From Clostridia bacterium (GTDB lineage Bacteria > Bacillota > Clostridia > Christensenellales > CAG-1252): 64,000 bases of DNA. A program made the position numbers and the translations under genes. This document shows, piece by piece, positions 1-64,000 of the stretch. The first letter of the stretch is position 1. Every line of letters starts with the position of its first letter. The notes beneath the pieces were generated by a model that saw only the letters and a program-made list of their open reading frames with translations, was not told the origin of the DNA and made no database searches. The stretch lies in assembly GCA_024685775.1 (NCBI GenBank), contig JAIKVL010000025.1, forward strand, positions 18,626-82,625. Reading direction: 5' to 3'.

Positions 1-1643
1 ACGTGGACGGGGTGGGCTTTTCCACCGCCGATATGCTCGCGCTTCAAATGGGGATCGAGAAGGACAGCACTTTCCGCATAAGCGCGGCGATCGTCCACGT
101 CCTCAAAACGTCGGCTTCCACCAAGGGGCATACCTATCTTCCGATCGGAATGCTCGTCCGCGAGACGATGAAACTTCTCGGTTTCGACGGAGAGAAGGAA
201 AGCGCGGTCTTGACCGTCCTCGACGAAATGCAACTGGACGGAACGGTCGTCTACCTGAACGATCTTCATATGAACGGCGTTATGCTGTCTTCCTATCACA
301 ACCTCGAAAAGAATATCGCGAAGACCCTTCTTCGCATTATGGAGTCGAGCAGCGACCTCGACCTCAATCTCGAACGGGAGATCGAGCAATTCGAAAAGCG
401 CGAGAACGTCAAGCTCCACCCCTCGCAAAAAGAGGCGGTGACGGCGGCGGTGAACAGCGGCTGCGTCGTCATTTCCGGCGGCCCCGGGACGGGCAAAACG
501 ACGATCATCAAATGCATTATCGAGATCCTGCGTCAAGAGGGCTATTCTTTCGCGTTGACCGCGCCGACGGGGCGGGCGGCGAAAAGGATGAGCGAGGCGA
601 CGGGATCGGAAGCGAAGACCATCCATCGCCTTCTCGACATTCATTCGAGCGATTATTATTCGGGGACGAAGATCGACGCGGACGTCATCATCGTGGACGA
701 GATCAGTATGGCGGACGAATATATTTTCAACGCCCTTCTTCGCGCCGTTCCGCAAGGAGGAAAGATCGTCCTCGTCGGCGATAAGGATCAGCTTCCGTCC
801 GTCGGGGCGGGCAACGTCCTATCGGATATCATCGCCTCGCAGAAGATCCCCGTAAAATACCTGACGCATATCTATCGCCAATCGGCGGACAGCAATATCG
901 CGATCTACGCGCATATGATCAACGGAGGCAACGTCCCCGAGTTCGATAACGGGAGCCGCGACTTTTTCTTCGATAACGTAAAAGAAGGCGAAAGCGTCGT
1001 AAAGGACGTGATCTCGCTTTGCACCGAGCGTTTGCCACGCTATTTCGGACTGGACGCGTCGGATGTGCAAGTCCTCGCGCCCCTGAAAAAAGGAGACGGC
1101 GGCGTCGAAGATCTGAACGCCGAGCTGCAAAAGGTTTTGAACGCGCCCTCGCAGGAGAAAAAGGAGATCGCGCACGGCGATCGCGTCTTCCGCGAAGGGG
1201 ATCGCGTGATCCACACCGTCAATAATTATCACCTCGGTTGGATCCTTCCCTCGGGCGGCGGCTACGAGGCGGGCGAAGGCGTCTTCAACGGCGATATCGG
1301 AAAGATCCTCGAAGTCGATAAAGCGGAAGCGCAGGTCAAAGTCCGTTTCGAGGACGGCAAGATCGCGACCTACACCTCGGGCGATATCGATCAGCTTTCT
1401 CTCGCCTACGCGATCAGCGTCCATAAAAGCCAAGGCTCGGAATTCCCGATCGCGGTCGTCGCGTTTAACCGCTATAACCCGATCGTGACGTCGCGCAATC
1501 TTCTTTACACGGCGATCACCCGCGCGCGCCGCGCCGTCGTCCTCGTCGGAAACAAAGGAGACGTCGTCCGAATGATCAAGAATAACTACACGGAAAAGAG
1601 GCATACCGCCTTGTCCCGCTTCCTGACGCAAAATGAAATTTGA
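1..1643 (+). CDS. recD2: RecD2-type ATP-dependent DNA helicase, 5' end cut by window
   Basis: Superfamily 1 5'-to-3' DNA helicase of the RecD2 (RecD-like, RecBC-independent) family, involved in DNA repair and replication-fork maintenance. The reading frame enters at base 3 without a start, so the N-terminal OB/HhH region is only partly present; the first visible residues (DGVGFSTAD) resemble the last helix-hairpin-helix segment. After a winged-helix-like stretch come Walker A (GGPGTGKTT, about residue 159 of the visible part), Walker B (VIIVDEISMAD), a motif III region (LVGDKDQLPSVGAGNVL), and near the C-terminus SVHKSQGSEFP and TAITRARR, the UvrD_C_2 signature. The visible 546 residues fit the C-terminal three quarters of a protein of about 740. 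The stop overlaps the start of comF by 11 bases, which suggests translational coupling. Family assignment is secure. Confidence 0.95.
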   Translation, partial: VDGVGFSTADMLALQMGIEKDSTFRISAAIVHVLKTSASTKGHTYLPIGMLVRETMKLLGFDGEKESAVLTVLDEMQLDGTVVYLNDLHMNGVMLSSYHNLEKNIAKTLLRIMESSSDLDLNLEREIEQFEKRENVKLHPSQKEAVTAAVNSGCVVISGGPGTGKTTIIKCIIEILRQEGYSFALTAPTGRAAKRMSEATGSEAKTIHRLLDIHSSDYYSGTKIDADVIIVDEISMADEYIFNALLRAVPQGGKIVLVGDKDQLPSVGAGNVLSDIIASQKIPVKYLTHIYRQSADSNIAIYAHMINGGNVPEFDNGSRDFFFDNVKEGESVVKDVISLCTERLPRYFGLDASDVQVLAPLKKGDGGVEDLNAELQKVLNAPSQEKKEIAHGDRVFREGDRVIHTVNNYHLGWILPSGGGYEAGEGVFNGDIGKILEVDKAEAQVKVRFEDGKIATYTSGDIDQLSLAYAISVHKSQGSEFPIAVVAFNRYNPIVTSRNLLYTAITRARRAVVLVGNKGDVVRMIKNNYTEKRHTALSRFLTQNEI

Positions 1644-2400
1644 CCCGAGAAAACTGCTTTCCGCGCTCTTCGTGTCGGAGTATAACTGCCTGTTCTGCGG
1701 AAGGGAACTCGCGGGCAAGACCCGTTACGCGGTTTGTTCGAATTGCTACCAAAAGCAAGAGGTTATCGAACGCGGTTGCTTGAAATGCGGAAAATTGCTC
1801 GTGACCGAAGCGGAGTATTGCTTGGATTGCCAAGAGAACGAAAAGGGATTCGACGTCGCCGTCGCGCCGTTTGCGTACTCCGCCGCGATCCCGAACCTCG
1901 TGATGGATCTGAAATTCAACAATAAGCGATATCTCGCGCCCTATATGGCGCGCTTTATGACGGATAAATTTCTCGATCGGGGTTTGACGGCGTCCGTGGT
2001 CGTCCCCGTTCCGCTCCATAAGAATCGGGAGAAAAAGCGCGGCTACAACCAAAGCGCGCTTCTCGCTTCGGAGATCGCGAAAGGGTTGAATATTCCTTAT
2101 CTTCCGTCTGTTGCGTCTCGGGTGAAAGACACGCTGACTTCCTCCACGCTCGAAGGCGGCAGAAAAGCCCGCGAAGAAAATATGAAGGACGCGTTCGTAA
2201 TAAACGATCCGTCCGCGGTGAAAAATAAGGTCGTCCTGATCGTGGACGACGTCCTGACGACGGGTTCGACTTCGGGCGAACTCGCCCGCGCGCTCAAAAA
2301 GGCGGGCGCGACCCGCGTCGTCGCGCTGACCTTCGCCACGACCAAGGAAAAACCGCCCGTCCAAAAAGAGGAAGCGCCGAGCATTATTGATCTAAAATAG
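1633..2400 (+). CDS. comF: ComF family phosphoribosyltransferase-like protein
   Basis: 255 residues. The N-terminus carries two CxxC pairs (CLFCG, CSNC) and two more (CLKCG, CLDC), a double zinc-ribbon as in ComF/amidophosphoribosyltransferase-like proteins. The C-terminal half has the PRPP-binding loop VVLIVDDVLTTGSTSGEL near residues 197-214. In naturally competent bacteria ComF assists uptake or processing of single-stranded DNA together with the ComFA helicase; in many Clostridia it is found without a competence system. The usual Q-x-x-L...ERR-x-N segment before the PRPP loop is altered here (SSTLEGGRKAREEN). The ATG at 1633 lies inside the last codons of recD2, so the two genes are probably co-translated. 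The C-terminal tail after residue 235 is charged and not conserved in character. Function beyond the family name is uncertain. Confidence 0.88.
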   Translation: MKFDPRKLLSALFVSEYNCLFCGRELAGKTRYAVCSNCYQKQEVIERGCLKCGKLLVTEAEYCLDCQENEKGFDVAVAPFAYSAAIPNLVMDLKFNNKRYLAPYMARFMTDKFLDRGLTASVVVPVPLHKNREKKRGYNQSALLASEIAKGLNIPYLPSVASRVKDTLTSSTLEGGRKAREENMKDAFVINDPSAVKNKVVLIVDDVLTTGSTSGELARALKKAGATRVVALTFATTKEKPPVQKEEAPSIIDLK

Positions 2401-2446
2401 TTTTACTTATGATCTTTGGTATAGTAAAATAAAATCGAGGTGTATT

Positions 2447-5080
2447 ATGAGTTTATTTCCAAGCGTAAACGACAGACAAGTCAAAAAGCTCCGCAAGATC
2501 GCGGATAAAATAGAACTTCTCGCCCCGCATTACGCGTCTCTTTCGGACGACGAATTGAAGGCGATGACCCCCGCGTTCAAAGAAAAACTCGCGCAGGGCG
2601 CCACGCTCGACGATATCCTTCCCGACGCGTTCGCCGTCGTCCGCGAAGCGGCGACCCGCGTCCTCGGGATGCGCCATTTCTACGTCCAGCTTCTCGGCGG
2701 TATCGCGCTCCATCAAGGCAGGATCGCGGAAATGTGTACCGGTGAAGGTAAGACCCTCGTCAGTACCTTGCCCGCCTATTTGAACGCGCTTACCGGAAAG
2801 GGGATGCATATCGTCACGGTGAACGATTACCTCGCCAAACGTGACGCGGAATGGATGGGCAAAGTCCACCGCTTCCTCGGGCTTACCGTCGGCGTCTCGA
2901 TCGAAGGAATGACCTCCGAAGAAAAGAAAAAAGCCTACGAATGCGATATCCTTTACGCGACGAATAACGCGCTCGGCTTCGATTACCTCCGCGACAATAT
3001 GGCGGTTTCGAAAGCGCAGACCGTGCAGCGCGGAATGAACTTCGCGATCATCGACGAGGTGGATAGCATCTTGATCGACGAAGCGAGGACCCCGCTTATC
3101 ATCTCGGGCAGAGGAAATAAAAGCAGCGAAATCTATATAACGGTCAATCGTTTCGTCAAGACCCTTCACGAGGAAGATTACGAGAAGGACGAAAAGGAGA
3201 ACAGCATTCGCCTGACCGAAGAGGGCGTCGCGAAAGCGGAGCGTTATTTCGCGATCGATAACCTCGGCGACATCGAAAACAACGATCTGAACCATCATAT
3301 CAACATCGCCTTGAAAGCGCAATTTATGATGAAGCGCGACAGCGATTATATCGTCAACGATCACGAAGTCATCATTATCGACGAATTCACGGGTCGATTG
3401 ATGATCGGTCGCCGTTACAGCGACGGCTTGCATCAGGCGATCGAAGCGAAGGAAGGCGTCCGCGTTAAGGACGAGAACAAGACCCTCGCGACGATTACTT
3501 TCCAAAACTATTTCCGTATGTACAAAAAGCTCTCGGGTATGACGGGTACCGCCAAGACCGAGGAAACCGAGTTCAAGCAGATCTACGGTTTGGACGTCGT
3601 CCAGATCCCGACGAATCTTCCCGTTCAGCGCAAGGATATGAACGATCTTTTGTATAAAACGAAAGCCGGCAAGATGCGCGCGATCGTCGCGGATATCCGC
3701 GATTGTTATGAGAGAAAGCAACCCGTCCTCGTCGGCACGATTACGGTCGAAAAGAGTGAAGAACTCTCCGCTCTTCTCAAAAAGGAGAAAATTCCCCATA
3801 ACGTTTTGAACGCGAAGAATCACGAGCGCGAAGCGGAGATCGTCGCGCAGGCGGGTCGCCTCGGACAGGTCACGATCGCGACGAATATGGCGGGCCGCGG
3901 AACGGATATCATGCTCGGCGGCAATCCTGAATATCTTGCGCGCGCCGCGCTCGAAAAGAACAATTATTCTCACGAAGCGATCGTCGAAGCGATGGGCTTT
4001 GCGAAAGAAGTCTCGGAAGAAGCGCTCCGCGCGAGAGAGGATTTCAAGCGTTTTTATAAAGAGTACAAAGAGCAGACCGACGCGGAAAAGAAAGAAGTAT
4101 TGGCGCAGGGCGGTCTCAGAGTCATCGGAACGGAGCGTCACGAAAGCCGCCGCATCGATAACCAGCTCCGCGGTCGTTCGGGAAGACAAGGCGACGTCGG
4201 TTCCTCGGTGTTCTACGTCTCGATGGAAGACGATCTCGCGAGAATCTTCGGCGGCGAAAGGATGTACTCCATCGCGAATACCTTTAATTTGGATGAAGAT
4301 ACGCCGATCGAGCTTAAAATCATCACCCGCGCGATCGAGCGCGCGCAACTCGCGGTCGAAAACCGCAATTACAGCGTCCGTAAGCACGTCCTTGCCTACG
4401 ACGACGTTATGAACCGTCAGCGCGAGATCATCTACGCCGAAAGGAATAAGGTTTTGACCGGCGAAGACGTCCACGAGGAGATCGTCAAGATGATCCCGTC
4501 CGTCGTCGCGGAATTCGTCGCGGGCGTCGTCGATTACTCCAAAGATTACGTCCTTTGGGATTACGACAGGATCAATAAAGAGATCAACGACAGGCTTCTC
4601 CCCGAAGGCTCCTACGTCGTCACGAAGGAACTCGCTTCGGGCTTGAATCTGCATAAGGTCATCAACGCGGTCGCGCTCGCCGCGGTCAACGCCTACGACG
4701 AGAAGGAAGCGTCCTACAAAGAGCAGGGCATCTCCTTCGGCGACTTCGAAAGAGCGATCATGCTGCGCGTCGTCGACTCCAAATGGATCGACCATATCGA
4801 CGCGATGGACGCGCTCCGCAAGGGCATCGGTCTCCGCGCAATCGGTCAACACGATCCCGTGATCAGCTACTCGAACGAAGGTTTCGAAATGTTTGACGAG
4901 ATGATCGCATCCATTCAGCGCGATATCGTCTTTATGGCGCTCAAAATGGAGATCCGCAAAGAGGAAGGTCCCAGACAGCCGAAACCTCTCGTCCCCGAGA
5001 AAAAGCCCCAAAAAGTCGGGCGTAACGATCCCTGCCCCTGCGGTAGCGGAAAGAAATACAAGAATTGCTGCGGCAGGTAA
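2447..5080 (+). CDS. secA: Protein translocase ATPase subunit SecA
   Basis: ATPase motor of the general secretion pathway, which pushes preproteins through SecYEG. 877 residues, normal length. Seen: the DEAD-like NBD1 with Walker A (TGEGKTL, about residue 102), the segment VTVNDYLAKRDAEWMG, Walker B region (IIDEVDSILIDEARTPLIISG), the preprotein cross-linking domain, NBD2 (TIATNMAGRGTDIMLGG; RQGDVGSS), the helical scaffold, and a C-terminal SEC-C zinc motif (DPCPCGSGKKYKNCC). In the segment before Walker A the usual MRTGEGKT reads MCTGEGKT, a Cys for Arg change. The start ATG at 2447 is preceded by a modest GAGGTG ribosome binding site. prfB follows after two bases. Confidence 0.98.
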   Translation: MSLFPSVNDRQVKKLRKIADKIELLAPHYASLSDDELKAMTPAFKEKLAQGATLDDILPDAFAVVREAATRVLGMRHFYVQLLGGIALHQGRIAEMCTGEGKTLVSTLPAYLNALTGKGMHIVTVNDYLAKRDAEWMGKVHRFLGLTVGVSIEGMTSEEKKKAYECDILYATNNALGFDYLRDNMAVSKAQTVQRGMNFAIIDEVDSILIDEARTPLIISGRGNKSSEIYITVNRFVKTLHEEDYEKDEKENSIRLTEEGVAKAERYFAIDNLGDIENNDLNHHINIALKAQFMMKRDSDYIVNDHEVIIIDEFTGRLMIGRRYSDGLHQAIEAKEGVRVKDENKTLATITFQNYFRMYKKLSGMTGTAKTEETEFKQIYGLDVVQIPTNLPVQRKDMNDLLYKTKAGKMRAIVADIRDCYERKQPVLVGTITVEKSEELSALLKKEKIPHNVLNAKNHEREAEIVAQAGRLGQVTIATNMAGRGTDIMLGGNPEYLARAALEKNNYSHEAIVEAMGFAKEVSEEALRAREDFKRFYKEYKEQTDAEKKEVLAQGGLRVIGTERHESRRIDNQLRGRSGRQGDVGSSVFYVSMEDDLARIFGGERMYSIANTFNLDEDTPIELKIITRAIERAQLAVENRNYSVRKHVLAYDDVMNRQREIIYAERNKVLTGEDVHEEIVKMIPSVVAEFVAGVVDYSKDYVLWDYDRINKEINDRLLPEGSYVVTKELASGLNLHKVINAVALAAVNAYDEKEASYKEQGISFGDFERAIMLRVVDSKWIDHIDAMDALRKGIGLRAIGQHDPVISYSNEGFEMFDEMIASIQRDIVFMALKMEIRKEEGPRQPKPLVPEKKPQKVGRNDPCPCGSGKKYKNCCGR

Positions 5081-5082
5081 TT

Positions 5083-6180
5083 ATGGTTGAATTCGACGAA
5101 AGTAAGCAAAGGGTCTCCGAACTCAATAAGACGATAGACGAAGTCGTGGACGCGCTCGGCGTTCCCGCTCTCGAAGCGCGCAAAAAAGAGCTCGAAGAGA
5201 TTCAAAACGAAGAAGGCTTTTGGAGCGATCAAGCCAAAAGCCAAAAGGTCAATAAAGAGTTGAAGCAGGTCACGGACAAACTCAAAAAAGTCGAGAAGCT
5301 CCGCGCCTCTTCCGACGATATTTCCGTTATGATCGAGCTTGGAGAAGAGGCGGAAGATCTTTCCGTCCTGCCCGAGATCGAAGAAGATCTCAAAAAACTT
5401 GCGGAGCAAGCGGAAGAGATCAAGATCGCCGCGCTTCTCAAAGGAAAACACGACGGGTGCGACGCGATTTTGACGCTCCACGCAGGTGCGGGCGGAACGG
5501 AAGCGCAGGATTGGTGCAGTATGCTCTTCCGTATGTACTCCCGTTACGCGGAAAAGCAAGGCTATTCGATGAAGGTTTTGGATTCCCTCCCGGGTGACGA
5601 AGCGGGGATCAAATCGGTCAGTTTCGAGATCGACGGCGACAACGCTTACGGGTATCTGAAAGCGGAAAAGGGCGTCCATCGCCTCGTCCGTATTTCTCCG
5701 TTTGACGCGAACAGCCGTCGCCATACCTCGTTCGCTTCCCTCGAAGTTATGCCCGTGATCCAAGACGACGGCGAGATCCAGATCCGCCCCGAAGACTTGA
5801 AGGTGGATACCTATCGCAGCGGCGGCGCGGGCGGTCAGCACGTTAATAAGACCGAAAGCGCGATCCGCATCACGCATATTCCGACGGGCATCATCGTCGC
5901 CTGTCAGAACGAGCGCAGCCAGATCCAAAACCGCGAAGTCGCGATGCAGATGCTTCGAAGCAAACTCGTCGAGCTCAAAGAGCGCGAGCAAATGGAGTAC
6001 GAGCAATCCCTCAAAGGCGAACTCAAAAAGATCGAATGGGGCAGTCAGATCCGCTCCTACGTCTTCTGCCCGTATACCCTCGTTAAAGACCATCGCACGG
6101 GCTACGAGAATGCGAACGTGCAAGCCGTTATGGACGGCGATTTGCAAGATTTCATCGTCGAATATTTGAAAAAGGCGTAA
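5083..6180 (+). CDS. prfB: Peptide chain release factor 2 (no frameshift site)
   Basis: Class I release factor that recognises UGA and UAA and triggers peptide release. 365 residues from the ATG at 5083, the same length as Escherichia coli RF2. The stop-codon tripeptide SPF is at about residues 205-207 and the catalytic GGQ at about 251-253 (GAGGQHVNKTES). A TTG six codons upstream at 5065 lies inside the SecA zinc motif and is rejected as start. Unlike most bacterial prfB genes, the frame runs uninterrupted through codons 20-30, with no in-frame TGA and no upstream Shine-Dalgarno-like slippery site, so autoregulatory +1 frameshifting has been lost. Gene order secA-prfB is common in Firmicutes. 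tsaD starts one base after the stop. Confidence 0.97.
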   Translation: MVEFDESKQRVSELNKTIDEVVDALGVPALEARKKELEEIQNEEGFWSDQAKSQKVNKELKQVTDKLKKVEKLRASSDDISVMIELGEEAEDLSVLPEIEEDLKKLAEQAEEIKIAALLKGKHDGCDAILTLHAGAGGTEAQDWCSMLFRMYSRYAEKQGYSMKVLDSLPGDEAGIKSVSFEIDGDNAYGYLKAEKGVHRLVRISPFDANSRRHTSFASLEVMPVIQDDGEIQIRPEDLKVDTYRSGGAGGQHVNKTESAIRITHIPTGIIVACQNERSQIQNREVAMQMLRSKLVELKEREQMEYEQSLKGELKKIEWGSQIRSYVFCPYTLVKDHRTGYENANVQAVMDGDLQDFIVEYLKKA

Positions 6181-6181
6181 T

Positions 6182-7213
6182 ATGGAAAATCCTCTTTCCG
6201 AGAAAAAAGATCTGACGATCGTCGCGGTCGAAAGCTCCTGCGACGAAACGGCGTGCGCCGTCTTAAAGGACGGCGTTATTCTTTCTTCCGTCATCTCTTC
6301 TCAGATCGAGATCCATAAAAAGTTCGGCGGCGTCGTCCCCGAGATCGCGAGCCGAAATCACGTCCTCGATATCGAGAGCGTCGTCTCCGCCGCGCTCGAC
6401 AAAGCGGGGATTCGCGCGGAGGACGCGGACGCGTTCGCCGTGACCTACGGGGCGGGGCTTCTCGGCGCGCTCCTCGTCGGCGTCAGCTATATGAAAGGGC
6501 TTGCCTGCGCCCTCGATAAACCCCTCGTCAAAGTCAATCACATCCGCGGTCATATCGCCGCGAATTATCTCGCCGATCCGTCCTTGAAGCCTCCGTATAT
6601 CGGGCTTATCGTTTCGGGCGGGCACACGGCGGTCGTCCGCGTTACGGATTATCTTTCCTTCGAGTATCTCGGCGGAACGATGGACGACGCGGTCGGCGAA
6701 GCCTTCGACAAAGTCGCGCGCGTCTTGTCGCTCCCGTATCCCGGCGGACCCGAGATCGAGAGGGCGGCGAAAGGCGGCGAAGCGACCGTCTATATCCCCG
6801 AGCCGAAAACGGGCGAATTCGATTTTTCGTTCAGCGGGATCAAGACGTCCGTCATCAATTACGTCCATAACGCGACCGCAAGGGGCGAGGAGATCAAAAA
6901 GGCGGACGTCGCCTATTCCTTCCAAACGGCGGTCTCATCGATGCTCGTCAAAGCGGCGGTCAAAGCCGCGAAGAAATTCGGCTTGAAGGATATCGCGATC
7001 GCGGGCGGCGTAGGCGCGAACGGCGCGCTTCGGGCGACTTTGACGGAAGAATGCGAAAAGCGCGGCTTGAAAGCGCATTTCCCGACCAAGGAGACTTGCA
7101 CGGATAACGCGGCGATGATCGCGATGGAAGCCTATCTCCAAATCCGCTACGGGGACGGGTCGTGCTTTGCGGACGACGCGCTGGACGCAAAGGCTTCTTT
7201 GCCGCTCGTTTGA
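6182..7213 (+). CDS. tsaD: tRNA N6-adenosine threonylcarbamoyltransferase TsaD
   Basis: Transfers the threonylcarbamoyl group from TC-AMP to A37 of ANN-decoding tRNAs (t6A), acting with TsaB and TsaE, which are not in this window. 343 residues, normal for the Kae1/TsaD family. Seen: the ASKHA-fold start VAVESSCDETACAVL near residue 11, the metal-binding HIRGH (canonical HxxGH) near residue 120, LIVSGGHTAVV, the segment DDAVGEAFDKVAR, and the C-terminal IAGGVGANGALR plus TCTDNAAMIA. Expressed with secA-prfB; a strong hairpin terminator begins about 50 bases after the stop. Confidence 0.97.
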   Translation: MENPLSEKKDLTIVAVESSCDETACAVLKDGVILSSVISSQIEIHKKFGGVVPEIASRNHVLDIESVVSAALDKAGIRAEDADAFAVTYGAGLLGALLVGVSYMKGLACALDKPLVKVNHIRGHIAANYLADPSLKPPYIGLIVSGGHTAVVRVTDYLSFEYLGGTMDDAVGEAFDKVARVLSLPYPGGPEIERAAKGGEATVYIPEPKTGEFDFSFSGIKTSVINYVHNATARGEEIKKADVAYSFQTAVSSMLVKAAVKAAKKFGLKDIAIAGGVGANGALRATLTEECEKRGLKAHFPTKETCTDNAAMIAMEAYLQIRYGDGSCFADDALDAKASLPLV

Positions 7214-7222
7214 GCGCGAAGA

Positions 7223-7347
7223 AACGGCTTTGCATATCGCGCAACTGCTTTGTTTCTGACTTCAAAAGCGCACGGTTACGTACAAGGAGTACGCGCCCGT
7301 GTGCTTTTTCGTCGAGCCTCGCATTTGCATCGATCTCCAAAGCCGTT
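7223..7347 (+). other. Structured intergenic segment, outer inverted repeat
   Basis: In the 279-base gap between tsaD and the alcohol dehydrogenase, the ten-base arms AACGGCTTTG (7223-7232) and CAAAGCCGTT (7338-7347) are exactly complementary and enclose the terminator hairpin at 7264-7309. The arrangement could be a terminator remnant, a small structured RNA or an ordinary palindrome. No known riboswitch or ncRNA class was recognised in it. The remaining gap holds only the adh promoter and ribosome binding site. Confidence 0.35.
7264..7309 (+). terminator. Rho-independent terminator after tsaD
   Basis: The arms AAAAGCGCACGG and CCGTGTGCTTTT pair over twelve positions (one G-U). The loop contains a second small stem, CGTAC/GTACG. 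A run of five T follows. This would end the recD2-comF-secA-prfB-tsaD transcript. Confidence 0.75.
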
Positions 7348-7430
7348 AAAGGAATTCTTTATGTGCCTGCTATTTTCAATGCTTTTCCGTCTTTGTTTCA
7401 GTCGATTCGATTGAATCGCTTCGGGTGTTA

Positions 7431-7459
7431 TTGACAAAGCGCGCGCGGTGATGTATAAT
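7431..7459 (+). promoter_or_regulatory. Consensus sigma-A promoter for alcohol dehydrogenase
   Basis: TTGACA at 7431-7436 and TATAAT at 7454-7459 with a 17-base spacer: a perfect consensus promoter. The ribosome binding site TAAGGAGA lies ten bases before the ATG at 7493, so strong expression is expected. Confidence 0.9.
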
Positions 7460-7492
7460 ACTTACTAACATATTTTAAGGAGATTTTTCGGT

Positions 7493-8704
7493 ATGGGTAT
7501 CAACAAATGCAAACTGTATTGCAGAGTGTTTCAAAAGTTTATGTACGTCGGCTTGTCTTTAATGCCGTGGCGCGAACCCGAACTCATCACGGGGGCGGGG
7601 TGCCTGAAAGACGTAGCCGCGAAGCTTCAAGAGCTCGGTTTGAAACATCCTTTGATCGTAACGGACGGATTCCTTCACAGCATTCGCATCTACGCGCCTT
7701 TGACGGACGAGATGGATAAGCTCGGAATGCCGTACTCGATTTACGGGGAAGCCGTTCCCAACCCGACCGTGCATAACGTCGCCGCGGCGTACAAAATGTT
7801 CGTGGACGACGGCTGCGACTGCTTGATCGCCGTCGGCGGCGGTTCCTCGATGGACTGCGCCAAGGGCTGCGGCGCGCAAGCCGCTTGCCCGAACAGGACG
7901 CTTGCGGATATGAAAGGTCTTTTGAGAGTCGGAAAGAACATCCCGACGCTGTTCGCCGTCCCGACGACGGCGGGCACGGGCAGCGAAGTAACGGTCACCG
8001 CCGTTATCTCCAACCCCGAGATGCGCGATAAGTACACGATGAACGATCTGCACTTGATCCCGCATTACGCCGTCCTCGATCCGACCTTGACCTATAACCT
8101 CCCGCCGCACGTCACTTCGACGACCGGTCTCGACACTTTGACCCACGCGGTTGAAGCCTATATCGGCAGCGCAAACACCAAGCGCACCAAGGAGAACGCG
8201 AGGATCGCGGTCAAACTCGTCTTTGAAAATCTCTACACGGCGTACGCCGAGCCGCATAACGAACTTGCGCGTTTGAATATGCAAAACGCGTCTTACCGCG
8301 CGGGTCTCGCGTTTACGCGCGCTTACGTCGGAACCGTCCACTCCCTCGCGCATGCGATCGGCGGTTATTACGGCGTTCCGCACGGACTTGCGAACGCGGT
8401 CTTGCTCCCCGTCGTCCTCCGCGCGTACGGTTCTTCCGCGCATAAGAAACTTGCGGAGCTTGCGGATCTCGTCGGCATAACGGGCGCGACCGCTGCGGAA
8501 AAAGCGAATAAGTTCATCAAGGCGATCGAAGAACTCAACAAAAAGATGGCGATCCCCACCAAGATCGAAGGCAAATGGGAGATCAAAGAAGAGGATCTGC
8601 CCGCGCTCGCGAAACACGCGTTCGACGAGACGAACCCCCTCTATCCCGTTCCGAAGATCTTCTCGGAAAAAGAACTCATCGACATTTATAATCAGATCCG
8701 CTGA
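7493..8704 (+). CDS. Iron-containing alcohol dehydrogenase
   Basis: 403-residue member of the group III (iron-activated) NAD(P)-dependent alcohol dehydrogenase family. Seen: the nucleotide-binding GGGSSMDCAK near residue 120, PTTAGTGSEVT near residue 163, the metal-binding segments TTGLDTLTHAVEAYIG and HSLAHAIGGYYGVPHG (Asp and three His ligands), and a helical C-terminal domain. The N-terminus is about 20 residues longer than usual (MGINKCKLYCRVFQKF...), but the ATG at 7493 has the only good ribosome binding site. The substrate cannot be told from sequence; relatives act on ethanol, butanol, 1,3-propanediol or lactaldehyde. A perfect consensus promoter suggests high constitutive expression, consistent with a fermentative NADH sink. 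The next gene starts two bases after the stop. Confidence 0.93.
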   Translation: MGINKCKLYCRVFQKFMYVGLSLMPWREPELITGAGCLKDVAAKLQELGLKHPLIVTDGFLHSIRIYAPLTDEMDKLGMPYSIYGEAVPNPTVHNVAAAYKMFVDDGCDCLIAVGGGSSMDCAKGCGAQAACPNRTLADMKGLLRVGKNIPTLFAVPTTAGTGSEVTVTAVISNPEMRDKYTMNDLHLIPHYAVLDPTLTYNLPPHVTSTTGLDTLTHAVEAYIGSANTKRTKENARIAVKLVFENLYTAYAEPHNELARLNMQNASYRAGLAFTRAYVGTVHSLAHAIGGYYGVPHGLANAVLLPVVLRAYGSSAHKKLAELADLVGITGATAAEKANKFIKAIEELNKKMAIPTKIEGKWEIKEEDLPALAKHAFDETNPLYPVPKIFSEKELIDIYNQIR

Positions 8705-8705
8705 A

Positions 8706-9161
8706 ATGTCGCATAGGGAAATCGCACAAGCAAACTTCAAAAAGGGCTATAACTGCGCGCAATCCGTGGTTATGGCCTTTTGCGATTATACGGGCTTAAC
8801 GGAAAAAGAAAGCGCGCGGCTCGCTTCTTCCTTCGGGGGAGGGCTCGGGCGAATGCGCGAGGTCTGCGGCGCGGTCAGCGGAATGGCGATCGTGGCGGGG
8901 ATTTTATACGGCTATGACGATCCGTCGGTTCTCGGCGCGTCGGCGAAGCATTACGCGCTCGTGCAGGAACTTGCGGGCGCATTTCGAGAGAAAAACGGTT
9001 CGATCGTTTGCAGGGAACTTCTCGGCGATCGCTCCGCCGTCCGATCCGTTCCCGAACCTCGAACCGAGGAATACTATAAAAAGCGTCCTTGCGTCGATCT
9101 CGTCGGGCTTGCGGCGGATATTTTGGACGAATACGTTCGGAAAAACCCGTCGCGCGGATAA
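8706..9161 (+). CDS. C_GCAxxG_C_C family putative redox protein
   Basis: 151 residues matching the C_GCAxxG_C_C family (DUF1440-type annotation in older sets): a Cys in NCAQSV near residue 18, the family signature CGAVSGM near residue 58, a later Cys in IVCRELLG and another in RPCVDLV. These spaced cysteines and the glycine-rich FGGGLGRM segment suggest a metal- or disulfide-based redox role, but no reaction has been assigned. It follows the alcohol dehydrogenase by one base after its stop, so the two are probably co-transcribed and may share a redox function. A perfect bidirectional terminator follows. Confidence 0.85.
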   Translation: MSHREIAQANFKKGYNCAQSVVMAFCDYTGLTEKESARLASSFGGGLGRMREVCGAVSGMAIVAGILYGYDDPSVLGASAKHYALVQELAGAFREKNGSIVCRELLGDRSAVRSVPEPRTEEYYKKRPCVDLVGLAADILDEYVRKNPSRG

Positions 9162-9185
9162 AGCGGCTGGCTGTCCGAAAAGAAG

Positions 9186-9227
9186 AAAAGAACAAGGCGC
9201 GGAAAAAGTTCCGCGCCTTGTTCTTTT
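9186..9227. terminator. Bidirectional terminator, 19-bp perfect stem
   Basis: A 19-base stem (9186-9204 with 9209-9227) closed by an AAAG tetraloop, with A-runs and T-runs at either end. It separates the C_GCAxxG_C_C gene (+) from the XRE gene (-) and should work in both directions. Confidence 0.88.
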
Positions 9228-9255
9228 AAGGAGGAGGTGCTTTCGGGAAAAGAGT

Positions 9256-9630
9256 TTACTTACTCTCTTTCAAGTCCGCCACTTTGTGCAAACTCTTCGC
9301 GAGTTGCTCGATCAAAACGGCGTCCTTTTCCGAAAGCGTGTAATAGGTCTTCTCTCCGTTCTTGCCGATAATGACGACGGTGTTCGGATCGAATTCCGTT
9401 TTGGGCTTCGGGATATATTCGATATCCGCGAGCAGTTTCTCCAAGCTGTACCCGGTCGCGTCGCAAATTTTACGGAGCGTGTCCAGTTGGATCTTGCGGC
9501 AGAAACCCGTGTCTTTGCTTTTCAGAAGTTCATAGATGTATTGACGGGAGTAGCCGACTTGACGGGAGAAAGCGGAAATCGAGAGTCCGCTTTCAACAAG
9601 AATTTGTTCAATTGCTTCACCAAGTTTCAT
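9256..9630 (-). CDS. XRE-family helix-turn-helix regulator
   Basis: 124 residues. An N-terminal Cro/C1-type HTH spans about residues 5-60 (GEAIEQILVESGLSISAFSRQVGYSRQYIYELL, then LRKICDATGYSLEKLL). A short C-terminal part (about residues 65-124) carries DPNTVVIIGKNGEKTYYTLSEKD followed by a helix and has no recognised domain; the last part could be a ligand-sensing or dimerisation module. Start ATG has an AGGTG ribosome binding site. It stands alone, divergent from hpt across a 380-base AT-rich gap containing two copies of a short palindrome near its own promoter, which fits autoregulation. Targets unknown. Confidence 0.82.
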   Translation of the reverse strand: MKLGEAIEQILVESGLSISAFSRQVGYSRQYIYELLKSKDTGFCRKIQLDTLRKICDATGYSLEKLLADIEYIPKPKTEFDPNTVVIIGKNGEKTYYTLSEKDAVLIEQLAKSLHKVADLKESK

Positions 9631-9652
9631 ATGCTTTTCACCTCAATATTAT

Positions 9653-9681
9653 TTTATCACGGACGTAAAACATTCTGTCAA
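9653..9681 (-). promoter_or_regulatory. Promoter of the XRE gene
   Basis: On the minus strand TTGACA (9681-9676) and GATAAA (9658-9653) are separated by 17 bases, about 30 bases before the ATG. Confidence 0.65.
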
Positions 9682-9685
9682 CTGA

Positions 9686-9730
9686 TTTTTGAAAAAAGTG
9701 TATACATATATATTACAATTTTTGAAAAAT
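9686..9730. promoter_or_regulatory. Paired palindromes upstream of the XRE promoter
   Basis: TTTTTGAAAAA occurs at 9686-9696 and again from 9719 (TTTTTGAAAAAT), with centres 33 bases (about three helical turns) apart, directly next to the XRE -35 box. Candidate operator pair. The rest of the 9631-10010 gap holds an 11-base inverted repeat around 9760-9793 (CTCTCA/TGAGAG) without a T-tract, a weak GC repeat near 9908-9938, and the hpt promoter; no gene was recognised. Confidence 0.35.
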
Positions 9731-9953
9731 CAATGATATGTAACAATGACATCCCATTTTTTTCTCTCATTTATTAAGAAAAGTGAGAGAAAATTAAGAG
9801 TAAACGGTTGTTTTTAAAAATCTTGTAAAGGGCAAAAGACGGATTGAGAGGGGCTTGAATCACTTTTCCAAAAGGGTTTTCCTTGCTTGTTGTCATCTTC
9901 GGATCGCCGCCGTCGCGCGTTTTTGATAAGGGACGGCGCAATCGTTTATTTAT

Positions 9954-9983
9954 TTGACAAAATTCGCGCGCGTGTACTATTAT
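9954..9983 (+). promoter_or_regulatory. Promoter of the hpt operon
   Basis: TTGACA at 9954-9959 and TATTAT at 9978-9983 with an 18-base spacer, followed by the ribosome binding site AGGAGGTG before the GTG start at 10011. Confidence 0.75.
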
Positions 9984-10010
9984 AAACAAGGTAATCGCAG
10001 GAGGTGCCTT

Positions 10011-10541
10011 GTGGAAAGGATCACGAAAACGCTGATTGAAGAAAAAGATCTGAAAAAGAGAGTCAAAGAGCTTGCCGAGCGCATTTCGAAAGACTATGCG
10101 GGCGAGGAAGTCACGCTGATCTGTATTTTGAGCGGTGCGTCGATTTTCTTTGCCGATCTCGTAAGGGAGCTCGATCTCACCGTTAAATTCGAGTTTATGT
10201 CCGTTTCGAGCTACGGCAGCGGAACGGTTTCGAGCGGGGAAGTCAAAATTTTGAAAGACGTCAATCACCCGATTGCCGGAAAGAACGTCATCATCGTCGA
10301 AGATATCATCGACAGCGGTTGCACGCTTTCCTTCTTAAAAAGAGTGCTCGAACAAAGGCAACCGAAATCCATTCGGGTTTGCACGATCCTCGATAAGCCG
10401 AGCCGCCGCAAGCTCGAATTCAAGGGAGATTACGTCGGCTTCGAGATCCCGGATGAGTTCGTCGTCGGCTATGGGCTGGATTTCGACGGTCGCTATCGCA
10501 ATTTGAAAGACGTTTGCGTTTTGGAATTAACGGAGGAATGA
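10011..10541 (+). CDS. hpt: Hypoxanthine phosphoribosyltransferase
   Basis: Purine salvage enzyme that converts hypoxanthine (and often guanine) plus PRPP to IMP or GMP. 176 residues from the GTG at 10011, chosen because AGGAGG precedes it by six bases and because the longer frame would start inside the promoter. The PRPP loop VIIVEDIIDSGCTL lies at about residues 93-106, SGASIFFADLVREL near residue 43, and the C-terminal FVVGYGLDFDGRYRNL is the HPRT signature. In Bacillota hpt is often next to tilS and ftsH; here it is separate and paired with a second phosphoribosyltransferase. Confidence 0.95.
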   Translation: MERITKTLIEEKDLKKRVKELAERISKDYAGEEVTLICILSGASIFFADLVRELDLTVKFEFMSVSSYGSGTVSSGEVKILKDVNHPIAGKNVIIVEDIIDSGCTLSFLKRVLEQRQPKSIRVCTILDKPSRRKLEFKGDYVGFEIPDEFVVGYGLDFDGRYRNLKDVCVLELTEE

Positions 10542-10542
10542 T

Positions 10543-11082
10543 ATGAAAGAGTTTTATGAGATCGAGATCGCGGGTTTGAAGAGAAATCTTCCGATCTGCA
10601 AAGCGGGCGAGAATTTGTATATCGGCGCGTTCGTTATGTTTTCGGACGTCGAATTAACCGTAAAAGCCGCGACGGCGCTTCTTGAAAAATGCCCCGCGTT
10701 CGACGTGATCCTGACGGCGGAATCCAAGGGAATCCCCCTCGCGTACGAAATGGCGAAGCAGGCGGGGACGAGTTACCTCGTCGCGAGAAAGGGTCCGAAA
10801 CTCTATATGAAAGATCCCGTGCGCGTGGAAGTCAAATCCATAACGACGGCGAAAATGCAGGAGCTCTATCTCGATAAGACCGAATTGAGCAGCCTTAAAG
10901 GAAAGCGCGTCTTGATCGTGGACGACGTCGTCTCGACCGGCGAATCCCTGAACGCTTTGGAGCAGCTTCTTTCCCACGCGGAAGGAAAGACGGTCGGGAA
11001 AGCCTTCGTCCTCGCGGAAGGCGACGCGGCGAAGAGAAAGGACGTCATTTTCCTGCAATACCTGCCGCTGTTCTTCGAATAA
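10543..11082 (+). CDS. Adenine-type phosphoribosyltransferase family protein
   Basis: 179 residues with the type I PRTase fold: VILTAESKGIPLAYEMA near residue 55 and the PRPP loop VLIVDDVVSTGESL near residues 124-137. Overall shape (AxSKGI segment, YLVARKGPKLYM) resembles the adenine/xanthine phosphoribosyltransferase group, but the C-terminus is short and the base specificity cannot be assigned. It starts one base after the hpt stop with GGAGGA as ribosome binding site, so both salvage enzymes come from one mRNA ending at the hairpin at 11095-11133. Confidence 0.85.
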   Translation: MKEFYEIEIAGLKRNLPICKAGENLYIGAFVMFSDVELTVKAATALLEKCPAFDVILTAESKGIPLAYEMAKQAGTSYLVARKGPKLYMKDPVRVEVKSITTAKMQELYLDKTELSSLKGKRVLIVDDVVSTGESLNALEQLLSHAEGKTVGKAFVLAEGDAAKRKDVIFLQYLPLFFE

Positions 11083-11094
11083 AATAACAGAAAG

Positions 11095-11133
11095 AAAAAG
11101 AGCGTTTTGCGAAAAGGCAAAACGCTCTTTTTT
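11095..11133. terminator. Bidirectional terminator between PRTase and glnN
   Basis: The arms AAAAAGAGCGTTTTGC and GCAAAACGCTCTTTTT flank a GAAAAG loop and run into six T on the plus strand. The complement also ends in a T-run, so it can end the glnN transcript as well. Confidence 0.88.
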
Positions 11134-11150
11134 CGTAGTCCGATAAACGC

Positions 11151-13244
11151 TCAGTTCACCGAGTATAACAGATCGTTATAAGTCGGGAAGCGCCAGAAGG
11201 ATGCGTCCACGATGATTTCGAGCGCGTCGATGATCTCGCGGGTCTTTTCCATCTCGGGAAGGACGTTGTCTTTCGAGTAGGTCGCTTTTTCAAGAGAAGA
11301 AAGTTTTTTCGCTTTGTCGGTCTCGTCGGTCAGTTTGTCGATGAGGTCGGCAAGTTTTTCATTCAGATCGGAAACCTTTTGCAAGGTCTTCTTTTCGAGC
11401 GCGGCGGATTGTTCGCCGAGGATCGCGGTCTTTTTCATGATGACGTCGCAAAGTTCGTTCTCGTAGGCTTCCGCGGCGGGGACGACGTTATGGCGCGCCA
11501 TTTCAAGCAGCGTCAAGGATTCGATCAAAACGGAGGTCGAATAGTTTTCGAGCAGGATCTCGTAGCGGGAGCGAAGCTCGGCTTCGGTAAAGACTTTGTG
11601 TTTTTCAAACAGCGCGATGTTCTCTTCGTGAACGAAATAGGGCAGAGCGTCCGCCGTCGTCCTGAGATTCAAAAGACCGCGGCGTTCCGCTTCTTCTTCC
11701 CATTCTTTGCTGTACCCGTCGCCGTTGAAGACGACGCGTTTATGCTTTACGATCTCGCGACGGATCAGATTATTGAGGTCGGCTTTGAAGTTCTCGCTGC
11801 CTTCGAGTTCGGTCGCGAATTCGTCCAGCGCGTCCGCGACGATCGTGTTCAGGACGATGTTCGGACCCGAGACCGAAAGGCTGCTGCCCGGCATACGAAA
11901 TTCGAATTTATTGCCCGTAAACGCAAAAGGACTCGTGCGGTTGCGATCGGTCGTCGCTTTCGGAATGCGCGGGAGGACGTCCGCGCCGATTTCGAGCTGC
12001 ACTTTTTTGCGCCCTTTATAGGTGACGCCTTGCTCGACCGCGCGCAAAACGTCGGTCAGTTCTTCGCCGAGGGAGACGCTGACGATGGCGGGCGGTGCTT
12101 CGTTTGCGCCGAGACGGTGATCGTTACTCGCGCTCGCTACGCTGATGCGGAGAAGATCTTGATGCTCGTCGACCGCTTTGATGACGGCGGTCAGGAAGAG
12201 CAGGAACTGCGCGTTTTCCGAGGGGGTCTCGCCCGGTTCGAAGAGGTTTACGCCCGTGTCGGACGAAAGGGACCAGTTATTGTGTTTTCCGCTTCCATTG
12301 ACCCCTTTGAAGGGCTTTTCGTGGAGCAGGCAGACGAGCCCGTGTTTTTCCGCGATCGCGCGCATAACGGACATCGTCAGTTGGTTATGATCGGTCGCGC
12401 GGTTCGCGCCCGTAAAGAGCGGAGCGAGTTCGTGCTGCGAGGGCGCGGCTTCGTTATGCTTGGTCTTGGCGAGGACGCCGAGTTTCCAAAGTTCTTTATC
12501 GAGATCGGACATAAAGCTCATCACGCGCGGTTTGATCGCTCCGAAATAGTGATCGTGAAGCTCTTGCCCCTTGGTCGGCGGCGCGCCGAAAAGCGTCCTG
12601 CCGCAGGTGATGAGATCGGGGCGTTTCAGATAAAGATTTTTATCGATCAGGAAGTATTCCTGCTCCGCGCCTACGGTCGGAGTCGCGGAACTGCCGCTTG
12701 CGTTTCCGAAAAGGGAGAGGATCCTCGCCGCTTGCTTGCCGATGGCTTGGATCGAGCGGAGAAGGGGGGTCTTTTTGTCCAAGGCCTCGCCCGAATAGGA
12801 GCAGAAGACGCTCGGGATATAAAGAGTCCCGTCCTTGACGAACGCATAGGAAGAGGGATCCCACGCCGTGTAGCCGCGCGCCTCGAAGGTGCTGCGAAGA
12901 CCGCCGTTCGGGAGACTGCTCGCGTCCGGTTCGCCGTAAGAAAGCTCTTTGCCGGAGAATTCCATAATGACTTCTTCGCCGCCTTTGACGGGAGAAATGA
13001 AGCTGTCGTGCTTCTCGGCGGTAATGTTCGTCATAGGTTGGAACCAATGCGTGTAGTGGGTCGCGCCGTGCTCGGTCGCCCAATCTTTCATTTTTTCCGC
13101 CACCACGCTCGCCACGTCGCCTTGGAGCCTCGCGCCGCTTGCGGCGGTCGCTTTCAGAGAATCGTAGACGTCTTTGGGGAGGCGGGCGCGCATTTCGTCG
13201 TCGCCGAACACCGCGTTTCCGAAAATCTCGGGGATCTTTTCCAT
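11151..13244 (-). CDS. glnN: Glutamine synthetase, type III
   Basis: Makes glutamine from glutamate, ammonia and ATP. 697 residues, the size of GS type III (dodecamer of about 75-kDa subunits) rather than type I. Catalytic signatures seen: GAEQEYFLID near residue 195, KHNEAAPSQHELAP near 261, NGSGKHNNWS near 315, and a glutamate/ATP-site segment around EFRMPGSS. The ATG at 13244 was chosen over an earlier in-frame start at 13325 because it follows AAGGAGGAAGT and because the earlier one lies inside asnA. It is downstream of asnA with a 26-base gap, so one mRNA probably carries both ammonia-fixing ligases. No GlnR-type palindrome was recognised upstream. Confidence 0.96.
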   Translation of the reverse strand: MEKIPEIFGNAVFGDDEMRARLPKDVYDSLKATAASGARLQGDVASVVAEKMKDWATEHGATHYTHWFQPMTNITAEKHDSFISPVKGGEEVIMEFSGKELSYGEPDASSLPNGGLRSTFEARGYTAWDPSSYAFVKDGTLYIPSVFCSYSGEALDKKTPLLRSIQAIGKQAARILSLFGNASGSSATPTVGAEQEYFLIDKNLYLKRPDLITCGRTLFGAPPTKGQELHDHYFGAIKPRVMSFMSDLDKELWKLGVLAKTKHNEAAPSQHELAPLFTGANRATDHNQLTMSVMRAIAEKHGLVCLLHEKPFKGVNGSGKHNNWSLSSDTGVNLFEPGETPSENAQFLLFLTAVIKAVDEHQDLLRISVASASNDHRLGANEAPPAIVSVSLGEELTDVLRAVEQGVTYKGRKKVQLEIGADVLPRIPKATTDRNRTSPFAFTGNKFEFRMPGSSLSVSGPNIVLNTIVADALDEFATELEGSENFKADLNNLIRREIVKHKRVVFNGDGYSKEWEEEAERRGLLNLRTTADALPYFVHEENIALFEKHKVFTEAELRSRYEILLENYSTSVLIESLTLLEMARHNVVPAAEAYENELCDVIMKKTAILGEQSAALEKKTLQKVSDLNEKLADLIDKLTDETDKAKKLSSLEKATYSKDNVLPEMEKTREIIDALEIIVDASFWRFPTYNDLLYSVN

Positions 13245-13270
13245 ACTTCCTCCTTGGGTTGAAGAAATTC

Positions 13271-14278
13271 TTATAAGATAACTATGCCGTTCTTCTTCGC
13301 CTGCGTTAACGTGTCGTCGTCCCACAGGGAAACCTGAACTTCGCCGATATGCGCTTTTTCGAGAAGGAGCATCGAAAGGCGCGATTGTCCGATCCCGCCG
13401 CCCATCGTCAGCGGAAGTTCGCCCGACAGCACGGCTTTATGGAAGGGAAGGTTGCGGCGATTATCCGCGCCCGCCTTTCTGAGCTGTTCGTCCATGCTCT
13501 TTTCGTCCACGCGAATGCCCATCGAAGAGACTTCGAAGGCTTTTCCGAGGACTTCGTTGTAAAAGAGGATATCGCCGTTCAGCGCCCAATCGTCGTAATC
13601 CGGGGCGCGACCGTCGTGTTTCTCGCCGCTCTTCAATTTGTCGCCGATCTGCATGACGAACGCCGTCTTGTATTCGGCGAGGAAGGCGTCCTCTCTCTCT
13701 TTCGGCGAAAAGTCGGGATAAAGGTCTTCGAGTTGCTGGGTCGTAACGAAAGCGACTTCGCGGCAGAGCTTGGTTTTGAGCGAAGGATATTTCGCGTTCA
13801 TGATCTCTTTCGTGTCCGCAATGGCGGCGACGATCTTGCGGACTTCGTTTTTCAGGAAGGTCTCGTTGCGATCTTCGCGGGAGATGACCTTTTCCCAGTC
13901 CCATTGATCGACGTAGATCGAGTGAAGGTTATCCATTTCCTCGTCGCGACGGATTGCGTTCATATCGGTGTAAAGTCCCTGTCCGACGGGGAATCCGTAT
14001 TTTTTCAAAGCTTGGCGCTTCCATTTCGCGAGGGAATGGACGATATGCGCTTCGTTTCCCGTCTCCTTGATATCGAAATTGACGGCGCGCTCGACGCCGT
14101 TCAGATCGTCGTTCAATCCCGTTTTCGGATCGACGAAGAGGGGCGCGGAAACGCGGATCAGGTTCAGGCTTGCGGAAAGCTTGTCTTCGAACGCGCGCTT
14201 TAAGACGCCGATCGCGACCTGCGTGTCGTACACGCCGAGAATGCTTTTGTAGTTTTCGGGAAGATAGAATTTGCTCAT
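13271..14278 (-). CDS. asnA: Aspartate--ammonia ligase (asparagine synthetase A)
   Basis: Class II aaRS-related enzyme that makes asparagine from aspartate, ammonia and ATP. 335 residues, full length. Seen: the N-terminal YKSILGVYDTQVAIGVLKRAFEDKL, the central GQGLYTDMNAIRRDE and YVDQWDWE, a motif-2-like region, and the C-terminal GGGIGQSRLSMLLLEKAHIGEVQVS. First gene of the asnA-glnN operon; both use free ammonia, so the operon looks like an ammonia-assimilation unit. A TATAAT -10 box lies 22 bases before the start. The divergent gene nadE encodes another ammonia-dependent ligase. Confidence 0.97.
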   Translation of the reverse strand: MSKFYLPENYKSILGVYDTQVAIGVLKRAFEDKLSASLNLIRVSAPLFVDPKTGLNDDLNGVERAVNFDIKETGNEAHIVHSLAKWKRQALKKYGFPVGQGLYTDMNAIRRDEEMDNLHSIYVDQWDWEKVISREDRNETFLKNEVRKIVAAIADTKEIMNAKYPSLKTKLCREVAFVTTQQLEDLYPDFSPKEREDAFLAEYKTAFVMQIGDKLKSGEKHDGRAPDYDDWALNGDILFYNEVLGKAFEVSSMGIRVDEKSMDEQLRKAGADNRRNLPFHKAVLSGELPLTMGGGIGQSRLSMLLLEKAHIGEVQVSLWDDDTLTQAKKNGIVIL

Positions 14279-14410
14279 AAATCAAGTACCTCGTTTTCTA
14301 TTATAATAAATTTTATTGAGCAATTACAACAAAATCGAGTCGTTTTGGTTTTTATCGTCGTTTTAATCGTGTTATACTATCCTTAAACCGATTTTAACGG
14401 AGGAAAAAAG
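14279..14410. promoter_or_regulatory. Divergent asnA / nadE promoter region
   Basis: AT-rich 132-base gap. On the minus strand TATAAT (14305-14300) serves asnA; on the plus strand TATACT (14373-14378) serves nadE with ribosome binding site CGGAGGA. The -35 elements are weak on both sides (no good TTGACA at proper spacing), which suggests that an activator may be needed. No T-box or known riboswitch fits in the space. Confidence 0.5.
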
Positions 14411-15142
14411 ATGAGAAACTGGCAAGAAGAAAAGGAAAAAAGAGTCGAATTCATTCGTGAAATGCTGAAAAAGAGCGGCGCGAAAGGCGTGATTTTCGGA
14501 AACAGCGGCGGGAAGGACAGCGCGCTCGTTGCCGCCCTTTGTTCGTCCGCCACGGAGAACGTCCTCGGCGTGATGATGCCCTGCTCGTCCAAACGCAATT
14601 TCGGAGAGGACCTCGAAGACGCGAAGAAGGTCGCGGAGAAGTACGGCGTCCCTTGCCTGACGGTCGATCTGACGAAAGTCAGAGAAACCTTGATCGCATC
14701 CCTCGGCATTCCTCTCGAAAAGAATGCGGCGCTCGCGAATATCGCGCCTCGCCTTCGCATGACGACCTTGTACGCCATCGGCGCGGAGAAAGGCTACCTC
14801 GTGGCGGGAACGGGCAACGCGAGCGAACGTTATATGGGCTATTTCACCAAGTACGGCGACGGCGCTTGCGATTTCAATCCGATTGCCGATCTGACCGCGA
14901 GCGAGATCTTCGAATTCCTCGCTTTCCTCGGCGCGCCCGAACACGTCGTCAAGAAAGCGCCCTCCGCGGGGCTTTTCGAAGGGCAGACGGATGAAAAAGA
15001 AATGGGCGTCACCTATAAGGAGATCGACGCATATCTCGCGGGAGAACCCGTTTCGGCGGAAGCGGAAGCGATCATCAAACGCTATCACGCCGCGTCGCTT
15101 CACAAGATGACGATGCCCGCCGTTTTCGAGGATAAAAAATAA
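14411..15142 (+). CDS. nadE: Ammonia-dependent NAD(+) synthetase
   Basis: Amidates nicotinic acid adenine dinucleotide to NAD+. 243 residues, with no glutaminase domain, so ammonia-dependent. PP-loop SGGKDS near residues 32-37; the family segments NIAPRLRMTTLYAIG, AGTGNASERYMGYFTKYGDG and FNPIADLTASEI are intact, as is the C-terminal PSAGLFEGQTDE active-site loop. It starts the two-gene nadE-trmL unit. Confidence 0.96.
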   Translation: MRNWQEEKEKRVEFIREMLKKSGAKGVIFGNSGGKDSALVAALCSSATENVLGVMMPCSSKRNFGEDLEDAKKVAEKYGVPCLTVDLTKVRETLIASLGIPLEKNAALANIAPRLRMTTLYAIGAEKGYLVAGTGNASERYMGYFTKYGDGACDFNPIADLTASEIFEFLAFLGAPEHVVKKAPSAGLFEGQTDEKEMGVTYKEIDAYLAGEPVSAEAEAIIKRYHAASLHKMTMPAVFEDKK

Positions 15143-15143
15143 T

Positions 15144-15641
15144 ATGTTCAACGTCGTCTTGATCGAACCCGAAATCCCCCAAAACACGGGCAATATCGCC
15201 AGAACCTGCGCCGCCACGAACAGCGTCCTTCACTTGATTGAGCCGCTCGGCTTTTCGATCGACGAAAAGTCCGTTCGGCGCGCGGGGCTTGACTATTGGG
15301 ACAAAGTCACCGTCAAGGTCTATCCCTCGCTCGCAGATTTTTACGAGAAGAACGAAAGCGCGGTTAAGGCGGGCGCGGAAATGTACTACGCGTCCACCAA
15401 GGCGGCGAAGGTCTATTCGGACGTTTCCTATAAGGACGGCGATTTCATCCTGTTCGGCAAAGAAACGAAAGGGATCGACGAAGCGATTCTTAAAAAGAAT
15501 TACGACAAAACCGTCCGCATCCCGATGTGGGGAGAGCTTCGCTCTCTGAACCTCTCGAACAGCGTCGCGATCGTCCTTTACGAGGCGCTTCGCCAAAACG
15601 GATTCGAAGACTTTACTTTGAAAGGAAAACTGCGCTCGTAA
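15144..15641 (+). CDS. trmL: tRNA (cytidine(34)-2'-O)-methyltransferase TrmL
   Basis: SPOUT (trefoil knot) methyltransferase for the wobble ribose of tRNA-Leu. 165 residues. Seen: the N-terminal LIEPEIPQNTGNIARTCAAT, LHLIEPLGF, the knot loop ILFGKETKGID and the C-terminal IPMWGELRSLNLSNSVAIVLYEALRQ. The motif order and length match TrmL (YibK). The gene begins one base after the nadE stop. Confidence 0.95.
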   Translation: MFNVVLIEPEIPQNTGNIARTCAATNSVLHLIEPLGFSIDEKSVRRAGLDYWDKVTVKVYPSLADFYEKNESAVKAGAEMYYASTKAAKVYSDVSYKDGDFILFGKETKGIDEAILKKNYDKTVRIPMWGELRSLNLSNSVAIVLYEALRQNGFEDFTLKGKLRS

Positions 15642-15686
15642 CGCTCGCGTTTTGCGTCGAAAAGACAAAATATTTTCGTTAACTTA

Positions 15687-15715
15687 TTGAAAACGCAACG
15701 CGGTTATGCTATAAT
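15687..15715 (+). promoter_or_regulatory. Ferredoxin promoter, extended -10
   Basis: TTGAAA at 15687-15692 and TATAAT at 15710-15715 with a 17-base spacer, plus TGC directly before the -10 (extended -10). A strong promoter. Confidence 0.85.
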
Positions 15716-15767
15716 AAACGGAGAACCCGATAAGGGTGCGATTATTTGTAAAAAGGAGAATAAAACT

Positions 15768-15938
15768 ATGCCCAGACTTATCAGTGACGAATGTATTATG
15801 TGCGGTGCTTGCAGCGCGACCTGCCCGGTCGGCGCGATTTCGGAAGGAGACGGAAAGTACGCCGTCGATAAAGATCAATGCATCGATTGCGGCGCTTGCG
15901 AAGGCGGTTGCCCGGTCGGCGCGATCTCGGAGGAATAA
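15768..15938 (+). CDS. 2[4Fe-4S] ferredoxin
   Basis: 56-residue clostridial-type ferredoxin with two CxxCxxCxxxCP clusters (CIMCGACSATCP, CIDCGACEGGCP), low-potential electron carrier for fermentative redox enzymes. The ATG at 15768 is chosen because AAAAGGAGA precedes it by seven bases and the protein then begins MPRLISDEC, normal for the family; the longer in-frame extension overlaps the promoter. Monocistronic: its own strong promoter in front and a UUCG-loop terminator behind. Confidence 0.96.
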   Translation: MPRLISDECIMCGACSATCPVGAISEGDGKYAVDKDQCIDCGACEGGCPVGAISEE

Positions 15939-15948
15939 AAGCGTTTTG

Positions 15949-15974
15949 CCACCGGCGTTCGCGCCGGTGGTTTT
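15949..15974 (+). terminator. Terminator after ferredoxin, UUCG tetraloop
   Basis: Nine-base stem CCACCGGCG/CGCCGGTGG closed by TTCG and followed by TTTT. Confidence 0.88.
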
Positions 15975-16082
15975 CCCGCGAGGGGGTCTTGCGGGATCGT
16001 TTCGAAATCCGTATTTTTGCGCCTGCGTTTTTCGTCGCGGGCGTTTTATTCGATAAAAGCGCGTTCGCTTGAAGGAGAATTT

Positions 16083-17381
16083 ATGCAGATCAACACAGCG
16101 TTATTCGAGAGAGGAGACACGATCGGCGTGGCGGTTTCCGGCGGAAGGGACAGTATGAGCCTTCTGCATTATTTGAACGACGCCAAAAACAGCTTGATGA
16201 TCAACGTCGTCGCGATCCACGTCGAGCACGGAATCCGCGGCAAAGAAAGCGCGGACGATCAAGCCTTCGTCCTCGATTTCTGCGAAAAGCACGATATCCC
16301 CGTCTGTTCCACGCAGGTGGACGTCCCTTCTTATGCGAAAGAGCATTTGATCGGCTTGGAGCAAGCCGCGCGCGAACTCAGATATCAATATTTCGACGAG
16401 CTTTTGAAAAAAGGCGTCGTCACCAAAATCGCGACCGCCCACCAGTTGGACGATCAATGCGAAACCGTCCTTATGCGTATCTTCCGCGGAACGGGCATCA
16501 AGGGTCTCGAAGGGATCCCGAGCGCGAGAAGCGGGAAGTATATCCGCCCGATGCTCTCTTTGAGCCGCGCGGAAATCAGCGAGTACGCCGAGGCAAACGC
16601 CGTCCCCCACGTCGAGGACAGCACGAACTATAACTTGGAATACACTCGGAACTTTATCCGTCACGAGGTTTTCCCCGTCGTCGAAAAAATGTTTCCGCAA
16701 TACAGAAAGAGCATCGAGAGATTGACCGGAGCGGCGAAGGAAGCCGTCTCGTTTATGGACAGCGTCGCCGTGCCGTACGAGGTGGACGACAAATCGAGGA
16801 TCGTCTTCTCGATCGACGCTTTGAATTCGGCGCATCCCGCGCTCGTCCGCCACAGCATCCGAAAGGCGATGATCGAGCAGGGCTTCGCTTTGGATTTCGA
16901 GCAATGTAACCTTTTGGACGTCCTGTCTCTCCTCAATAAAGAGACCGGAAAAGAAGTCAGCCTGTCGCAGGGGCTCATCGCTTTGAAAGCGCCCGGGCAT
17001 CTCGTCATTATGCGCGCGGTCGAGTCGGAGCCGTACGAGATCCCCTTTGAGAAAGGCGAGACCCTTCTTCCCGACGGGCGCAAACTCGTGATCGACGATT
17101 ATCGCGGCGTCGGTTTGCGCTTCGATCCGAAAAAGATCCCCGCCGGCGCGGTCATCCGCAATCGCCGCGAGGGCGACGTCTTTACGACGTTCGGCGGCTT
17201 CACCAAGACGCTCGGCAATTATCTTACGAATATCAAATATCCGAACCGCGACCGCGCCGATCTGCCTTTGATCGCCTGCGGAAAAGAGGTCTACGTGATC
17301 TGCGGCGTGGAGATTTCCCAAAAAGTCAAGGTAGACGAAAACACTGAGGACGTTTATACCGTTAAAATCATCGGGGGGTGA
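16083..17381 (+). CDS. tilS: tRNA(Ile)-lysidine synthase
   Basis: Adds lysine to C34 of the AUA-decoding tRNA-Ile, essential in most bacteria. 432 residues from the ATG at 16083, which has GAAGGAGAA seven bases before it. PP-loop ATPase motif SGGRDS near residues 18-23, the family segment HVEHGIRGKESADDQAF, ATAHQLDDQCETVLMRIFRGTGIKGLEGIP near residue 119, and a C-terminal tRNA-binding domain ending in a segment like YPNRDRADLPLIACG. It heads the tilS-cca-rmuC run. Confidence 0.96.
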   Translation: MQINTALFERGDTIGVAVSGGRDSMSLLHYLNDAKNSLMINVVAIHVEHGIRGKESADDQAFVLDFCEKHDIPVCSTQVDVPSYAKEHLIGLEQAARELRYQYFDELLKKGVVTKIATAHQLDDQCETVLMRIFRGTGIKGLEGIPSARSGKYIRPMLSLSRAEISEYAEANAVPHVEDSTNYNLEYTRNFIRHEVFPVVEKMFPQYRKSIERLTGAAKEAVSFMDSVAVPYEVDDKSRIVFSIDALNSAHPALVRHSIRKAMIEQGFALDFEQCNLLDVLSLLNKETGKEVSLSQGLIALKAPGHLVIMRAVESEPYEIPFEKGETLLPDGRKLVIDDYRGVGLRFDPKKIPAGAVIRNRREGDVFTTFGGFTKTLGNYLTNIKYPNRDRADLPLIACGKEVYVICGVEISQKVKVDENTEDVYTVKIIGG

Positions 17382-17392
17382 TTTTCCCCGAT
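17370..17392 (+). promoter_or_regulatory. Hairpin covering the cca ribosome binding site and start
   Basis: ATCGGGG (17370-17376) pairs with CCCCGAT (17386-17392). The left arm holds the G-rich Shine-Dalgarno, the loop the tilS stop codon, and the right arm the first two bases of the cca ATG. Ribosomes finishing tilS would melt it, so cca translation is probably coupled to tilS. Confidence 0.45.
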
Positions 17393-18722
17393 GGCGATCC
17401 TTTCCCTGCTGAAAGATAAAGCTCCGCTGTACTTGGTCGGTGGCGCCGTTCGGGACGAACTTCTGTCCTATCCCGTGTCCGACGTCGATCTTTGCGGTCC
17501 CCTCGCACCCGAAGAGCTGGAAAAAAAGCTCTGCGGGCTTTTTGCGTTTAAGGACGTAAATCCGAGGATCGGAACGGTCAAGATCTCGATGGGGAATGAG
17601 TTCTGCGAGTACACGCGCTTCCGCAGAGACAGCTATCCGATCTCTTCCGGGCGGCACACTCCTTCGGAAGTTACCTTCGTGGAGACCCTCGAAGAGGACG
17701 CGTTTCGCCGCGATTTTACGGTGAACGCCTTGTATAAAAGGCTTTCGGACGGCGCGCTTTTCGATCCGACGGGCGGGATGGACGATCTGAAAAACAAAGT
17801 AATCCGAACGACGCGCGAACCCGAAAAAGTGTTTTCGGAAGACGGGCTGCGACTGCTTCGCCTCGTCCGTTTCGCCGCTTCTTTGGGATTCGAGATCGAA
17901 GAAAAAACCTTCGCGGCGGCGAAAAAATTCGCGCCTCTTCTCGCGGATATTTCCCCCGAAAGGATCCGCGAAGAATTTATGAAGATCCTCGTCGCGGACG
18001 AGCGTTACGGCGTCCGCGGGGCGGTTTATCGCGCGCTCGAACTTATGCGCGAGCTCGGATTGTACGAATATTTTCTGCCCGAGTTGACCGAAGGAATCGG
18101 CGTTACGCAGAATTCGAAATACCATAAGTACGACGTCTATTATCACACTCTTCACACCGTCGCCGCCGCGCCGCCTCGGCTGCGTCTCGCCGCGCTTTTG
18201 CACGATATCGGGAAACCGCTTTGCGCTTGCAGGGACGGGAATATGTATCTGCACGCCGTGGAGAGCGCGGCGATCACGGAAAACGTGATGAAACGCCTGC
18301 GCTTTTCCAAAAAGGAGATCGCGTTCGTCAAAGAGATCGTCCGCTGGCATATGTTCGATTTCAACGGCGAGGCGGGAGAAAACAAGAAAAGACTGTACGT
18401 TCTTCGGGAATGGAACTACCTCGAAGATCTCGTCGCGATCAAAAACGCGGACAGCGTGGGGACTGGCTGTTTCACCGAAAACGTCTTCGCGAATCGTCTC
18501 ATCGAAATCAAAAATCAAATGAAAGAAGAAGGGGTCTTCCTGAGCGTAAAACAGCTTCCCGTTCGAGGGGGCGATCTCGCTCGGATCGGCGTGGAGGAAA
18601 ACCTTCGCGCCGCCGTCCTCGGCGAGCTGTTGGAAAGGCAGGCGATCCTCGGCGCGAAGCGGGATAAAGAGAGCCTGATGAAGCAGATCCCCGAGATCTT
18701 GAAAGAACTGAAAAGGAGATAA
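17391..18722 (+). CDS. cca: CCA tRNA nucleotidyltransferase with HD domain
   Basis: Adds or repairs the 3' CCA end of tRNAs. 443 residues. The class II nucleotidyltransferase head has LVGGAVRDELL (residues 15-25) and the metal-binding Asp pair DVD (31-33). RRDFTVNALYKRL, FDPTGGMDDLKNKVIRTT and the neck segment EDGLRLLRLVRFAASLGF follow. An HD phosphohydrolase-type domain sits in the C-terminal half (HTVAAAPPRLRLAALLHDIGK, about residues 253-275), as in Clostridia CCA enzymes. Start at 17391 lies nine bases after the tilS stop inside a possible coupling hairpin. Confidence 0.94.
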   Translation: MAILSLLKDKAPLYLVGGAVRDELLSYPVSDVDLCGPLAPEELEKKLCGLFAFKDVNPRIGTVKISMGNEFCEYTRFRRDSYPISSGRHTPSEVTFVETLEEDAFRRDFTVNALYKRLSDGALFDPTGGMDDLKNKVIRTTREPEKVFSEDGLRLLRLVRFAASLGFEIEEKTFAAAKKFAPLLADISPERIREEFMKILVADERYGVRGAVYRALELMRELGLYEYFLPELTEGIGVTQNSKYHKYDVYYHTLHTVAAAPPRLRLAALLHDIGKPLCACRDGNMYLHAVESAAITENVMKRLRFSKKEIAFVKEIVRWHMFDFNGEAGENKKRLYVLREWNYLEDLVAIKNADSVGTGCFTENVFANRLIEIKNQMKEEGVFLSVKQLPVRGGDLARIGVEENLRAAVLGELLERQAILGAKRDKESLMKQIPEILKELKRR

Positions 18723-18724
18723 AA

Positions 18725-19972
18725 ATGGAACTTGCGATCATTATTCTTTTATCGATCAACGTGATTCTGACCGGCGTTCTTTTGTTTGTCCTCGCGAGGA
18801 AAAAGGAAAGCGGCGTCGGCGAAAGGGAGATCGAGGAGATCGTCCGACGCGAAAGCGATTATCAAATCAAGACTCTGAACGGCGCGATCAACGGCATAAA
18901 TAACGCGACGCTGAACGCCGTCAAAATGGTCGCGGATACCCAAGGCGCGAGCAGCGAAAAATTTATGAATCATATCGCGCAAAACGCGGAACGGCAGGAC
19001 AAACGCCAGCAGGAATTTATGAATAACGTCGAGACGCATCTCGAAAATATGCGGACGACCATCGTTCGCACTCTTGCGGACGTTCGGCAGGAGAACGCGG
19101 CGGAGCTTGAAAAGATGCGTCAAGTCGTCGAAGAAAAGATGCAGTCCACGCTGACCGAGCGACTGAACGCATCGTTCGCTTTGATCGGAGAGCAGCTTGA
19201 CAAAGTCAAAGAAGGGCTCGGAGAGATGCGCAATTTGACCGAGGGCGTCACCGATCTCAAAAAAGTCCTCGGCGGCGTCAAGACCCGCGGCGTTTGGGGC
19301 GAGATCTCCCTCGGAAGCTTGATCGAAGAGGTTTTGTACTCCGAGCAATACGTCGTCAACGCGCAGATCGGAAGGAAGCGCGAAGCGGTCGAATTCGCCG
19401 TCGTCCTTCCCGGTAAAAACGAGGAAAAAGTTCTGCTTCCGATCGACGCGAAGTTCCCGCTCGAAGATTATCAGCGCCTCGTGGACGCGAGCGAAAACGG
19501 CGATAAGGAATTGATCACCGCCATGGGCGCCGCGCTCGAAAGACGCATTCGCGACGAGGCGAAGACGATCGCGGAAAAGTACGTCAAGCCGCCCGAGACC
19601 ACCGATTTCGCGGTGATGTATCTTCCGATCGAAGGGCTGTTCGCGGAAGTTACGAAGCGGCAGGGACTGCTCGAATCCATTCACGCAAAGTATCACGTCC
19701 TGATCGCGGGACCGACGACGCTCGCCGCTCTGCTGAACAGCTTGCAAGTCGGGTTCAAGACTCTCGCGATCCAAAAGCGCAGTCGCGAGATCTGGACGCT
19801 TTTAGCTTCTTTCCGCACCGAATTTACCCGCTTCGCGGATCTCCTCGAAGCGACGCAGAAGCATATGGACAAGGCGGCGGAAGGCATTCATTCCGCTTCG
19901 GATAAGACCTTCCAGATCCAAAAGAAACTCTCCAAGGTCGAGCTCATCGAGGAGCCGGGCGAAGAAAGCTGA
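18725..19972 (+). CDS. rmuC: DNA recombination protein RmuC
   Basis: 415 residues. One N-terminal membrane segment (about residues 2-25), a long coiled coil (about 30-170), then the RmuC domain with the signatures GVWGEISLGSLIEEVL, LPIDAKFPLEDYQRL, DFAVMYLPIEGLFAEV and GPTTLAALLNSLQVGFKTLAIQKRSREIW. RmuC limits inversions and some recombination events; the fold is nuclease-like (PD-(D/E)XK related) but no reaction is firmly assigned. It follows cca after two bases with an AAAGGAGA ribosome binding site. Confidence 0.95.
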   Translation: MELAIIILLSINVILTGVLLFVLARKKESGVGEREIEEIVRRESDYQIKTLNGAINGINNATLNAVKMVADTQGASSEKFMNHIAQNAERQDKRQQEFMNNVETHLENMRTTIVRTLADVRQENAAELEKMRQVVEEKMQSTLTERLNASFALIGEQLDKVKEGLGEMRNLTEGVTDLKKVLGGVKTRGVWGEISLGSLIEEVLYSEQYVVNAQIGRKREAVEFAVVLPGKNEEKVLLPIDAKFPLEDYQRLVDASENGDKELITAMGAALERRIRDEAKTIAEKYVKPPETTDFAVMYLPIEGLFAEVTKRQGLLESIHAKYHVLIAGPTTLAALLNSLQVGFKTLAIQKRSREIWTLLASFRTEFTRFADLLEATQKHMDKAAEGIHSASDKTFQIQKKLSKVELIEEPGEES

Positions 19973-19981
19973 AAGACTGTC

Positions 19982-20011
19982 TTGCGCTCTGTACGCGCGA
20001 TGTGATATAAT
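19982..20011 (+). promoter_or_regulatory. Promoter only 9 bases before the sensor kinase ATG
   Basis: TTGCGC at 19982-19987 and TATAAT at 20006-20011, spacer 18. The ATG at 20021 begins nine bases after the -10, so the transcript start would fall about three bases before it. Confidence 0.65.
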
Positions 20012-20020
20012 AGTAAAACA

Positions 20021-21376
20021 ATGAGTATAAAAAGAAAGCTGCTTTTAACGAATATTTTGATTTTCGCCGTGATGGTGCTTCTCGCTCTCGGCTATAATCT
20101 TTTCGCGAATGCGTTAAAAAACAAGTTTTCGATTATGGACACGACGCGGGAAGCGCTCGAACAGGCGTCCGTCGTTTTGACCGATTCTTCTTTGACGGAA
20201 AAGGAAAAAGCGGATAATCTCGACCAACTCGGTTACAGTTTTTCGATCTACGATCTGAACGGGAATCTTTTGAAAAAATTCGGCGGCTACGAGCTGAAAG
20301 GCTACACGTTTACGAGTACTTCGATGACTCCGAAGATCGTCATCTTTTCAAGCAAAGTCGTCCTCGAATCGAGGTCGGGGAGTAAATTCTACGCGGCGGT
20401 CAAGATCTCGTCGAGAGAAGCGAAGTTCAATTACCTCAACAGTCTCGCGATCACGATCATGATCTTCGTCTGCGGATTGGCGGTGTTTTTCGCCTGCTAT
20501 TATCAATACCACACGATCTTCCCCCCGCTGACCGTCCTTCGCGGCGGTTTGAAGCAAGTCGCGGCGGGCAATTACTCCTATCAGCTTCGCGGCGGCAAGC
20601 GAGACGAGATCGGCGCGGTCATCGGCGAATTCGAGATGATGCGGCAAAAGCTCGCGGATCTCGATCATCAGAAGTCCGAATTCGACCGCCAGAGAGGGGA
20701 GATCATCGCGGGTATTTCCCACGACCTCAAAACCCCGCTGACGACGATTCAAGGCTACACGAAAGGCTTGATGGACGGCGTCGCGAACACGCCCGCGAAA
20801 ACCGAGCGTTACCTGAAAACGATCTACGAGACGACCTTGACGATGAATACCCTCGTCAACCAACTGAACGATTTCTCGAAAATGGATATCGACACGATCG
20901 AGTACAGCTTCCGCGAGCGCGATCTCGTAAAGCTCATTCAGGACTTCGCGGCGATCAACGTCCCGATCTACGCGACCAAGGGTCTCCGTGTCGTTACCGA
21001 TTTTCCGTCCTATCCCGTGGAAGCGGATATCGATAAAGACCAGTTTCTCCGCGTCGTTCGAAACATTCTCGATAACAGCGTGAAGTACAAGACCAAGCCC
21101 GAGGGAGAAGCGCGGATCACGATCTATTCCGAAGACGGTCAAGCCGTCCTCGAAATTTCGGACGACGGCCCCGGCGTCTCTCCGCACGAGATCAAATATA
21201 TCTTCGAGAGTTATTACAGGGGCGATCCCTCCCGAACCAACCCGACGACGGGCAGCGGGCTCGGGCTTTCGATCGTAAAGACGATCATCACGGCGCACGA
21301 AGGAACGGTTTCCGCCGAAAACGACGGCGGTTTGAAAATCATCATCAAAATCCCCCAAAGGAGGAAAAGAAATTGA
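20021..21376 (+). CDS. Two-component sensor histidine kinase
   Basis: 451 residues. Membrane segments at about 8-30 and 142-165 enclose an extracytoplasmic sensor region of about 110 residues with no recognised domain (FSIYDLNGNLLKKFGGYEL suggests a small PAS/Cache-like fold). A HAMP-like linker (about 170-220) follows, then the HisKA H-box AGISHDLKTPLTTIQGY near residue 230, the N-box ILDNSVKYK, and G-boxes ISDDGPGVSPHEI and GSGLGLSIVKTII. Partner of the response regulator whose TTG start overlaps its stop. No Shine-Dalgarno precedes the ATG, see the leaderless finding. Signal unknown. Confidence 0.93.
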   Translation: MSIKRKLLLTNILIFAVMVLLALGYNLFANALKNKFSIMDTTREALEQASVVLTDSSLTEKEKADNLDQLGYSFSIYDLNGNLLKKFGGYELKGYTFTSTSMTPKIVIFSSKVVLESRSGSKFYAAVKISSREAKFNYLNSLAITIMIFVCGLAVFFACYYQYHTIFPPLTVLRGGLKQVAAGNYSYQLRGGKRDEIGAVIGEFEMMRQKLADLDHQKSEFDRQRGEIIAGISHDLKTPLTTIQGYTKGLMDGVANTPAKTERYLKTIYETTLTMNTLVNQLNDFSKMDIDTIEYSFRERDLVKLIQDFAAINVPIYATKGLRVVTDFPSYPVEADIDKDQFLRVVRNILDNSVKYKTKPEGEARITIYSEDGQAVLEISDDGPGVSPHEIKYIFESYYRGDPSRTNPTTGSGLGLSIVKTIITAHEGTVSAENDGGLKIIIKIPQRRKRN

Positions 21377-22056
21377 GAAGGATCTTAATTGTTGAGGACG
21401 AAAAGAACATCGCGGAAATCGAGCGCGACTACTTGGAGCTCGACGGCTTCGAGGTCGTGATCGAAAACAACGGCGCCGCGGGCAAAGAACGCGCGATCAA
21501 AGAGGACTTCGATCTCGTCATTCTGGACATTATGCTCCCGGATACGGACGGCTTCGAGATCTGCCGCGCGCTCCGCAAGGAGAAAGACGTCCCGATCCTA
21601 ATGGTAACGGCGAAAGTCGCCAGCATCGATAAGGTTCGTGGGCTCGGCATCGGCGCGGACGATTATATCGTAAAGCCTTTCGATCCCGCCGAACTCGTCG
21701 CGCGCGTAAAAGCCCATATTTCCCGCTACGAGCGGATCAAAGGGAACGTGCAGGAGAAGGGCGTGGATATCGAGTACAGAGACCTCGTCATCAAACCCCT
21801 TTCGAGAAGAGTCTTCTATAAGAAAGAAGAAGTCTTCCTGACCGCGAAGGAATTCGATCTCCTCTATTTCCTCGCGAGCAATCCGAACGTCGTCTTCCGC
21901 AAGGAAACGATCTTCGATAAGGTTTGGGGCGTGGATAGCTTCGGCGACGCGGGCACCGTCGTCGTCCACCTGACGCACATCCGCGATAAGATCCCGATGG
22001 ATTATATCGAGACGGTCAGAGGCGTCGGCTATCGTTTCAGCATGCAAGCGGAATAA
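21373..22056 (+). CDS. OmpR-family response regulator
   Basis: 227 residues. Receiver domain with acidic pocket (VEDEKN), phospho-acceptor Asp near residue 52 (VILDIMLPDTDG), the Thr/Lys switch residues in MVTAKV and YIVKPFDPAELVARV. A C-terminal winged helix (LTAKEFDLLYFLASNPNVVFRKETIFDKVWG, HLTHIRDKI, IETVRGVGYRF) marks the OmpR/PhoB class. Start is a TTG at 21373 that overlaps the kinase stop (TTGA); GGAGGAAAAG lies seven bases before it. Confidence 0.94.
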   Translation: MRRILIVEDEKNIAEIERDYLELDGFEVVIENNGAAGKERAIKEDFDLVILDIMLPDTDGFEICRALRKEKDVPILMVTAKVASIDKVRGLGIGADDYIVKPFDPAELVARVKAHISRYERIKGNVQEKGVDIEYRDLVIKPLSRRVFYKKEEVFLTAKEFDLLYFLASNPNVVFRKETIFDKVWGVDSFGDAGTVVVHLTHIRDKIPMDYIETVRGVGYRFSMQAE

Positions 22057-22058
22057 AA

Positions 22059-22778
22059 ATGTTTCTCGGCGATTATCATATCCACACAAAGTTCAGCGAC
22101 GGAAGAGATTCCGTCCTCGAAGTCGCCTTCGAAGCGCAGCGAAAAGGGCTTTCGGAGATCGCGATCACCGATCACGGGTTTCATATCCCGACGATGAGTT
22201 ACGAAAAATTTCTGAAAGCGAAAAAGGCCTGCCGCGAAGCCGAAGAAAAGACCGGGATCAAGGTCTATGCGGGTGTGGAAGCGAATATTATTTCGACCGA
22301 CGGAGATCTGGACGTTCCGTTCGAGAAGCTCCCCGAGATCGAATATCTGATCGCCGGATTTCATAAGTTTGCGATCCCGAAGAACGTAAGGTCCTTTTTC
22401 GAGGCTTACGCCGTAACGTATTTCAACGGGATGTTTAAGACGAGCGAAAAAGCGATCCGTAGAAACACGCGGGCGCTTATGAACGTCATAGAGAGATACC
22501 CCGTCCGCGCGCTCGCTCATATCAACCATTCTTTGAAGGTGGACGTGTACCAAGTCGCGTCGGCTTGCCGCGAGAAGGGCGTCCTCGTCGAACTCAACGC
22601 GAAACACCTTTCCGATTTGGACGGTGAATGGGAAGCGCTGATCGACAGCGGCGCGGATTTCGTCTTGAATTCGGACGCGCATCGTTTGTCCGCCGTGGGA
22701 GATCTCTCCGCGGCGCTTGAAAAAGTCTTGGCGCAAGGGATCGAAAAGGAAAGGATCGTCAATTATATCGGAGAATAG
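22059..22778 (+). CDS. PHP-domain phosphoesterase-type protein
   Basis: 239 residues of the PHP superfamily (YcdX / histidinol-phosphatase-like). Metal ligands seen: DYHIHTKFSDG (residues 5-15), ITDHGFH, the Glu in VYAGVEANII, AHINH, and NSDAHRLS near the C-terminus. The active-site set is complete, so it is probably an active metal-dependent phosphatase or phosphodiesterase; the substrate cannot be told. It begins two bases after the response regulator stop and continues into the next gene, so it belongs to the same operon. Confidence 0.85.
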   Translation: MFLGDYHIHTKFSDGRDSVLEVAFEAQRKGLSEIAITDHGFHIPTMSYEKFLKAKKACREAEEKTGIKVYAGVEANIISTDGDLDVPFEKLPEIEYLIAGFHKFAIPKNVRSFFEAYAVTYFNGMFKTSEKAIRRNTRALMNVIERYPVRALAHINHSLKVDVYQVASACREKGVLVELNAKHLSDLDGEWEALIDSGADFVLNSDAHRLSAVGDLSAALEKVLAQGIEKERIVNYIGE

Positions 22779-22780
22779 TT

Positions 22781-23617
22781 ATGCCGCGACATTTCACTCA
22801 CTATTATTTTTCCCAAAACCTCGTCGAAGACGCGTCCTACGCGATCTCCGCCATCGTGGGCTTATACCCCGACGCCTTTTTGCTCGGTTCGCTCGGCGCC
22901 GATCTTTTTTCGGAAAAGGCGCATAAGGAGCGCTTGAAGGACGCGGACCCCATCCAGCTTTTCGGCGTTACGGCGCATCATATTTTCAAAAACGGTTCCA
23001 AGTGTCAGCTTTCCTATATGCTCGGTTTTACCGCGCATTTCGCGCTCGAACGGGCGGCGGATCCTTTCGTCTCCTACTTCGAGAAGAACGGCGTGAACGG
23101 GTATTTCGGCGGCGCGAATGAGAAAAAGAGCGCGAAAGAGATCGAGATCGGGATCGACCGCCATATCGTCCGCGACTATCTCGGAATGAAAAAAGCTTTG
23201 ACCCTCGTGGACGATTTCAAAGTCCGTAAAGAGGTCTTCGAGGAGGTCGCGGATCTGTACGTCGACGTGATCAACGACGTGGCGGATCTTTATCTGAATC
23301 GCCGCAAGACTCTTTTGATCCTCGAAAGCGTAAAAGCCGATATCCCCTTGGCGGAAGGGCTCGGACGCATCGACTACATGAACCGCGAGAATCGCGAGTG
23401 GGTCGCCTACACGGGCGAAAAAACCGCGCTTTCTTTCGACGAACTGATGAAAGAGCAGACCCCCGTCGCTTACGAGCTTTTGGTCGAATACATGAAAATG
23501 GCGAGGAGTAATCAGCAGCCGAACGAAGCGTTGTTCGCGCTTCGCGAAGAAGAAAAGGAGAGCGAAGAGGCTCACCCGATCGAAGAAACGCCGATCTCGG
23601 GCGTCGAGGAGAATTGA
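22781..23617 (+). CDS. Zinc-dependent phospholipase C-like protein
   Basis: 278 residues. The N-terminal part resembles the zinc-dependent phospholipase C family found in Clostridia: MPRHFTHYYFSQ, LLGSLGADLF, VTAHHIFKNGSK, MLGFTAHFALERAADPFVSYF, then IDRHIVRDYL, giving the spaced His/Asp residues expected for a zinc site. No signal peptide, so cytoplasmic. The C-terminus is acidic (EEEKESEEAHPIEET). It ends the two-component operon. Enzymatic activity is inferred only. Confidence 0.7.
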   Translation: MPRHFTHYYFSQNLVEDASYAISAIVGLYPDAFLLGSLGADLFSEKAHKERLKDADPIQLFGVTAHHIFKNGSKCQLSYMLGFTAHFALERAADPFVSYFEKNGVNGYFGGANEKKSAKEIEIGIDRHIVRDYLGMKKALTLVDDFKVRKEVFEEVADLYVDVINDVADLYLNRRKTLLILESVKADIPLAEGLGRIDYMNRENREWVAYTGEKTALSFDELMKEQTPVAYELLVEYMKMARSNQQPNEALFALREEEKESEEAHPIEETPISGVEEN

Positions 23618-23619
23618 GT

Positions 23620-25245
23620 ATGAAAAAAATTGTGATTCTGTTGATTGCCGTCGCGGCGCTTATTTGCCTGTTTGCGGCGTGTGAGGAGGGCGGCGGCGCG
23701 AAAGTCGAGATAACGACGTCGAAGTCGGGAACGATCAACGTTTCCGTTTTTGCGCAGGACGTTCCCGCGGATAAACAAGACAAAGCGAACACGCTGACAC
23801 CGACCGTCACTTTGAATGAAAAGCAGATCACGGACGACGGCAAAGGGTTGTATCGCATAAACTTTGACACAAGCGGCGAAGGCACGGTGTCCGTTGATTC
23901 AACTACCGTGCAGACAGGAGCTTTCGTGACCGCGCAAGCGGGCACAACCGTGACCGTCAACGTGGCTCCCGCAAACGAATGGAAACTTAATGTATGTATG
24001 TTGGATTGGGAAGTCGTTGAGTCTTCGACTTTCGTTATGCCGGATCACGACGTCACTTTCTTAGTCTCGTTTGTTTCAAAACGCCACTCGGTTTCGCTTG
24101 GCGGAAGCGGAGGTAGATATATAATCACCGAAAGATCGGATGCGGTTGAAGGAACGACTGTTGAGTTTTCAATAAACGAAGCGGATCTCTCAACCGACGG
24201 GTGGTATTATGAAGACGAAGACGTCTTTGTTGAATCATCGGTAGAAGACGAGATGGGCAACCGTGAACGCGTCAACGTTCAAAAGGTTGGTGAAAACAGA
24301 TTCCGTTTCGTTATGCCTACTTTCGATTGCAATATCGTAATGAACAGACGTGACTTCGGAAAAGTGGCAGGCGTTTATTTCTCAAAGCGCAATGCCAATG
24401 ACCAACTGGATCAAATATACGAAAACGAAATCGCAAACTATATCACTTATACGCTCACGATGGACAATGAGACGATTGAATTGAACACCCGTATAAAACG
24501 ACACGTTGCGACGCTCAACATAACCTATCTCAATCCACTCTATGAAGTCGAAGACGTACGCTGGGACAGCAGAACAAATTCGACGACAAAGGTTGACGAC
24601 AGACATTATACCTTTACTGTCGGCTACTCACATTTGCTTGTCATCTTAAAAGACAAAGAAGTGCCGAGTGGCTCGCACGCGATCACCGTAAATAATCCCG
24701 AACACGGAACGATCGCGGCTGATAAAGCGTATGCGGAAGCGGGGGAAACGGTGACCGTGACCGTCACGCCCGACGAAAACTATCATCTTGCCACGCTGCA
24801 ATATTCCTATGAAACCGACGTTTGGAACGATATCGCAGAGCAAAACGGCGCGTACGTTTTCACGATGCCCGACGCGGACGTGACGCTGCGAGCGACTTTT
24901 GATAATACTCCCGTGACATCGGGGAATTTGCATATATACGTTCAAGGTTTGGTCGGTGATGAAAACGAGTATTCTCTGTCGGGAGTTTTCAGCGAGATCA
25001 GATGGGTCGATTCAAAGGAAAACCAAGAGATTATCCGCGAAATACCCGATTCTATGACGGTGCCCGTTGAGATCGGAACTCTGAATTTTTGGTATTGGAT
25101 CAACGAAGAATATCAGTGTTTGGGCGTCTATTTCCGCAACAACAACGTTTTAACCGCAGATTACGGAGATTACGGTCGAGCGGAATTTGATGTGCAGGAA
25201 GGCGATTTGAACGGGAATCTCGTTTTCGTCGTTGCGCTTAAATAA
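23620..25245 (+). CDS. Lipoprotein with divergent InlB B-repeat-like modules
   Basis: 541 residues from ATG 23620. Signal peptide with lipobox-like LFAAC (Cys near residue 19). The body contains several copies of a beta-rich module that ends in FVMPDHDVTF, FVMPTFDCNIVM or FTMPDADVTLRATF, the pattern of divergent InlB B-repeat (Listeria-Bacteroides type) surface proteins; the clearest is ITVNNPEHGTIAADKAY...GETVTVTVTP. The gene is richer in A+T and uses rarer codons (ACA, GTT, TTG) than its neighbours, which fits a fast-evolving or acquired surface gene. ATG 23620 is chosen over an upstream TTG within the stop of the previous gene. Ligand and role unknown. Confidence 0.72.
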   Translation: MKKIVILLIAVAALICLFAACEEGGGAKVEITTSKSGTINVSVFAQDVPADKQDKANTLTPTVTLNEKQITDDGKGLYRINFDTSGEGTVSVDSTTVQTGAFVTAQAGTTVTVNVAPANEWKLNVCMLDWEVVESSTFVMPDHDVTFLVSFVSKRHSVSLGGSGGRYIITERSDAVEGTTVEFSINEADLSTDGWYYEDEDVFVESSVEDEMGNRERVNVQKVGENRFRFVMPTFDCNIVMNRRDFGKVAGVYFSKRNANDQLDQIYENEIANYITYTLTMDNETIELNTRIKRHVATLNITYLNPLYEVEDVRWDSRTNSTTKVDDRHYTFTVGYSHLLVILKDKEVPSGSHAITVNNPEHGTIAADKAYAEAGETVTVTVTPDENYHLATLQYSYETDVWNDIAEQNGAYVFTMPDADVTLRATFDNTPVTSGNLHIYVQGLVGDENEYSLSGVFSEIRWVDSKENQEIIREIPDSMTVPVEIGTLNFWYWINEEYQCLGVYFRNNNVLTADYGDYGRAEFDVQEGDLNGNLVFVVALK

Positions 25246-25259
25246 TTGAGAGGTGAGTT

Positions 25260-26771
25260 ATGAAAACCATTGGAAAAAAATCTTTATTTATCATTCCGAT
25301 CGCAGCGGTGCTGATGCTGTCCGTGCTTTGCGTTTGGCTGGCTCCGTCGATCGCTTTCGCCGCGACCAAGACGACGATGACGCGGCAGGGCGATTCCGTT
25401 TGGTTCGGCTATTATCCGCAGACCAAAGCGACGGACGATGAACTCTCGAAAATGAGCGCAACGCCGGACGAAAACGGCTACTATACCTCGGGCAAAAATA
25501 AGTTCGTCAAAGTGACGAGCGCAAATCCGCAGTTCCACACGGAAACGGCGGATACGGATTATATCCCCTTTGACGACGAAACGCAGCCCGTTCCCGGCGC
25601 GACCTACTATTTCAAGCTCGAACCCATCGAATGGAACGTTATGGTGGACGATGAGGGGAATAACACCGTCAAGCTCGTTTCCAAGTATTATCTCGACACG
25701 CACGCTTGGCTGACGCAGTACGAAAACGCCGGCTATTGGTCGACCTTTCATAACACGATGGAGGGCGTCCCCGAAAACACCCCCGCGAACGGCTGGCGTT
25801 ACAGTGAGATCCGCGCTTGGCTGAACGGAGATTTCCTGAACACCGCTTTTACCGAGGCGGAGCAAAAGAGCATTTACGTCTTTGCGAATAAAAACACGAT
25901 CGACTATCGCTCGGATGACGAATCGACGATCGTAAACGACTATATCGCCGTCGGCAACCGCGAGGATTACGACGCGGCGGGAAATAACGGCAGACCCACC
26001 GATTACGCGATCGTCAAGGGCGCGACTTGGTGCTATAATAAAGACCATATTTATTATTGGGTCAACAGTTCTTTCCAGAACTTCGGGCAGGATACCGTAA
26101 GGCTGTATCGCCACGACGAGCACGAAAAGTGCGCGAGAGTGGAATCCGTCGAAGCCGTTCGCCCGATCATGTACGTCAAGCGCGGCGACGCGAAGATCCT
26201 TGCGACAGCTACGCAAAAAGAAGAAAAACAAGCGAACTTGCTTTTGATCTTCGGGATCATTATCACCGTGATCGGCGCGGCAGCGGCGGTGCCGATTATG
26301 GTCATCACGAGCGCAAGATACAAAAAACTCCCCGCCGAACAGCAAAAGGGCAAATTCCCCTATAAAAAGCACGAAGTACCTATGATCGCCATCGGTCTCG
26401 TCCTTTTGATCGGCGGACTTTTGATGATCTTCCTTCCGATCGCGATCAACGGCGGAGGGATCGGCGTCAGTAAGCTGAAACCCGGGATCTACGTTCAGGA
26501 CTATACGGTAGCGCAGAGCGGAAACGTCGCTTTTCTCGGGAAAAACGCTTATAAGGTCAATGCCGACGGAACGTATCAATTCGCCGCAGTTTATGACGGC
26601 GCAGGCTCGGTTTGGGACGTCGGCGGCACTTGGTCGCAAAGCGGCTCGAAAGTAACCTTTAAAGGAAAAGCGAATCCGATGTATCCGAATGGATACACGG
26701 TCAACGCGACCGTTATGGACGGCGGAACCTCGTTCGGAAATTCGGGACAAAAATTTAAGTTGATCTCTTAG
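25260..26771 (+). CDS. DUF6273-type membrane-anchored protein
   Basis: 503 residues. Signal peptide or first membrane segment at about 8-33 ending in AFAAT. The external part has a DUF6273-like domain: WFGYYPQTKATDDEL, EPIEWNVMVDDEG, then WRYSEIRAWLNGDFLNTAFTEAEQ and VRPIMYV; this fold (sulfatase-modifying/lectin-like) occurs in many gut Clostridia surface proteins. Two membrane helices follow at about 325-350 and 375-400, and a C-terminal beta-rich domain (KPGIYVQDYTVAQSGNVAF...) of about 95 residues that resembles a lipocalin-like module. It lies 14 bases after the repeat lipoprotein with GAGAGGTG as ribosome binding site, so the two may be co-expressed. Function unknown. Confidence 0.7.
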   Translation: MKTIGKKSLFIIPIAAVLMLSVLCVWLAPSIAFAATKTTMTRQGDSVWFGYYPQTKATDDELSKMSATPDENGYYTSGKNKFVKVTSANPQFHTETADTDYIPFDDETQPVPGATYYFKLEPIEWNVMVDDEGNNTVKLVSKYYLDTHAWLTQYENAGYWSTFHNTMEGVPENTPANGWRYSEIRAWLNGDFLNTAFTEAEQKSIYVFANKNTIDYRSDDESTIVNDYIAVGNREDYDAAGNNGRPTDYAIVKGATWCYNKDHIYYWVNSSFQNFGQDTVRLYRHDEHEKCARVESVEAVRPIMYVKRGDAKILATATQKEEKQANLLLIFGIIITVIGAAAAVPIMVITSARYKKLPAEQQKGKFPYKKHEVPMIAIGLVLLIGGLLMIFLPIAINGGGIGVSKLKPGIYVQDYTVAQSGNVAFLGKNAYKVNADGTYQFAAVYDGAGSVWDVGGTWSQSGSKVTFKGKANPMYPNGYTVNATVMDGGTSFGNSGQKFKLIS

Positions 26772-26821
26772 CGAGCGCGACGAGCGCGGATAGCGGCGCT
26801 TATGCTTTCGGAAAACAAAAC

Positions 26822-26849
26822 CGCACGGACGACCGTCCGTGCGATTTTT
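26822..26849 (+). terminator. Terminator after the DUF6273 gene
   Basis: Nine-base stem CGCACGGAC/GTCCGTGCG with a GACC loop, then ATTTTT. Confidence 0.85.
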
Positions 26850-26883
26850 CGTAAATCGGAATAATCGATCGTTTTTTTTCGAT

Positions 26884-27630
26884 CGTCATTCCGAACGCAC
26901 TGAGGAATTCCCTAAGGCGAAGCGGTAAGAAATCGGACGAGATCCTTCACTTCGTTCAGGATGACGAAATGATAAAAGCGGGGCGTTGCGGGTAAGATAT
27001 ATGGCGATCCTTTGACTTCGCTCGCTATGAGGCTTTGCCTCTACGCGGACCTTCGGTGCAGGATGACGAATTTGGAAAAAAGCACGTCATTCCGAGCAGG
27101 CGCGAAGGCGCCGTCGTCGAGGAATCCCCGAATGCGAAGCAGTGGGAAGCGGATGAGATCCTTCGACACGCTCGCCGGTTGCTCGCGGCTCAGGATGACG
27201 ATTCGGAAAACGATCTGCGCAGGCAGCCTTCTCTGTCATTTCGACCGAAGCGAAGCGGAGTGGAAAAATCGCCGAATCCTTGCCGATTACTCGGGATAGA
27301 AAGAAATCGGATGAGATCCTTCACTTTGTTCAGGATGACGAAATGATAAAAGCGGGGCGTTGCGGGTAACTGTACAAGGCGATCCCTCGGGTGCCTCGGG
27401 ATGACGAATTTGGAAAAAGCGTTGCTTCGGAGGTGGGAGTACAAGGCGATCCTTCACTTCGTTCAGGATGACGAATGGAAAAAGCACGTCATTCCGAGCA
27501 GGCGCGAGGGCGCCGTCGTCGAGGAATCCCCGAATGCGAAGCAGTGGGAAGCGGATGAGATCCTTCGACACGCTCGGGATGATCGATTATAAAGTCATTT
27601 CGAGCTTGCCGAGAAATCGCCGATTACGCG
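26884..27630. repeat. Cluster of CATTCCGAGC/CAGGATGAC intergenic repeats
   Basis: The gene-free stretch 26772-27661 is built from degenerate units that start with GTCATTCCGA(A/G)C or GTCATTTCGA, run through GAGGAATC or GAGAAATC and (A)GATCCTTC, and end with CAGGATGACGA. Two pairs are nearly identical: 26927-26995 with 27301-27369 (69 bases, two differences) and 27082-27174 with 27484-27576 (93 bases, one difference). Short frames of 60-100 codons run through the cluster on both strands, but none has a ribosome binding site or protein-like composition. Elements of this general type are common between genes in many uncultured bacteria. Confidence 0.8.
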
Positions 27631-27661
27631 CCTTGAAATAACGGCATCGGAAAGATTCCTC

Positions 27662-28207
27662 TTATTCGCTGAAATTCAAAGCGAAGAGGCGGACGATGAT
27701 CTCCGCCATTTCTTTCGGGCTTTCTCTTTCGTCCTTATTCAGCCAGCTTTTGACGAGTTCGTACGCACCGAACAGGACGAATCGGTTGATGTATTCGTTT
27801 TCGTTTTTCGAGGTTTTCGGCGTTCGCTTTTTCAATGAATTTTTGATGACCGTTAAAGAAAAGAGTTTTTGCGGGAATTCGGGGTCTACGTTGGAATTGA
27901 TCAAAAGCCGAACGAATTCGATGTCCTTTTCGAAAAAGGCGAGGATCTTTTCCACGCTGCTTCCGCTGTTTTCCGTGTCTTCCGCGATCATCTTTGCGGT
28001 CAGATCCAAAAGATCCGTTTCCATATCGTCCAAAAGTTCGAATTGGCTTCCGTAATGCTTGTAAAAGGTCGTGCGGTTTACGTCCGCGCGTTCGCAAAGT
28101 TCGCGAATGGAAACGTGATAAATATCCCGTTCTTTCAGCATTTCGGTCAAAGCGTTTTTCAGCATTCGCTTGGTCATCGCGATCCTGCGATCTTCTTTCT
28201 TCTCCAT
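27662..28207 (-). CDS. TetR/AcrR-family regulator
   Basis: 181 residues. N-terminal TetR HTH (about residues 8-55): KRMLKNALTEMLKERDIYHVSIRELCERADVNRTTFYKHYGSQFEL. The C-terminal helical domain is of the short type (TetR_C_33-like) found in Firmicutes. Start has CGGAGGACGT as ribosome binding site. Divergent from the MMPL exporter across a 209-base gap that contains an 8-base palindrome inside the exporter promoter, so it most probably represses that gene and may sense one of its substrates. Confidence 0.9.
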   Translation of the reverse strand: MEKKEDRRIAMTKRMLKNALTEMLKERDIYHVSIRELCERADVNRTTFYKHYGSQFELLDDMETDLLDLTAKMIAEDTENSGSSVEKILAFFEKDIEFVRLLINSNVDPEFPQKLFSLTVIKNSLKKRTPKTSKNENEYINRFVLFGAYELVKSWLNKDERESPKEMAEIIVRLFALNFSE

Positions 28208-28231
28208 ACGTCCTCCGAAATTTTTTTATGA

Positions 28232-28263
28232 AACGCAACACTTCGCGGGAAGGGTGTTGCGTT
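28232..28263. promoter_or_regulatory. Inverted repeat in the tetR leader
   Basis: AACGCAACAC (28232-28241) and GTGTTGCGTT (28254-28263) are exact inverted repeats around a 12-base centre, about 25 bases upstream of the tetR start. Either an operator for the regulator or an mRNA hairpin in the tetR leader; no T-tract follows. Confidence 0.5.
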
Positions 28264-28299
28264 ATGTTCCGTTCCGTAAAATCTGTCGGTTGCATTTGG

Positions 28300-28328
28300 T
28301 TGCATAATCGACACGTGTATATTATGAT
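28300..28328 (+). promoter_or_regulatory. MMPL gene promoter with central palindrome
   Basis: TTGCAT at 28300-28305 and TATGAT at 28323-28328, spacer 17. The spacer holds ACACGTGT (28311-28318), a perfect palindrome where a TetR dimer would block RNA polymerase. GGTTGCAT is duplicated ten bases apart over the -35. Confidence 0.55.
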
Positions 28329-28416
28329 AAAAATCGGAAGGTTTGTCAACCTACGGGATTTTTTTGCGGGCGAAAGGATCGCCCGAAGGAACAGGGTCAT
28401 GAAAGGAAAACTATCG

Positions 28417-30702
28417 ATGGATGCAATAACGCGCAAGATCGGGCGATTCAACGTGCGCTTTCGTTACGTTTTGATCGCGGTCTTTTCCGCTTTATGCGTC
28501 CTCGCGGCGATCGCGATCCCGACGACGAAGGTTTTATACGACGTGGCGGAGTTTCTGCCGGATGAGAGCACGGCGGCGACCGGGCTCGCCGTCTTGAAAA
28601 AGGAATTCGACGATAAAGGAAACGCATACGCCGTCGTCAAAGAGATCACCGAAGAAAGAGCGACGCTTCTTGCGAAAGAATTGCAGTCGGTAAAGGGCGT
28701 GGCGACCACCGTCTTCGATCCTTCGTCTTCCTATAAGTCCGAGACCTCTTCCGCGATGATCACGATCCTTTTTACCGATCACGATTCCACCAAAGAAGCG
28801 TTTGCGACGATGGATCGGCTGATCGACGCGACGAAAGGGTATGACGTCGCGTTTATCGGGCAATCGGCGAGTTCGTACTACACGAAAATTTCCACCGAAG
28901 TCAGCATTTTCAAAATCGGCGTCGCGATCGTTATCGTCATCCTCGTTATGCTCGTCGTCACTTCGAAGTCTTTCTTCGAGCTCGTCCCGATGCTTTTGAC
29001 GCTCGGCGTTTCCGCGCTCCTCAATATGGGGACGAATTTTCTGTTCGGCGGGATCTCTTATATCTCGAACCTCGTTTCTCTCGTCCTGCAACTTGCGCTG
29101 TCCATCGACTATTCGGTCATCTTGCTTCACCGTTACGTCGAAGAACGCGACGGCGGGCTGAGCGCCCAAGACGCCGCCGTCGAAGCGCAAAGAAAGGGTT
29201 TTCCCGAGATCCTCGCGAGTTCGCTGACGACGATCGCGGGTATGTGCGCGCTGATCTTAATGAAGCTCGATATCGGCGTCGAGATCGGGCTTGCTCTGAC
29301 CAAGGGCATTTTGTTGAGCTTGATCTCCGTTCTCTTTTTGATGCCCGCGCTTCTCGTTTTGTTGGCGAAACCCCTCGAAAAAGGGCGGCACCGTTCGTTC
29401 ATCCCGTCCGTCGTCAAACCGACGAGGAAGATCGTCCACGCGCGAAAGATCATCGTTCCCGTCTTCCTTGCGATCGTCATTTTCGCGGGGGTCGGGCAAT
29501 CTTTTAATACCTATGCGTTCGATATGAATAACACGGAGTATTTGATCAAAGGTCGGAAGGCGACCGAAGAAGCGGGATTCGGCAAAGTCAATCCCCTCGT
29601 TCTCGTCGTCCCGAACGACGGCGACGATCAAAGACAGCGCGAAGTCGCGTCTTACGTCGAGTCGTTCGCGGTCGTCGATTCCGCGACGGCAATCGCCGCG
29701 ATCGAGATCGCGGACGGAGTCTATCTCTCCGATCGCGTGAGCAAAGAGAGTATGTCGGGCTTTATCGGCGCGCTTTCCGGCGGGGAAGACGCGTCGACCT
29801 ACGCTTCGTTCGGTCCGATGATCTTTAACGGTTATTGTTCCTCTCACGGTCTCGATCCCGCTGTCGCCGAGGTCCCGATCTATGAGCTCCTCGCCTACCT
29901 TTACGAGAGTCCGAACTTCTCGAAAATCTTACCGTCGGAGTATAAAGAGCAGCTCGGGCAGCTCGTCTACGCGAAGAATAATCTCGTCGGGGAGAATTAC
30001 GTCCGAATGACGTTCAATATCAATGCCGGCGTGGAGGACGAGGCGGCGCTCGCTTTGATCAAGGCTTTGAAATCGGGGCTGAAAGAGTACTACGACGAAT
30101 TCTATATGACGGGCGAAACGGTCGTCTGCTACGATATGGCGGGGTATTTCCCGATGGATAATCTGCGCGTAAACCTTTTTACCCTCGCGTTCATTTTGCT
30201 CATTTTGCTCTTTACTTTCCGCAATTTGCTTTTACCCGTGATCCTGACTTTGACGATCGAGGGCGGGATCTGGCTGAATTGCGTCCTTCCGTTTTTGACG
30301 GGCAGCTCGGTCTGCTTCATCGGGTATTTGATTATCTGCGCGATCCAAATGGGCGCGACGATCGACTATGCGATCGTCCTGACCAACCGCTACCGCTCGA
30401 TCCGAGAGAAGTATATCGATCGCTTTGACGCGATGGCGGAAGCCCTGAACGCCGTTTTCCCGACGGTCATTACTTCCGGGATCATTCTGACGCTGACGGG
30501 ATTCATCCTGTCGATCGCGTCTTCCGGCGTCGTCGCCGCGATGGGGACGCAGCTCGGATTCGGCGCGCTGTTCGCCGTCTTGATCGTCCTTTTCATCCTT
30601 CCGTCTTTCCTTTTGGTTACCGAAAAGGTAACGGATAAATGCGGGTTCAAGAATATTAAAAACGCAATCAAAAAACGCAAATCCGAAAGCGGTAAAGAAT
30701 AA
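28417..30702 (+). CDS. MMPL/RND-family transporter
   Basis: 761 residues in two homologous halves: a first membrane helix (about 17-36), an extracytoplasmic domain, then five to six helices, repeated after about residue 345. MMPL features seen: YISNLVSLVLQLALSIDYSVILLHRYVEE in the first half and YLIICAIQMGATIDYAIVLTNRYRSIRE in the second, with the Asp of the proton relay in each (SIDYS, TIDYA). Such proteins export lipids, drugs or peptides driven by the proton gradient. The ATG at 28417 has AAAGGA about nine bases before it; the open frame upstream overlaps tetR and is not coding, and ATG 28399 is the alternative start. Substrate unknown. Confidence 0.9.
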   Translation: MDAITRKIGRFNVRFRYVLIAVFSALCVLAAIAIPTTKVLYDVAEFLPDESTAATGLAVLKKEFDDKGNAYAVVKEITEERATLLAKELQSVKGVATTVFDPSSSYKSETSSAMITILFTDHDSTKEAFATMDRLIDATKGYDVAFIGQSASSYYTKISTEVSIFKIGVAIVIVILVMLVVTSKSFFELVPMLLTLGVSALLNMGTNFLFGGISYISNLVSLVLQLALSIDYSVILLHRYVEERDGGLSAQDAAVEAQRKGFPEILASSLTTIAGMCALILMKLDIGVEIGLALTKGILLSLISVLFLMPALLVLLAKPLEKGRHRSFIPSVVKPTRKIVHARKIIVPVFLAIVIFAGVGQSFNTYAFDMNNTEYLIKGRKATEEAGFGKVNPLVLVVPNDGDDQRQREVASYVESFAVVDSATAIAAIEIADGVYLSDRVSKESMSGFIGALSGGEDASTYASFGPMIFNGYCSSHGLDPAVAEVPIYELLAYLYESPNFSKILPSEYKEQLGQLVYAKNNLVGENYVRMTFNINAGVEDEAALALIKALKSGLKEYYDEFYMTGETVVCYDMAGYFPMDNLRVNLFTLAFILLILLFTFRNLLLPVILTLTIEGGIWLNCVLPFLTGSSVCFIGYLIICAIQMGATIDYAIVLTNRYRSIREKYIDRFDAMAEALNAVFPTVITSGIILTLTGFILSIASSGVVAAMGTQLGFGALFAVLIVLFILPSFLLVTEKVTDKCGFKNIKNAIKKRKSESGKE

Positions 30703-30744
30703 AACGAACCCTCAAATAAATATCCGTTCCCGCTCGAAGTTTCC

Positions 30745-31449
30745 TTATGCGGCGTTCAGATACGCTTCGATCCCTTTTTCGATCTCGATCGCGAGGCGCA
30801 GTCGGTAGTTCGCGTCCGAGATCAGGGCTTCGTCCAAGGGGCTTGAAAGGAAAGCGCATTCGATGATGACGGAAGGGCAGTTTCCGCATTTTGCGATGTA
30901 GTAGTCGCCGCGGATCGGGTCGAACCCGCGCCCGAGCGTCGGGACGTTCATCGCGTTGTTCAGGTGCGTTTGCATTCGCTCGGCGAAGGCGGCGGACGCT
31001 TCGGTCGAATAAAAGACTTGTACGCCGCGCCTTTTCGGGTCTTCGGGGTAGTTATTCATATGAATGCTGACGACGGCTTGCGGTTTCGCTCGCTCGATCG
31101 TCTTTTTTCTTTCTTCCATATCCTTCGATTTACTGTATTTCCCCGAGACGAGCGATCCTTCCGATACCCGCGTTTGTACGGCTTTGAAGCCCGCGGAAGA
31201 AAGGAGATCGCCGAGGGTCAGCGCCGTTTTGAGATTCAGGTCGCTTTCTTTGACTCCCGTTTTTGCGCCCGCCACGCCGGGGTCTTCTCCGCCGTGACCC
31301 GCGTCCACGACGACCCGCCTTTTTTCCGCTTGCGAAAAAGCGTTTTCGGAGGCTCTCCGCGACAGAAAAAAGGCGGGCGTGACCGCCGCCGCGAGAACGA
31401 TCGCCGCGACGGAAAGGAGAAGGGTGTGGAACCGAATGACTTTGAACAT
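30745..31449 (-). CDS. cwlD: N-acetylmuramoyl-L-alanine amidase, CwlD-like
   Basis: 234 residues. N-terminal membrane anchor (about residues 8-28) followed by an Amidase_3 domain: VVVDAGHGGEDPG (zinc His), KESDLNLKTAL (Glu ligand), VVSIHMNNYPEDPKRRGVQVFYS (second His) and PSVIIECAFLSSPLDEALI (catalytic Glu). The size, anchor and single-domain layout match CwlD, which with PdaA makes the muramic-delta-lactam of spore cortex. This fits the gerABC and yyaC genes nearby. Ribosome binding site GGCGGAGGC. A general cell-wall amidase is the alternative. Confidence 0.85.
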   Translation of the reverse strand: MFKVIRFHTLLLSVAAIVLAAAVTPAFFLSRRASENAFSQAEKRRVVVDAGHGGEDPGVAGAKTGVKESDLNLKTALTLGDLLSSAGFKAVQTRVSEGSLVSGKYSKSKDMEERKKTIERAKPQAVVSIHMNNYPEDPKRRGVQVFYSTEASAAFAERMQTHLNNAMNVPTLGRGFDPIRGDYYIAKCGNCPSVIIECAFLSSPLDEALISDANYRLRLAIEIEKGIEAYLNAA

Positions 31450-31515
31450 AGTTTGCCTCCGCCGAAAAACGACATTTTATGCGAAAAAGAATGCAAAAAT
31501 GAATAAGCAATCCAC

Positions 31516-31536
31516 TTATCCACAAAGTTATCCACA
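31516..31536. promoter_or_regulatory. Two tandem perfect DnaA boxes
   Basis: TTATCCACA occurs at 31516-31524 and 31528-31536, both exact matches to the DnaA box TTATNCACA, 12 bases apart and in the same direction. A near match TTATGCACC is at 31549-31557. They lie in the AT-rich gap between divergent cwlD and mrnC. No dnaA, dnaN or gidA is in the window, so this is not clearly oriC. Confidence 0.65.
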
Positions 31537-31619
31537 ATCAAGGACGCTTTATGCACCTTTGCACACGGAAAATATATGATCGAAAAAGGGATTCTATGAA
31601 GAATCGCCGCTCTTTTCTT

Positions 31620-31648
31620 TTGCTTTTTGAACGCGCGTATATTATAAT
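31620..31648 (+). promoter_or_regulatory. mrnC promoter, 9 bases before the ATG
   Basis: A weak -35 TTGCTT (31620-31625) and TATAAT (31643-31648), spacer 17. The ATG at 31658 follows after nine bases with no Shine-Dalgarno. Confidence 0.55.
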
Positions 31649-31657
31649 AAATACGGT

Positions 31658-32047
31658 ATGATTAAACTTCCGTTGGAGAAAAATAAGGTCAGGCAAATGA
31701 ATCCTCTCGTTCTCGCGTTCGTCGGCGACGGGGTGGACACGCTTTTCGTCCGAACGAAACTCGCTTCGGAGTCCACCGCGAAAGCCGGCGCGCTTCACGT
31801 CGAAGCCGCGAAAGAGGTAAACGCGCGTGCGCAGTCCGAGCAAGTGGAGCGGGTCATCGAAAGCCTGACGGAAGAAGAAAAAGAGATCTACCTTCGCGCG
31901 CGAAACAGCAAAAACCGTCACCACGCGAAAAACTATTCGGTTGCGGATTATCGCCGCGCGAGCGGGCTCGAAGCCGTGATCGGATATTTATATTTGACGG
32001 GGGAGAACGAAAGACTCGAAGAATTATTCGAGATGATGGAGAAATAA
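31658..32047 (+). CDS. mrnC: Mini-ribonuclease III
   Basis: 129 residues, an RNase III catalytic domain without the double-stranded RNA-binding domain. Catalytic region NPLVLAFVGDGVDTLFVRTKL (Asp near residue 24), then HVEAAKEVNARAQ, RARNSKNRHHAKNYSVADYRRASGLEAVIGYLYL with the second acidic site (Glu in GLEAVIG). In Bacillus it matures 23S rRNA. It is followed after one base by rlmB, a common arrangement with cysS in Bacillota, although cysS is not here. Confidence 0.93.
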   Translation: MIKLPLEKNKVRQMNPLVLAFVGDGVDTLFVRTKLASESTAKAGALHVEAAKEVNARAQSEQVERVIESLTEEEKEIYLRARNSKNRHHAKNYSVADYRRASGLEAVIGYLYLTGENERLEELFEMMEK

Positions 32048-32048
32048 A

Positions 32049-32765
32049 ATGATCGTATTCGGGAAAAACGCGGTAAAAGAACTTTTGAAGTCGGGCAAGA
32101 CGATCGATAAGATCTGCGCGCAAAAAGGCGACAAAATGGCGGAAGCCCTCGCGATGCAAGCGAAGGAATTCGGCGCGAAAGCCGTGTTTTGCACGCGCGA
32201 GAATTTGGATAAACTTTCGTCGACGAAGAAGCATCAGGGCGTCCTCGCTTACACGACGGATTACTCTTATAGCTCGCTTTCCGAGATCGTCGAAGGCAAA
32301 AAAGAGGGCGAGAGGCTCGTCATCGTCTTGGACGGGGTCGAAGATCCGCATAATCTCGGCAGTATCATTCGAAGCGCGGAGTGTCTCGGCGCGGCGGGCA
32401 TCGTCATCGGCAAGCATCGCTCGGTCTCGGTCAACGAGACGGTCATCAAGACGGCGTGCGGCGCGGCAGAGTACGTCAAAGTCGCGAGAGTAACGAATAT
32501 CAACGACGCGATCCGTTCCTTAAAAGACCTTTTCTTTAAGGTCTACGCGATGGATATGGACGGGACGGAAGCCGCGGCTTGCGACCTCAAAGGGGACGTC
32601 TGCCTGATCCTCGGCAGCGAAGGCGCGGGCGTTTCCGCGCTCTCGAAAAAGCTTGCGGACGGCGTCGTAAAGATCCCGATGCAAGGAAAGATCGACTCGA
32701 TGAACGTCTCCGTCGCGGCGGGGATCGGAATGTATGAATACGTTCGACAGAACGGCGGAAAGTAA
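32049..32765 (+). CDS. rlmB: 23S rRNA (guanosine-2'-O)-methyltransferase RlmB-type
   Basis: 238 residues of the TrmH-like SPOUT group. N-terminal substrate-binding domain ([24 protein letters not shown]), then the knot: [90 protein letters not shown]. Pairing with mrnC supports an rRNA role. The precise G2251 specificity is by family only. Confidence 0.93.
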   Translation: [238 protein letters not shown]

Positions 32766-32766
32766 A

Positions 32767-35148
32767 ATGGAAGAGAAAGAGCAAGCGGAACAAACCTCTT
32801 TGTGGCTGACGAAGGAAGAAGTCGAGCAGCGCGTAAGAGAGGGCAAAGTAAACGGAAAGCAGGATCTTCAAACCAAAAGCGTTTGGAAGATCGTCTATTC
32901 CAACACCTTTACGCTGTTTAATATTCTGAACGTCATCCTTGCCGTCTTGATCCTTGCGATGAGCGGCGGCAAAAAGTGGAACGATACCTTGTTTATGGGC
33001 ATCGTTTTCTTTAATTTATTCGTCGGGATCTTTCAAGAGATCAAAGCGAAGAAGACCATCGAAAAGCTTTCTCTGATCTCCGCGCCCAAAGTCGCCGTTT
33101 TGCGCGACGCGGAGGAGAAAATCATTCCCGTCGAAGAGCTCGTCTTGGACGACGTCATGATCCTTGACGCGGGCAGGCAAATTTGCGCGGACTCGGTCGT
33201 CGTCAGCGGAAGCGTCGAAGTCAACGAAAGTATGATCACGGGCGAATCCGATCCGATCTTGAAAAAAGAAGGGGAAGAGCTTAAAAGCGGCAGTTTCGTC
33301 GTCAGCGGCAAATGCTCGGCGCGCGTGATCCACGTCGGCGCGGATAATTACGCAAGCAAGATCGCCGCGGGCGCGCGCTATATCAAAAAAAGCAATTCCG
33401 AGATCTTGCGCTCCTTGCGCGCGATCATTCGATTGATGAGCATCATCGTCGTCCCGCTCGGCGTCGCTCTTTTGCTGAAACAGCATCTCATCGTTAAAAA
33501 CTCCATCGAGGACGCCGTCCTCAAAATGGCGGGCAGCGTCGTCTCGATGATCCCGCAAGGGCTGATCGCGCTTTCCACGACGGTGTTTGCGGTCGGCGTC
33601 GTCCGTCTTTCCACCCATAAGACTCTTTCGCAGGATCTTTACAGCATCGAGACCTTGGCGCGCGTGGACGTCCTTTGCTTGGATAAGACGGGGACGATCA
33701 CCGAAGGTTCGATGATCGTGACGGGGTTGAAAGCGGAAGCCGCTTCCGAAGAAGAGATCAAAAAAGCCCTCGCGTTCATAACGCGTTCCGTCGAGGATAA
33801 CAACCCGACCTACGAAGCCGTCAAGGCGTTCTCCGAAAAGGAAGAGGAGAGCGCGGCGGCGGAAGAGATCTTCCCCTTTTCGTCCGATCGCAAATGGAGC
33901 GGCGCGAAAGAGGCGGGAGGCGCGTTCTATTTGATGGGCGCGATCGAATTTCTCGCGCCGAGTCTCGCGCCTTCTTTCAAAGCGGAGTGCGCGGAGTTTC
34001 AAAAGGAAGGGAAAAGAGTTCTGACCGTCGTCAAGACTCTTTCGCTCGAAGAGGGCAAAGCCGTCGATCCCGTCGTCATGGGGTTCGTCTTGATCGAAGA
34101 TAAGATCCGCGACGAAGCTCCCGACACCTTGCGCTATTTTGCGGAGCAGGGCGTCGATATCCGCGTGATCTCGGGCGATAATCCCGTCACCGTTTCCGCG
34201 ATCGCGAAGAAAGCGGGGCTTGCGGGCGCGGAAAAGTACACGGACGCGGCGAGTTGGGGCGAAAACCCCGATTACGAGGATCTGATCCGCCGCTATAAGA
34301 TTTTCGGCAGGGTCACCCCCGAGCAAAAACTCAATATCATCAAAGCCTTCAAGAAGCGCAGACACACCGTCGCGATGACGGGTGACGGCGTAAACGACGT
34401 CCTCGCGTTGAAGGAAGCGGATTGCAGCGTCGCGATGGCTTCGGGAAGCGACGTCGCGAAGAGCGTCGCCTCTTTGGTCCTTCTCGATTCCAATTTCGCC
34501 TCGATGCCGAAAGTCGTCATGGAAGGTCGCCGCTCGATCAATAACCTGCAACGTTCCGCCTCTTTGTACCTCGTAAAGACGATCTACGCGACCCTTCTCG
34601 CGATCATTTTCCTCTTTATCGGAAGCTATCCCTTCGAACCTTCTCACCTGACCCTCGTCGGCGCGACCGCCACGGGGCTTCCCTCGTTCCTGCTTGCGCT
34701 CGAACCGAATAAAGAGAGAGCGGAAGGCAGCTTTATCTATAACGCGCTTCGAAAAGCGCTGCCCGGCGCGCTGACGATCGTCGTCGGGATCGTCGCGATA
34801 CAGGTCATCAAAAAAGCGATGCCCCTCTCGATCGAGGAGGCGGATATGCTTTCGGTCTTGATGGTCGCGGTCGCGAACTTTATGGTCTTGTTCCGCGTTT
34901 GCCTGCCGATGGACGTAAAACACGCCGTGATTTTCTTTACGATGCTGGCTCTGTATCTCGGCGGGTGGCTGATCCTGCCCGGCGTCTTCAATATGATGAA
35001 GATCAGCGAGATCTCCCTCAAAATGTTCTATATTCTGCTTGCTTTGACGGGGTGCGGCGCGGCGATCTTCGTTCTGTTCATCTTCCTCGAAAAGCAGCTT
35101 GCCAAGCGCGGCAAACCCAAGATCCTCGAACTGTTGAATCTGGAATGA
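32767..35148 (+). CDS. Cation-translocating P-type ATPase, CtpE-like
   Basis: 793 residues from ATG 32767 (GGCGGAAAG before it; an earlier ATG at 32734 lies inside rlmB). P2-type layout: actuator domain with TGES (near residue 158), phosphorylation motif DKTGTIT (near 305), hinge GDGVNDVLALKEADCSVAM (near 539), and about ten membrane helices. The M4 segment reads SMIPQGLIALST, as in the CtpE-like ATPases proposed for calcium uptake, and no N-terminal heavy-metal domain is present. Ion specificity is inferred only. It ends immediately before the gerC stop on the opposite strand, with no obvious terminator between. Confidence 0.9.
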   Translation: MEEKEQAEQTSLWLTKEEVEQRVREGKVNGKQDLQTKSVWKIVYSNTFTLFNILNVILAVLILAMSGGKKWNDTLFMGIVFFNLFVGIFQEIKAKKTIEKLSLISAPKVAVLRDAEEKIIPVEELVLDDVMILDAGRQICADSVVVSGSVEVNESMITGESDPILKKEGEELKSGSFVVSGKCSARVIHVGADNYASKIAAGARYIKKSNSEILRSLRAIIRLMSIIVVPLGVALLLKQHLIVKNSIEDAVLKMAGSVVSMIPQGLIALSTTVFAVGVVRLSTHKTLSQDLYSIETLARVDVLCLDKTGTITEGSMIVTGLKAEAASEEEIKKALAFITRSVEDNNPTYEAVKAFSEKEEESAAAEEIFPFSSDRKWSGAKEAGGAFYLMGAIEFLAPSLAPSFKAECAEFQKEGKRVLTVVKTLSLEEGKAVDPVVMGFVLIEDKIRDEAPDTLRYFAEQGVDIRVISGDNPVTVSAIAKKAGLAGAEKYTDAASWGENPDYEDLIRRYKIFGRVTPEQKLNIIKAFKKRRHTVAMTGDGVNDVLALKEADCSVAMASGSDVAKSVASLVLLDSNFASMPKVVMEGRRSINNLQRSASLYLVKTIYATLLAIIFLFIGSYPFEPSHLTLVGATATGLPSFLLALEPNKERAEGSFIYNALRKALPGALTIVVGIVAIQVIKKAMPLSIEEADMLSVLMVAVANFMVLFRVCLPMDVKHAVIFFTMLALYLGGWLILPGVFNMMKISEISLKMFYILLALTGCGAAIFVLFIFLEKQLAKRGKPKILELLNLE

Positions 35149-36255
35149 TTATGCGTCGCCGAGGCGGACGGTCAATTTCAAATCGAGAGAGAGCCTTTGC
35201 GGCTCTCTTTTTTCGCCGAACTTTTTATGATATTTTCCCGCAAGCGAATAGATGTCCAACCCCTTTTCCGCTTCTTCGAAATAGGCGTTTTCCATTACGC
35301 CGCGAATATACTTTTTCGTGTGTTCGATCACGAAGGCGTCGGGGATCTCTTTCGCGCTTTTTTTTACGGATTGCGTGACGACGTTTACGAAGTACAGGCA
35401 GCAAAGCGAGATCTTCCCGCTTCTTTCGATCTTCCACCAAGTAAGCGACCGCTTTACGTTGACGTCCATAAATCCTTCGTCCGTCTTGATCGGCAGGAGC
35501 ATTCCTTCCGCTTGCGCCGAAAGCCCGATCGCGGCGGTCACGTTCTCTCCCGTAATTACGCCTTTCCCGTCTTTGTAAAACAAGACGGTTTTCGAGCAAT
35601 CGAACGCGTAATTCCGTTCGTCGCCGCCCGTGTCCGCGCCGCCGATCGCTTTCGGGACGGGGATCGCCTCGACCCAAGGAAGATAGGGCGTGACGCCTTT
35701 CGTCTCGAAATTCGTGACGAAACTTTTTAAGGTCGCCGTCGGGTGTCCGCCCGTCGAACAGTTGATCTTGTTCAGCTGTTGCAGATAGACCGAAGACGCG
35801 CCTTGCACCGAGACGCTTCTTTCGAGCGTTTCTTTCGCCGTCCCTTTGACCGCCATGACCGCGACGTCGTCCATAACGGAGTCTTCGTTGAAAAGTTCGG
35901 TCGCGATCCCTTTTACGCCGTTTTTCGTGAGTCTTTCTCCGAATATCACCATGTGGCAATGGAAGTAAGCGGGTTTATAGGCGGTCGTTCGCGCGATCCG
36001 ATCCATCGCGCCGATCAGCGTGGACGCCTTTCCCGACATGATCGCATAGCGATTCGGCGCGCCGGGAGCCGAGCTTTCGCCCGCCACCGCGATCTGGACG
36101 GTGACTTCGACTTCCCCGTCTTCCGTCTCGTCGATCCCCATTCCGATGACGATCGCTTTATTCAAAATGGGTTGGGAGACGATCAGGTTCCCGACGATCG
36201 CCACGGCGACCACGAGCAAAGCGATCTTCATGATTCGTTTCGTGCGCGTCTTCAT
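35149..36255 (-). CDS. Spore germination protein GerC family, no lipobox
   Basis: 368 residues of the Ger(x)C family, the third subunit of germinant receptors in the spore inner membrane. Seen: ILNKAIVIGMGIDETEDGEVEVTVQIA at the N-terminus, AYFHCHMVIFGE, and the C-terminal domain with ISLCCLYFVNVVTQSVKK. Canonical GerC proteins are lipoproteins with a GCWD motif after the signal; here that position reads VSQPILNKA and no cysteine follows the hydrophobic segment (about residues 10-27), so it should stay as a single-pass membrane protein. It overlaps gerB by four bases (ATGA) and has AAAGGAG as ribosome binding site. Confidence 0.9.
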   Translation of the reverse strand: MKTRTKRIMKIALLVVAVAIVGNLIVSQPILNKAIVIGMGIDETEDGEVEVTVQIAVAGESSAPGAPNRYAIMSGKASTLIGAMDRIARTTAYKPAYFHCHMVIFGERLTKNGVKGIATELFNEDSVMDDVAVMAVKGTAKETLERSVSVQGASSVYLQQLNKINCSTGGHPTATLKSFVTNFETKGVTPYLPWVEAIPVPKAIGGADTGGDERNYAFDCSKTVLFYKDGKGVITGENVTAAIGLSAQAEGMLLPIKTDEGFMDVNVKRSLTWWKIERSGKISLCCLYFVNVVTQSVKKSAKEIPDAFVIEHTKKYIRGVMENAYFEEAEKGLDIYSLAGKYHKKFGEKREPQRLSLDLKLTVRLGDA

Positions 36256-37451
36256 TTCGCGTTCTCCTTTCTTTCAGGGGTCGCGAAGATCCCGAGCGCG
36301 ACGGTCAAAAGGGTGATCGCGATCGACGCGACGTTTGCGATCTTCGTCATAAAGGAGACGTAATCGCCTTCTTCATCCAAAAACACGGTCGAAAGAAAGA
36401 GCGCGGCGATCCCGAGGAAGGCGAAGCAGGAAAAATCCTTTTTTACTTGCATTCCCGCGCTTTCCCGCAAATGGCACAAACATTCCCTTCCCGACAGAAA
36501 GACGAGGGAAAGATAGATCACGCCGACGATCGCCCAAAGAAAGATCACGGGCCAGTCCGCCGAGCCGAGTTCGTCCGCATTCGCTTTGAAGGTGCTGAGT
36601 TTGATGAAAGCGAAGTCGGTCATCTTCGCCGCGTCGCCGTAGACCGAGGTGAAGATCGCGTAAAAGACGAGGACGAGCGCGAGCGAAAAGAACAGCGCGG
36701 CGAAGGCGATCTTCTTTTTATGCGAGGTTCCTTGGCTTGCGCCCGACGGCTCCTTTTCGGGATTTTCATCGAGCGACGGATCGGGCGCGACCTCGCGCTT
36801 TTCGAGACCGTTTTTCTTTATGCCCGACAGGTCGAGAAAACAGACGACCGCCGCGTCGCCGAACCAAGCGAACGAAAAGAAGACGCCTTTCGAGAATCCG
36901 TCGAAATCGGCGTTGAAGATTGCGAGGAAATTGAAAAAGTCGCCTTTGGTCGTCGTAAAGATCAGAATAAAAAGAAAGACGAAGACTGCCAGCCACAGAA
37001 AGACTTCGAGGACGCGCCCGATGCCCGCGAATCCTTTAGACGCAAGCAGGACGCAGGCGAGGAGATAGACGGCGGCGATCGGAAGGACGGGGATTCCTTC
37101 GAAAAGCGACAGCGCGTAGTACGAGGAGATCTCTCTCGTAAAGGCGGCGATCTTGATCAAAAAGAACGCGAGATAAAGGCTCGCGAAGGCGATGCGGACG
37201 GGCTTTTTGAGAGCAAGGCGAAACAGTCCTCCCGCTTTCGCGATCTCGGCTGCGAAAAACAGCGTCGCGCTTTCGAAAAGGACGAGCAGAGCGGCGACCC
37301 AGATCGCTTTGCTCCCCGCCGCGCCCGCGAGGACGGACGGCAGCGTGCAAAACTTCGTCGCGGTGAGAAGGACGATCGCAATCAGGGCGAATTCGGCGTA
37401 GGAGACCTTTCGCGTCTCGGAAAGTTGAACGTTACTGACGTCCGGTTTCAT
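36252..37451 (-). CDS. Spore germination permease, GerB (GerAB) family
   Basis: 399 residues with about ten membrane helices, APC-superfamily fold; it forms the germinant-binding channel part of the receptor. The N-terminus (VSYAEFALIAIVLLTATKFCTLPSVL) matches the family start. A polar insert between helices 6 and 7 (about residues 220-250: EKREVAPDPSLDENPEKEPSG...) is longer and more charged than usual. It overlaps gerA by 20 bases and gerC by four, so the three subunits are translationally coupled. Ribosome binding site GGAGGA. Confidence 0.9.
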   Translation of the reverse strand: MKPDVSNVQLSETRKVSYAEFALIAIVLLTATKFCTLPSVLAGAAGSKAIWVAALLVLFESATLFFAAEIAKAGGLFRLALKKPVRIAFASLYLAFFLIKIAAFTREISSYYALSLFEGIPVLPIAAVYLLACVLLASKGFAGIGRVLEVFLWLAVFVFLFILIFTTTKGDFFNFLAIFNADFDGFSKGVFFSFAWFGDAAVVCFLDLSGIKKNGLEKREVAPDPSLDENPEKEPSGASQGTSHKKKIAFAALFFSLALVLVFYAIFTSVYGDAAKMTDFAFIKLSTFKANADELGSADWPVIFLWAIVGVIYLSLVFLSGRECLCHLRESAGMQVKKDFSCFAFLGIAALFLSTVFLDEEGDYVSFMTKIANVASIAITLLTVALGIFATPERKENAK

Positions 37452-38916
37452 TAGGATCCTCCGTTTCGCCGAGTTTTTCGAGTAAAAAGTCGTCTTTCTT
37501 TATCCGTTTCGGGTTTTGATTGTCGATCGAAAACGGGCGGTCGTCCATATCGTAAAGCTCGCGTTTTACGAATCCGTCCTTCAAGTCGCCGCCGACGAAA
37601 GGCGCGTAGGGGCTGAGATAGTTCGCGCCGAAACTTTGCAGGGTGACGAGGTGTCCGACCAAAAGGACGAGGGCGAGGATGATCCCGAGAAGACCGAGAA
37701 GCGCGGCGGTCGCCACGAACAAAAGGCGCAGAATGCTGTACGTTCCGACGTCGTCCGGGACGAGGTACAGCCCGATCGAAGAAAGCGCGGTCACGAGGAC
37801 GGCGGGCGAACTCAAAAGCCCCGCGCTGACCGCCGTCTCTCCGAGTACGATCGCGCCGACGACGGACAAAGCCATTCCGACGTACTTCGGCATGCGGACG
37901 CTCGCCTCGTTCAGAATATCGAAGATCAAGAGGACGAGGATCATTTCGAGGGTCGGGGAAAGCGGAGTCCCGTTCGTGCTGTTGATGATCGTGATCAGAA
38001 ATTTCAAAGGCAGGACTTGATATTGAAATTCCTGAACGGCGACGAACGCCGCGGGTAAAAACAGGGCGAAGATCGCCGCGAAAAGTCTTAAAAAGCGCGT
38101 GACCGTTACGCGCGCGTTCCTTTTAAAATAATCCTGACTGTCTTGAAAGCTTTCGATCAGGATATGCGGGACGGTCAGCGCGATCGGGCTTCCGTCCGAG
38201 AGGACGGCGACTCTTCCTTCGAGGAGCTTCGCCGCGACGACGTCCGGTTTCTCGATCGACCCGACTTGCGGGAAAAGCGAGGTCGGCGCATCCTCGATGA
38301 ATTTTGTCAGATAGGAGCTGTCGATGACGCCGTCGATCTCGATATGCGATAACCGCTCGTTGACGAGGTCGACCGTCTTTTTCGCCGCGACGTCCGATAG
38401 ATAGCAGACGAAGACTTTCGTCCCGCTGTACTTCCCGATGATTTGTTCCTTTATGACGAGGCGCTTGTTTTTCAGGCGGCGGCGAAGAAGCGACGCATTG
38501 ATCGAGATATCTTCGGTAAACCCTTCGCGCGGACCTTTGAGGACGCTGCTTGTCGGCGGTTCCGAAACGCTCCTGCGTTCGTACTTTTTGACCGAGAAGA
38601 CGTAAAGATTTTCGTCGCCTTCGATCAAAAGAGCGGTCGCACCTTCCGCGATCATGCTTTCCGCTTCTTCGAGGTTTTGCGTGATCCGAACGGGCGCGGT
38701 CGTAAAAACTTTTTCGTGGATGTTCTCTTTCGTTAACTCTCCTTTTAATAAGGATAGCGGGCGCATAACGTTGTTTTCGAGGAGTTCTTTATCGCAAAGC
38801 GTATCGAACGTGACGTACATCGCGGGGCGACCGCCCGCTTCGGAGGGGCAGAAGGTCAGGTCCGAGCTTTCGCCGAAATCCGCTTTGATCCGTTCTTTTG
38901 ATTCTTTCAGCAGCAT
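37432..38916 (-). CDS. Spore germination protein GerA family
   Basis: 494 residues from ATG 38916. The soluble N-terminal domain pair (about residues 1-240) has the family segments VLKGPREGFTEDISINASLLRRRLKNKRLV, DGVIDSSYLTKFIEDAPTSLFPQVGSIEKPDVVAAKLLEGRVAVLSDGSP; five to six membrane helices follow (about 250-440, with PTLEMILVLLIFDILNEASVRMP) and a polar tail. GerA is the largest receptor subunit and, with GerB, forms the nutrient-gated ion channel. The frame continues upstream to 39057, but ATG 38916 gives the usual N-terminus and lies right behind a sigma-G-like promoter. Germinant unknown. Confidence 0.93.
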   Translation of the reverse strand: MLLKESKERIKADFGESSDLTFCPSEAGGRPAMYVTFDTLCDKELLENNVMRPLSLLKGELTKENIHEKVFTTAPVRITQNLEEAESMIAEGATALLIEGDENLYVFSVKKYERRSVSEPPTSSVLKGPREGFTEDISINASLLRRRLKNKRLVIKEQIIGKYSGTKVFVCYLSDVAAKKTVDLVNERLSHIEIDGVIDSSYLTKFIEDAPTSLFPQVGSIEKPDVVAAKLLEGRVAVLSDGSPIALTVPHILIESFQDSQDYFKRNARVTVTRFLRLFAAIFALFLPAAFVAVQEFQYQVLPLKFLITIINSTNGTPLSPTLEMILVLLIFDILNEASVRMPKYVGMALSVVGAIVLGETAVSAGLLSSPAVLVTALSSIGLYLVPDDVGTYSILRLLFVATAALLGLLGIILALVLLVGHLVTLQSFGANYLSPYAPFVGGDLKDGFVKRELYDMDDRPFSIDNQNPKRIKKDDFLLEKLGETEDPNETGRQ

Positions 38917-38921
38917 AGGCG

Positions 38922-38950
38922 TAGTATGGGAAAGAAAGGAAAAAATATGA
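38922..38950 (-). promoter_or_regulatory. Sigma-G-like promoter of the ger operon
   Basis: On the minus strand TCATA (38950-38946), 17 bases, then CATACTA (38928-38922), an exact match to the sigma-G -10 consensus and four of five in the -35 (GHATR). The gerA ATG follows five bases after the -10. Forespore expression is exactly what is known for ger operons. Confidence 0.65.
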
Positions 38951-39097
38951 GATCGCGCCGAAAAAAGAGCGGGTGATCGCGTTTCCGATCCGAAAAACGG
39001 AAGACCGCGTCGGATTTCCTTAAAAAGGTCGGAGCGCGCGGAAGTTTGGGGCGACACGTTCTTACAAAAAATGACAGCTCGGAATTACGAGCACGTA

Positions 39098-39126
39098 TTG
39101 ACAAACCCGCGTCCGTGTGGTAATAT
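39098..39126 (+). promoter_or_regulatory. Promoter of the large lipoprotein gene
   Basis: TTGACA (39098-39103), 17 bases, TAATAT (39121-39126); then TTGGAGG as ribosome binding site before ATG 39161. Confidence 0.85.
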
Positions 39127-39160
39127 GGATATACAAAAATCTTTTTTTGGAGGTTTAACT

Positions 39161-41752
39161 ATGAAGAAAAAGTTTGGCATAATTTTAGCCATCCTGCTCT
39201 GTGTGGTTCTGGTTTTGACCTTCGTTGCTTGCGGCGGCAAGAAACCCAGCGAAAACAAACCCGATCCCACGCCGTCTAACAACGAGACCATCAAGGGCGT
39301 AACGGCGGAGCAAGTGGCGGATATGGAAGCTTCCATCGGCGCTTACCTCGACAAATGGCTTCTTGCGAACGCGCAAGACAAAGTCGTCGATCAAACCGCG
39401 CTTTTGCAAGCTGCTATGGAAAAGGTAAAAGAGGATCAGTTCTCGTTTACCGACAGCGATTTGAACGAAGTCACTCCGACGATCCAAGTCAGCTTCTCCG
39501 AATCGACGGGCAAATATAAGGTCGTCCTTTCTTGGAAGAAGGGCGCGGTCAAAAAGACCTTTGAGAAAGAGGCGAAGACCGTTACCTACACCAACTGGGC
39601 GGGCAAGATGAATAAGACGGACGGCTACGAGGCTCTTACCGAAGAAGGCGCGACCGTCGGCGCGATCGATAAGATCGTCAACGCGGCTCTCTCCACCGTC
39701 AACAAAGTCGGCACCAACGCGCAAACCGCGAAGTTCGGCGTGGACGGCAAGATCGGTCTCGAAGTCATGGGTGAAAACTATGGACTTCATATTAAGGGCA
39801 ACGTCGATCTCGCGAACGCGGCGAACACCGAAATCGCGCTTATGCTCGAAGATGAAGACGGCGTGCTCGGCGGCTTGTACTATCAAGGCGCGGCGGAAGA
39901 GAAAGATTGCAAGATCATTCTCCAATACGGTGAGACTTATAAATACATTGATTATGCCATTTTAAATAAGCTTCTCGGCGAGATCATCACGCCGAAAGCG
40001 CAACCGGGCGAGGATTTCCTCCCGACCGGAACTTTGAAAGAGGTTCTCGATGCGTATGAAGTCGACGGCGCCGTCTCCGGCATCGTCGCGAGCGTCATCG
40101 ATATGCTTGCGCAAGGCTATGTCAAAGAAGATGCGGCGGCGAAGACTTCGACCTACCTCGTCGACCTCAACCTCAACACCGTCCTTTCCCAAGTTGCGGA
40201 GCTCGCGGGCGACCTGATTACCCCCGATATGTTCGAAGGAATCCCCTACCTTGAGGACCTCAACATCTCGACGATGCACGGACTCCTCGGTCACGTCACG
40301 ATCGCGGCGACCGTCGCGGGTGAGGACAGAGACGAACTCACCGATTTCGAACTTGCGGTAAACCTCCCCGAATGCACCTTCTACTTCAATGAGGATGAAG
40401 GCAAGGACGCGACCAAGCTCGATATCCCGTCTATCAGCTTCGCGCTGTATCTCAGCGACTTCAACTTCATCACCACCGGTAAGATCGAGAACGTCATCCC
40501 GGCGGCTGCGGCGCAAGCCGAATATTTCAGCCCGACGAACTTCGATATCGGCGGCGATATCTACATCAAAGATACCAACCTCGAACTCGACGACACCTTC
40601 CGCTTCCACTTCGTTTCGAGCGTGAACCCCTTCAAGCCCAGTCAGGCGAAAGGCTCCCTCACGATCACGAAGAATCCGGGCGAAGCTTACGATGCGGAAA
40701 CCGCGAAGAACTTCTTCACCGTTACCTATGAGCAAGCGAGCAAAGTGCTTTGCATCAGCGGCACCGTCCTCGGCATGGAAGATAACGGCGAAGGCATCTA
40801 CACCTATGACTTCGACGCAGGAATGGCGGCGATCGAGACTTGGCTCGGCCTCGACAATTGGCAGGGCATCAAGAAGGACGAGAACGGCGTCATCACCCTC
40901 AAAACGGACGAAGAAGCAAAGCCCGCGATGAAGGCTCTTCTCGATAACAAACTCGCGAAAGCGATCCTCAGCTACTACGGCTCCGTCAAGAATGCGGGCA
41001 AGACCGCTAAGGCGGAAGATGAGAGCGCCGGCGAACAAGGCGGATTCAGCATCAACAAGATCGGCGATTACTTCAACGCGATCAAGGGCATCTACGAAGA
41101 CCTCGTTAAGGACGGCGTCATCGCCATCGGTGAAGATTCCGCTTCCATCGAAGTGACCCCCGCGGTCATCAACAAGGTCACCGATGCGATCAACAAGCTC
41201 AAGATGCTCCCGATGCAACTCCCGACCGACATCAAAGAGCCCAAGTCCGTCAAGGTGTACTTCAACACCGCGGAATACAAAGATCAGCTCTACGTCTACG
41301 TTGAGGTTGACGACGTCAAAGTCGTAGTCCTCTTCGACGGCTCGAAAGAAAATGAGTTTGACATCAACGTGACCGTCACCACCGACAACAGGATCTACAC
41401 CTGCAACGTCATCGCGGAAGACGAAGGCGCGGCGAGCTTCACCGTCAAGTTCAAGGTCACCGACCTTGCGGGCGCTGTGAAGAGCGACACCCAAGTTACC
41501 TTCTCCAAGTTCTTCTTCAACTGGGGCGATCGTAACGACGACAAGCTCAAGAGCTTCACCGCCGAACAAATCGAAGGTGCGGAAGCGATCTTTGCGGATG
41601 ACGGCGTCGCGACCAACCTCGTGAAAGAAATCGTCAAATTCCTGAATAAGGATTCCGTCGAGCCCACCGTTGAAGAGATCGCGAAGATGTTCATCGACGT
41701 GGTCTTCGGTGACACGAGCATCAAAAGTTTGGTCAACTCCCAAATGAAATAA
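39161..41752 (+). CDS. Large predicted lipoprotein, unknown function
   Basis: 863 residues from ATG 39161. Signal peptide (about residues 1-21) with lipobox FVAC-GG (Cys near residue 22), then a Lys/Pro/Asn-rich linker (KKPSENKPDPTPSNNET) typical of Gram-positive lipoproteins. The rest is a mostly beta-strand, acidic and lysine-rich sequence without transmembrane segments or a recognised domain; there are long alternating hydrophobic/polar stretches around LALMLEDEDGVLGGLYYQG and KVYFNTAEYKDQLYVYVEVDD that suggest elongated lipid- or polymer-binding beta folds. Codon use is very regular, as in a highly expressed gene. Monocistronic between its own promoter and terminator. Confidence 0.7.
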   Translation: MKKKFGIILAILLCVVLVLTFVACGGKKPSENKPDPTPSNNETIKGVTAEQVADMEASIGAYLDKWLLANAQDKVVDQTALLQAAMEKVKEDQFSFTDSDLNEVTPTIQVSFSESTGKYKVVLSWKKGAVKKTFEKEAKTVTYTNWAGKMNKTDGYEALTEEGATVGAIDKIVNAALSTVNKVGTNAQTAKFGVDGKIGLEVMGENYGLHIKGNVDLANAANTEIALMLEDEDGVLGGLYYQGAAEEKDCKIILQYGETYKYIDYAILNKLLGEIITPKAQPGEDFLPTGTLKEVLDAYEVDGAVSGIVASVIDMLAQGYVKEDAAAKTSTYLVDLNLNTVLSQVAELAGDLITPDMFEGIPYLEDLNISTMHGLLGHVTIAATVAGEDRDELTDFELAVNLPECTFYFNEDEGKDATKLDIPSISFALYLSDFNFITTGKIENVIPAAAAQAEYFSPTNFDIGGDIYIKDTNLELDDTFRFHFVSSVNPFKPSQAKGSLTITKNPGEAYDAETAKNFFTVTYEQASKVLCISGTVLGMEDNGEGIYTYDFDAGMAAIETWLGLDNWQGIKKDENGVITLKTDEEAKPAMKALLDNKLAKAILSYYGSVKNAGKTAKAEDESAGEQGGFSINKIGDYFNAIKGIYEDLVKDGVIAIGEDSASIEVTPAVINKVTDAINKLKMLPMQLPTDIKEPKSVKVYFNTAEYKDQLYVYVEVDDVKVVVLFDGSKENEFDINVTVTTDNRIYTCNVIAEDEGAASFTVKFKVTDLAGAVKSDTQVTFSKFFFNWGDRNDDKLKSFTAEQIEGAEAIFADDGVATNLVKEIVKFLNKDSVEPTVEEIAKMFIDVVFGDTSIKSLVNSQMK

Positions 41753-41778
41753 GGGATTTGATCTGACCGAAACAAACC

Positions 41779-41810
41779 AAGCGCGCTGCCGGAAGGCGGC
41801 GCGCTTCTTT
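41779..41810 (+). terminator. Terminator after the large lipoprotein
   Basis: AAGCGCGC...GCGCGCTT with an inner GCC-GGAA-GGC stem, followed by CTTTGTTTG. Confidence 0.8.
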
Positions 41811-41820
41811 GTTTGTTGCC

Positions 41821-41849
41821 TTGACTTTTTCGTTGTTTTCGGTTAATGT
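41821..41849 (+). promoter_or_regulatory. Probable promoter of mscS
   Basis: TTGACT (41821-41826), 17 bases, TAATGT (41844-41849); AAGGAG follows seven bases before ATG 41873. Confidence 0.5.
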
Positions 41850-41872
41850 GTAATAAGAAAAAGGAGTTTTCT

Positions 41873-42871
41873 ATGGATTGGAGCGCATTTTGGAATAAGG
41901 TCAAAAGCTTTTTCGTCGGGAACGTTTGGAATATCGTTCGCTTTTTTGCCGTCCTCTTGATCGGCATTATTCTGATCAAAGTATTGATGGCTGCGTTTCG
42001 GAAGATCTTTTCGAAGACGAAGATGGAATCCGTCGCTCAAAACTTCCTGCTTGCGATCATCAAATTCCTGCTTGCGCTCGTCCTCGTGCTTGCGCTTCTG
42101 GCGATCGTCGGGGTCGAACTGACGGGCGTTATTACCGCGCTCAGCGCCGCGATCCTCGCGGTCGGGATGGCTCTGCAATCCAATATAGCGAACGTGGCGA
42201 ACGGGATCGTCATCGTCGCGAATAAGATGTTCAAGAAGGGCGACTATATCATCGTGGACGGAAAGGAAGGTTCGATCATCGAGATCAATTTTCTTTTTAC
42301 GACGCTTTTTACGCCCGATAATAAAAAGATCACCGTTCCCAATTCGATGATCGTGAACAGCTCGGTCGTGAATGCGGGCGCGAATCCCCGTCGCAGGGTG
42401 AATTTCGATATTCCCGTCGCTTATGAGTCGGACGTCGAACTCGTTAAAAAGACCGTTACGGACGTTATGCGCTCTTACGGCAAGATCTATCTCGATCCCG
42501 AACCGTTCTGCAAGCTCAAAACCTTCGACGCGAGCAGTCTCGGATTCTTTGCGTACTGCTGGTGCGACTCTTCGGATTATTGGGACGTCTATTATTACGT
42601 CGTCGAGCACGTCTACAACGAGTTTAAGAAAAACGGCATTTCGATCCCGTTCCAGCAGGTCGAAGTTCGCGAGCGAAAGGACGCCGTCGTTCCTCCGTTC
42701 GACCCCGCGCCTCTTCCGGAGCGCATCGAAAAGGATCGCCCCGTCGAGACGGATCGGCTTTCCGAGATCAAAAAGCATTACGAAGAAAGGATCGAAAGGC
42801 TGGAAGCCGCGCGCAGGGAAAAAGCGGAAAAGAGGACGAAAAAGAAAGCCGAGAAGCAGGCGAAAGACTGA
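41873..42871 (+). CDS. Small-conductance mechanosensitive channel MscS
   Basis: 332 residues. Three membrane helices (about 20-42, 60-82, 85-108); the pore helix contains GVITALSAAILAVGMALQSNIANVANGIVIV, the MscS TM3 pattern with alternating Gly/Ala, followed by the beta domain (FKKGDYIIVDGKEGSIIEINFLFTTLFTPDNKKITVPNSMI) and the alpha/beta cage. The C-terminus adds an unusual basic coiled-coil tail (SEIKKHYEERIERLEAARREKAEKRTKK). It opens under membrane tension to release solutes during osmotic down-shock. A shorter start than the frame allows (41846) is chosen for the AAGGAG site. Confidence 0.92.
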   Translation: MDWSAFWNKVKSFFVGNVWNIVRFFAVLLIGIILIKVLMAAFRKIFSKTKMESVAQNFLLAIIKFLLALVLVLALLAIVGVELTGVITALSAAILAVGMALQSNIANVANGIVIVANKMFKKGDYIIVDGKEGSIIEINFLFTTLFTPDNKKITVPNSMIVNSSVVNAGANPRRRVNFDIPVAYESDVELVKKTVTDVMRSYGKIYLDPEPFCKLKTFDASSLGFFAYCWCDSSDYWDVYYYVVEHVYNEFKKNGISIPFQQVEVRERKDAVVPPFDPAPLPERIEKDRPVETDRLSEIKKHYEERIERLEAARREKAEKRTKKKAEKQAKD

Positions 42872-42874
42872 AAT

Positions 42875-42915
42875 AAAAAAGGATCTTACCGAAAGTGGGC
42901 GAGATCCTTTTTTTT
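42875..42915. terminator. Bidirectional terminator after mscS
   Basis: AAAAAAGGATCT and AGATCCTTTTTT around a 15-base loop, ending in eight T; works for the opposing gene at 42931 as well. Confidence 0.82.
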
Positions 42916-42930
42916 CGGGTTCGAGCAAGA

Positions 42931-43668
42931 TCAAACTTCTTTTATGAACCAGCCGATCTCTTCGTCCTCGGGCGAGGGGAAGAAGGCGGCGTTTTCGAGC
43001 GCGGGCGCCGTTCGAATCCCGTCGATCGCATAGAGGACTTTTTCGCCGTCGCAGCTCTCCGCGATCCCGAGATAAAAGCGTTCGCCGTCTTCTTCGAGGA
43101 CTGCCCATTTGCTTTTCGGGATCGCGTCTTCGAGGAAGGGAAAAGGCGCGCCGTGTTCGACGCGTTCCCGCGCGATCTCTTCTTTCGATAGGACCTTCTC
43201 GGGCGCGGCGATTTCTGCAATCTCCGTCTCAGCGGAGAGCGCGCTTTCGTCAGCCGTCGGCAGGGCTTTCGCGATCTCGGTCGTCGGCTTTTCTCGGTCG
43301 GATTCGTCGCAGTTTCCCCGCTCGTTTGCGTCGGGTGACTTCGGCTCGTCGGGAGCGCCGTTTCCTTGCCTATCTTCGATAAAACGCAGAAGCCGCCATC
43401 TTGCCGAGGCTTCGTCCGAGACCCCGAGCGATCCGAATAACAGCGCTCCGTTCCGTTCCGCGAGAAGGGCGACGGCGTCGCATTTTTTCAAAGAGATCGG
43501 CAAACGAAAAGCCTCGTTTTCTTCGGAAAACGCAAGAATCTTTCCGTTAATCTCCGCCGCTTTGAGGCGCGCGCCCGCCGCAAGAAAGATCGCGGTCGTC
43601 TCCTTCGCGCGCAGGGTCGCCGCACACGCGACGTTTTTGCCTTTCAAAATCATTTTTCCGATAAACAT
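42931..43668 (-). CDS. Conserved-type hypothetical protein
   Basis: 245 residues, not recognised. N-terminal beta-rich part (MILKGKNVACAATLRAKETTAIFLAAG...LKKCDAVALL), an acidic low-complexity linker (about residues 105-165, rich in E, A, P, D), and a C-terminal domain of about 70 residues (PFLEDAIPKSKWAVLEEDGERFYLGIAESCDGEKVLYAIDG...EDEEIGWFIKEV) that looks like a small conserved globular module of Clostridia. No signal peptide or membrane helix, so cytoplasmic. CGGAGGAAAG is the ribosome binding site. Monocistronic. Confidence 0.6.
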   Translation of the reverse strand: MFIGKMILKGKNVACAATLRAKETTAIFLAAGARLKAAEINGKILAFSEENEAFRLPISLKKCDAVALLAERNGALLFGSLGVSDEASARWRLLRFIEDRQGNGAPDEPKSPDANERGNCDESDREKPTTEIAKALPTADESALSAETEIAEIAAPEKVLSKEEIARERVEHGAPFPFLEDAIPKSKWAVLEEDGERFYLGIAESCDGEKVLYAIDGIRTAPALENAAFFPSPEDEEIGWFIKEV

Positions 43669-43753
43669 ACTTTCCTCCGGATCGGTCGATACTCAAACGG
43701 GGCGCATTCGCTTCGGCGAAAGGTCGCTCGTTTGATTTTGTGTCAGAAAATAA

Positions 43754-43782
43754 TTGCAATATTTGCTTTTATATACTATAAT
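43754..43782 (+). promoter_or_regulatory. Promoter of the beta-propeller lipoprotein
   Basis: TTGCAA (43754-43759), 17 bases, TATAAT (43777-43782). CGGGAGATAGG lies before ATG 43835. Confidence 0.8.
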
Positions 43783-43834
43783 TATTTATCGGGGATATAA
43801 TTTATTCCTCTGTAACTCATCGGGAGATAGGAAT

Positions 43835-45277
43835 ATGCGTAAAAAGTTTGTATTGGTTTTAGTCGTGGCGCTCGTTTTGATTACGGTCTTAACGGTGCTT
43901 TGCGCTTGCGAAAGCTATAAGGCTTCCGCGATCAAGCCCGCGGGCGATAAGAACGCGGCTGTCGAAAGCAACGGCGGGCTCGTCGTCAAGCAAGGCGGTT
44001 ACCTCTATTTCGTTAACGGCTACACGGGTTATTTGAAAGAAAAGGGCAAGGATAACTGGTTCGGTAATGTCAAAAAGGGCGCGATCGTCCGCGTAAGTTA
44101 CGCGCAGGACGGGACGCTCGGCACCGATTACGTCGTCGTCGTCCCGAAGAGCATTATGGCGGATTCCGAGAACGTCGGTTTCTCGATCTTCGGCAATTAT
44201 ATCTACTATGTCAGCCCGAGCGCGGAAGAAGACCGCTCCGGCGCCGTCCAAACGGACACGATCCAATTTATGCGCACCAAGCTCGACGGCACGGGCACCC
44301 AAGTCATTTTGAACGTTAAGGACACTTCGGTGAAGTATTCCTACACGCCCTCCGCTCTCGTTTGGTACGATAGCTCGAATAATAAGCTTTACAGCAAGAG
44401 CCTGAACGCGAAGAAGTTCAAGAAAAAGGATAAAGGTAAGTGCATCGACGACGAGATTTCGAGCGTGTACTTCCCGAAATGCGATTCCTACGATCCCGCG
44501 CAAAAGGGCAAAAACGCGAACGAGTTCGTTTTCTATACCAAAGCGTCCAAAGATTCTTTCGAGTACGGCAACACGCTGTACGTCGTCCATGCCTCCGGCT
44601 CGGATAAAAAAGCCGTCATCGGCCCCGAAAGCTATCAAGGCGGGAAGTACGCCGTCAGCGTCGTCGCGTCTTCCGTGACGGGCGGCAAACTCGCGATCTA
44701 CTACACCAAGACTTCGTTCGTCGGGACGTCTTCCACCGGCACCGCCCTCGGAACGTTCGCCTATGAGTTCCAAGACACGTCCTTCACCTTCGGCGAAGGC
44801 GCGGAAGTCAAGCTTTCTTCCGAAAGCCTTTCGAGCCTGTATCCGATCTCCTATGCGAGCGGCATCGTGGCTGCGGGCAGCGGCAAAGCCGTCGTCTACT
44901 ACACGAACGGCGCGGAACCCAAAACCTTCGGCGATCTTACGCTGAATACCCTCGTCGCCGTCGCGGAAGGAAAGTTCTACTATGTAAACGGCGATAATTT
45001 CCTCTGCTACTATGCGATGGATAACACCGAGAACGCCCATTACGCGTTGAACGAGAAGGACAAGGTCATGACCTCTTTCACGGGCGCGGAGTACTTCGGC
45101 GGATATCTCTATTTCATCAAGGATGACGACTACGATTACGTTTATCGCGTAAAACTCGCAGGCGTCACCGTGTACGATGCTTCCGCGTATTCTTACGAGC
45201 GCATCGGTATCGTCACCGCTTCCGATCAAGCGAAGATGGATAAAGAGGCGGAAGACGGCGAATCGAGCGATAAATAA
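43835..45277 (+). CDS. Lipoprotein with DUF5050-like beta-propeller
   Basis: 480 residues from ATG 43835. Signal peptide with lipobox VLCAC (Cys near residue 25), then repeated short beta modules of the type GGYLYFVNG, GNYIYYVSP, GKLAIYYTK, EGKFYYVNG and GGYLYFIKDDDYDYVYRV, each with an aromatic pair followed by N/S/D, as in DUF5050-type propellers of Firmicutes surface proteins. About six blades can be counted. No catalytic residues apparent; probably a binding or scaffold protein on the cell surface. The acidic C-terminus (KEAEDGESSDK) has no anchor. Confidence 0.75.
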   Translation: MRKKFVLVLVVALVLITVLTVLCACESYKASAIKPAGDKNAAVESNGGLVVKQGGYLYFVNGYTGYLKEKGKDNWFGNVKKGAIVRVSYAQDGTLGTDYVVVVPKSIMADSENVGFSIFGNYIYYVSPSAEEDRSGAVQTDTIQFMRTKLDGTGTQVILNVKDTSVKYSYTPSALVWYDSSNNKLYSKSLNAKKFKKKDKGKCIDDEISSVYFPKCDSYDPAQKGKNANEFVFYTKASKDSFEYGNTLYVVHASGSDKKAVIGPESYQGGKYAVSVVASSVTGGKLAIYYTKTSFVGTSSTGTALGTFAYEFQDTSFTFGEGAEVKLSSESLSSLYPISYASGIVAAGSGKAVVYYTNGAEPKTFGDLTLNTLVAVAEGKFYYVNGDNFLCYYAMDNTENAHYALNEKDKVMTSFTGAEYFGGYLYFIKDDDYDYVYRVKLAGVTVYDASAYSYERIGIVTASDQAKMDKEAEDGESSDK

Positions 45278-45291
45278 AAACGGATCGCAAG

Positions 45292-45319
45292 GCGCCCGAC
45301 GGTTTCGTCGGGCGCTTTT
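45292..45319 (+). terminator. First of two tandem terminators
   Basis: Ten-base stem GCGCCCGACG/CGTCGGGCGC with a GTTT loop, then TTTT. Confidence 0.88.
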
Positions 45320-45325
45320 ATTATA

Positions 45326-45354
45326 AAAACTTCGGAAAATTCCGAAGTTTTTTC
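45326..45354. terminator. Second tandem terminator
   Basis: AAAACTTCGGAA/TTCCGAAGTTTT with a two-base AA loop (in practice a slightly larger loop), ending in six T, seven bases after the first hairpin. A back-up terminator isolating the zinc-ribbon gene. Confidence 0.7.
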
Positions 45355-45416
45355 GTATAATATAAGAATGCCCATTTGGTGGCTTCAAAAAAATACGGCG
45401 TTTTTATAAAAAAGGG

Positions 45417-45445
45417 TTTACAAATATTTCATTTATCCATATAAT
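45417..45445 (+). promoter_or_regulatory. Promoter of the zinc-ribbon gene
   Basis: TTTACA (45417-45422), 17 bases, TATAAT (45440-45445). Confidence 0.8.
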
Positions 45446-45483
45446 AATGGCGAAAACGGCAAACGCCGAAAAGGAGAATGTCT

Positions 45484-45963
45484 ATGCCGAAGTACAAACT
45501 GTGTCCGCGTTGCGAATTGAACTATATTTTGGAAGACGAAGACTATTGCAGCGTTTGTAAAGACGAATTGCACGGAATTATCCCCGTTGAGGAAGAGGAC
45601 GATCTTCTGACGAAGACTTGCCCCCGTTGCGGCGCTTTGATCTCGGAAGATATGGATTATTGCGAGAACTGCAAGCAGGACCTCGATCGCTTGAAGGCGC
45701 TCCACGAGGACGATGAAGATTGGGATGAGGACAAGATCGAGGAAGAGAACGAAGATCTCGAAGAGGATGAGGAGCTCGATACGCCGATCTCCGACGAAGA
45801 CGTGGACGATGAGTTTGCGGACGACGATGAAGAAGAGGACGAGATCGAGGAATATCAGGACGAAGAAGACGAAGACGCGCTTCTCGGCTTCGATATGAAC
45901 GTGGACGACGTCGAGGACGACGAGGACGACGAACCTCCGATGGACGACGAGGACGACGAATAA
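45484..45963 (+). CDS. Zinc-ribbon protein with long acidic tail
   Basis: 159 residues from ATG 45484 (AAAAGGAG, seven bases; an ATG six bases earlier is too close to the site). Two treble-clef/zinc-ribbon pairs: CPRCELNYILEDEDYCSVC (residues 6-24) and CPRCGALISEDMDYCENC (about 46-63). After residue 70 the chain is almost only Asp and Glu with a few hydrophobics, predicted disordered and extremely acidic. Such proteins may bind basic ribosomal or nucleic-acid-binding partners; the function is unknown. Own promoter and terminator. Confidence 0.75.
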   Translation: MPKYKLCPRCELNYILEDEDYCSVCKDELHGIIPVEEEDDLLTKTCPRCGALISEDMDYCENCKQDLDRLKALHEDDEDWDEDKIEEENEDLEEDEELDTPISDEDVDDEFADDDEEEDEIEEYQDEEDEDALLGFDMNVDDVEDDEDDEPPMDDEDDE

Positions 45964-45988
45964 CCTTCGATCGGTATTCAAGGATCAT

Positions 45989-46033
45989 AAAACGCGCTAC
46001 CATTCGCAAATCGCGGATTGTAGCGCGTTTTTT
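45989..46033 (+). terminator. Terminator after the zinc-ribbon gene
   Basis: AAAACGCGCTAC and GTAGCGCGTTTT with an inner partly paired loop, then a run of T. Confidence 0.85.
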
Positions 46034-46057
46034 TTTGTTTTCGCACATACTGACGCT

Positions 46058-46255
46058 ATGTACTATAATTATCACGCCGTAGCGAAAAGACTGATCCGAG
46101 AAGGGCATTTGACGTCCGCGCGCTTTTTCGACGTCTGGGGAAAGCTCGAAAATCCGCTCGTCCTCTTTTTCGATAACCGGAAACCGATGCCGATTCGAAA
46201 GGAGAGGGTCGCGGAGTACGCCGAACTCTTGTCCGAAATCGAAAGAAAGAAGTAA
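46058..46255 (+). CDS. Small conserved hypothetical protein (65 aa)
   Basis: 65 residues: MYYNYHAVAKRLIREGHLTSARFFDVWGKLENPLVLFFDNRKPMPIR... The opening Y-H-x-x-x-K/R-R-x-I-x-x-G-x-L and the later MPIR-x-x-R-x-x-E-Y pattern recall a family of tiny proteins seen in Clostridia genomes, of unknown function. There is no Shine-Dalgarno; CATACT at 46046-46051 sits six bases before the ATG, so it may be leaderless. It faces argS tail to tail. Real coding is likely from composition but not certain. Confidence 0.6.
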   Translation: MYYNYHAVAKRLIREGHLTSARFFDVWGKLENPLVLFFDNRKPMPIRKERVAEYAELLSEIERKK

Positions 46256-46263
46256 GCGGGCAT

Positions 46264-46299
46264 AAAAAAGCCCCGCCGATCCGAGAGGAGAAGCGGGGC
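46264..46299 (-). terminator. Terminator of the ychF-argS transcript
   Basis: On the minus strand GCCCCGC and GCGGGGC arms around a 16-base loop are followed by six T. Confidence 0.75.
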
Positions 46300-46321
46300 G
46301 GTTCGTCGAAAGCGACTGAAT

Positions 46322-48010
46322 TTACATTTTGTCCGGCGCCGCGATCCCGAGAAGAGTCAAAGCGTTGTTTAAGACTTGGCGGACGGCGAAGGTCAGCGCG
46401 AGTCTCGCTTCTTTAACGCCGTTTTCCGCGTTCAAAATGCGGTTGTCGATATAATACTTGTTAAAGCTCTCCGCGACGTCTATGGCGTGGCGCGTAATGA
46501 CGCTGGGCTCGCGCTTTTCCGCGGCTATGCGAACCGCGTCGGAAAAGCCCGCGATGAGACTGATCAGCTCGTGCGCGTTTTCGAGGCTCGTGAAGTCCGC
46601 TTTTTCGATATCGAACGCGCCTGCTTTTTCGAGAAGGCTGGACGCGCGCGCGTGCGTGTATTGAACGTAGGGGCAGGTCTCGCCGTCAAAGTTCAGGACT
46701 TTGTCGTAGCTGAACGTAATGTCTTTGATGCGGTTATTGATCAGCGCGCCGAAGATGACCGCGCCGACGCCGATCTGCTCCGCGATCTCGTCCTTATTTT
46801 CGAGATTCGGGCTTTTTTCCGTGATGATGTCTCGCGCTTTTTGTACGGCGGAATTTAAAACGTCTTCGAGGTAGACGACTTTGCCTTGGCGGCTGCTCAT
46901 CGTCCCGTCCGCGAGGGAGACCATTCCGAACGCGACGTGTTCGAGATCTTTTGCCCACGGTTCGCCGAGAAGCTTTAAGACGGTGAAGACCTGCTTGAAG
47001 TGCAGGTTTTGCTGATACGCCACGACGTACAGGCATTTATAAAAATCGTAGGTGTTTTTTCTGTAATACGCCGCCGCGAGGTCGCGGGTCGCGTAAAGGG
47101 TCGCGCCGTCCGAACGGACGAGCAGGCAAGGGGGCATATCGTCGCCTACGTTGACGACTTTCGCGCCTTCCGAATCGACGAGAAGCCCTTTTTCGGTCAG
47201 CTTGTCGAGGACGGGCTGCATTTTATCGTTGTAGAAGCTTTCGCCCGCGTAGCTGTCGAATTCGATGCCGAGGCGATCGTAGACGCGTTTCGCTTCCGCA
47301 AGGCTGATGCGCTTGAATTTTTCAAAGAGCGCGAGGGCTTCGGGATCGCCGTCCTCGATCTTTTTGAAATAGGCGCGACCGAGATCGTTCAGCGATTCGT
47401 CCGTCTCCGCTTCTTGGTGGAAGCGGACGTACAGCTTGTGCAGGGCTTTTACGCCGCCTTTTTCGACCTCTTCCTCGTTGCCCCATTTCTTGTAGGCAAC
47501 GATCATTTTCCCGAATTGCGTGCCCCAATCGCCGAGGTGATTGATGCGGACGACGTTATAGCCGAGGAAGGAGAATGCGCGTGCGAGCGCGCCGCCGATG
47601 ACCGTCGAAGAAAGGTGCCCGATGTGGAAAGGCTTCGCGATGTTGACGGAAGAAAAGTCGATGCAGATCGTCTTTCCCGCGCCTTCGTTCGATTTTCCGT
47701 AATTCTCTTTTTCGTTCAAAACCTTTAAGAGGGTGCTCTTCGCGAGGTCTTCTCTCGAAAATTTGAAGTTCAGATATCCGTTCAGCGCGGAGCAGGATAA
47801 AAGGAAATCGGGGAGAGAAGCCGAGATCTCTTCCGCAAGCCCTTTCGCGATGTCCGCGGGGGATTTCCGAAGCGCTTTCGCAAAGCGGAAGCAGGGGAGA
47901 GCCACGTCCGCGAACGCGAGGTCTTTCGGGGCTGTCAAAAGGGAGAGGATCTCTTCTTCCGAAACGCCGTCTATATGGATGAGTTTTGCGATTTTTTCGT
48001 TATTATTCAT
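46322..48010 (-). CDS. argS: Arginine--tRNA ligase
   Basis: 562 residues, class I aminoacyl-tRNA synthetase. N-terminal Add1 domain for tRNA D-loop recognition, the ATP-binding HIGH motif (FHIGHLSSTVIGGALARAF, about residues 133-151), RINHLGDWGTQFG, and the MSSRQGKVVYLEDVL region in the position of KMSKS, as in most ArgRS. The anticodon-binding DALR-type domain ends at the C-terminus. It is two bases downstream of ychF and no T-box leader is present. Confidence 0.97.
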   Translation of the reverse strand: MNNNEKIAKLIHIDGVSEEEILSLLTAPKDLAFADVALPCFRFAKALRKSPADIAKGLAEEISASLPDFLLSCSALNGYLNFKFSREDLAKSTLLKVLNEKENYGKSNEGAGKTICIDFSSVNIAKPFHIGHLSSTVIGGALARAFSFLGYNVVRINHLGDWGTQFGKMIVAYKKWGNEEEVEKGGVKALHKLYVRFHQEAETDESLNDLGRAYFKKIEDGDPEALALFEKFKRISLAEAKRVYDRLGIEFDSYAGESFYNDKMQPVLDKLTEKGLLVDSEGAKVVNVGDDMPPCLLVRSDGATLYATRDLAAAYYRKNTYDFYKCLYVVAYQQNLHFKQVFTVLKLLGEPWAKDLEHVAFGMVSLADGTMSSRQGKVVYLEDVLNSAVQKARDIITEKSPNLENKDEIAEQIGVGAVIFGALINNRIKDITFSYDKVLNFDGETCPYVQYTHARASSLLEKAGAFDIEKADFTSLENAHELISLIAGFSDAVRIAAEKREPSVITRHAIDVAESFNKYYIDNRILNAENGVKEARLALTFAVRQVLNNALTLLGIAAPDKM

Positions 48011-48011
48011 A

Positions 48012-49103
48012 TTATACGTTAAACCTAAACAGGACCACGTCGCCGTCTTTCATAACGTAATCCTTTCCTTCGCTGCGTACTTTGCCTTTTTCTTTCGCGA
48101 CCGTCAGAGAGCCGCATTCCATAAGCTCTTCGTAAGAGACGACTTCCGCGCGAATGAATCCTTTTTCGAAATCGGTGTGGATCTTTCCGGCGGCTTGCGG
48201 CGCTTTCGTCCCCTTCGTGATCGTCCAAGCGCGCGTCTCTTTCTCGCCCGCGGTCAGATAGGAGATCAAGCCGAGAAGTTCGTAGCCCGCTTTGATCAGC
48301 ATCGAAAGCCCGCTTTCTTTGAGCCCGAGTTCCTCGCGGAACATTTCGCGATCCTCTTTATCCAAAGCGGAAAGCTCCGCTTCGACCTTCGCGCAGAGTT
48401 TGATGACCTTTGCGCCTTCTTTATCCGCGATCGCGCGGACTTGCTTGACGTAATCGTTGTCTTCCTTGTTTACGTCTCCTTCCGCGATATTCGCGACGTA
48501 GATGACCTTTTTGGTCGTCAAAAGGAAGAGGGAGTCGTAGAACTCTTTTTCCTCGTCCGTCTGGGGGAGGCTTCTGCCCGGCTCGCCTTCGGAAAGGTGC
48601 GCGTACATCTTTTCGAGCATCTCGATCTCGGGGAGATATTTTTTATCGCCGCTTTTCGCTTGGGTCTTGACCTTTTGCAGACGCTTTTCTACGCTTTCGA
48701 GGTCGGAAAGGACGAGCTCGGTGTCGATGATCGAAATGTCGTCCTTCGGGGAGATCCTGCCTTCGACGTGGGTCACGTTCGGATCGTCGTAGCAACGGAC
48801 GACGTGCGTGATCGCGTCCACTTCGCGAATGTGGGAAAGGAATTTGTTTCCGAGCCCTTCGCCCTTGGACGCGCCTTTTACGAGCCCTGCGATGTCCACG
48901 AATTCGAGGACGGCGGGCGTCACTTTCTTGGAAGAATAAAGCGCCGCGAGATCGTCTACGCGCTTATCGGGGACGGGGACGACGCCTACGTTCGGCTCGA
49001 TCGTGCAGAACGGATAGTTCTGGCATTCCGCGCCCGCAGAGGTGATCGCGTTGAACAATGTGGATTTTCCCACGTTGGGGAGCCCTACGATACCGAGTTT
49101 CAT
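48012..49103 (-). CDS. ychF: Ribosome-binding ATPase YchF/OLA1
   Basis: 363 residues of the Obg-related family that prefers ATP. P-loop [15 protein letters not shown] (residues 7-21), switch region [17 protein letters not shown]3 [21 protein letters not shown]4-like ANIAEGD in place of NKxD (which explains ATP use), an inserted coiled coil, and a C-terminal TGS-type domain ([22 protein letters not shown]). First gene of the ychF-argS operon. Confidence 0.97.
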
Positions 49104-49150
49104 TTTTTCGCACTTCCTTCGGCATAAAAGCCTTCGATATTTCGTAAATA

Positions 49151-49179
49151 ATTATATCTTTTCCGCGCGCGGAAAGCAA
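49151..49179 (-). promoter_or_regulatory. Promoter of ychF
   Basis: Minus strand: TTGCTT (49179-49174), 17 bases, TATAAT (49156-49151); GGAAG before the ATG. Confidence 0.75.
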
Positions 49180-49213
49180 TTAAAAAAGAGCAAAACCATA
49201 GGGAGACGGAAAT

Positions 49214-49963
49214 ATGAGGTTTTTTAAGGCGATTTTAATCGGATTGACGCAGGGACTGACGGAGTTTCTTCCCGTTTCGAGCAGCGGGCATTTGCTCCTT
49301 CTCGAAAAATTATCGGTCGCGCCGCCGTCCGTCTTTTTCAATTTGATCTTGCATCTCGCCACGCTCGCCGCGGTCCTCGTCGTGATGCGGAAAGAGGTTT
49401 GGGAGATGATCCGCCATCTTCTTTCGTCCGATCTGAAATACGTCGCGCTTGCGTCTCTGCCGACCGCGGCGATCGCGCTTTTGATCTCGCGCTTTTTTCC
49501 TTCGCTTCTTCTCGGCGAGATGCTCGGATTCGGGTTTCTTTTGACCGCGGCGATCCTTTTTCTCGGGGAGCGTTTCGCGCCGTCCGATCGGCTGTTGAAG
49601 ATCGGGGCGAAAAACGCGTTTTTAACGGGGATCGCGCAGGGGATCGCGGTTCTTCCCGGCGTTTCCAGAAGCGGCGCGACGATCTCCTTTCTCCGCCTGT
49701 CGGGCGTGGAGAGGGAAAAAGCCGTCGGGTTTTCTTTTCTCCTGTCGATCCCCGTTATCGCGGGCGGATTTCTCCTCGAAGGAATCGAAAGCGGCTTTCG
49801 GGTGGACGGAGCGGGGCTTCCCGAAATTCTTCTCGCGGCGTTCGCCGCGTTTTTGAGCGGCGTCTTTGCGCTGCGGTTTATGCTGCGAAAAATAAAAAAG
49901 GGCGCAAAGCCCTTTTGTTTCTACACTTTTGTCCTCGGAATCGCTTGTTTCTTTATCTTCTGA
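49214..49963 (+). CDS. uppP: Undecaprenyl-diphosphatase UppP
   Basis: Recycles the C55 lipid carrier for peptidoglycan synthesis; also confers bacitracin resistance. 249 residues, eight helices. The two signature regions are intact: GLTQGLTEFLPVSSSGHLLLLE (about residues 10-31, Glu and Ser/His of the active site) and GIAQGIAVLPGVSRSGATI (about 137-156, catalytic Arg). Start ATG 49214 with GGGAGACGG ahead of it. Its stop abuts the stop of the convergent acyltransferase gene. Confidence 0.96.
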   Translation: MRFFKAILIGLTQGLTEFLPVSSSGHLLLLEKLSVAPPSVFFNLILHLATLAAVLVVMRKEVWEMIRHLLSSDLKYVALASLPTAAIALLISRFFPSLLLGEMLGFGFLLTAAILFLGERFAPSDRLLKIGAKNAFLTGIAQGIAVLPGVSRSGATISFLRLSGVEREKAVGFSFLLSIPVIAGGFLLEGIESGFRVDGAGLPEILLAAFAAFLSGVFALRFMLRKIKKGAKPFCFYTFVLGIACFFIF

Positions 49964-51178
49964 TCATTTGTTCAACAGCGCGAAGAAACGATCGGGGATC
50001 TCCGTCCTTTTCAGCCCGCAGGTCATATCCACGCGGCATCTTCCCGCGTAGGAAACGACCGCGACGTTCAGCGGGGTGTTTCGGCTGATGTTCAGGAAGA
50101 AGCGAATATCTTTGACGACGCTCGCCGCCACGGGGGAAAGCTCGATCACGCCGACGTTGGAAAGGATCGCGGTCTGGCGAACCTTGTCGATGATCTTTTT
50201 GACGAGCTGGAAAGCGGGGCGTTTGATGCATAAGGGGATGAATTTGACGAGGGGCAGACGGAAACACTTGTTGATGTCGTCCACGCGGCGCTGCATTCCT
50301 TCCTTCGTGATCTTTTTGCGGAACTGCGCTTTGACCGTTTCCAAAATCGCGGGGAAAGAAAGATCGCTCGCGCCTTTTTCCACGTTGATCCTTTCGAAGC
50401 AAACGAAATTCTGCAAAGTGTCCGAGGGGAAGAACCTGCGCAAATTGACGGGGACGAAGAGAGAAAGCGGCTTTTTGAGCGGCGCTTCGTAATCTTCGAG
50501 GATCGCCGTAACGTAGCAGGCGGCGATGTATTCGGTGATCGTCGATTCGGCTTCTTTCGCTTTGATTTTCAGGCGGGGAAGGTCGATCTCTTCGGAGATC
50601 AAGCGGGGAACGGGGGAGTAATTTCCCTTTTTTCCGAGCGCGATGACGCTTCTTCCGTTATAGCTTTTGATCGAGATCTTGCGAAGGGATTTCTTTTTCG
50701 CGTAGGTAATAAACGCGTCGGAAAGCGTGAGTCCTCTCGAAAGATCGGTTTTCTCTTTCGTTTCCGAGACGATCTCGGCGTATCTCGTCAAGAGGTCGGA
50801 TAAAAAGAACGCGCCGATATTGCCGTCCGTGACCGCGTGAAAGACTTCGAGAACGACTTCGTTTTCCGCGTAAGCCAAGCGGAAGGGGTAGCCGTTCGTG
50901 TCGGTTTTTTTCAAGGGAGAAAGAGGGGGCGCGGCGTCTTCGGTGACGAGGACGGGATCTTCCGACGCTTGCAGTTTGTGCCAAAAGAAGCCGCTTTTGA
51001 TCTTCGATTTGAAATTCGGATAAAGAGGCAAGACCTCTTCGAGAGCGCGAGTAAGCGCGTCGGGTCGGACGGGCTCGATCAAAGTCGCGGAGAAACGGAA
51101 GTTGCTCTGCGTGCGCTTCGTTTGCATCATCGGATAAGCGAGCGCGGATAAATCGAGCGGATAGAATACCTTTTTCAT
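49964..51178 (-). CDS. Condensation-domain-like acyltransferase
   Basis: 404 residues of the CoA-dependent acyltransferase (chloramphenicol acetyltransferase/condensation) fold. The catalytic HHxxxDG appears as EVFHAVTDGN near residue 110, and a DFGWG-like position near the C-terminus is not obvious. The N-terminus (YPLDLSALAYPMMQTKRTQSNFRFSATL) resembles the alcohol acetyltransferase/PapA-like group of Firmicutes. An acyl-transfer role on a lipid or alcohol is inferred. It starts just after the stop of cvpA, so the two are probably co-transcribed. Confidence 0.7.
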   Translation of the reverse strand: MKKVFYPLDLSALAYPMMQTKRTQSNFRFSATLIEPVRPDALTRALEEVLPLYPNFKSKIKSGFFWHKLQASEDPVLVTEDAAPPLSPLKKTDTNGYPFRLAYAENEVVLEVFHAVTDGNIGAFFLSDLLTRYAEIVSETKEKTDLSRGLTLSDAFITYAKKKSLRKISIKSYNGRSVIALGKKGNYSPVPRLISEEIDLPRLKIKAKEAESTITEYIAACYVTAILEDYEAPLKKPLSLFVPVNLRRFFPSDTLQNFVCFERINVEKGASDLSFPAILETVKAQFRKKITKEGMQRRVDDINKCFRLPLVKFIPLCIKRPAFQLVKKIIDKVRQTAILSNVGVIELSPVAASVVKDIRFFLNISRNTPLNVAVVSYAGRCRVDMTCGLKRTEIPDRFFALLNK

Positions 51179-51179
51179 A

Positions 51180-51956
51180 TTACTCCGTCGCGGCGGCGGT
51201 CACCGGAAGGGTTACGTTGATGATTTTCAAAAGAGGATTGTTTTTGAAGAGCGGCTCGGAAATTACGCCGTTCAAGAGGAAGGTGTCCGCGGTGTGCGCC
51301 CAGTTTCCCTCGCCGTCGTCGAAATGGGCGATGGCGAGCCCCGCGCCCCAGAACACGGCGAGCAGGACGGCGACCATCATAATAACGCCGAGCACGCGAT
51401 CGATCTTGCTCGGACCCGAATTGTGATCCAAGAACCGATAGATCTTTTTGCGGATGACGTTTCGGAGGATCAAAAGCGCGATGCCGAGGATCAACCAAAC
51501 GACGAACTCGTAGATATATTTAACGATGACAAAGGATAAAGATTTGCGGAGCGAATCGCTCGGAACGGCTGCTTTTTCCGCCAAAGGAGCGACGAAAGAA
51601 CCGACGTAGGGAACTTTCTCCGAGACGATCTCTTTCAACGCCTTCTCGCCGACGTACAGCGCGCCGTCTTCCTTGTATTTAACGGGAGTATCAAGTAAAT
51701 CGCCGAACTCTCCGCCTTTCGGCAGTGCGTTTCCGATCGGATTCATCAAAACGGTCGCGGGAGGAGTGAATTTTACCTCGTTTCCTTTCCCGGTTTTCAA
51801 AAACAAAGGACAGACCAGCGACGAAATAAACGCGGCGCCGACGGCGATCACGAGGATCATAAATAATCCGAAGAACAATTTTGCTCCGCCTTTGATCAAT
51901 CCTATGACGGCAAACGCAACGGTTAAGCCGATTATAACAAAATCCATAATACCCAT
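51180..51956 (-). CDS. CvpA-family membrane protein
   Basis: 258 residues. N-terminal helices (FVIIGLTVAFAVIGLIKGGAKLFFGLFMILVIAVGAAF) match the CvpA/colicin V production family; a soluble loop of about 90 residues and two further helices (about 143-165 and 185-208) follow. CvpA homologues influence envelope integrity and division; no transport activity is proven. No ribosome binding site precedes the ATG, whose -10 element lies six bases upstream (leaderless candidate). A second in-frame ATG nine bases later is the alternative start. Confidence 0.8.
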   Translation of the reverse strand: MGIMDFVIIGLTVAFAVIGLIKGGAKLFFGLFMILVIAVGAAFISSLVCPLFLKTGKGNEVKFTPPATVLMNPIGNALPKGGEFGDLLDTPVKYKEDGALYVGEKALKEIVSEKVPYVGSFVAPLAEKAAVPSDSLRKSLSFVIVKYIYEFVVWLILGIALLILRNVIRKKIYRFLDHNSGPSKIDRVLGVIMMVAVLLAVFWGAGLAIAHFDDGEGNWAHTADTFLLNGVISEPLFKNNPLLKIINVTLPVTAAATE

Positions 51957-51962
51957 AAGGCT

Positions 51963-51992
51963 ATTATATAATAATCAAAAGACAAAATGCAA
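51963..51992 (-). promoter_or_regulatory. cvpA promoter, 6 bases before the ATG
   Basis: Minus strand: TTGCAT (51992-51987), 18 bases, TATAAT (51968-51963), then six bases to the ATG at 51956. Confidence 0.65.
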
Positions 51993-52075
51993 CATAATAT
52001 TTCATTCCGCGCGCAGGGAAAAGAAGGGAAGCGGAAAGGCGGCGTCTTTGCCTTGCAAGGCAGGATTGATTCGCG

Positions 52076-52104
52076 AAAAAAAAGCCGAGATCGCTCTCGG
52101 CTTT
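52076..52104 (-). terminator. Terminator of the 52129-54520 operon
   Basis: Minus strand: AAAGCCGAGA and TCTCGGCTTT around GCGA, followed by T-residues. Confidence 0.82.
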
Positions 52105-52128
52105 CCTTTCTTTATGGTTTCGGTGAGA

Positions 52129-52914
52129 TCAGTGTTGGCTTTTATACTCGTTTTTATACGAGGGGTTCGAGACTTTCGGGAATGTGATCGTCGTGGAACC
52201 TACGCTCGTTACGCTGTACGAAACGGGCATATTTACGTTGTAGCCCGCCGCTTCGGCTTCCGCTTTTTGTTCGGCGGTCATTTCGGGGTGCGCTTTGCAT
52301 TTGATCTCGACGCCGCCGTCTTTAACGAACAAACCTTCTACGTCTATCACCATTTTCGTTTGATTGAAAATGATATAGACTTCGGGTCCTGTGTACTTAT
52401 ACTTTTTCCCGACGCTTTTGTAGTTCTTTCCGTTGAAAAGATTCGCTCTCGTGTCTTCGCTGACGCCGTTCGATCTTTGGGAACAGTAGGCTTTGAAGGT
52501 TTCTTCGTCCACCGCGCCGACCTTCCATTCGTTCGAGTTGACGTCTCTGGCGTAGACGAAATAGAAGCCTTCGTCCGCTTCGAGATAGCCTTCGTCGGTC
52601 TGCGTTACGCCGTTCGAGACGGTGGTTACGCTCCAAAAGATAGCGCTTTCGGTGACTTTGTAGACGCTCGTTACTTCGGCTGCGTTCGCGCCCATGGAAT
52701 AGGAGACTTTGTTGATCTGCGTAAAGTTGGTCGGCATATTCGAGGAAGATTCTTCTTCGTCGCCTGCGGCGAGCGCGGAGAGCGCTTCGAGGGCTTCTCC
52801 GCTCAGTTTACCGCTGATGATCGAGAGATTTTCAAAGAAACAACCGCAGAAAAGCGCGAGGGAAAGGGTAAGGACGATTGCGATAAAAAGGATCGAAATA
52901 AGTTTCTTTTTCAT
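52129..52914 (-). CDS. Predicted lipoprotein, unknown
   Basis: 261 residues from ATG 52914 (CGGAGGGAAA before it). Signal peptide with two cysteines at its end (ALFCGCFFEN; lipid Cys most likely the second, near residue 24). The body, about residues 55-250, has a beta-rich fold with repeated hydrophobic turns (INKVSYSMGANAAEVTSVYKVTESAIFWSVTTVSNG, EVYIIFNQTKMVIDVEGLFVKDG) but no recognised domain. An earlier frame extension to 53016 overlaps the neighbouring gene and is basic, hence rejected. Partner gene upstream encodes a membrane protein, 16 bases away. Confidence 0.7.
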   Translation of the reverse strand: MKKKLISILFIAIVLTLSLALFCGCFFENLSIISGKLSGEALEALSALAAGDEEESSSNMPTNFTQINKVSYSMGANAAEVTSVYKVTESAIFWSVTTVSNGVTQTDEGYLEADEGFYFVYARDVNSNEWKVGAVDEETFKAYCSQRSNGVSEDTRANLFNGKNYKSVGKKYKYTGPEVYIIFNQTKMVIDVEGLFVKDGGVEIKCKAHPEMTAEQKAEAEAAGYNVNMPVSYSVTSVGSTTITFPKVSNPSYKNEYKSQH

Positions 52915-52930
52915 TGTTTTTTCCCTCCGA

Positions 52931-54520
52931 TTATTCTTTGTCCTGAGATGCGTCGCTTTCCGCGGGAGTCTCTTCTCCCGTCGCGTCTTCAACGGGGATC
53001 TCTTCCGCGGTTTCAAGAGCGGCTTCCGCGCTCTCGGCGGGTTCTTCGGTCACATTTTCCGCGTTCTCCGCGGGTTCTTCGGTCGCATTTTCCGAGGCGG
53101 GTTCTTCGGTCGTCGCCGAGTCTTCCGCGCCGCTTTCGACTTCCGCCGCTCCGGTGTTCTCGGAGACGTTCGTCAAGATATCCGCGATTTGCGCTTTCGT
53201 CAAACCTTTGCCGAAGCTCTTACGCAGGATGAGAAGGACGATTTCGGTAAGGGCCATCAAGGCGACGGCGATGAATTCGAAGAGGAGCGCGTACTCTTGC
53301 TCGGGACTGACGGAAAGAAAGGATCCGCCGTTATTCGCGGTCGAACCCAGCGCCATCATCGGAAGGACGGAGACGGAGAAAAGGAAGAGCGCGTACACGA
53401 GGTGCGTGCAGTGCGCGCCGCCGTTTTTCTTCGGGGAGCAGGAGAGAGAGATCCTTCGGAGCGTTTTCGCGAGATACTTGGTCGAGATCAAAGCGAAGAA
53501 GGTCGCGACTCCGATCATCGCGATGTCGATGATGACGTCAAGATTGATCTTATTCTTGTTCGAGAAGAAGAGGATGAGTTTCCCGATAAAGTTCGAGAAC
53601 ACGCCCGATTTCAAAAGATTCAGGAAGAAGAAGACGAACGCGCCGATCGAGAAAAGGGAGACGGCTTGAACGGCGTTCGCATAGCGGATCTCCTTTTTGT
53701 CCCAAGCGTGAAGCCTCGTGAACGCGATATTGACGAGAGTGCCGACGCCCGAAAGAATCACCATGATCCAAGTGAAATTCGTGGGAACGACGGAATCGCT
53801 GAGCCCCGCAGCGAGAATGACGGTCAACGGGTGAACGACGATCTTCGGCATCCTCTTCGAAAGTTTCGCCGCGCCGATCACGGGGTCTTTCAAGTTTGCG
53901 AGCGCGCCGATCAGGGTCACGAGGGCAAGGATGAAGAAGACGATCGGGAGAATCAAAGAAAGGAGCTCCGCCAAAAAGACTCCGATCACCGAGGGGATGC
54001 CCGAAGCGAGCATTTCGCCGACTTTTCCATCATCCATCGAAGAAGGATCGTCGGGAATCATCGGACCCGAGAGCGCCGAAAGTACGATCACGAGGTCTCT
54101 TAATTCCTCGCGGATCTCGCCGTCTTCATTGACGAAAATGTCTTTGACCTTTTTCCCGATCTCTTCCATTTTTGCGCTGTCATTGACGTTTTTCAATATT
54201 TCTCCCATAACGGTCCCGATTTTGAAGATGGGTTTTACGGAGGAAATCATATTCAAGACGGATATTTCGACGGAAGCGTTTTCGAGATCCAAGGAATCCA
54301 TCAGCTTACGGATCGCCGCTTTCTGCTCTTCGGCGGATTCACCGGACGACTGACTTTCGATATACTCGAATAGGTTTTCAATGGAAGTTTTCGTCTTTTC
54401 CGTGACGACGATCTTCGTCAGCGGCATAAAGGCGAGGAAGGTGCAGACGAGGACGAGGATAAGGGACACGAGAATGTGGATCCTTGCCATCGGCTTGCGG
54501 GGTGCGTTCACACAAAGCAT
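52931..54520 (-). CDS. Multi-pass membrane protein with acidic repeat tail
   Basis: 529 residues from ATG 54520 (AAAGGAGAT before it). First helix at about 13-35, a soluble loop of about 130 residues with helices (IENLFEYIESQSSGESAEEQKAAIRKLMDS...), then about eight helices (residues 175-430). The C-terminal 80 residues are a repeat of EEPAENAENVTEEPAESAEA type, low complexity, strongly acidic, presumably cytoplasmic. No known domain recognised. Forms an operon with the lipoprotein at 52129; the pair may form a membrane complex. Confidence 0.7.
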   Translation of the reverse strand: MLCVNAPRKPMARIHILVSLILVLVCTFLAFMPLTKIVVTEKTKTSIENLFEYIESQSSGESAEEQKAAIRKLMDSLDLENASVEISVLNMISSVKPIFKIGTVMGEILKNVNDSAKMEEIGKKVKDIFVNEDGEIREELRDLVIVLSALSGPMIPDDPSSMDDGKVGEMLASGIPSVIGVFLAELLSLILPIVFFILALVTLIGALANLKDPVIGAAKLSKRMPKIVVHPLTVILAAGLSDSVVPTNFTWIMVILSGVGTLVNIAFTRLHAWDKKEIRYANAVQAVSLFSIGAFVFFFLNLLKSGVFSNFIGKLILFFSNKNKINLDVIIDIAMIGVATFFALISTKYLAKTLRRISLSCSPKKNGGAHCTHLVYALFLFSVSVLPMMALGSTANNGGSFLSVSPEQEYALLFEFIAVALMALTEIVLLILRKSFGKGLTKAQIADILTNVSENTGAAEVESGAEDSATTEEPASENATEEPAENAENVTEEPAESAEAALETAEEIPVEDATGEETPAESDASQDKE

Positions 54521-54570
54521 AGCTATCTCCTTTATTCTATATTGTTGATAGAATTTATTAAATTTCCTTA

Positions 54571-54600
54571 ATAATATCAAAAAATCAAGAACGATGTCAA
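54571..54600 (-). promoter_or_regulatory. Promoter of the membrane protein/lipoprotein pair
   Basis: Minus strand: TTGACA (54600-54595), 18 bases, TATTAT (54576-54571); the leader then has AAAGGAG. Confidence 0.72.
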
Positions 54601-54718
54601 TACACACTTGAAAAAATGAGAGATAAAAAAGGGAAAACGTAAAAAGAAGATTTCGATTTGAGAGTAAAAAACCTCACTCTTGCAAAGTTCGTATTTTCGG
54701 AAAAACGCAGGGCGAAAG

Positions 54719-54748
54719 GTATTGCTCGGTTTTCGCGCGGTCATACTT
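54719..54748 (+). promoter_or_regulatory. Sigma-G-like promoter of yyaC
   Basis: GTATT (54719-54723; four of five to GHATR), 18 bases, CATACTT (54742-54748; six of seven to CATACTA). ATG 54754 follows after five bases, so the transcript would start at or next to the ATG. Confidence 0.55.
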
Positions 54749-54753
54749 TTGAT

Positions 54754-55209
54754 ATGAGAAAAGAAACGGTTGTGATCTGTATCGGGAGCGACAAGGTGTC
54801 GGGCGATATGCTCGGACCTCTCGTCGGTAGCGCGCTTCGGGAGGACTACGATCTGCCCGTCCCCGTCTACGGCGCGGTCGGCGAAAGCGTAAACGGCGTT
54901 AATCTCGATTCCTACGTCAAAATGATCAAAAAGCGTCACGCGGGTTCCGCTTTGATCGCGGTGGACGCCGCGCTCGGGAAAGAATCGGACGTCGGGAAGA
55001 TCCGCCTCAAAAGAGGGGGCGTAAAGGCGGGCGGCGCGCTGAATCGGAAATCGGATGCGGTCGGAGATCTCGGGATCGTCGGGATCGTCGCGAAAGAGAG
55101 CGATCCGAAGGACGTGGTCTCCGCGCTTCTCGCGGTTCCGTTCGAATTCGTTTCAGAGATCGCGGCGACGATCGCGCGAGCGATCAACGCGGTCCTCGGC
55201 GGCGTGTAA
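54754..55209 (+). CDS. yyaC: Sporulation protein YyaC (DUF1256)
   Basis: 151 residues from ATG 54754. The DUF1256 family pattern is clear: VVICIGSDKVSGDMLGPLVGSAL (residues 6-28), the YGAVGESVNGVNL segment, LIAVDAALGKESDVGKIRL, then GGALNRKSDAVGDLGIVGIV. It is related to the Gpr/HybD-like protease fold and found only in spore-formers, where it is expressed late in the forespore; its substrate is not settled. No Shine-Dalgarno; a frame continuing upstream to a TTG at 54658 is basic and unlike the family, so the family-matching ATG is preferred. It is the first gene after the orphan operon on the other strand. Confidence 0.82.
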   Translation: MRKETVVICIGSDKVSGDMLGPLVGSALREDYDLPVPVYGAVGESVNGVNLDSYVKMIKKRHAGSALIAVDAALGKESDVGKIRLKRGGVKAGGALNRKSDAVGDLGIVGIVAKESDPKDVVSALLAVPFEFVSEIAATIARAINAVLGGV

Positions 55210-55300
55210 TCGAAGAGCTCTCGCTTTCGTCTTCGCGGCGACGAAATTCCCCGCAGGAAGCGCGCTCGATCGCCGCTTTCCGAAAATTAAAAAACTTTTG

Positions 55301-55329
55301 TTGAATAATGGTTTCCGCTATGATATAAT
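55301..55329 (+). promoter_or_regulatory. ftsH promoter, extended -10
   Basis: TTGAAT (55301-55306), 17 bases, TGATATAAT with TATAAT at 55324-55329; TTGGAGG before ATG 55386. Confidence 0.85.
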
Positions 55330-55385
55330 ATACTATCGAAAAAAGTATCTTCTTTTTCGGAAAGAAGACCGTTTTGGAGGCATAA

Positions 55386-57413
55386 ATGTTCAGAAGCAAG
55401 GCGTCAAGGACGGCAAGCGTCATTATAACGATCATCCTTTGCATCGTGCTCGTCGTGATTCTCGTGGAGCTGTTCGTCCAGCATCCCGAAGAGCTTTCGT
55501 ACGACGAATTTTTCAAGAAACTCGGCGATGGAAAGGTCAAAAGCGTATACGTCGAAGGCAATTACAAAATGAACGTGCTGTACGTCGGCACGAAGTCGAA
55601 GTCCATTTCCAACAATCCGGACGCATTCGTCTACGTCCCGAATCGTTCCGACCCGATCGACAAGATCTATGAGTACGTGGATGAAGGAAGGGCGGCGGCG
55701 GTCCCCGCGATCGTCTATAACGATCCCTCGAAAAACAGCATTTGGATCTCCCTTTTGCCTTTCGTCATCGGGATCGTCCTCGTCGGCGTCTTGCTCTTTA
55801 TTTTGAATCGACAGAATATGAGCGCGAATAACAAAGCGATGAGTTTCGGCGCGACCAAAGCGCGCGTTACGGGCAACGTAAAAGAGAGATTTTCGGACGT
55901 AGCCGGCGCGGAAGAGGAAAAGGAAGAGCTGAAAGAGATCGTGGAGTTTCTGCGCGCTCCCGCGAAATTCCAAGAAGTCGGCGCAAGGATTCCGAAAGGC
56001 GTTTTGCTCGTCGGTCCTCCGGGAACGGGTAAGACCTTGTTCGCGAAAGCGGTCGCGGGCGAAGCGGGCGTCCCGTTTTTCAGCATAAGCGGCAGTGATT
56101 TCGTCGAGATGTTCGTCGGCGTGGGCGCGTCTCGCGTGCGCGATCTTTTCATTCAAGCGAAAAAGAATATGCCGTGTATCGTCTTTATCGACGAGATCGA
56201 TGCGGTCGGCAGACAGCGCGGCGCGGGTCTCGGCGGCGGCCATGACGAGAGAGAGCAGACTTTGAACCAACTCCTCGTCCAAATGGACGGCTTCGAGCCG
56301 AACGACGGCGTCATCGTCATGGCGGCGACCAACCGCGCGGATATTTTGGATCCCGCGCTTCTCCGTCCGGGCAGATTCGATCGTCAGATCTACGTCAACG
56401 CGCCCGACGTCAAAGGAAGAGAAGAAATTATGCGCGTCCATTCGCGCAATAAGCCCCTTTCGGGCGATATCGATTTCAAGACCGTCGCGAGGCTGACGAT
56501 CGGCTTTACGGGCGCGGACATCGCGAACCTTTTGAACGAAGCCGCGATCCTCGCCGCGAGAGCGAACCGCCGCGTGATCTTGATGCAGGATATCCTCGAA
56601 GGGATCAACAAGGTCATTATGGGCCCGCAAAAGAAGAGCCGCGTCGTTACCGAGACGGATAAGCGCATTACCGCCTATCACGAAAGCGGTCACGCGATCG
56701 TCGCGAAGGTCCTCGAAAACTGCGACGAGGTTCAGGAAGTCTCGATCATCCCTCGCGGAATGGCGGCAGGCTACACGCTGACGCGCCCCGAAACGGACGA
56801 CAATCACGTTACGAAGAATAAGCTCCTCGACGAGATTTGCATGATGCTCGGCGGCAGGGCGGCGGAAGAGATCGTCATAAAGGACATTTCGACCGGCGCG
56901 AGCAACGATATCCAGCGCGCGTCCTCGATCGCCCGTTCGATGGTCTCCGAATGGGGTATGAGCGACGTGATCGGGAATATGTACCTCGGAAGCGACCGCG
57001 AGGTCTTCATCGGAAAGACCTACGGGCAGCATAGCGACGTCAGCGAGACGATGTCCGGCGTCGTGGATGACGAGATCAAAAAGATCATCGACGAAGCCTA
57101 TAAGCGCGCGCTCGGCATTTTGAGCCGCCACCGCGAAATTATGGAAAAGATGGTCACCCTTCTTTACGAAAAGGAAACGATCTTCAAGGACGAAGTGGAC
57201 GCCTTGTTCGAGGGCGCGTCGGTCGAAGAGATCCTGAAAAAAGATAAGACCGAGAAGAAAGAACCGTCCGCATCTGCGGAAACCCTCGTTCCTCCCGTCG
57301 AGATCGTCCCCGAAAAAGCGGAAGAGGAGCCGATTGCGCTTCCCGCGGAAGAGGAAACCGTTCTTTCCGCCGATCCCGCGGACGAACCGACCGAGAAGAA
57401 AGACAAAGAATAA
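55386..57413 (+). CDS. ftsH: ATP-dependent zinc metalloprotease FtsH
   Basis: 675 residues. Membrane helices at about 9-29 and 118-139 flank a periplasmic-type domain. The AAA+ module has Walker A GPPGTGKT (near residue 210), Walker [13 protein letters not shown] (near 262), [22 protein letters not shown], and the zinc site HESGH (near 432) with a distal Asp. The tail (about residues 620-675) is acidic and low complexity. Membrane-protein quality control and regulator turnover. No hpt/tilS next to it, unlike in Bacillus. Confidence 0.98.
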
Positions 57414-57431
57414 CTTTGATTAAATCAACAA

Positions 57432-57464
57432 AAGAAAAGCGCGGAATGAATCCGCGCTTTTCTT
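57432..57464. terminator. Bidirectional terminator after ftsH
   Basis: AAGAAAAGCGCGGA/TCCGCGCTTTTCTT, five-base loop. It serves ftsH and, on the other strand, overlaps the stop of the gene at 57463. Confidence 0.85.
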
Positions 57465-57945
57465 ATTCGTTATCAAATAAAAAGAATTCGGATTGTATTA
57501 TGAGTTCTTGATTTTGCATATCGATCACGATCATAAACCCACATCTATAAACAAATCCGTAATCTTTACTTACCAAACATTTTAAGCGGTTGATGTCATC
57601 ATTATATCCGCGACGATCCGTGGACTTTTTCATTTCAATACAGATTAAGTTAAACATACCGTAATGATTATCGAATCCACGCTTATGAACAATCAAATCG
57701 ACAACAATATTTTTGCCATTTAATATTTTTGGGTCGCCCTCATTTCCGTTTGAGCCTCGGTTATATTCGACGTCAACAGATATATTGCGGAATTCTTCGG
57801 TAGTCGGTAATTCGTCCTCTATGCAACGCGCAAATGAAGAACAAATACAACGTTCGCTTACATCGTTTTCAATTAAATACTTATGGCGGCGATTAAAAAC
57901 GTGAATCGCATTTTGTATGATCTGTCGTAACTCATTATTATTCAT
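57463..57945 (-). CDS. PD-(D/E)XK-nuclease-like hypothetical protein
   Basis: 160 residues. N-terminal helix (LRQIIQNAIHVFNRRHKYLIENDVSERCICSSFARCIEDEL), then GKNIVVDLIVHKRG...FNLICIEMKKS, which gives the D-x(n)-E-x-K spacing of the PD-(D/E)XK fold (Asp near residue 84, ExK near 103-105), followed by helix and strand (YGFVYRCGFMIVIDMQNQELIIQSEFF). No methylase or partner adjacent. The gene is visibly AT-richer than ftsH and asnS and uses codons such as AAT, ATA, TTA, so lateral acquisition is likely. Start ATG 57945 chosen over TTG 57948. Function unknown; a nuclease-type role is a guess. Confidence 0.6.
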   Translation of the reverse strand: MNNNELRQIIQNAIHVFNRRHKYLIENDVSERCICSSFARCIEDELPTTEEFRNISVDVEYNRGSNGNEGDPKILNGKNIVVDLIVHKRGFDNHYGMFNLICIEMKKSTDRRGYNDDINRLKCLVSKDYGFVYRCGFMIVIDMQNQELIIQSEFFLFDNE

Positions 57946-58014
57946 CAATAAAGTAGCTCCATTTGAATGTGAAAGGTAAAAGCGATGCGCGACGTATGGT
58001 CTGAGATATGCAAC

Positions 58015-58060
58015 AAAAAGCGGCGAACCGAGCGCATCTATGTACGTTTCTTCGCCGCTT
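58015..58060 (-). terminator. Terminator of asnS
   Basis: Minus strand: AAGCGGCGAA and TTCGCCGCTT with a 23-base loop, ending in TTTTTGTTG. Confidence 0.78.
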
Positions 58061-58097
58061 TGTCTCTTGCCATAAAGCAGATTGGTTTTTCGTTCGC

Positions 58098-59480
58098 TTA
58101 AAACTCCGCGTTTTTAACGGTGCGCGGGAAGGGAAGCACGTCGCGGATGTTTTGGATTCCCGTGACGTACATAACGAGCCTTTCGAAGCCGATACCGAAG
58201 CCTGAGTGCTTCGTTCCGCCGTAGACGCGGAGATTTCTGTACCACCAATAATCCTCTTTTTTGAGACCGAGCTCGTCCATTCTCTTGTCGAGGTAATCGA
58301 GCCTTTCTTCTCTTTGGCTTCCGCCGACGAGTTCGCCGATTCCGGGGACGAGAAGGTCCATCGCCGCGACGGTCTTGCCGTCCTCGTTCATACGCATATA
58401 GAACGCCTTGATATCTTTCGGATAGTCGGTCAGGAAGATCGGGCGCTTAAAGTGCTTTTCGGTCAGATAACGCTCGTGCTCGGATTGCAGGTCGCATCCC
58501 CAGTAGACGGGATACTCGAATTTTTCACCGCATTCTTGCAGGATCTTGATCGCTTCGGTGTACTTGACTTCTTTGAATTTGAGATCGAGCATTTTGTTTA
58601 AGCGATTCAAAAGGTCTTTATCGACGAACTTATTCAAAAACTCGATATCCTGCGCGCAACGATCCAAGGTGTAGCGGACGGAGAATTTCAAAAGGTCTTC
58701 CACGAGCGCCATATTGTCTTTGAGGTCGGCGAACGCGATTTCCGGCTCGATCATCCAAAACTCCGCGGCGTGGCGCGAGGTGTTGCTGTTTTCGGCGCGG
58801 AAGGTGGGACCGAACGTATAGACGTTACTGAACGCCATGCAGAAGGTTTCGACGTTGAGCTGACCGGAGACGGTCAAACTGGTCTTTTTGCCGAAGAAAT
58901 CTTTGGAATAATCGATCTCGCCCTTATCCGTCCTCGGGACGTCGTTCATATCGAGGGTCGTGATCTGAAACATTTCGCCCGCGCCTTCGCAGTCGCTCGC
59001 GGTGACGATCGGCGTGTGGACGTAAATAAATCCGTGATCGGCAAAATAGCGGTGGATCGCCTGCGCGAGGACGGAGCGGATGCGGAAGACCGCGTTAAAG
59101 GTGTTCGTCCGCGGGCGGAGATAGGCTTGCTCGCGCAAGAATTCCAAGGACGCCGCTTTCTTTTGGATCGGGAAATCGGGGGTGGAAGCGCCTTCGATGA
59201 CGATCTCTTTCGCGAGAAGCTCGAAGGGTTGCTTGGCTTCGGGGGTCAAAACGAATTCGCCTTTGACGCGGATCGCCGCGCCTACGTTCTGCTTGACGAC
59301 CTCGTCGAAATTCGCGAGATTTTCTTTTTCCGCGACGACTTGGAGCTTATTGAAGCAGGTGCCGTCCGAAAGTTCGATGAATTTATCGTTGCGAATGGTT
59401 TTGATCCAACCGCAGACGAGGAGTTCTTCGCCCGAAGAAGGGGTATTAAAATACAAATCTTTGATAAAAGTCCTTTTCAT
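58098..59480 (-). CDS. asnS: Asparagine--tRNA ligase
   Basis: 460 residues, class IIb. OB-fold anticodon domain at the N-terminus ([30 protein letters not shown]), motif 1 region ([43 protein letters not shown]), motif 2 ([26 protein letters not shown]), and motif 3 ([27 protein letters not shown]). N-S-N-T-S-R-H signatures match AsnRS rather than AspRS. Own promoter and terminator. No T-box precedes it. Confidence 0.97.
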
Positions 59481-59498
59481 ACGTCTTACCTCGAAATT

Positions 59499-59527
59499 AT
59501 TCTATCACGAAACGCGCGAAGGGGCAA
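59499..59527 (-). promoter_or_regulatory. asnS promoter
   Basis: Minus strand: TTGCCC (59527-59522), 17 bases, TAGAAT (59504-59499); GAGGTAAG before the ATG. Confidence 0.65.
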
Positions 59528-59534
59528 ACGATTC

Positions 59535-59870
59535 TTAGCCCTCTTCTTTGAAGGGAACGAAAGTCAAGCCGAAACTCTCCTCGACGGGGAGAGAAAAGAC
59601 GATGCCGCGTCCCGGCGTGTCGAGCCCTACGGCCTTCGAGATCTCTTTCATGACGTCCGCGCGGATCTCCTCTTTGACGAGGATGATCGCGACTTCTTTT
59701 TCTTCCTGAATGTTCATCGCGAAGAAACGCTTGGCTTTTTCGCCGCCCGTGCCGCGACCCGTCATGATCGTTCCGCCCGTCGCGCCCGAAGCGCGCGCCG
59801 CGTCCATGACGAGATCGGCAAATCCTTTATTGACGACGACGACGATCAAACTGCATTGTACTTCTTCCAT
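59535..59870 (-). CDS. P-II-like signalling protein (second copy)
   Basis: 111 residues. The P-II/GlnB-like fold (two beta-alpha-beta units) is suggested by SLIVVVVNKGFADLVMDAARASGATGGTIMTGRGTGG and the C-terminal DTPGRGIVFSLPVEESFGL, which matches the P-II nucleotide-binding B-loop region (TGxxGxGxIFxxPV). The T-loop is very short and its uridylylated tyrosine is not present, so covalent control as in enteric GlnB is unlikely. It follows another P-II-like gene one base before it. Probable effector of the DUF1538 membrane protein encoded at the start of the operon. Confidence 0.82.
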   Translation of the reverse strand: MEEVQCSLIVVVVNKGFADLVMDAARASGATGGTIMTGRGTGGEKAKRFFAMNIQEEKEVAIILVKEEIRADVMKEISKAVGLDTPGRGIVFSLPVEESFGLTFVPFKEEG

Positions 59871-59871
59871 A

Positions 59872-60210
59872 TCAAACCTCCGCTTCTTCCGCGAAACAGG
59901 AGAGGACCCTCTTGTCCGCGATGCTTTGAACGTGCAGGGTAAACGCGACCCCGCCTCCTTTTCCGATGTGAAACCGTTCTTCCAGCGCGCCTTTGACGTC
60001 CGGAACGAGCTCCGAATTGACGAGGAACGCGACCAAATCTTTGTTTATATCCCCGATCCCGAGGAGGTTGAGCCACTGCTGCTTCGCCGTTCCGTGTCCG
60101 AGCATCGCCACGAATCCGAAAGCGCGGTCGGAAAAATAGGCGCTTACGGCGTCTGCCTTTCCGCGTTCGACGATCGCGACGACCAAACTCAATCTCGTTT
60201 TCTTTTCCAT
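59872..60210 (-). CDS. P-II-like signalling protein (first copy)
   Basis: 112 residues from ATG 60210 (AGGAGAAAC before it). Same family as the neighbour, with LSLVVAIVERGKADAVSAYFSDRAFGFVAMLGHGTAKQQWLNLLGIGDINKDLVAFLV and HIGKGGGVAFTLHVQSI at the B-loop position. Compared with GlnB the T-loop region is replaced (GHGTAKQQWLNLLG). The two copies are only distantly alike, so they probably have different ligands or form a heteromer. Located ten bases after the DUF1538 stop. Confidence 0.78.
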   Translation of the reverse strand: MEKKTRLSLVVAIVERGKADAVSAYFSDRAFGFVAMLGHGTAKQQWLNLLGIGDINKDLVAFLVNSELVPDVKGALEERFHIGKGGGVAFTLHVQSIADKRVLSCFAEEAEV

Positions 60211-60220
60211 AGTTTCTCCT

Positions 60221-61852
60221 TTAATCGAGGTCGATGATCTCGATTTCTTCGGATTGTTGCTCCGCGATTTCGGCGGGAGCGTTAATCGCGCCGACTTCTT
60301 CAAGCGCGGAGGCGGGCTCCGCGGAGAGCTCGGGCAATTCTTCGATCTCTTCCGCAGCAAAGGCGGGGGCGGGGATCCGAGGCGCTTCCGTTTTCTTCTT
60401 TTCCGCGAGTTTCGCTCTCAAAGTTACGGTAAGCCCGAGCCCTTGCAGAACGATCAGCGGAGACATCGCGACCATCGCCACGAGCCCATAGGCGTATTTG
60501 ATGATATCCTCTTCTCCGTTGATCGCGAGACACGCGCCCGCCGCAAGAGGGAGAAGAAAAGTCGCCGTCATCGGCCCGCTCGCGACGCCGCCGCTGTCAA
60601 ACGCGATCGCCGTGTAACTCTTCGGCGTAAAAAAGGAAAGCAGGATCGCGATGGCGTAGCCGGGGAGGACGAGCCACCAAATGCTGAATCGGAAAAGGAT
60701 GCGGAGCATCGAAAGCCCGACGGACAGCCCGACGCCGATCATCAAGGTCAAAAGGACGTGCGTCTTTTTGATCGCGCCGCCGCTGATCTTTTCGATCTGA
60801 TCGTTCAGGACGTGGACGGCGGGTTCCGCCGCAACGATCATAAAACCGATCAGACAGCCGAGCGGAAGAAGGACGTAGCCGTGATTTTCGCCGAGCCGCC
60901 TTCCGATCTCTTCGCCCGCCGCGCTGAAACCCGCGTGCGCGCCCGTCATAAAGAGGACGAGCCCGAGATAGGTGTACAGCAAGCCGAAAACGATGCGCCA
61001 AAACGCCAAAACGGGCAAATTCTTGTTTGCGGAAAAGCGAAAGATCAGGAAGAAGACGGCGATCGGTCCGATCGCGATCGCCATGTCGCGAAGTTGATTC
61101 AGGAAAGTCAGTCCGTAGACCCGAAGAAGAGGACCGGAGAGGATCTCCGTTTCGGCGCGTACCGCCGAAACGTCCGAGAAAAGCCCGAGCAACATAACGG
61201 AGAGAAGAGGTCCGATCGACGCGAGCGCGACGAAGCCGAAACTTTCGTCCGTTCCCGTCCTGCCGCCGATCGCGGAAACGCCGACGCCCATCGCGATGAC
61301 GAACGGAACGGTCATCGGACCGGTCGTTACGCCGCCGCTGTCAAAAGAAAGAGGCAGGAACGCTTCTTTTCCGAGCAAGGTCAAGAGGAGCGCGAGCGCG
61401 AAGACGAGGGCGTAAGAGACGATCAAAAGAAGGCGAAGGGAGATCCCGAAGATCACGCGGAGCATCGAAAGCGCCAAAAACACGCCGACGCCGACCGCGA
61501 CGAGGGCGATCAAAAGCCATTTATTGATCGATGAGGAAAGCCCCGAAGCGAGGACGGAGAGATCGGGTTCGGCGACCGTTATGATCATTCCGATCAAAAG
61601 CGCGACGACGATGATCAGGGTAAGATTTCGTGTCTTCGTCGTCGTGGAACCGACCATTTCGCCGATCGGGATCATCGCGACTTCCGCGCCGATCGAGAAT
61701 AAACTCATTCCCGCGATCACGAGCGCGCAACCGATCAGAAAGGAAAAGAAAAGGCGCAAAGGCAAGGGCGCAAGGGTAAAAGAAAGGATCGCGACGAGGA
61801 TCGCGATGGGCAGAGTCGAAGCTAAACTTTCTTTTATTTTGGAAAAAATCAT
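60221..61852 (-). CDS. DUF1538-family polytopic membrane protein
   Basis: 543 residues, about 12-14 membrane helices in two clearly homologous halves. The family signature FDSGGVTTGPMT lies near residue 170 and its repeat FDSGGVASGPMT near 418; each is preceded by AEPD/AEPA (about 94 and 337). Such an inverted or tandem repeat with a conserved Gly/Thr-rich loop is typical of secondary transporters, but no substrate is known for the family. The C-terminal cytoplasmic tail (about 490-543) is acidic (EEIEELPELSAEP...EEIEIIDLD). First gene of an operon with two P-II-like proteins, which suggests ligand-controlled transport, as AmtB-GlnK and SbtA-SbtB are known examples. Confidence 0.85.
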   Translation of the reverse strand: MIFSKIKESLASTLPIAILVAILSFTLAPLPLRLFFSFLIGCALVIAGMSLFSIGAEVAMIPIGEMVGSTTTKTRNLTLIIVVALLIGMIITVAEPDLSVLASGLSSSINKWLLIALVAVGVGVFLALSMLRVIFGISLRLLLIVSYALVFALALLLTLLGKEAFLPLSFDSGGVTTGPMTVPFVIAMGVGVSAIGGRTGTDESFGFVALASIGPLLSVMLLGLFSDVSAVRAETEILSGPLLRVYGLTFLNQLRDMAIAIGPIAVFFLIFRFSANKNLPVLAFWRIVFGLLYTYLGLVLFMTGAHAGFSAAGEEIGRRLGENHGYVLLPLGCLIGFMIVAAEPAVHVLNDQIEKISGGAIKKTHVLLTLMIGVGLSVGLSMLRILFRFSIWWLVLPGYAIAILLSFFTPKSYTAIAFDSGGVASGPMTATFLLPLAAGACLAINGEEDIIKYAYGLVAMVAMSPLIVLQGLGLTVTLRAKLAEKKKTEAPRIPAPAFAAEEIEELPELSAEPASALEEVGAINAPAEIAEQQSEEIEIIDLD

Positions 61853-61879
61853 ACGCCGCCTTTATCAAAACTATTTGTT

Positions 61880-61909
61880 ATTATACCATATATAAAAGGT
61901 TCGTGTAAA
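61880..61909 (-). promoter_or_regulatory. Promoter of the DUF1538/P-II operon
   Basis: Minus strand: TTTACA (61909-61904), 18 bases, TATAAT (61885-61880). Confidence 0.7.
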
Positions 61910-61951
61910 GAAGGCGCGCCCCCGTGATCGGGAGAAAAAAAAGGAAAAGTC

Positions 61952-61980
61952 TTGACGAAAAGGGCGAGAACGAGTATACT
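61952..61980 (+). promoter_or_regulatory. Promoter of the lysine-riboswitch transcript
   Basis: TTGACG (61952-61957), 17 bases, TATACT (61975-61980). The transcript would start near 61987, just ahead of riboswitch stem P1. Confidence 0.8.
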
Positions 61981-61989
61981 TCTTTTATT

Positions 61990-62148
61990 CGGATAGAGGC
62001 GCGCGTCTTATGATAAACCGCAAAGCAGGCTCGTTTGCGGCGGGAAAGGAGGACGCGCCGAGGGTGAAAACGAAACCTGTGACCGTTTGATCCCGGGGCG
62101 CGAGAGAATATCTCGCGGACTGTCGCCGGAAAGGCGGAGAGCTATCGG
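61990..62148 (+). ncRNA. Lysine riboswitch (L box) aptamer
   Basis: The conserved elements are in order: GATAGAGGCGCG at 61992-62003, GGAGGACGCGCCGAGGG about 62048-62064, ACTGTCGCC near 62119-62127, and GGAGAGCTATC at 62136-62146. GATAG (61992-61996) and CTATC (62142-62146) form stem P1. In this class lysine binding stabilises P1 and lets the downstream terminator form, lowering expression. It sits in the 398-base gap between DUF1538 and nhaC together with both promoters; no other element was recognised there. Confidence 0.9.
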
Positions 62149-62167
62149 ACGGGACTTCTTCGGTTTG

Positions 62168-62195
62168 GCGGGCGGCTCTTCGCGCCGCTTTTTTT
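62168..62195 (+). terminator. Riboswitch expression-platform terminator
   Basis: GCGG(G)CG pairs with CGCCGC around GCTCTTCG, followed by seven T. It lies directly after the aptamer and 50 bases before nhaC, where a lysine-controlled terminator is expected. Confidence 0.75.
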
Positions 62196-62250
62196 ATTGA
62201 AAAGCGTCTGATCGATCACAATGCGCCGCAAGGCGCGAAAGGAGAAAAAT

Positions 62251-63990
62251 ATGGTAGGTACTTTTTGGGCGTTCGTGCCCGCAATCATCGCGATCGTGCT
62301 CGCGCTTGTGACGAAGCAGGTTTATCTCTCGCTTTTCGCAGGTATTTTCGCGGGCGCAATGTTCCTCGCGGGCGGAAACCCGATCGAGGCGATTAGCAAT
62401 TTGTTTATAACGATGGGCGGTCAACTCGGCGGCAACGGCGGCATTTTGATCTTCCTCGTTATTCTCGGCATCTTCGCCGTCCTTATGGTCAAGACGGGCG
62501 GTTCGAAGGCGTACGGCGAATGGGCGACCGGTAAGATCAAGACCAAGAGAGGCGCGGAACTCGCGACCGTCGGTCTCGGCGCGTTGATCTTCGTGGACGA
62601 CTACTTTAACTGCCTGACCGTCGGAAACGCGATGCGCCCCGTGACGGATAAACACAAGGTCTCTCACGCGAAGCTCGCGTATCTTATCGACGCGACGGCG
62701 GCTCCCGTCTGCATCATCGCCCCGATCTCTTCTTGGGCGGCGGCGGTCGCGGGCTATGCGGACGGCGGTATCGTCGCGTTCATCAAAACGATCCCCTTTA
62801 ATATGTACGCGCTCCTTACGATCGGCTTTATGGTTTTGACCGTTTTGCTGCGTTTGGACTTCTTCAAAATGAGAAGAAACGAAAAGATCGCGAAAGAAAC
62901 GGGAGACCTCCTCGCGGGCGAGACCGATCTTCCGACCAAGGACGTAGAAGCGGACGAGAAAGTCAAAGGCAAGGTCATTAACCTCGTCTTCCCGATCGTT
63001 ACGTTGATCGTCTGCTGCGTCGGCGCGATGATCTATAACGGCTTTTTCTATGATTGGGACGCGTGCGTCGTCGGGACGGCGGTTCAATCGAAGAACGTCC
63101 TCGAAGCGTTCAGCAACTGCGACGCGGGCTCCGCGCTCGCGATGGGCTCTTTCATCGCGCTCGTCATTACGCTCGTCTTCTACCTCGTGACCAAAGCGAT
63201 CACTTTTAAGGCGAGTATGGAATCCATCGTGGACGGCTTTAAGTCGATGGTCCCCGCAATCCTTATTTTGACTTTCGCTTGGACGCTCGGCGGCATTATG
63301 GGCGCGAAGGGCGCGGGTCTCGACGATTTCGGCAAAGTGGTCGCGGACGGAACGCTCAACGCAAAAGCGTTCGTTCAGGCGAATATCACGGCGGACAGTA
63401 TGGCGCTCGGCGTGATCCCCTTCGTCTTCTTCCTGATCGCTTGCCTGCTTTCTTTCGCGACGGGAACTTCTTGGGGAACCTTCGGCGTCTTGATCCCGAT
63501 CTCGACCGCGGTCATGTCCGCGACGACGAGCGAAGGCTTGTTCTTCCTTACGATGTCCGCCGTTCTCGCGGGCGCGGTTTACGGCGATCACGTCAGCCCG
63601 ATCTCGGACACGACGATTATGGCGTCTTCCGGCGCGCAGTGCAATCATATCGATCACGTTAAGACCCAACTTCCCTATGCGACGATCGTCGCTTTGATGT
63701 CGGGTGTCGTCTACCTCGCGATGGGCTTCATTTGTTCCACGAAGGTCGGGCATTCTTACGGCGCGAGCGCGGGTATCACGCTTGCGATCGGCTTCGGGAT
63801 CCTCGCGGGCGTCATCGTCCTTTTGGCGATCCTGAACAAGAAAGGGATCATCGAGACGATGGATAACAAACTCTTGAATTTCTTCGCGAAACATCCCAAA
63901 GAGCGTCCGATCGAAGAAACGGTCCAAGGCGGTTCGGAAGTGACGGACGAGATCGAAGAAATGCAAAACGACGCGAAGATCGAAAAATAA
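62251..63990 (+). CDS. NhaC-family antiporter-like transporter, probable lysine transporter
   Basis: 579 residues from ATG 62251 (GAAAGGAGAA before it). About twelve helices of the NhaC/IT superfamily; landmarks are GLGALIFVDDYFNCLTVGNAMRPVTDKHKVSHAKLAYLIDATAAPVCIIAPISSWAA (about residues 108-165) and LSFATGTSWGTFGVLIPI with ISDTTIMASSGAQCNHIDHVKTQLPYA further on. NhaC-type proteins are annotated as sodium/proton antiporters, but members of this group that follow lysine riboswitches have been proposed as lysine permeases (LysW). The riboswitch here strongly supports lysine, or a lysine-coupled exchange, as substrate. The acidic C-terminal tail is polar and short. Confidence 0.9.
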   Translation: MVGTFWAFVPAIIAIVLALVTKQVYLSLFAGIFAGAMFLAGGNPIEAISNLFITMGGQLGGNGGILIFLVILGIFAVLMVKTGGSKAYGEWATGKIKTKRGAELATVGLGALIFVDDYFNCLTVGNAMRPVTDKHKVSHAKLAYLIDATAAPVCIIAPISSWAAAVAGYADGGIVAFIKTIPFNMYALLTIGFMVLTVLLRLDFFKMRRNEKIAKETGDLLAGETDLPTKDVEADEKVKGKVINLVFPIVTLIVCCVGAMIYNGFFYDWDACVVGTAVQSKNVLEAFSNCDAGSALAMGSFIALVITLVFYLVTKAITFKASMESIVDGFKSMVPAILILTFAWTLGGIMGAKGAGLDDFGKVVADGTLNAKAFVQANITADSMALGVIPFVFFLIACLLSFATGTSWGTFGVLIPISTAVMSATTSEGLFFLTMSAVLAGAVYGDHVSPISDTTIMASSGAQCNHIDHVKTQLPYATIVALMSGVVYLAMGFICSTKVGHSYGASAGITLAIGFGILAGVIVLLAILNKKGIIETMDNKLLNFFAKHPKERPIEETVQGGSEVTDEIEEMQNDAKIEK

Positions 63991-64000
63991 GAGCGGTCTT

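Follow-up and report, generated by a model that had tools for sequence, protein, structure and literature searches.

In the DUF1538 literature that we found, a single pair of proteins had been assayed, UmpAB from Halomonas zhaodongensis. UmpAB is a heterodimer with seven helices per subunit that was measured to be an efficient Na+(Li+,K+)/H+ antiporter with K0.5 values of 0.26–0.46 mM, and umpAB sub-clones were active alone in E. coli, in the absence of a cloned P-II partner (PMC5484666). The main text of that paper yields zero matches for PII or P-II, the DUF1538 papers found make no mention of P-II, and no DUF1538/P-II pairing was found in the literature searched. Control of transporters by P-II proteins is known from GlnK–AmtB and SbtB–SbtA; in a 2023 review (PMC10710835), the transporter targets named are carriers of ammonium, nitrate, urea and bicarbonate, and such control is described as apparently restricted to carriers able to act as trimers. 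Another relative, the c-di-AMP receptor DarA/PstA, is P-II-like, and PstA is described in PMC6516651 as having a short T-loop and a long B-loop.

Organization of the locus

The window, the whole stretch of 64,000 nucleotides that was analyzed, contains a DUF1538 gene followed by two small genes, referred to in the following as A and B (Table 1). The three genes form one unit on the minus strand with gaps of 10 and 1 nt, in agreement with the operon described in the initial annotation. The one promoter postulated there has a candidate in a promoter-like site directly upstream of the DUF1538 gene, which is a consensus match and not proof.

Table 1. Features of the DUF1538 locus in window coordinates.
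Feature	Position	Strand	Basis or remark
Promoter-like site TTTACA-18-TATAAT with TG	61880..61909	-	11/12 consensus match only
DUF1538 protein	60221..61852	-	543 aa; PF07556 twice, UmpA/UmpB matches, AF2 model
FDSGGVTTGPMT, half 1, residues 170-181	61310..61345	-	break between two predicted helices
FDSGGVASGPMT, half 2, residues 418-429	60566..60601	-	conserved residues in alignment A3
EEIEIIDLD at the C-terminal end of the tail (residues 535-543), a proposed tether for P-II	60224..60250	-	disorder and motif recurrence
Small protein A (first P-II)	59872..60210	-	112 aa; divergent, predicted P-II fold
Small protein B (second P-II)	59535..59870	-	111 aa; PF00543 match

The DUF1538 protein

Pfam family PF07556 matched the DUF1538 protein twice, with 213 and 199 bits, and the whole protein scored 405.5 bits against a family cut-off of 22.6, placing it in the family. 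It was also matched by the NCBIfam models for UmpA (151.6 bits, E 2e-44) and UmpB (135.1 bits, E 3e-39). Both scores lie below the equivalog cut-offs of 490 and 500, so that the proteins are homologous only and the cation specificity of the window protein is a prediction. Judged by sequence, the protein looks like UmpA-like and UmpB-like halves fused into one chain. The AF2 model (pLDDT 89.8) has 7 + 7 long helices, a build that is also that of UmpAB.

The duplicated signature that had been noticed in the protein was confirmed, with FDSGGVTTGPMT in the first half and FDSGGVASGPMT in the second. In alignment A3, which comprises 84 relatives, all of the fused kind, D171, T176 and T177 of the first copy and D419, S420 and S425 of the second were kept in 84 of 84 rows, and the acidic residues E95, D97, D171, E343 and D419 were equally invariant. 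A search of the PDB by sequence found no relative of the protein, and a structural search gave no clear PDB match, although single-domain matches may be missed with a model of >400 residues. The protein had been described as a channel of unknown substrate. Exchange of Na+, Li+ and K+ for H+ has been measured for a member of the DUF1538 family, UmpAB (PMC5484666); the substrate is therefore not wholly unknown, and the reading as a channel is not supported for what is an antiporter family.

The two small proteins

Protein B scored 33.5 bits against PF00543 (cut-off 25), and its profile, A2, found solved P-II proteins, the best being 9p1x (E 1.6e-6); on this sequence evidence, protein B is a P-II protein. 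Protein A scored 13.3 bits against PF00543, under the same cut-off. Its family aligned with that of B by hhalign at 95.8% probability over 108 columns, and its single-chain AF2 model (pLDDT 76.6) has the beta-alpha-beta-beta-alpha-beta fold of solved P-II-like proteins, matching PstA, GlnK, SbtB and CutA1, with PstA (4wk1, E 3.7e-4) as the best Foldseek match. Protein A is thus predicted to belong to the P-II superfamily. The proposal of two P-II-like proteins therefore held, by Pfam for B and only by profile comparison and predicted fold for A. The suggested structure prediction of a small protein alone gave the anticipated fold.

The hallmarks of GlnB and GlnK are a T-loop tyrosine, the lysine of the GDGKIF B-loop and an RTGE end. 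All three are present in a separate ammonium-transporter/GlnK fusion that serves nitrogen control in the host genome, and all three are absent from A and B, which places both outside the GlnB/GlnK group of nitrogen P-II proteins. The initial annotation had stated that both lack a GlnB-type T-loop. The tyrosine site is indeed absent, but the segment is altered and not missing: a count by eye between the GxG turn and the strand that follows gave 16 residues in A and 17 in B, compared to 20 in the host's own GlnK domain. The B-loop is no more than P-II-like, with isoleucine in B and valine in A aligned to the GDGKIF lysine. Across 242 P-II domains, 240 were listed with I, V, L or M, or one gap, in this column, and all seven classes were hydrophobic there. 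A hydrophobic residue at the position of the GlnK B-loop lysine makes GlnB-like ATP binding doubtful. The DarA/PstA family PF06153 matched neither A nor B (E up to 1), nor anything else in the genome.

Each of the three doubled sets combined a mostly basic first P-II (median charges +1 to +3) with a mostly acidic second one (–1.5 to –3.5). This pattern is compatible with a mixed complex but is not evidence for one.

Conservation of the neighborhood

The gene arrangement was surveyed with P-II HMMs built from homologues of the window proteins, drawing on 91 of the 134 phylum genomes with DUF1538 besides that of the window (43 fell outside the count). A P-II gene lay behind DUF1538 in 136 of 142 units, one of which is a repeat, as L032 and L044 appear to be one contig (equal lengths and genes). 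Of the six exceptions, four (L064, L130, L082 and L156) lay at contig ends, L057 was the leading member of a tandem pair, and L080 was a spurious frame of 100 aa. Two P-II domains were present in 107 of the 142 units, so that the doubled arrangement, thought to be unusual, is the common one. The proposed count of one versus two partners gave two P-II domains for fused DUF1538, the sole fused unit with a single domain being cut by a contig end, and one or two for split DUF1538. Two units counted as split, L147 and L150, look like fused genes in pieces; with these reassigned, 47 units are split, 22 with one P-II and 25 with two.

Among 398 sampled genomes of the phylum, 135 had a DUF1538 gene: 133 genomes had both genes (46 expected), 2 DUF1538 only, 4 P-II only and 259 neither. 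The two with DUF1538 and no P-II over the cut-off were G048 (85% complete) and G112. In a further genome (G261), DUF1538 had no adjoining P-II, and a double P-II was found at another locus. Plasmids of Alphaproteobacteria carry a split DUF1538 pair and an annotated P-II gene. The expectation that DUF1538 and P-II genes would be neighbors in related genomes was thus upheld, with nearly complete co-occurrence.

The C-terminal tail

Residues 513–543 of the DUF1538 protein had pLDDT <50 in the AF2 model. Of the 48 long-tailed fused units that carry two P-II domains, 42 had an EIIDL-like motif in the tail, compared to a mean of 8.7 in shuffles; both the pattern and the limit of 25 residues were set after the tails had been viewed. 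The other 6 long tails had no such motif. A stricter first pattern matched 29 of 80 fused units with two P-II domains, and in alignment A3, 64 of 84 rows had the motif among their last 40 residues. The disordered end of most long-tailed fused DUF1538 proteins thus carries an EIIDL-like peptide, newly described here, which is a candidate tether.

The idea that an acidic tail docks on a basic first P-II was considered and rejected: the charge of the tail did not correlate with that of either P-II (rho –0.08 and –0.14). Long-tail operons also had first P-IIs that were less basic than those of short-tail operons, leaving docking by charge unsupported. The first P-IIs of long-tail operons form one clade (99/90; tree of 155 rows, at most 22 per class), so the link between the tail and a divergent A amounts to about one event. 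Of 7994 DUF1538 homologues, the 120 listed were searched with a P-II HMM (E up to 10), and none was a natural DUF1538/P-II fusion. Three long homologues (P0197, P0198 and P0204) had internal repeats and are probably assembly artefacts.

Other contexts of the P-II family

The P-II family found behind DUF1538 also occurs in the vicinity of other ion- or proton-coupled membrane proteins, which is newly described. It occurred near CitMHS/ArsB-type transporters in five genomes (four within 220 bases, one at ~1.1 kb) and behind PntAB-like genes in one; in one genome a divergent P-II precedes a PF00999 exchanger. CitMHS-type transporters also cover citrate and arsenite carriers. Upstream of one operon (L114), among 108 loci scanned, we found a c-di-AMP riboswitch with a terminator, likewise newly described. 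With one clear case in 108 loci, c-di-AMP was rejected as a general transcriptional signal; a second riboswitch match, at L080, precedes an asparagine synthase B gene and not the operon.

Discussion

We consider it reasonably probable that the fused UmpAB relative is a monovalent cation/proton antiporter gated from the cytoplasmic side by A and B. Control of an antiporter is supported by the operon layout, family membership, the identification of B by sequence and the conserved neighborhood. The tail peptide, the riboswitch at L114, the P-II genes near other ion- or proton-coupled proteins, the double P-II elsewhere in G261 and the separate GlnK fusion also count in its favor. A and B would be trimers, homomeric or mixed, that bind the transporter in the manner of GlnK–AmtB or SbtB–SbtA, most likely inhibiting it. 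The window belongs to the long-tail subfamily, in which the EIIDL-like peptide may hold a P-II nearby, perhaps the divergent A. The signal would be a nucleotide or other small ligand in the changed P-II site, possibly c-di-AMP or adenylate charge. The reported heterodimeric state of UmpAB counts against P-II control, given the apparent restriction to trimers put forward in PMC10710835.

The window protein might instead carry another solute, such as an anion or an organic compound, and merely resemble UmpAB. Its scores under the equivalog cut-offs and the single assayed pair would allow this, but membership in the same Pfam family and the five acidic residues invariant among fused relatives argue against it, and we regard another solute as unlikely, if the least unlikely of the alternatives. 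Slightly less probable is that the P-IIs are obligatory subunits, needed for folding, assembly or the transport cycle, and not switches. The 136 of 142 units with P-II, the co-occurrence nearly without exception and the matching domain numbers would all be expected for such subunits. However, Halomonas UmpAB cloned on its own is active in transport, so that a P-II gene is dispensable there, which fits a regulator; in two genomes with DUF1538 no P-II exceeded the cut-off, and P-II genes also lie near unrelated transporters. E. coli has P-II proteins of its own, which were detected in a control search, so the P-II independence of UmpAB is not strict.

Less probable again is a scheme in which the P-II pair reads the ion or energy state via DUF1538, serving as a sensor anchor, and signals to other targets in transcription or metabolism. 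P-II proteins can have several targets, according to PMC10710835, and the tail peptide would suit anchoring, but UmpAB is itself an efficient antiporter, and the window showed no other gene for a regulator belonging to the unit. Ordinary nitrogen control, with A and B as GlnB/GlnK variants linking ammonium state to the transporter, we hold to be very improbable. Pfam does name B a nitrogen regulatory P-II, and records label such genes P-II family nitrogen regulator; nevertheless, the genome already has its ammonium-transporter/GlnK fusion, A and B lack the three hallmarks present in that GlnK, and the systems with which these P-IIs were found are coupled to cations or protons.

If P-II control of a monovalent cation/proton antiporter is true, it adds the homeostasis of salt and pH to nitrogen and carbon as fields of P-II signaling, and gives a function to many proteins now called nitrogen regulators and a regulator to a proven antiporter family, the DUF1538 gene being present in 135 of 398 phylum genomes. 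The EIIDL-like peptide is a specific, removable element for testing the proposed contact. A broader and more tentative proposal, which we rate below even chances, is that a whole P-II branch labeled "nitrogen regulator" serves specifically in proton-coupled ion homeostasis, gating UmpAB-type antiporters and re-used beside CitMHS/ArsB carriers and the proton-pumping transhydrogenase, and that in the long-tail subfamily it split into unequal partners tethered by the EIIDL-type peptide.

Compared with UmpAB, with which it shares PF07556 and two homologous seven-helix parts, the window protein is a single fused chain that ends in a disordered tail peptide and is followed by P-II genes, whereas UmpAB is a heterodimer. 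In SbtB–SbtA, where a P-II-like protein controls a bicarbonate transporter, and in GlnK–AmtB, the transporter is unrelated to that of the window, which has two unequal P-II chains with changed T- and B-loops and a tail peptide on the transporter. DarA/PstA shares the P-II superfamily fold, PstA being the top structural match of A, but A and B lack PF06153, and their loops are unlike the short T-loop and long B-loop given for PstA in PMC6516651. The arrangement is shared with annotated "P-II family nitrogen regulator" genes behind DUF1538 in Clostridia and on Alphaproteobacteria plasmids. Three Clostridia records have one double-domain P-II protein of 222–224 aa where the window has two separate proteins, and two Alphaproteobacteria, among them Methylocystis rosea, have a single P-II behind a split DUF1538, compared to the fused DUF1538 and two P-II proteins of the window.

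Organization of the DUF1538 locus

The initial annotation had taken the DUF1538 gene of the window and the genes for two small P-II-type proteins, A and B, as one unit, and this was borne out by the single promoter-like site and the spacers of 10 and 1 bases. In NCBIfam, the divergent PF03553 gene also had matches to the Tet(35), NhaC and ArcD types, each under its cut-off. The genome is 1.7 Mb in 38 contigs and 97% complete, and its DUF1538 protein shares 74% identity with that of 'Christensenella sp. UBA4247'. Lysine riboswitches were also present in four loci from relatives (L042, L045, L047 and L048). At another locus (L167, 1468–3210, minus strand; genome C35), an ammonium transporter and a canonical GlnK are fused into one 580-residue protein.

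Features of the DUF1538 region in the window
Feature	Position	Strand	Remarks
DUF1538 protein, 543 aa	61852–60221	minus	first gene of three-gene unit
Small protein A, 112 aa	60210–59872	minus	10 bases behind DUF1538 gene
Small protein B, 111 aa	59870–59535	minus	1 base behind A gene
Promoter-like site of the DUF1538/A/B unit	61909–61880	minus	just upstream of DUF1538 gene
asnS, asparagine–tRNA ligase	59480–58098	minus	659 bits; next gene after B
Weak promoter-like site belonging to asnS	59527–59499	minus	
Lysine riboswitch	61986–62152	plus	74.3 bits; precedes Na+/H+ antiporter family gene
Na+/H+ antiporter family gene	62221–63990	plus	PF03553, 143 bits; divergent from and upstream of DUF1538 unit

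The DUF1538 transporter

The window protein contains two PF07556 matches and was matched by NCBIfam UmpA (E 2e-44) and UmpB (E 3e-39), both under the equivalog cut-offs. Its AF2 model (pLDDT 89.8, pTM 0.87) has seven long helices per half, with extra short helices where the AEP and FDSGGV signatures lie. Given seven helices each, the two halves would have opposite orientations, and the long tail at the C-terminus would lie on the same side as the N-terminus, presumably the cytoplasmic one. Residues E95, D97, D171, E343 and D419 are conserved in 84/84 aligned relatives. Sequence comparison found no solved structure related to the protein, and fold comparison gave no clear match. Three homologues (P0197, P0198 and P0204) carry internal repeats, which are probably assembly artefacts.

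Halomonas zhaodongensis has a pair of DUF1538 proteins, UmpA and UmpB, each predicted to have seven helices. Together they form a heterodimer, which in E. coli KNabc acts as an antiporter of H+ against Na+, K+ and Li+, with K0.5 values of 0.26–0.46 mM and a pH optimum of 9 (PMC5484666). In the original clone ORF1 was truncated and the three ORFs besides it were whole, umpAB being the last two; sub-clones with only umpAB were functional (PMC5484666), so transport there did not depend on a P-II gene from Halomonas. In our control search, E. coli, the host of that assay, had a P-II of its own. A machine-learning study of growth pH includes DUF1538 among its tabulated Pfam families (PMC13255231), and papers on cable bacteria cite UmpAB homologues in salt adaptation.

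DUF1538 and P-II genes are neighbors

PF07556 matched in 35 of 61 relatives, in 135 of 398 phylum genomes and in none of 14 control genomes. Loci were taken from all 34 other matching relatives and from 91 of the 134 other matching phylum genomes (127 loci), and seven plasmid loci (from nine matching records) and one named contig were added, giving, with the window, 136 sources and 142 DUF1538 units. The two kinds of gene are neighbors in relatives: a P-II lies directly behind DUF1538, defined as within 350 bases, in 136 of the 142 units. Fused DUF1538 genes, encoding UmpA-like and UmpB-like halves in one chain (n = 85), were followed by two P-II domains in 80 units, by one in a single unit at a contig end and by none in four; the 80 comprise 52 with one double protein and 28 with two genes. 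Split DUF1538 genes (n = 49, two of which are probably fused genes in pieces) had one P-II in 22 units and two in 27, and single DUF1538 genes (n = 8) had one in six and none in two.

A B-type P-II profile (A2, E up to 1e-8) matched in 137 of the 398 phylum genomes. Both families occurred in 133, DUF1538 only in two, P-II only in four and neither in 259 (Fisher p 2e-98, a value to be read with caution, the genomes being related to each other). The two DUF1538-only genomes were G337, with its locus at a contig end, and G112, where no P-II exceeded the cut-off anywhere in the genome; none was detected in G048 either, which is 85% complete. At 19 extra loci with P-II away from the listed DUF1538 place, DUF1538 adjoined P-II in 17, the exceptions being L177 and L183. 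The pairing extends beyond one phylum, since alphaproteobacterial plasmids of Chelativorans and Methylocystis carry the gene order umpA–umpB–P-II.

P-II beside other membrane proteins

Two of the P-II-only genomes, G394 and G441, have a transporter gene of the CitMHS/ArsB type (CitMHS ~300 bits) ~200 bases behind P-II; one of the two transporters also exceeds the NhaB cut-off. A search with this P-II matched in 14 of 82 genomes from the class of G394. The same order was seen in G376 (218 bases), the transporter precedes P-II by 69 bases in G515, and it lies ~1.1 kb behind P-II in G486; DUF1538 was absent from the short loci of all three. In the third P-II-only genome (G061; L172, 4266–5938), a weakly similar, divergent P-II of 113 residues directly precedes a PF00999 Na+/H+ exchanger (80.6 bits); the fourth (G105) has a P-II fragment only. 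A small P-II at L176 (262–639) is by eye similar to that of G061.

Of the two exceptional loci, L177 (423–5050; G156) has pntA-like and pntB-like genes followed ~270 bases behind by a further P-II, with DUF1538 elsewhere in the genome. The pntB-like protein has 837 residues and three PNTB-matching stretches, and the P-II possibly controls a proton-pumping transhydrogenase. In L183 (4892–7397; G261), a double P-II apart from that genome's DUF1538 sits beside a divergent, hydrophobic 455-residue protein with no Pfam match. The CitMHS/ArsB, PF00999 and PntAB types are diverse, yet each resembles membrane machinery coupled to ions or protons; anions, too, may be carried by CitMHS proteins.

P-II sub-types and the tail peptide

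A tree was built from 155 P-II domains over 97 columns, with no class contributing more than 22 and many forks unresolved. In it, the first P-IIs of long-tail fused operons formed one clade (99/90) and those of short-tail fused operons another (98/96), the two joining at 97/74. First P-IIs of split operons made up a third group (93/96), so P-II doubling may have arisen more than once. Scored against the common P-II model, first P-IIs had a lower median in long-tail (76) than in short-tail units (106); second P-IIs showed no such difference.

Of the 48 fused units that combine two P-II domains with a tail of at least 25 residues, 42 have an acidic-hydrophobic motif (EIIDL, DEQIIEF, EVIDL and similar) in that tail. 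Shuffling these tails 500 times gave a mean of 8.7 and a maximum of 17; both pattern and length limit had been chosen after the tails were seen. The motif was found in 0/32 short-tail fused units and 0/49 split units. In 44 long-tailed units, the last match lay within six residues of the C-terminus in 34, and its spacing from the membrane domain varied from 15 to 76 residues. A short conserved peptide ending a variable linker looks like a docking site, and the peptide may dock on P-II, for which charge data gave no backing. Locus L051, which lacks the motif and has both P-IIs on long branches, favors a tail–P-II link as a single anecdote; the motif is also missing from five other long tails.

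A possible connection to c-di-AMP

At L114 (G228), a c-di-AMP riboswitch (RF00379, 5698–5504, minus strand; 74.9 bits, cut-off 38) and then a strong terminator-like hairpin stand just before an operon of umpA, umpB and a double P-II, and transcription of this operon is likely tuned by c-di-AMP, which has a role in potassium and osmotic balance. This arrangement was found in one of 108 loci scanned. Upstream of the window unit, the riboswitch scan gave only the lysine riboswitch of the divergent neighbor. A c-di-AMP cyclase gene (143 bits) is present in the window genome, where a search for PstA found none. L080 (5991–7733) has a P-II pair with a c-di-AMP riboswitch just after it, and the gene that this riboswitch precedes codes for asparagine synthase B.

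Comparison with known P-II systems

Main texts naming DUF1538 contained no mention of PII or P-II on point, and nothing on point in the literature searched combined UmpA/UmpB, P-II and antiporters; most subscription papers and preprints lay outside the scope of both searches. The P-II targets named in the consulted passages of a 2023 review on transporter regulation include no antiporter (PMC10710835). A remark on trimers in the same review speaks against a heterodimeric target (PMC10710835), and we therefore slightly lowered our confidence, which is moderate, that P-II gates a cation/proton antiporter here. A P-II beside a transporter is a known kind of system. The unit in the window is set apart as a variant by its transporter class, its doubled, unequal P-II and its tail peptide, with contact and the sense of P-II control being putative.
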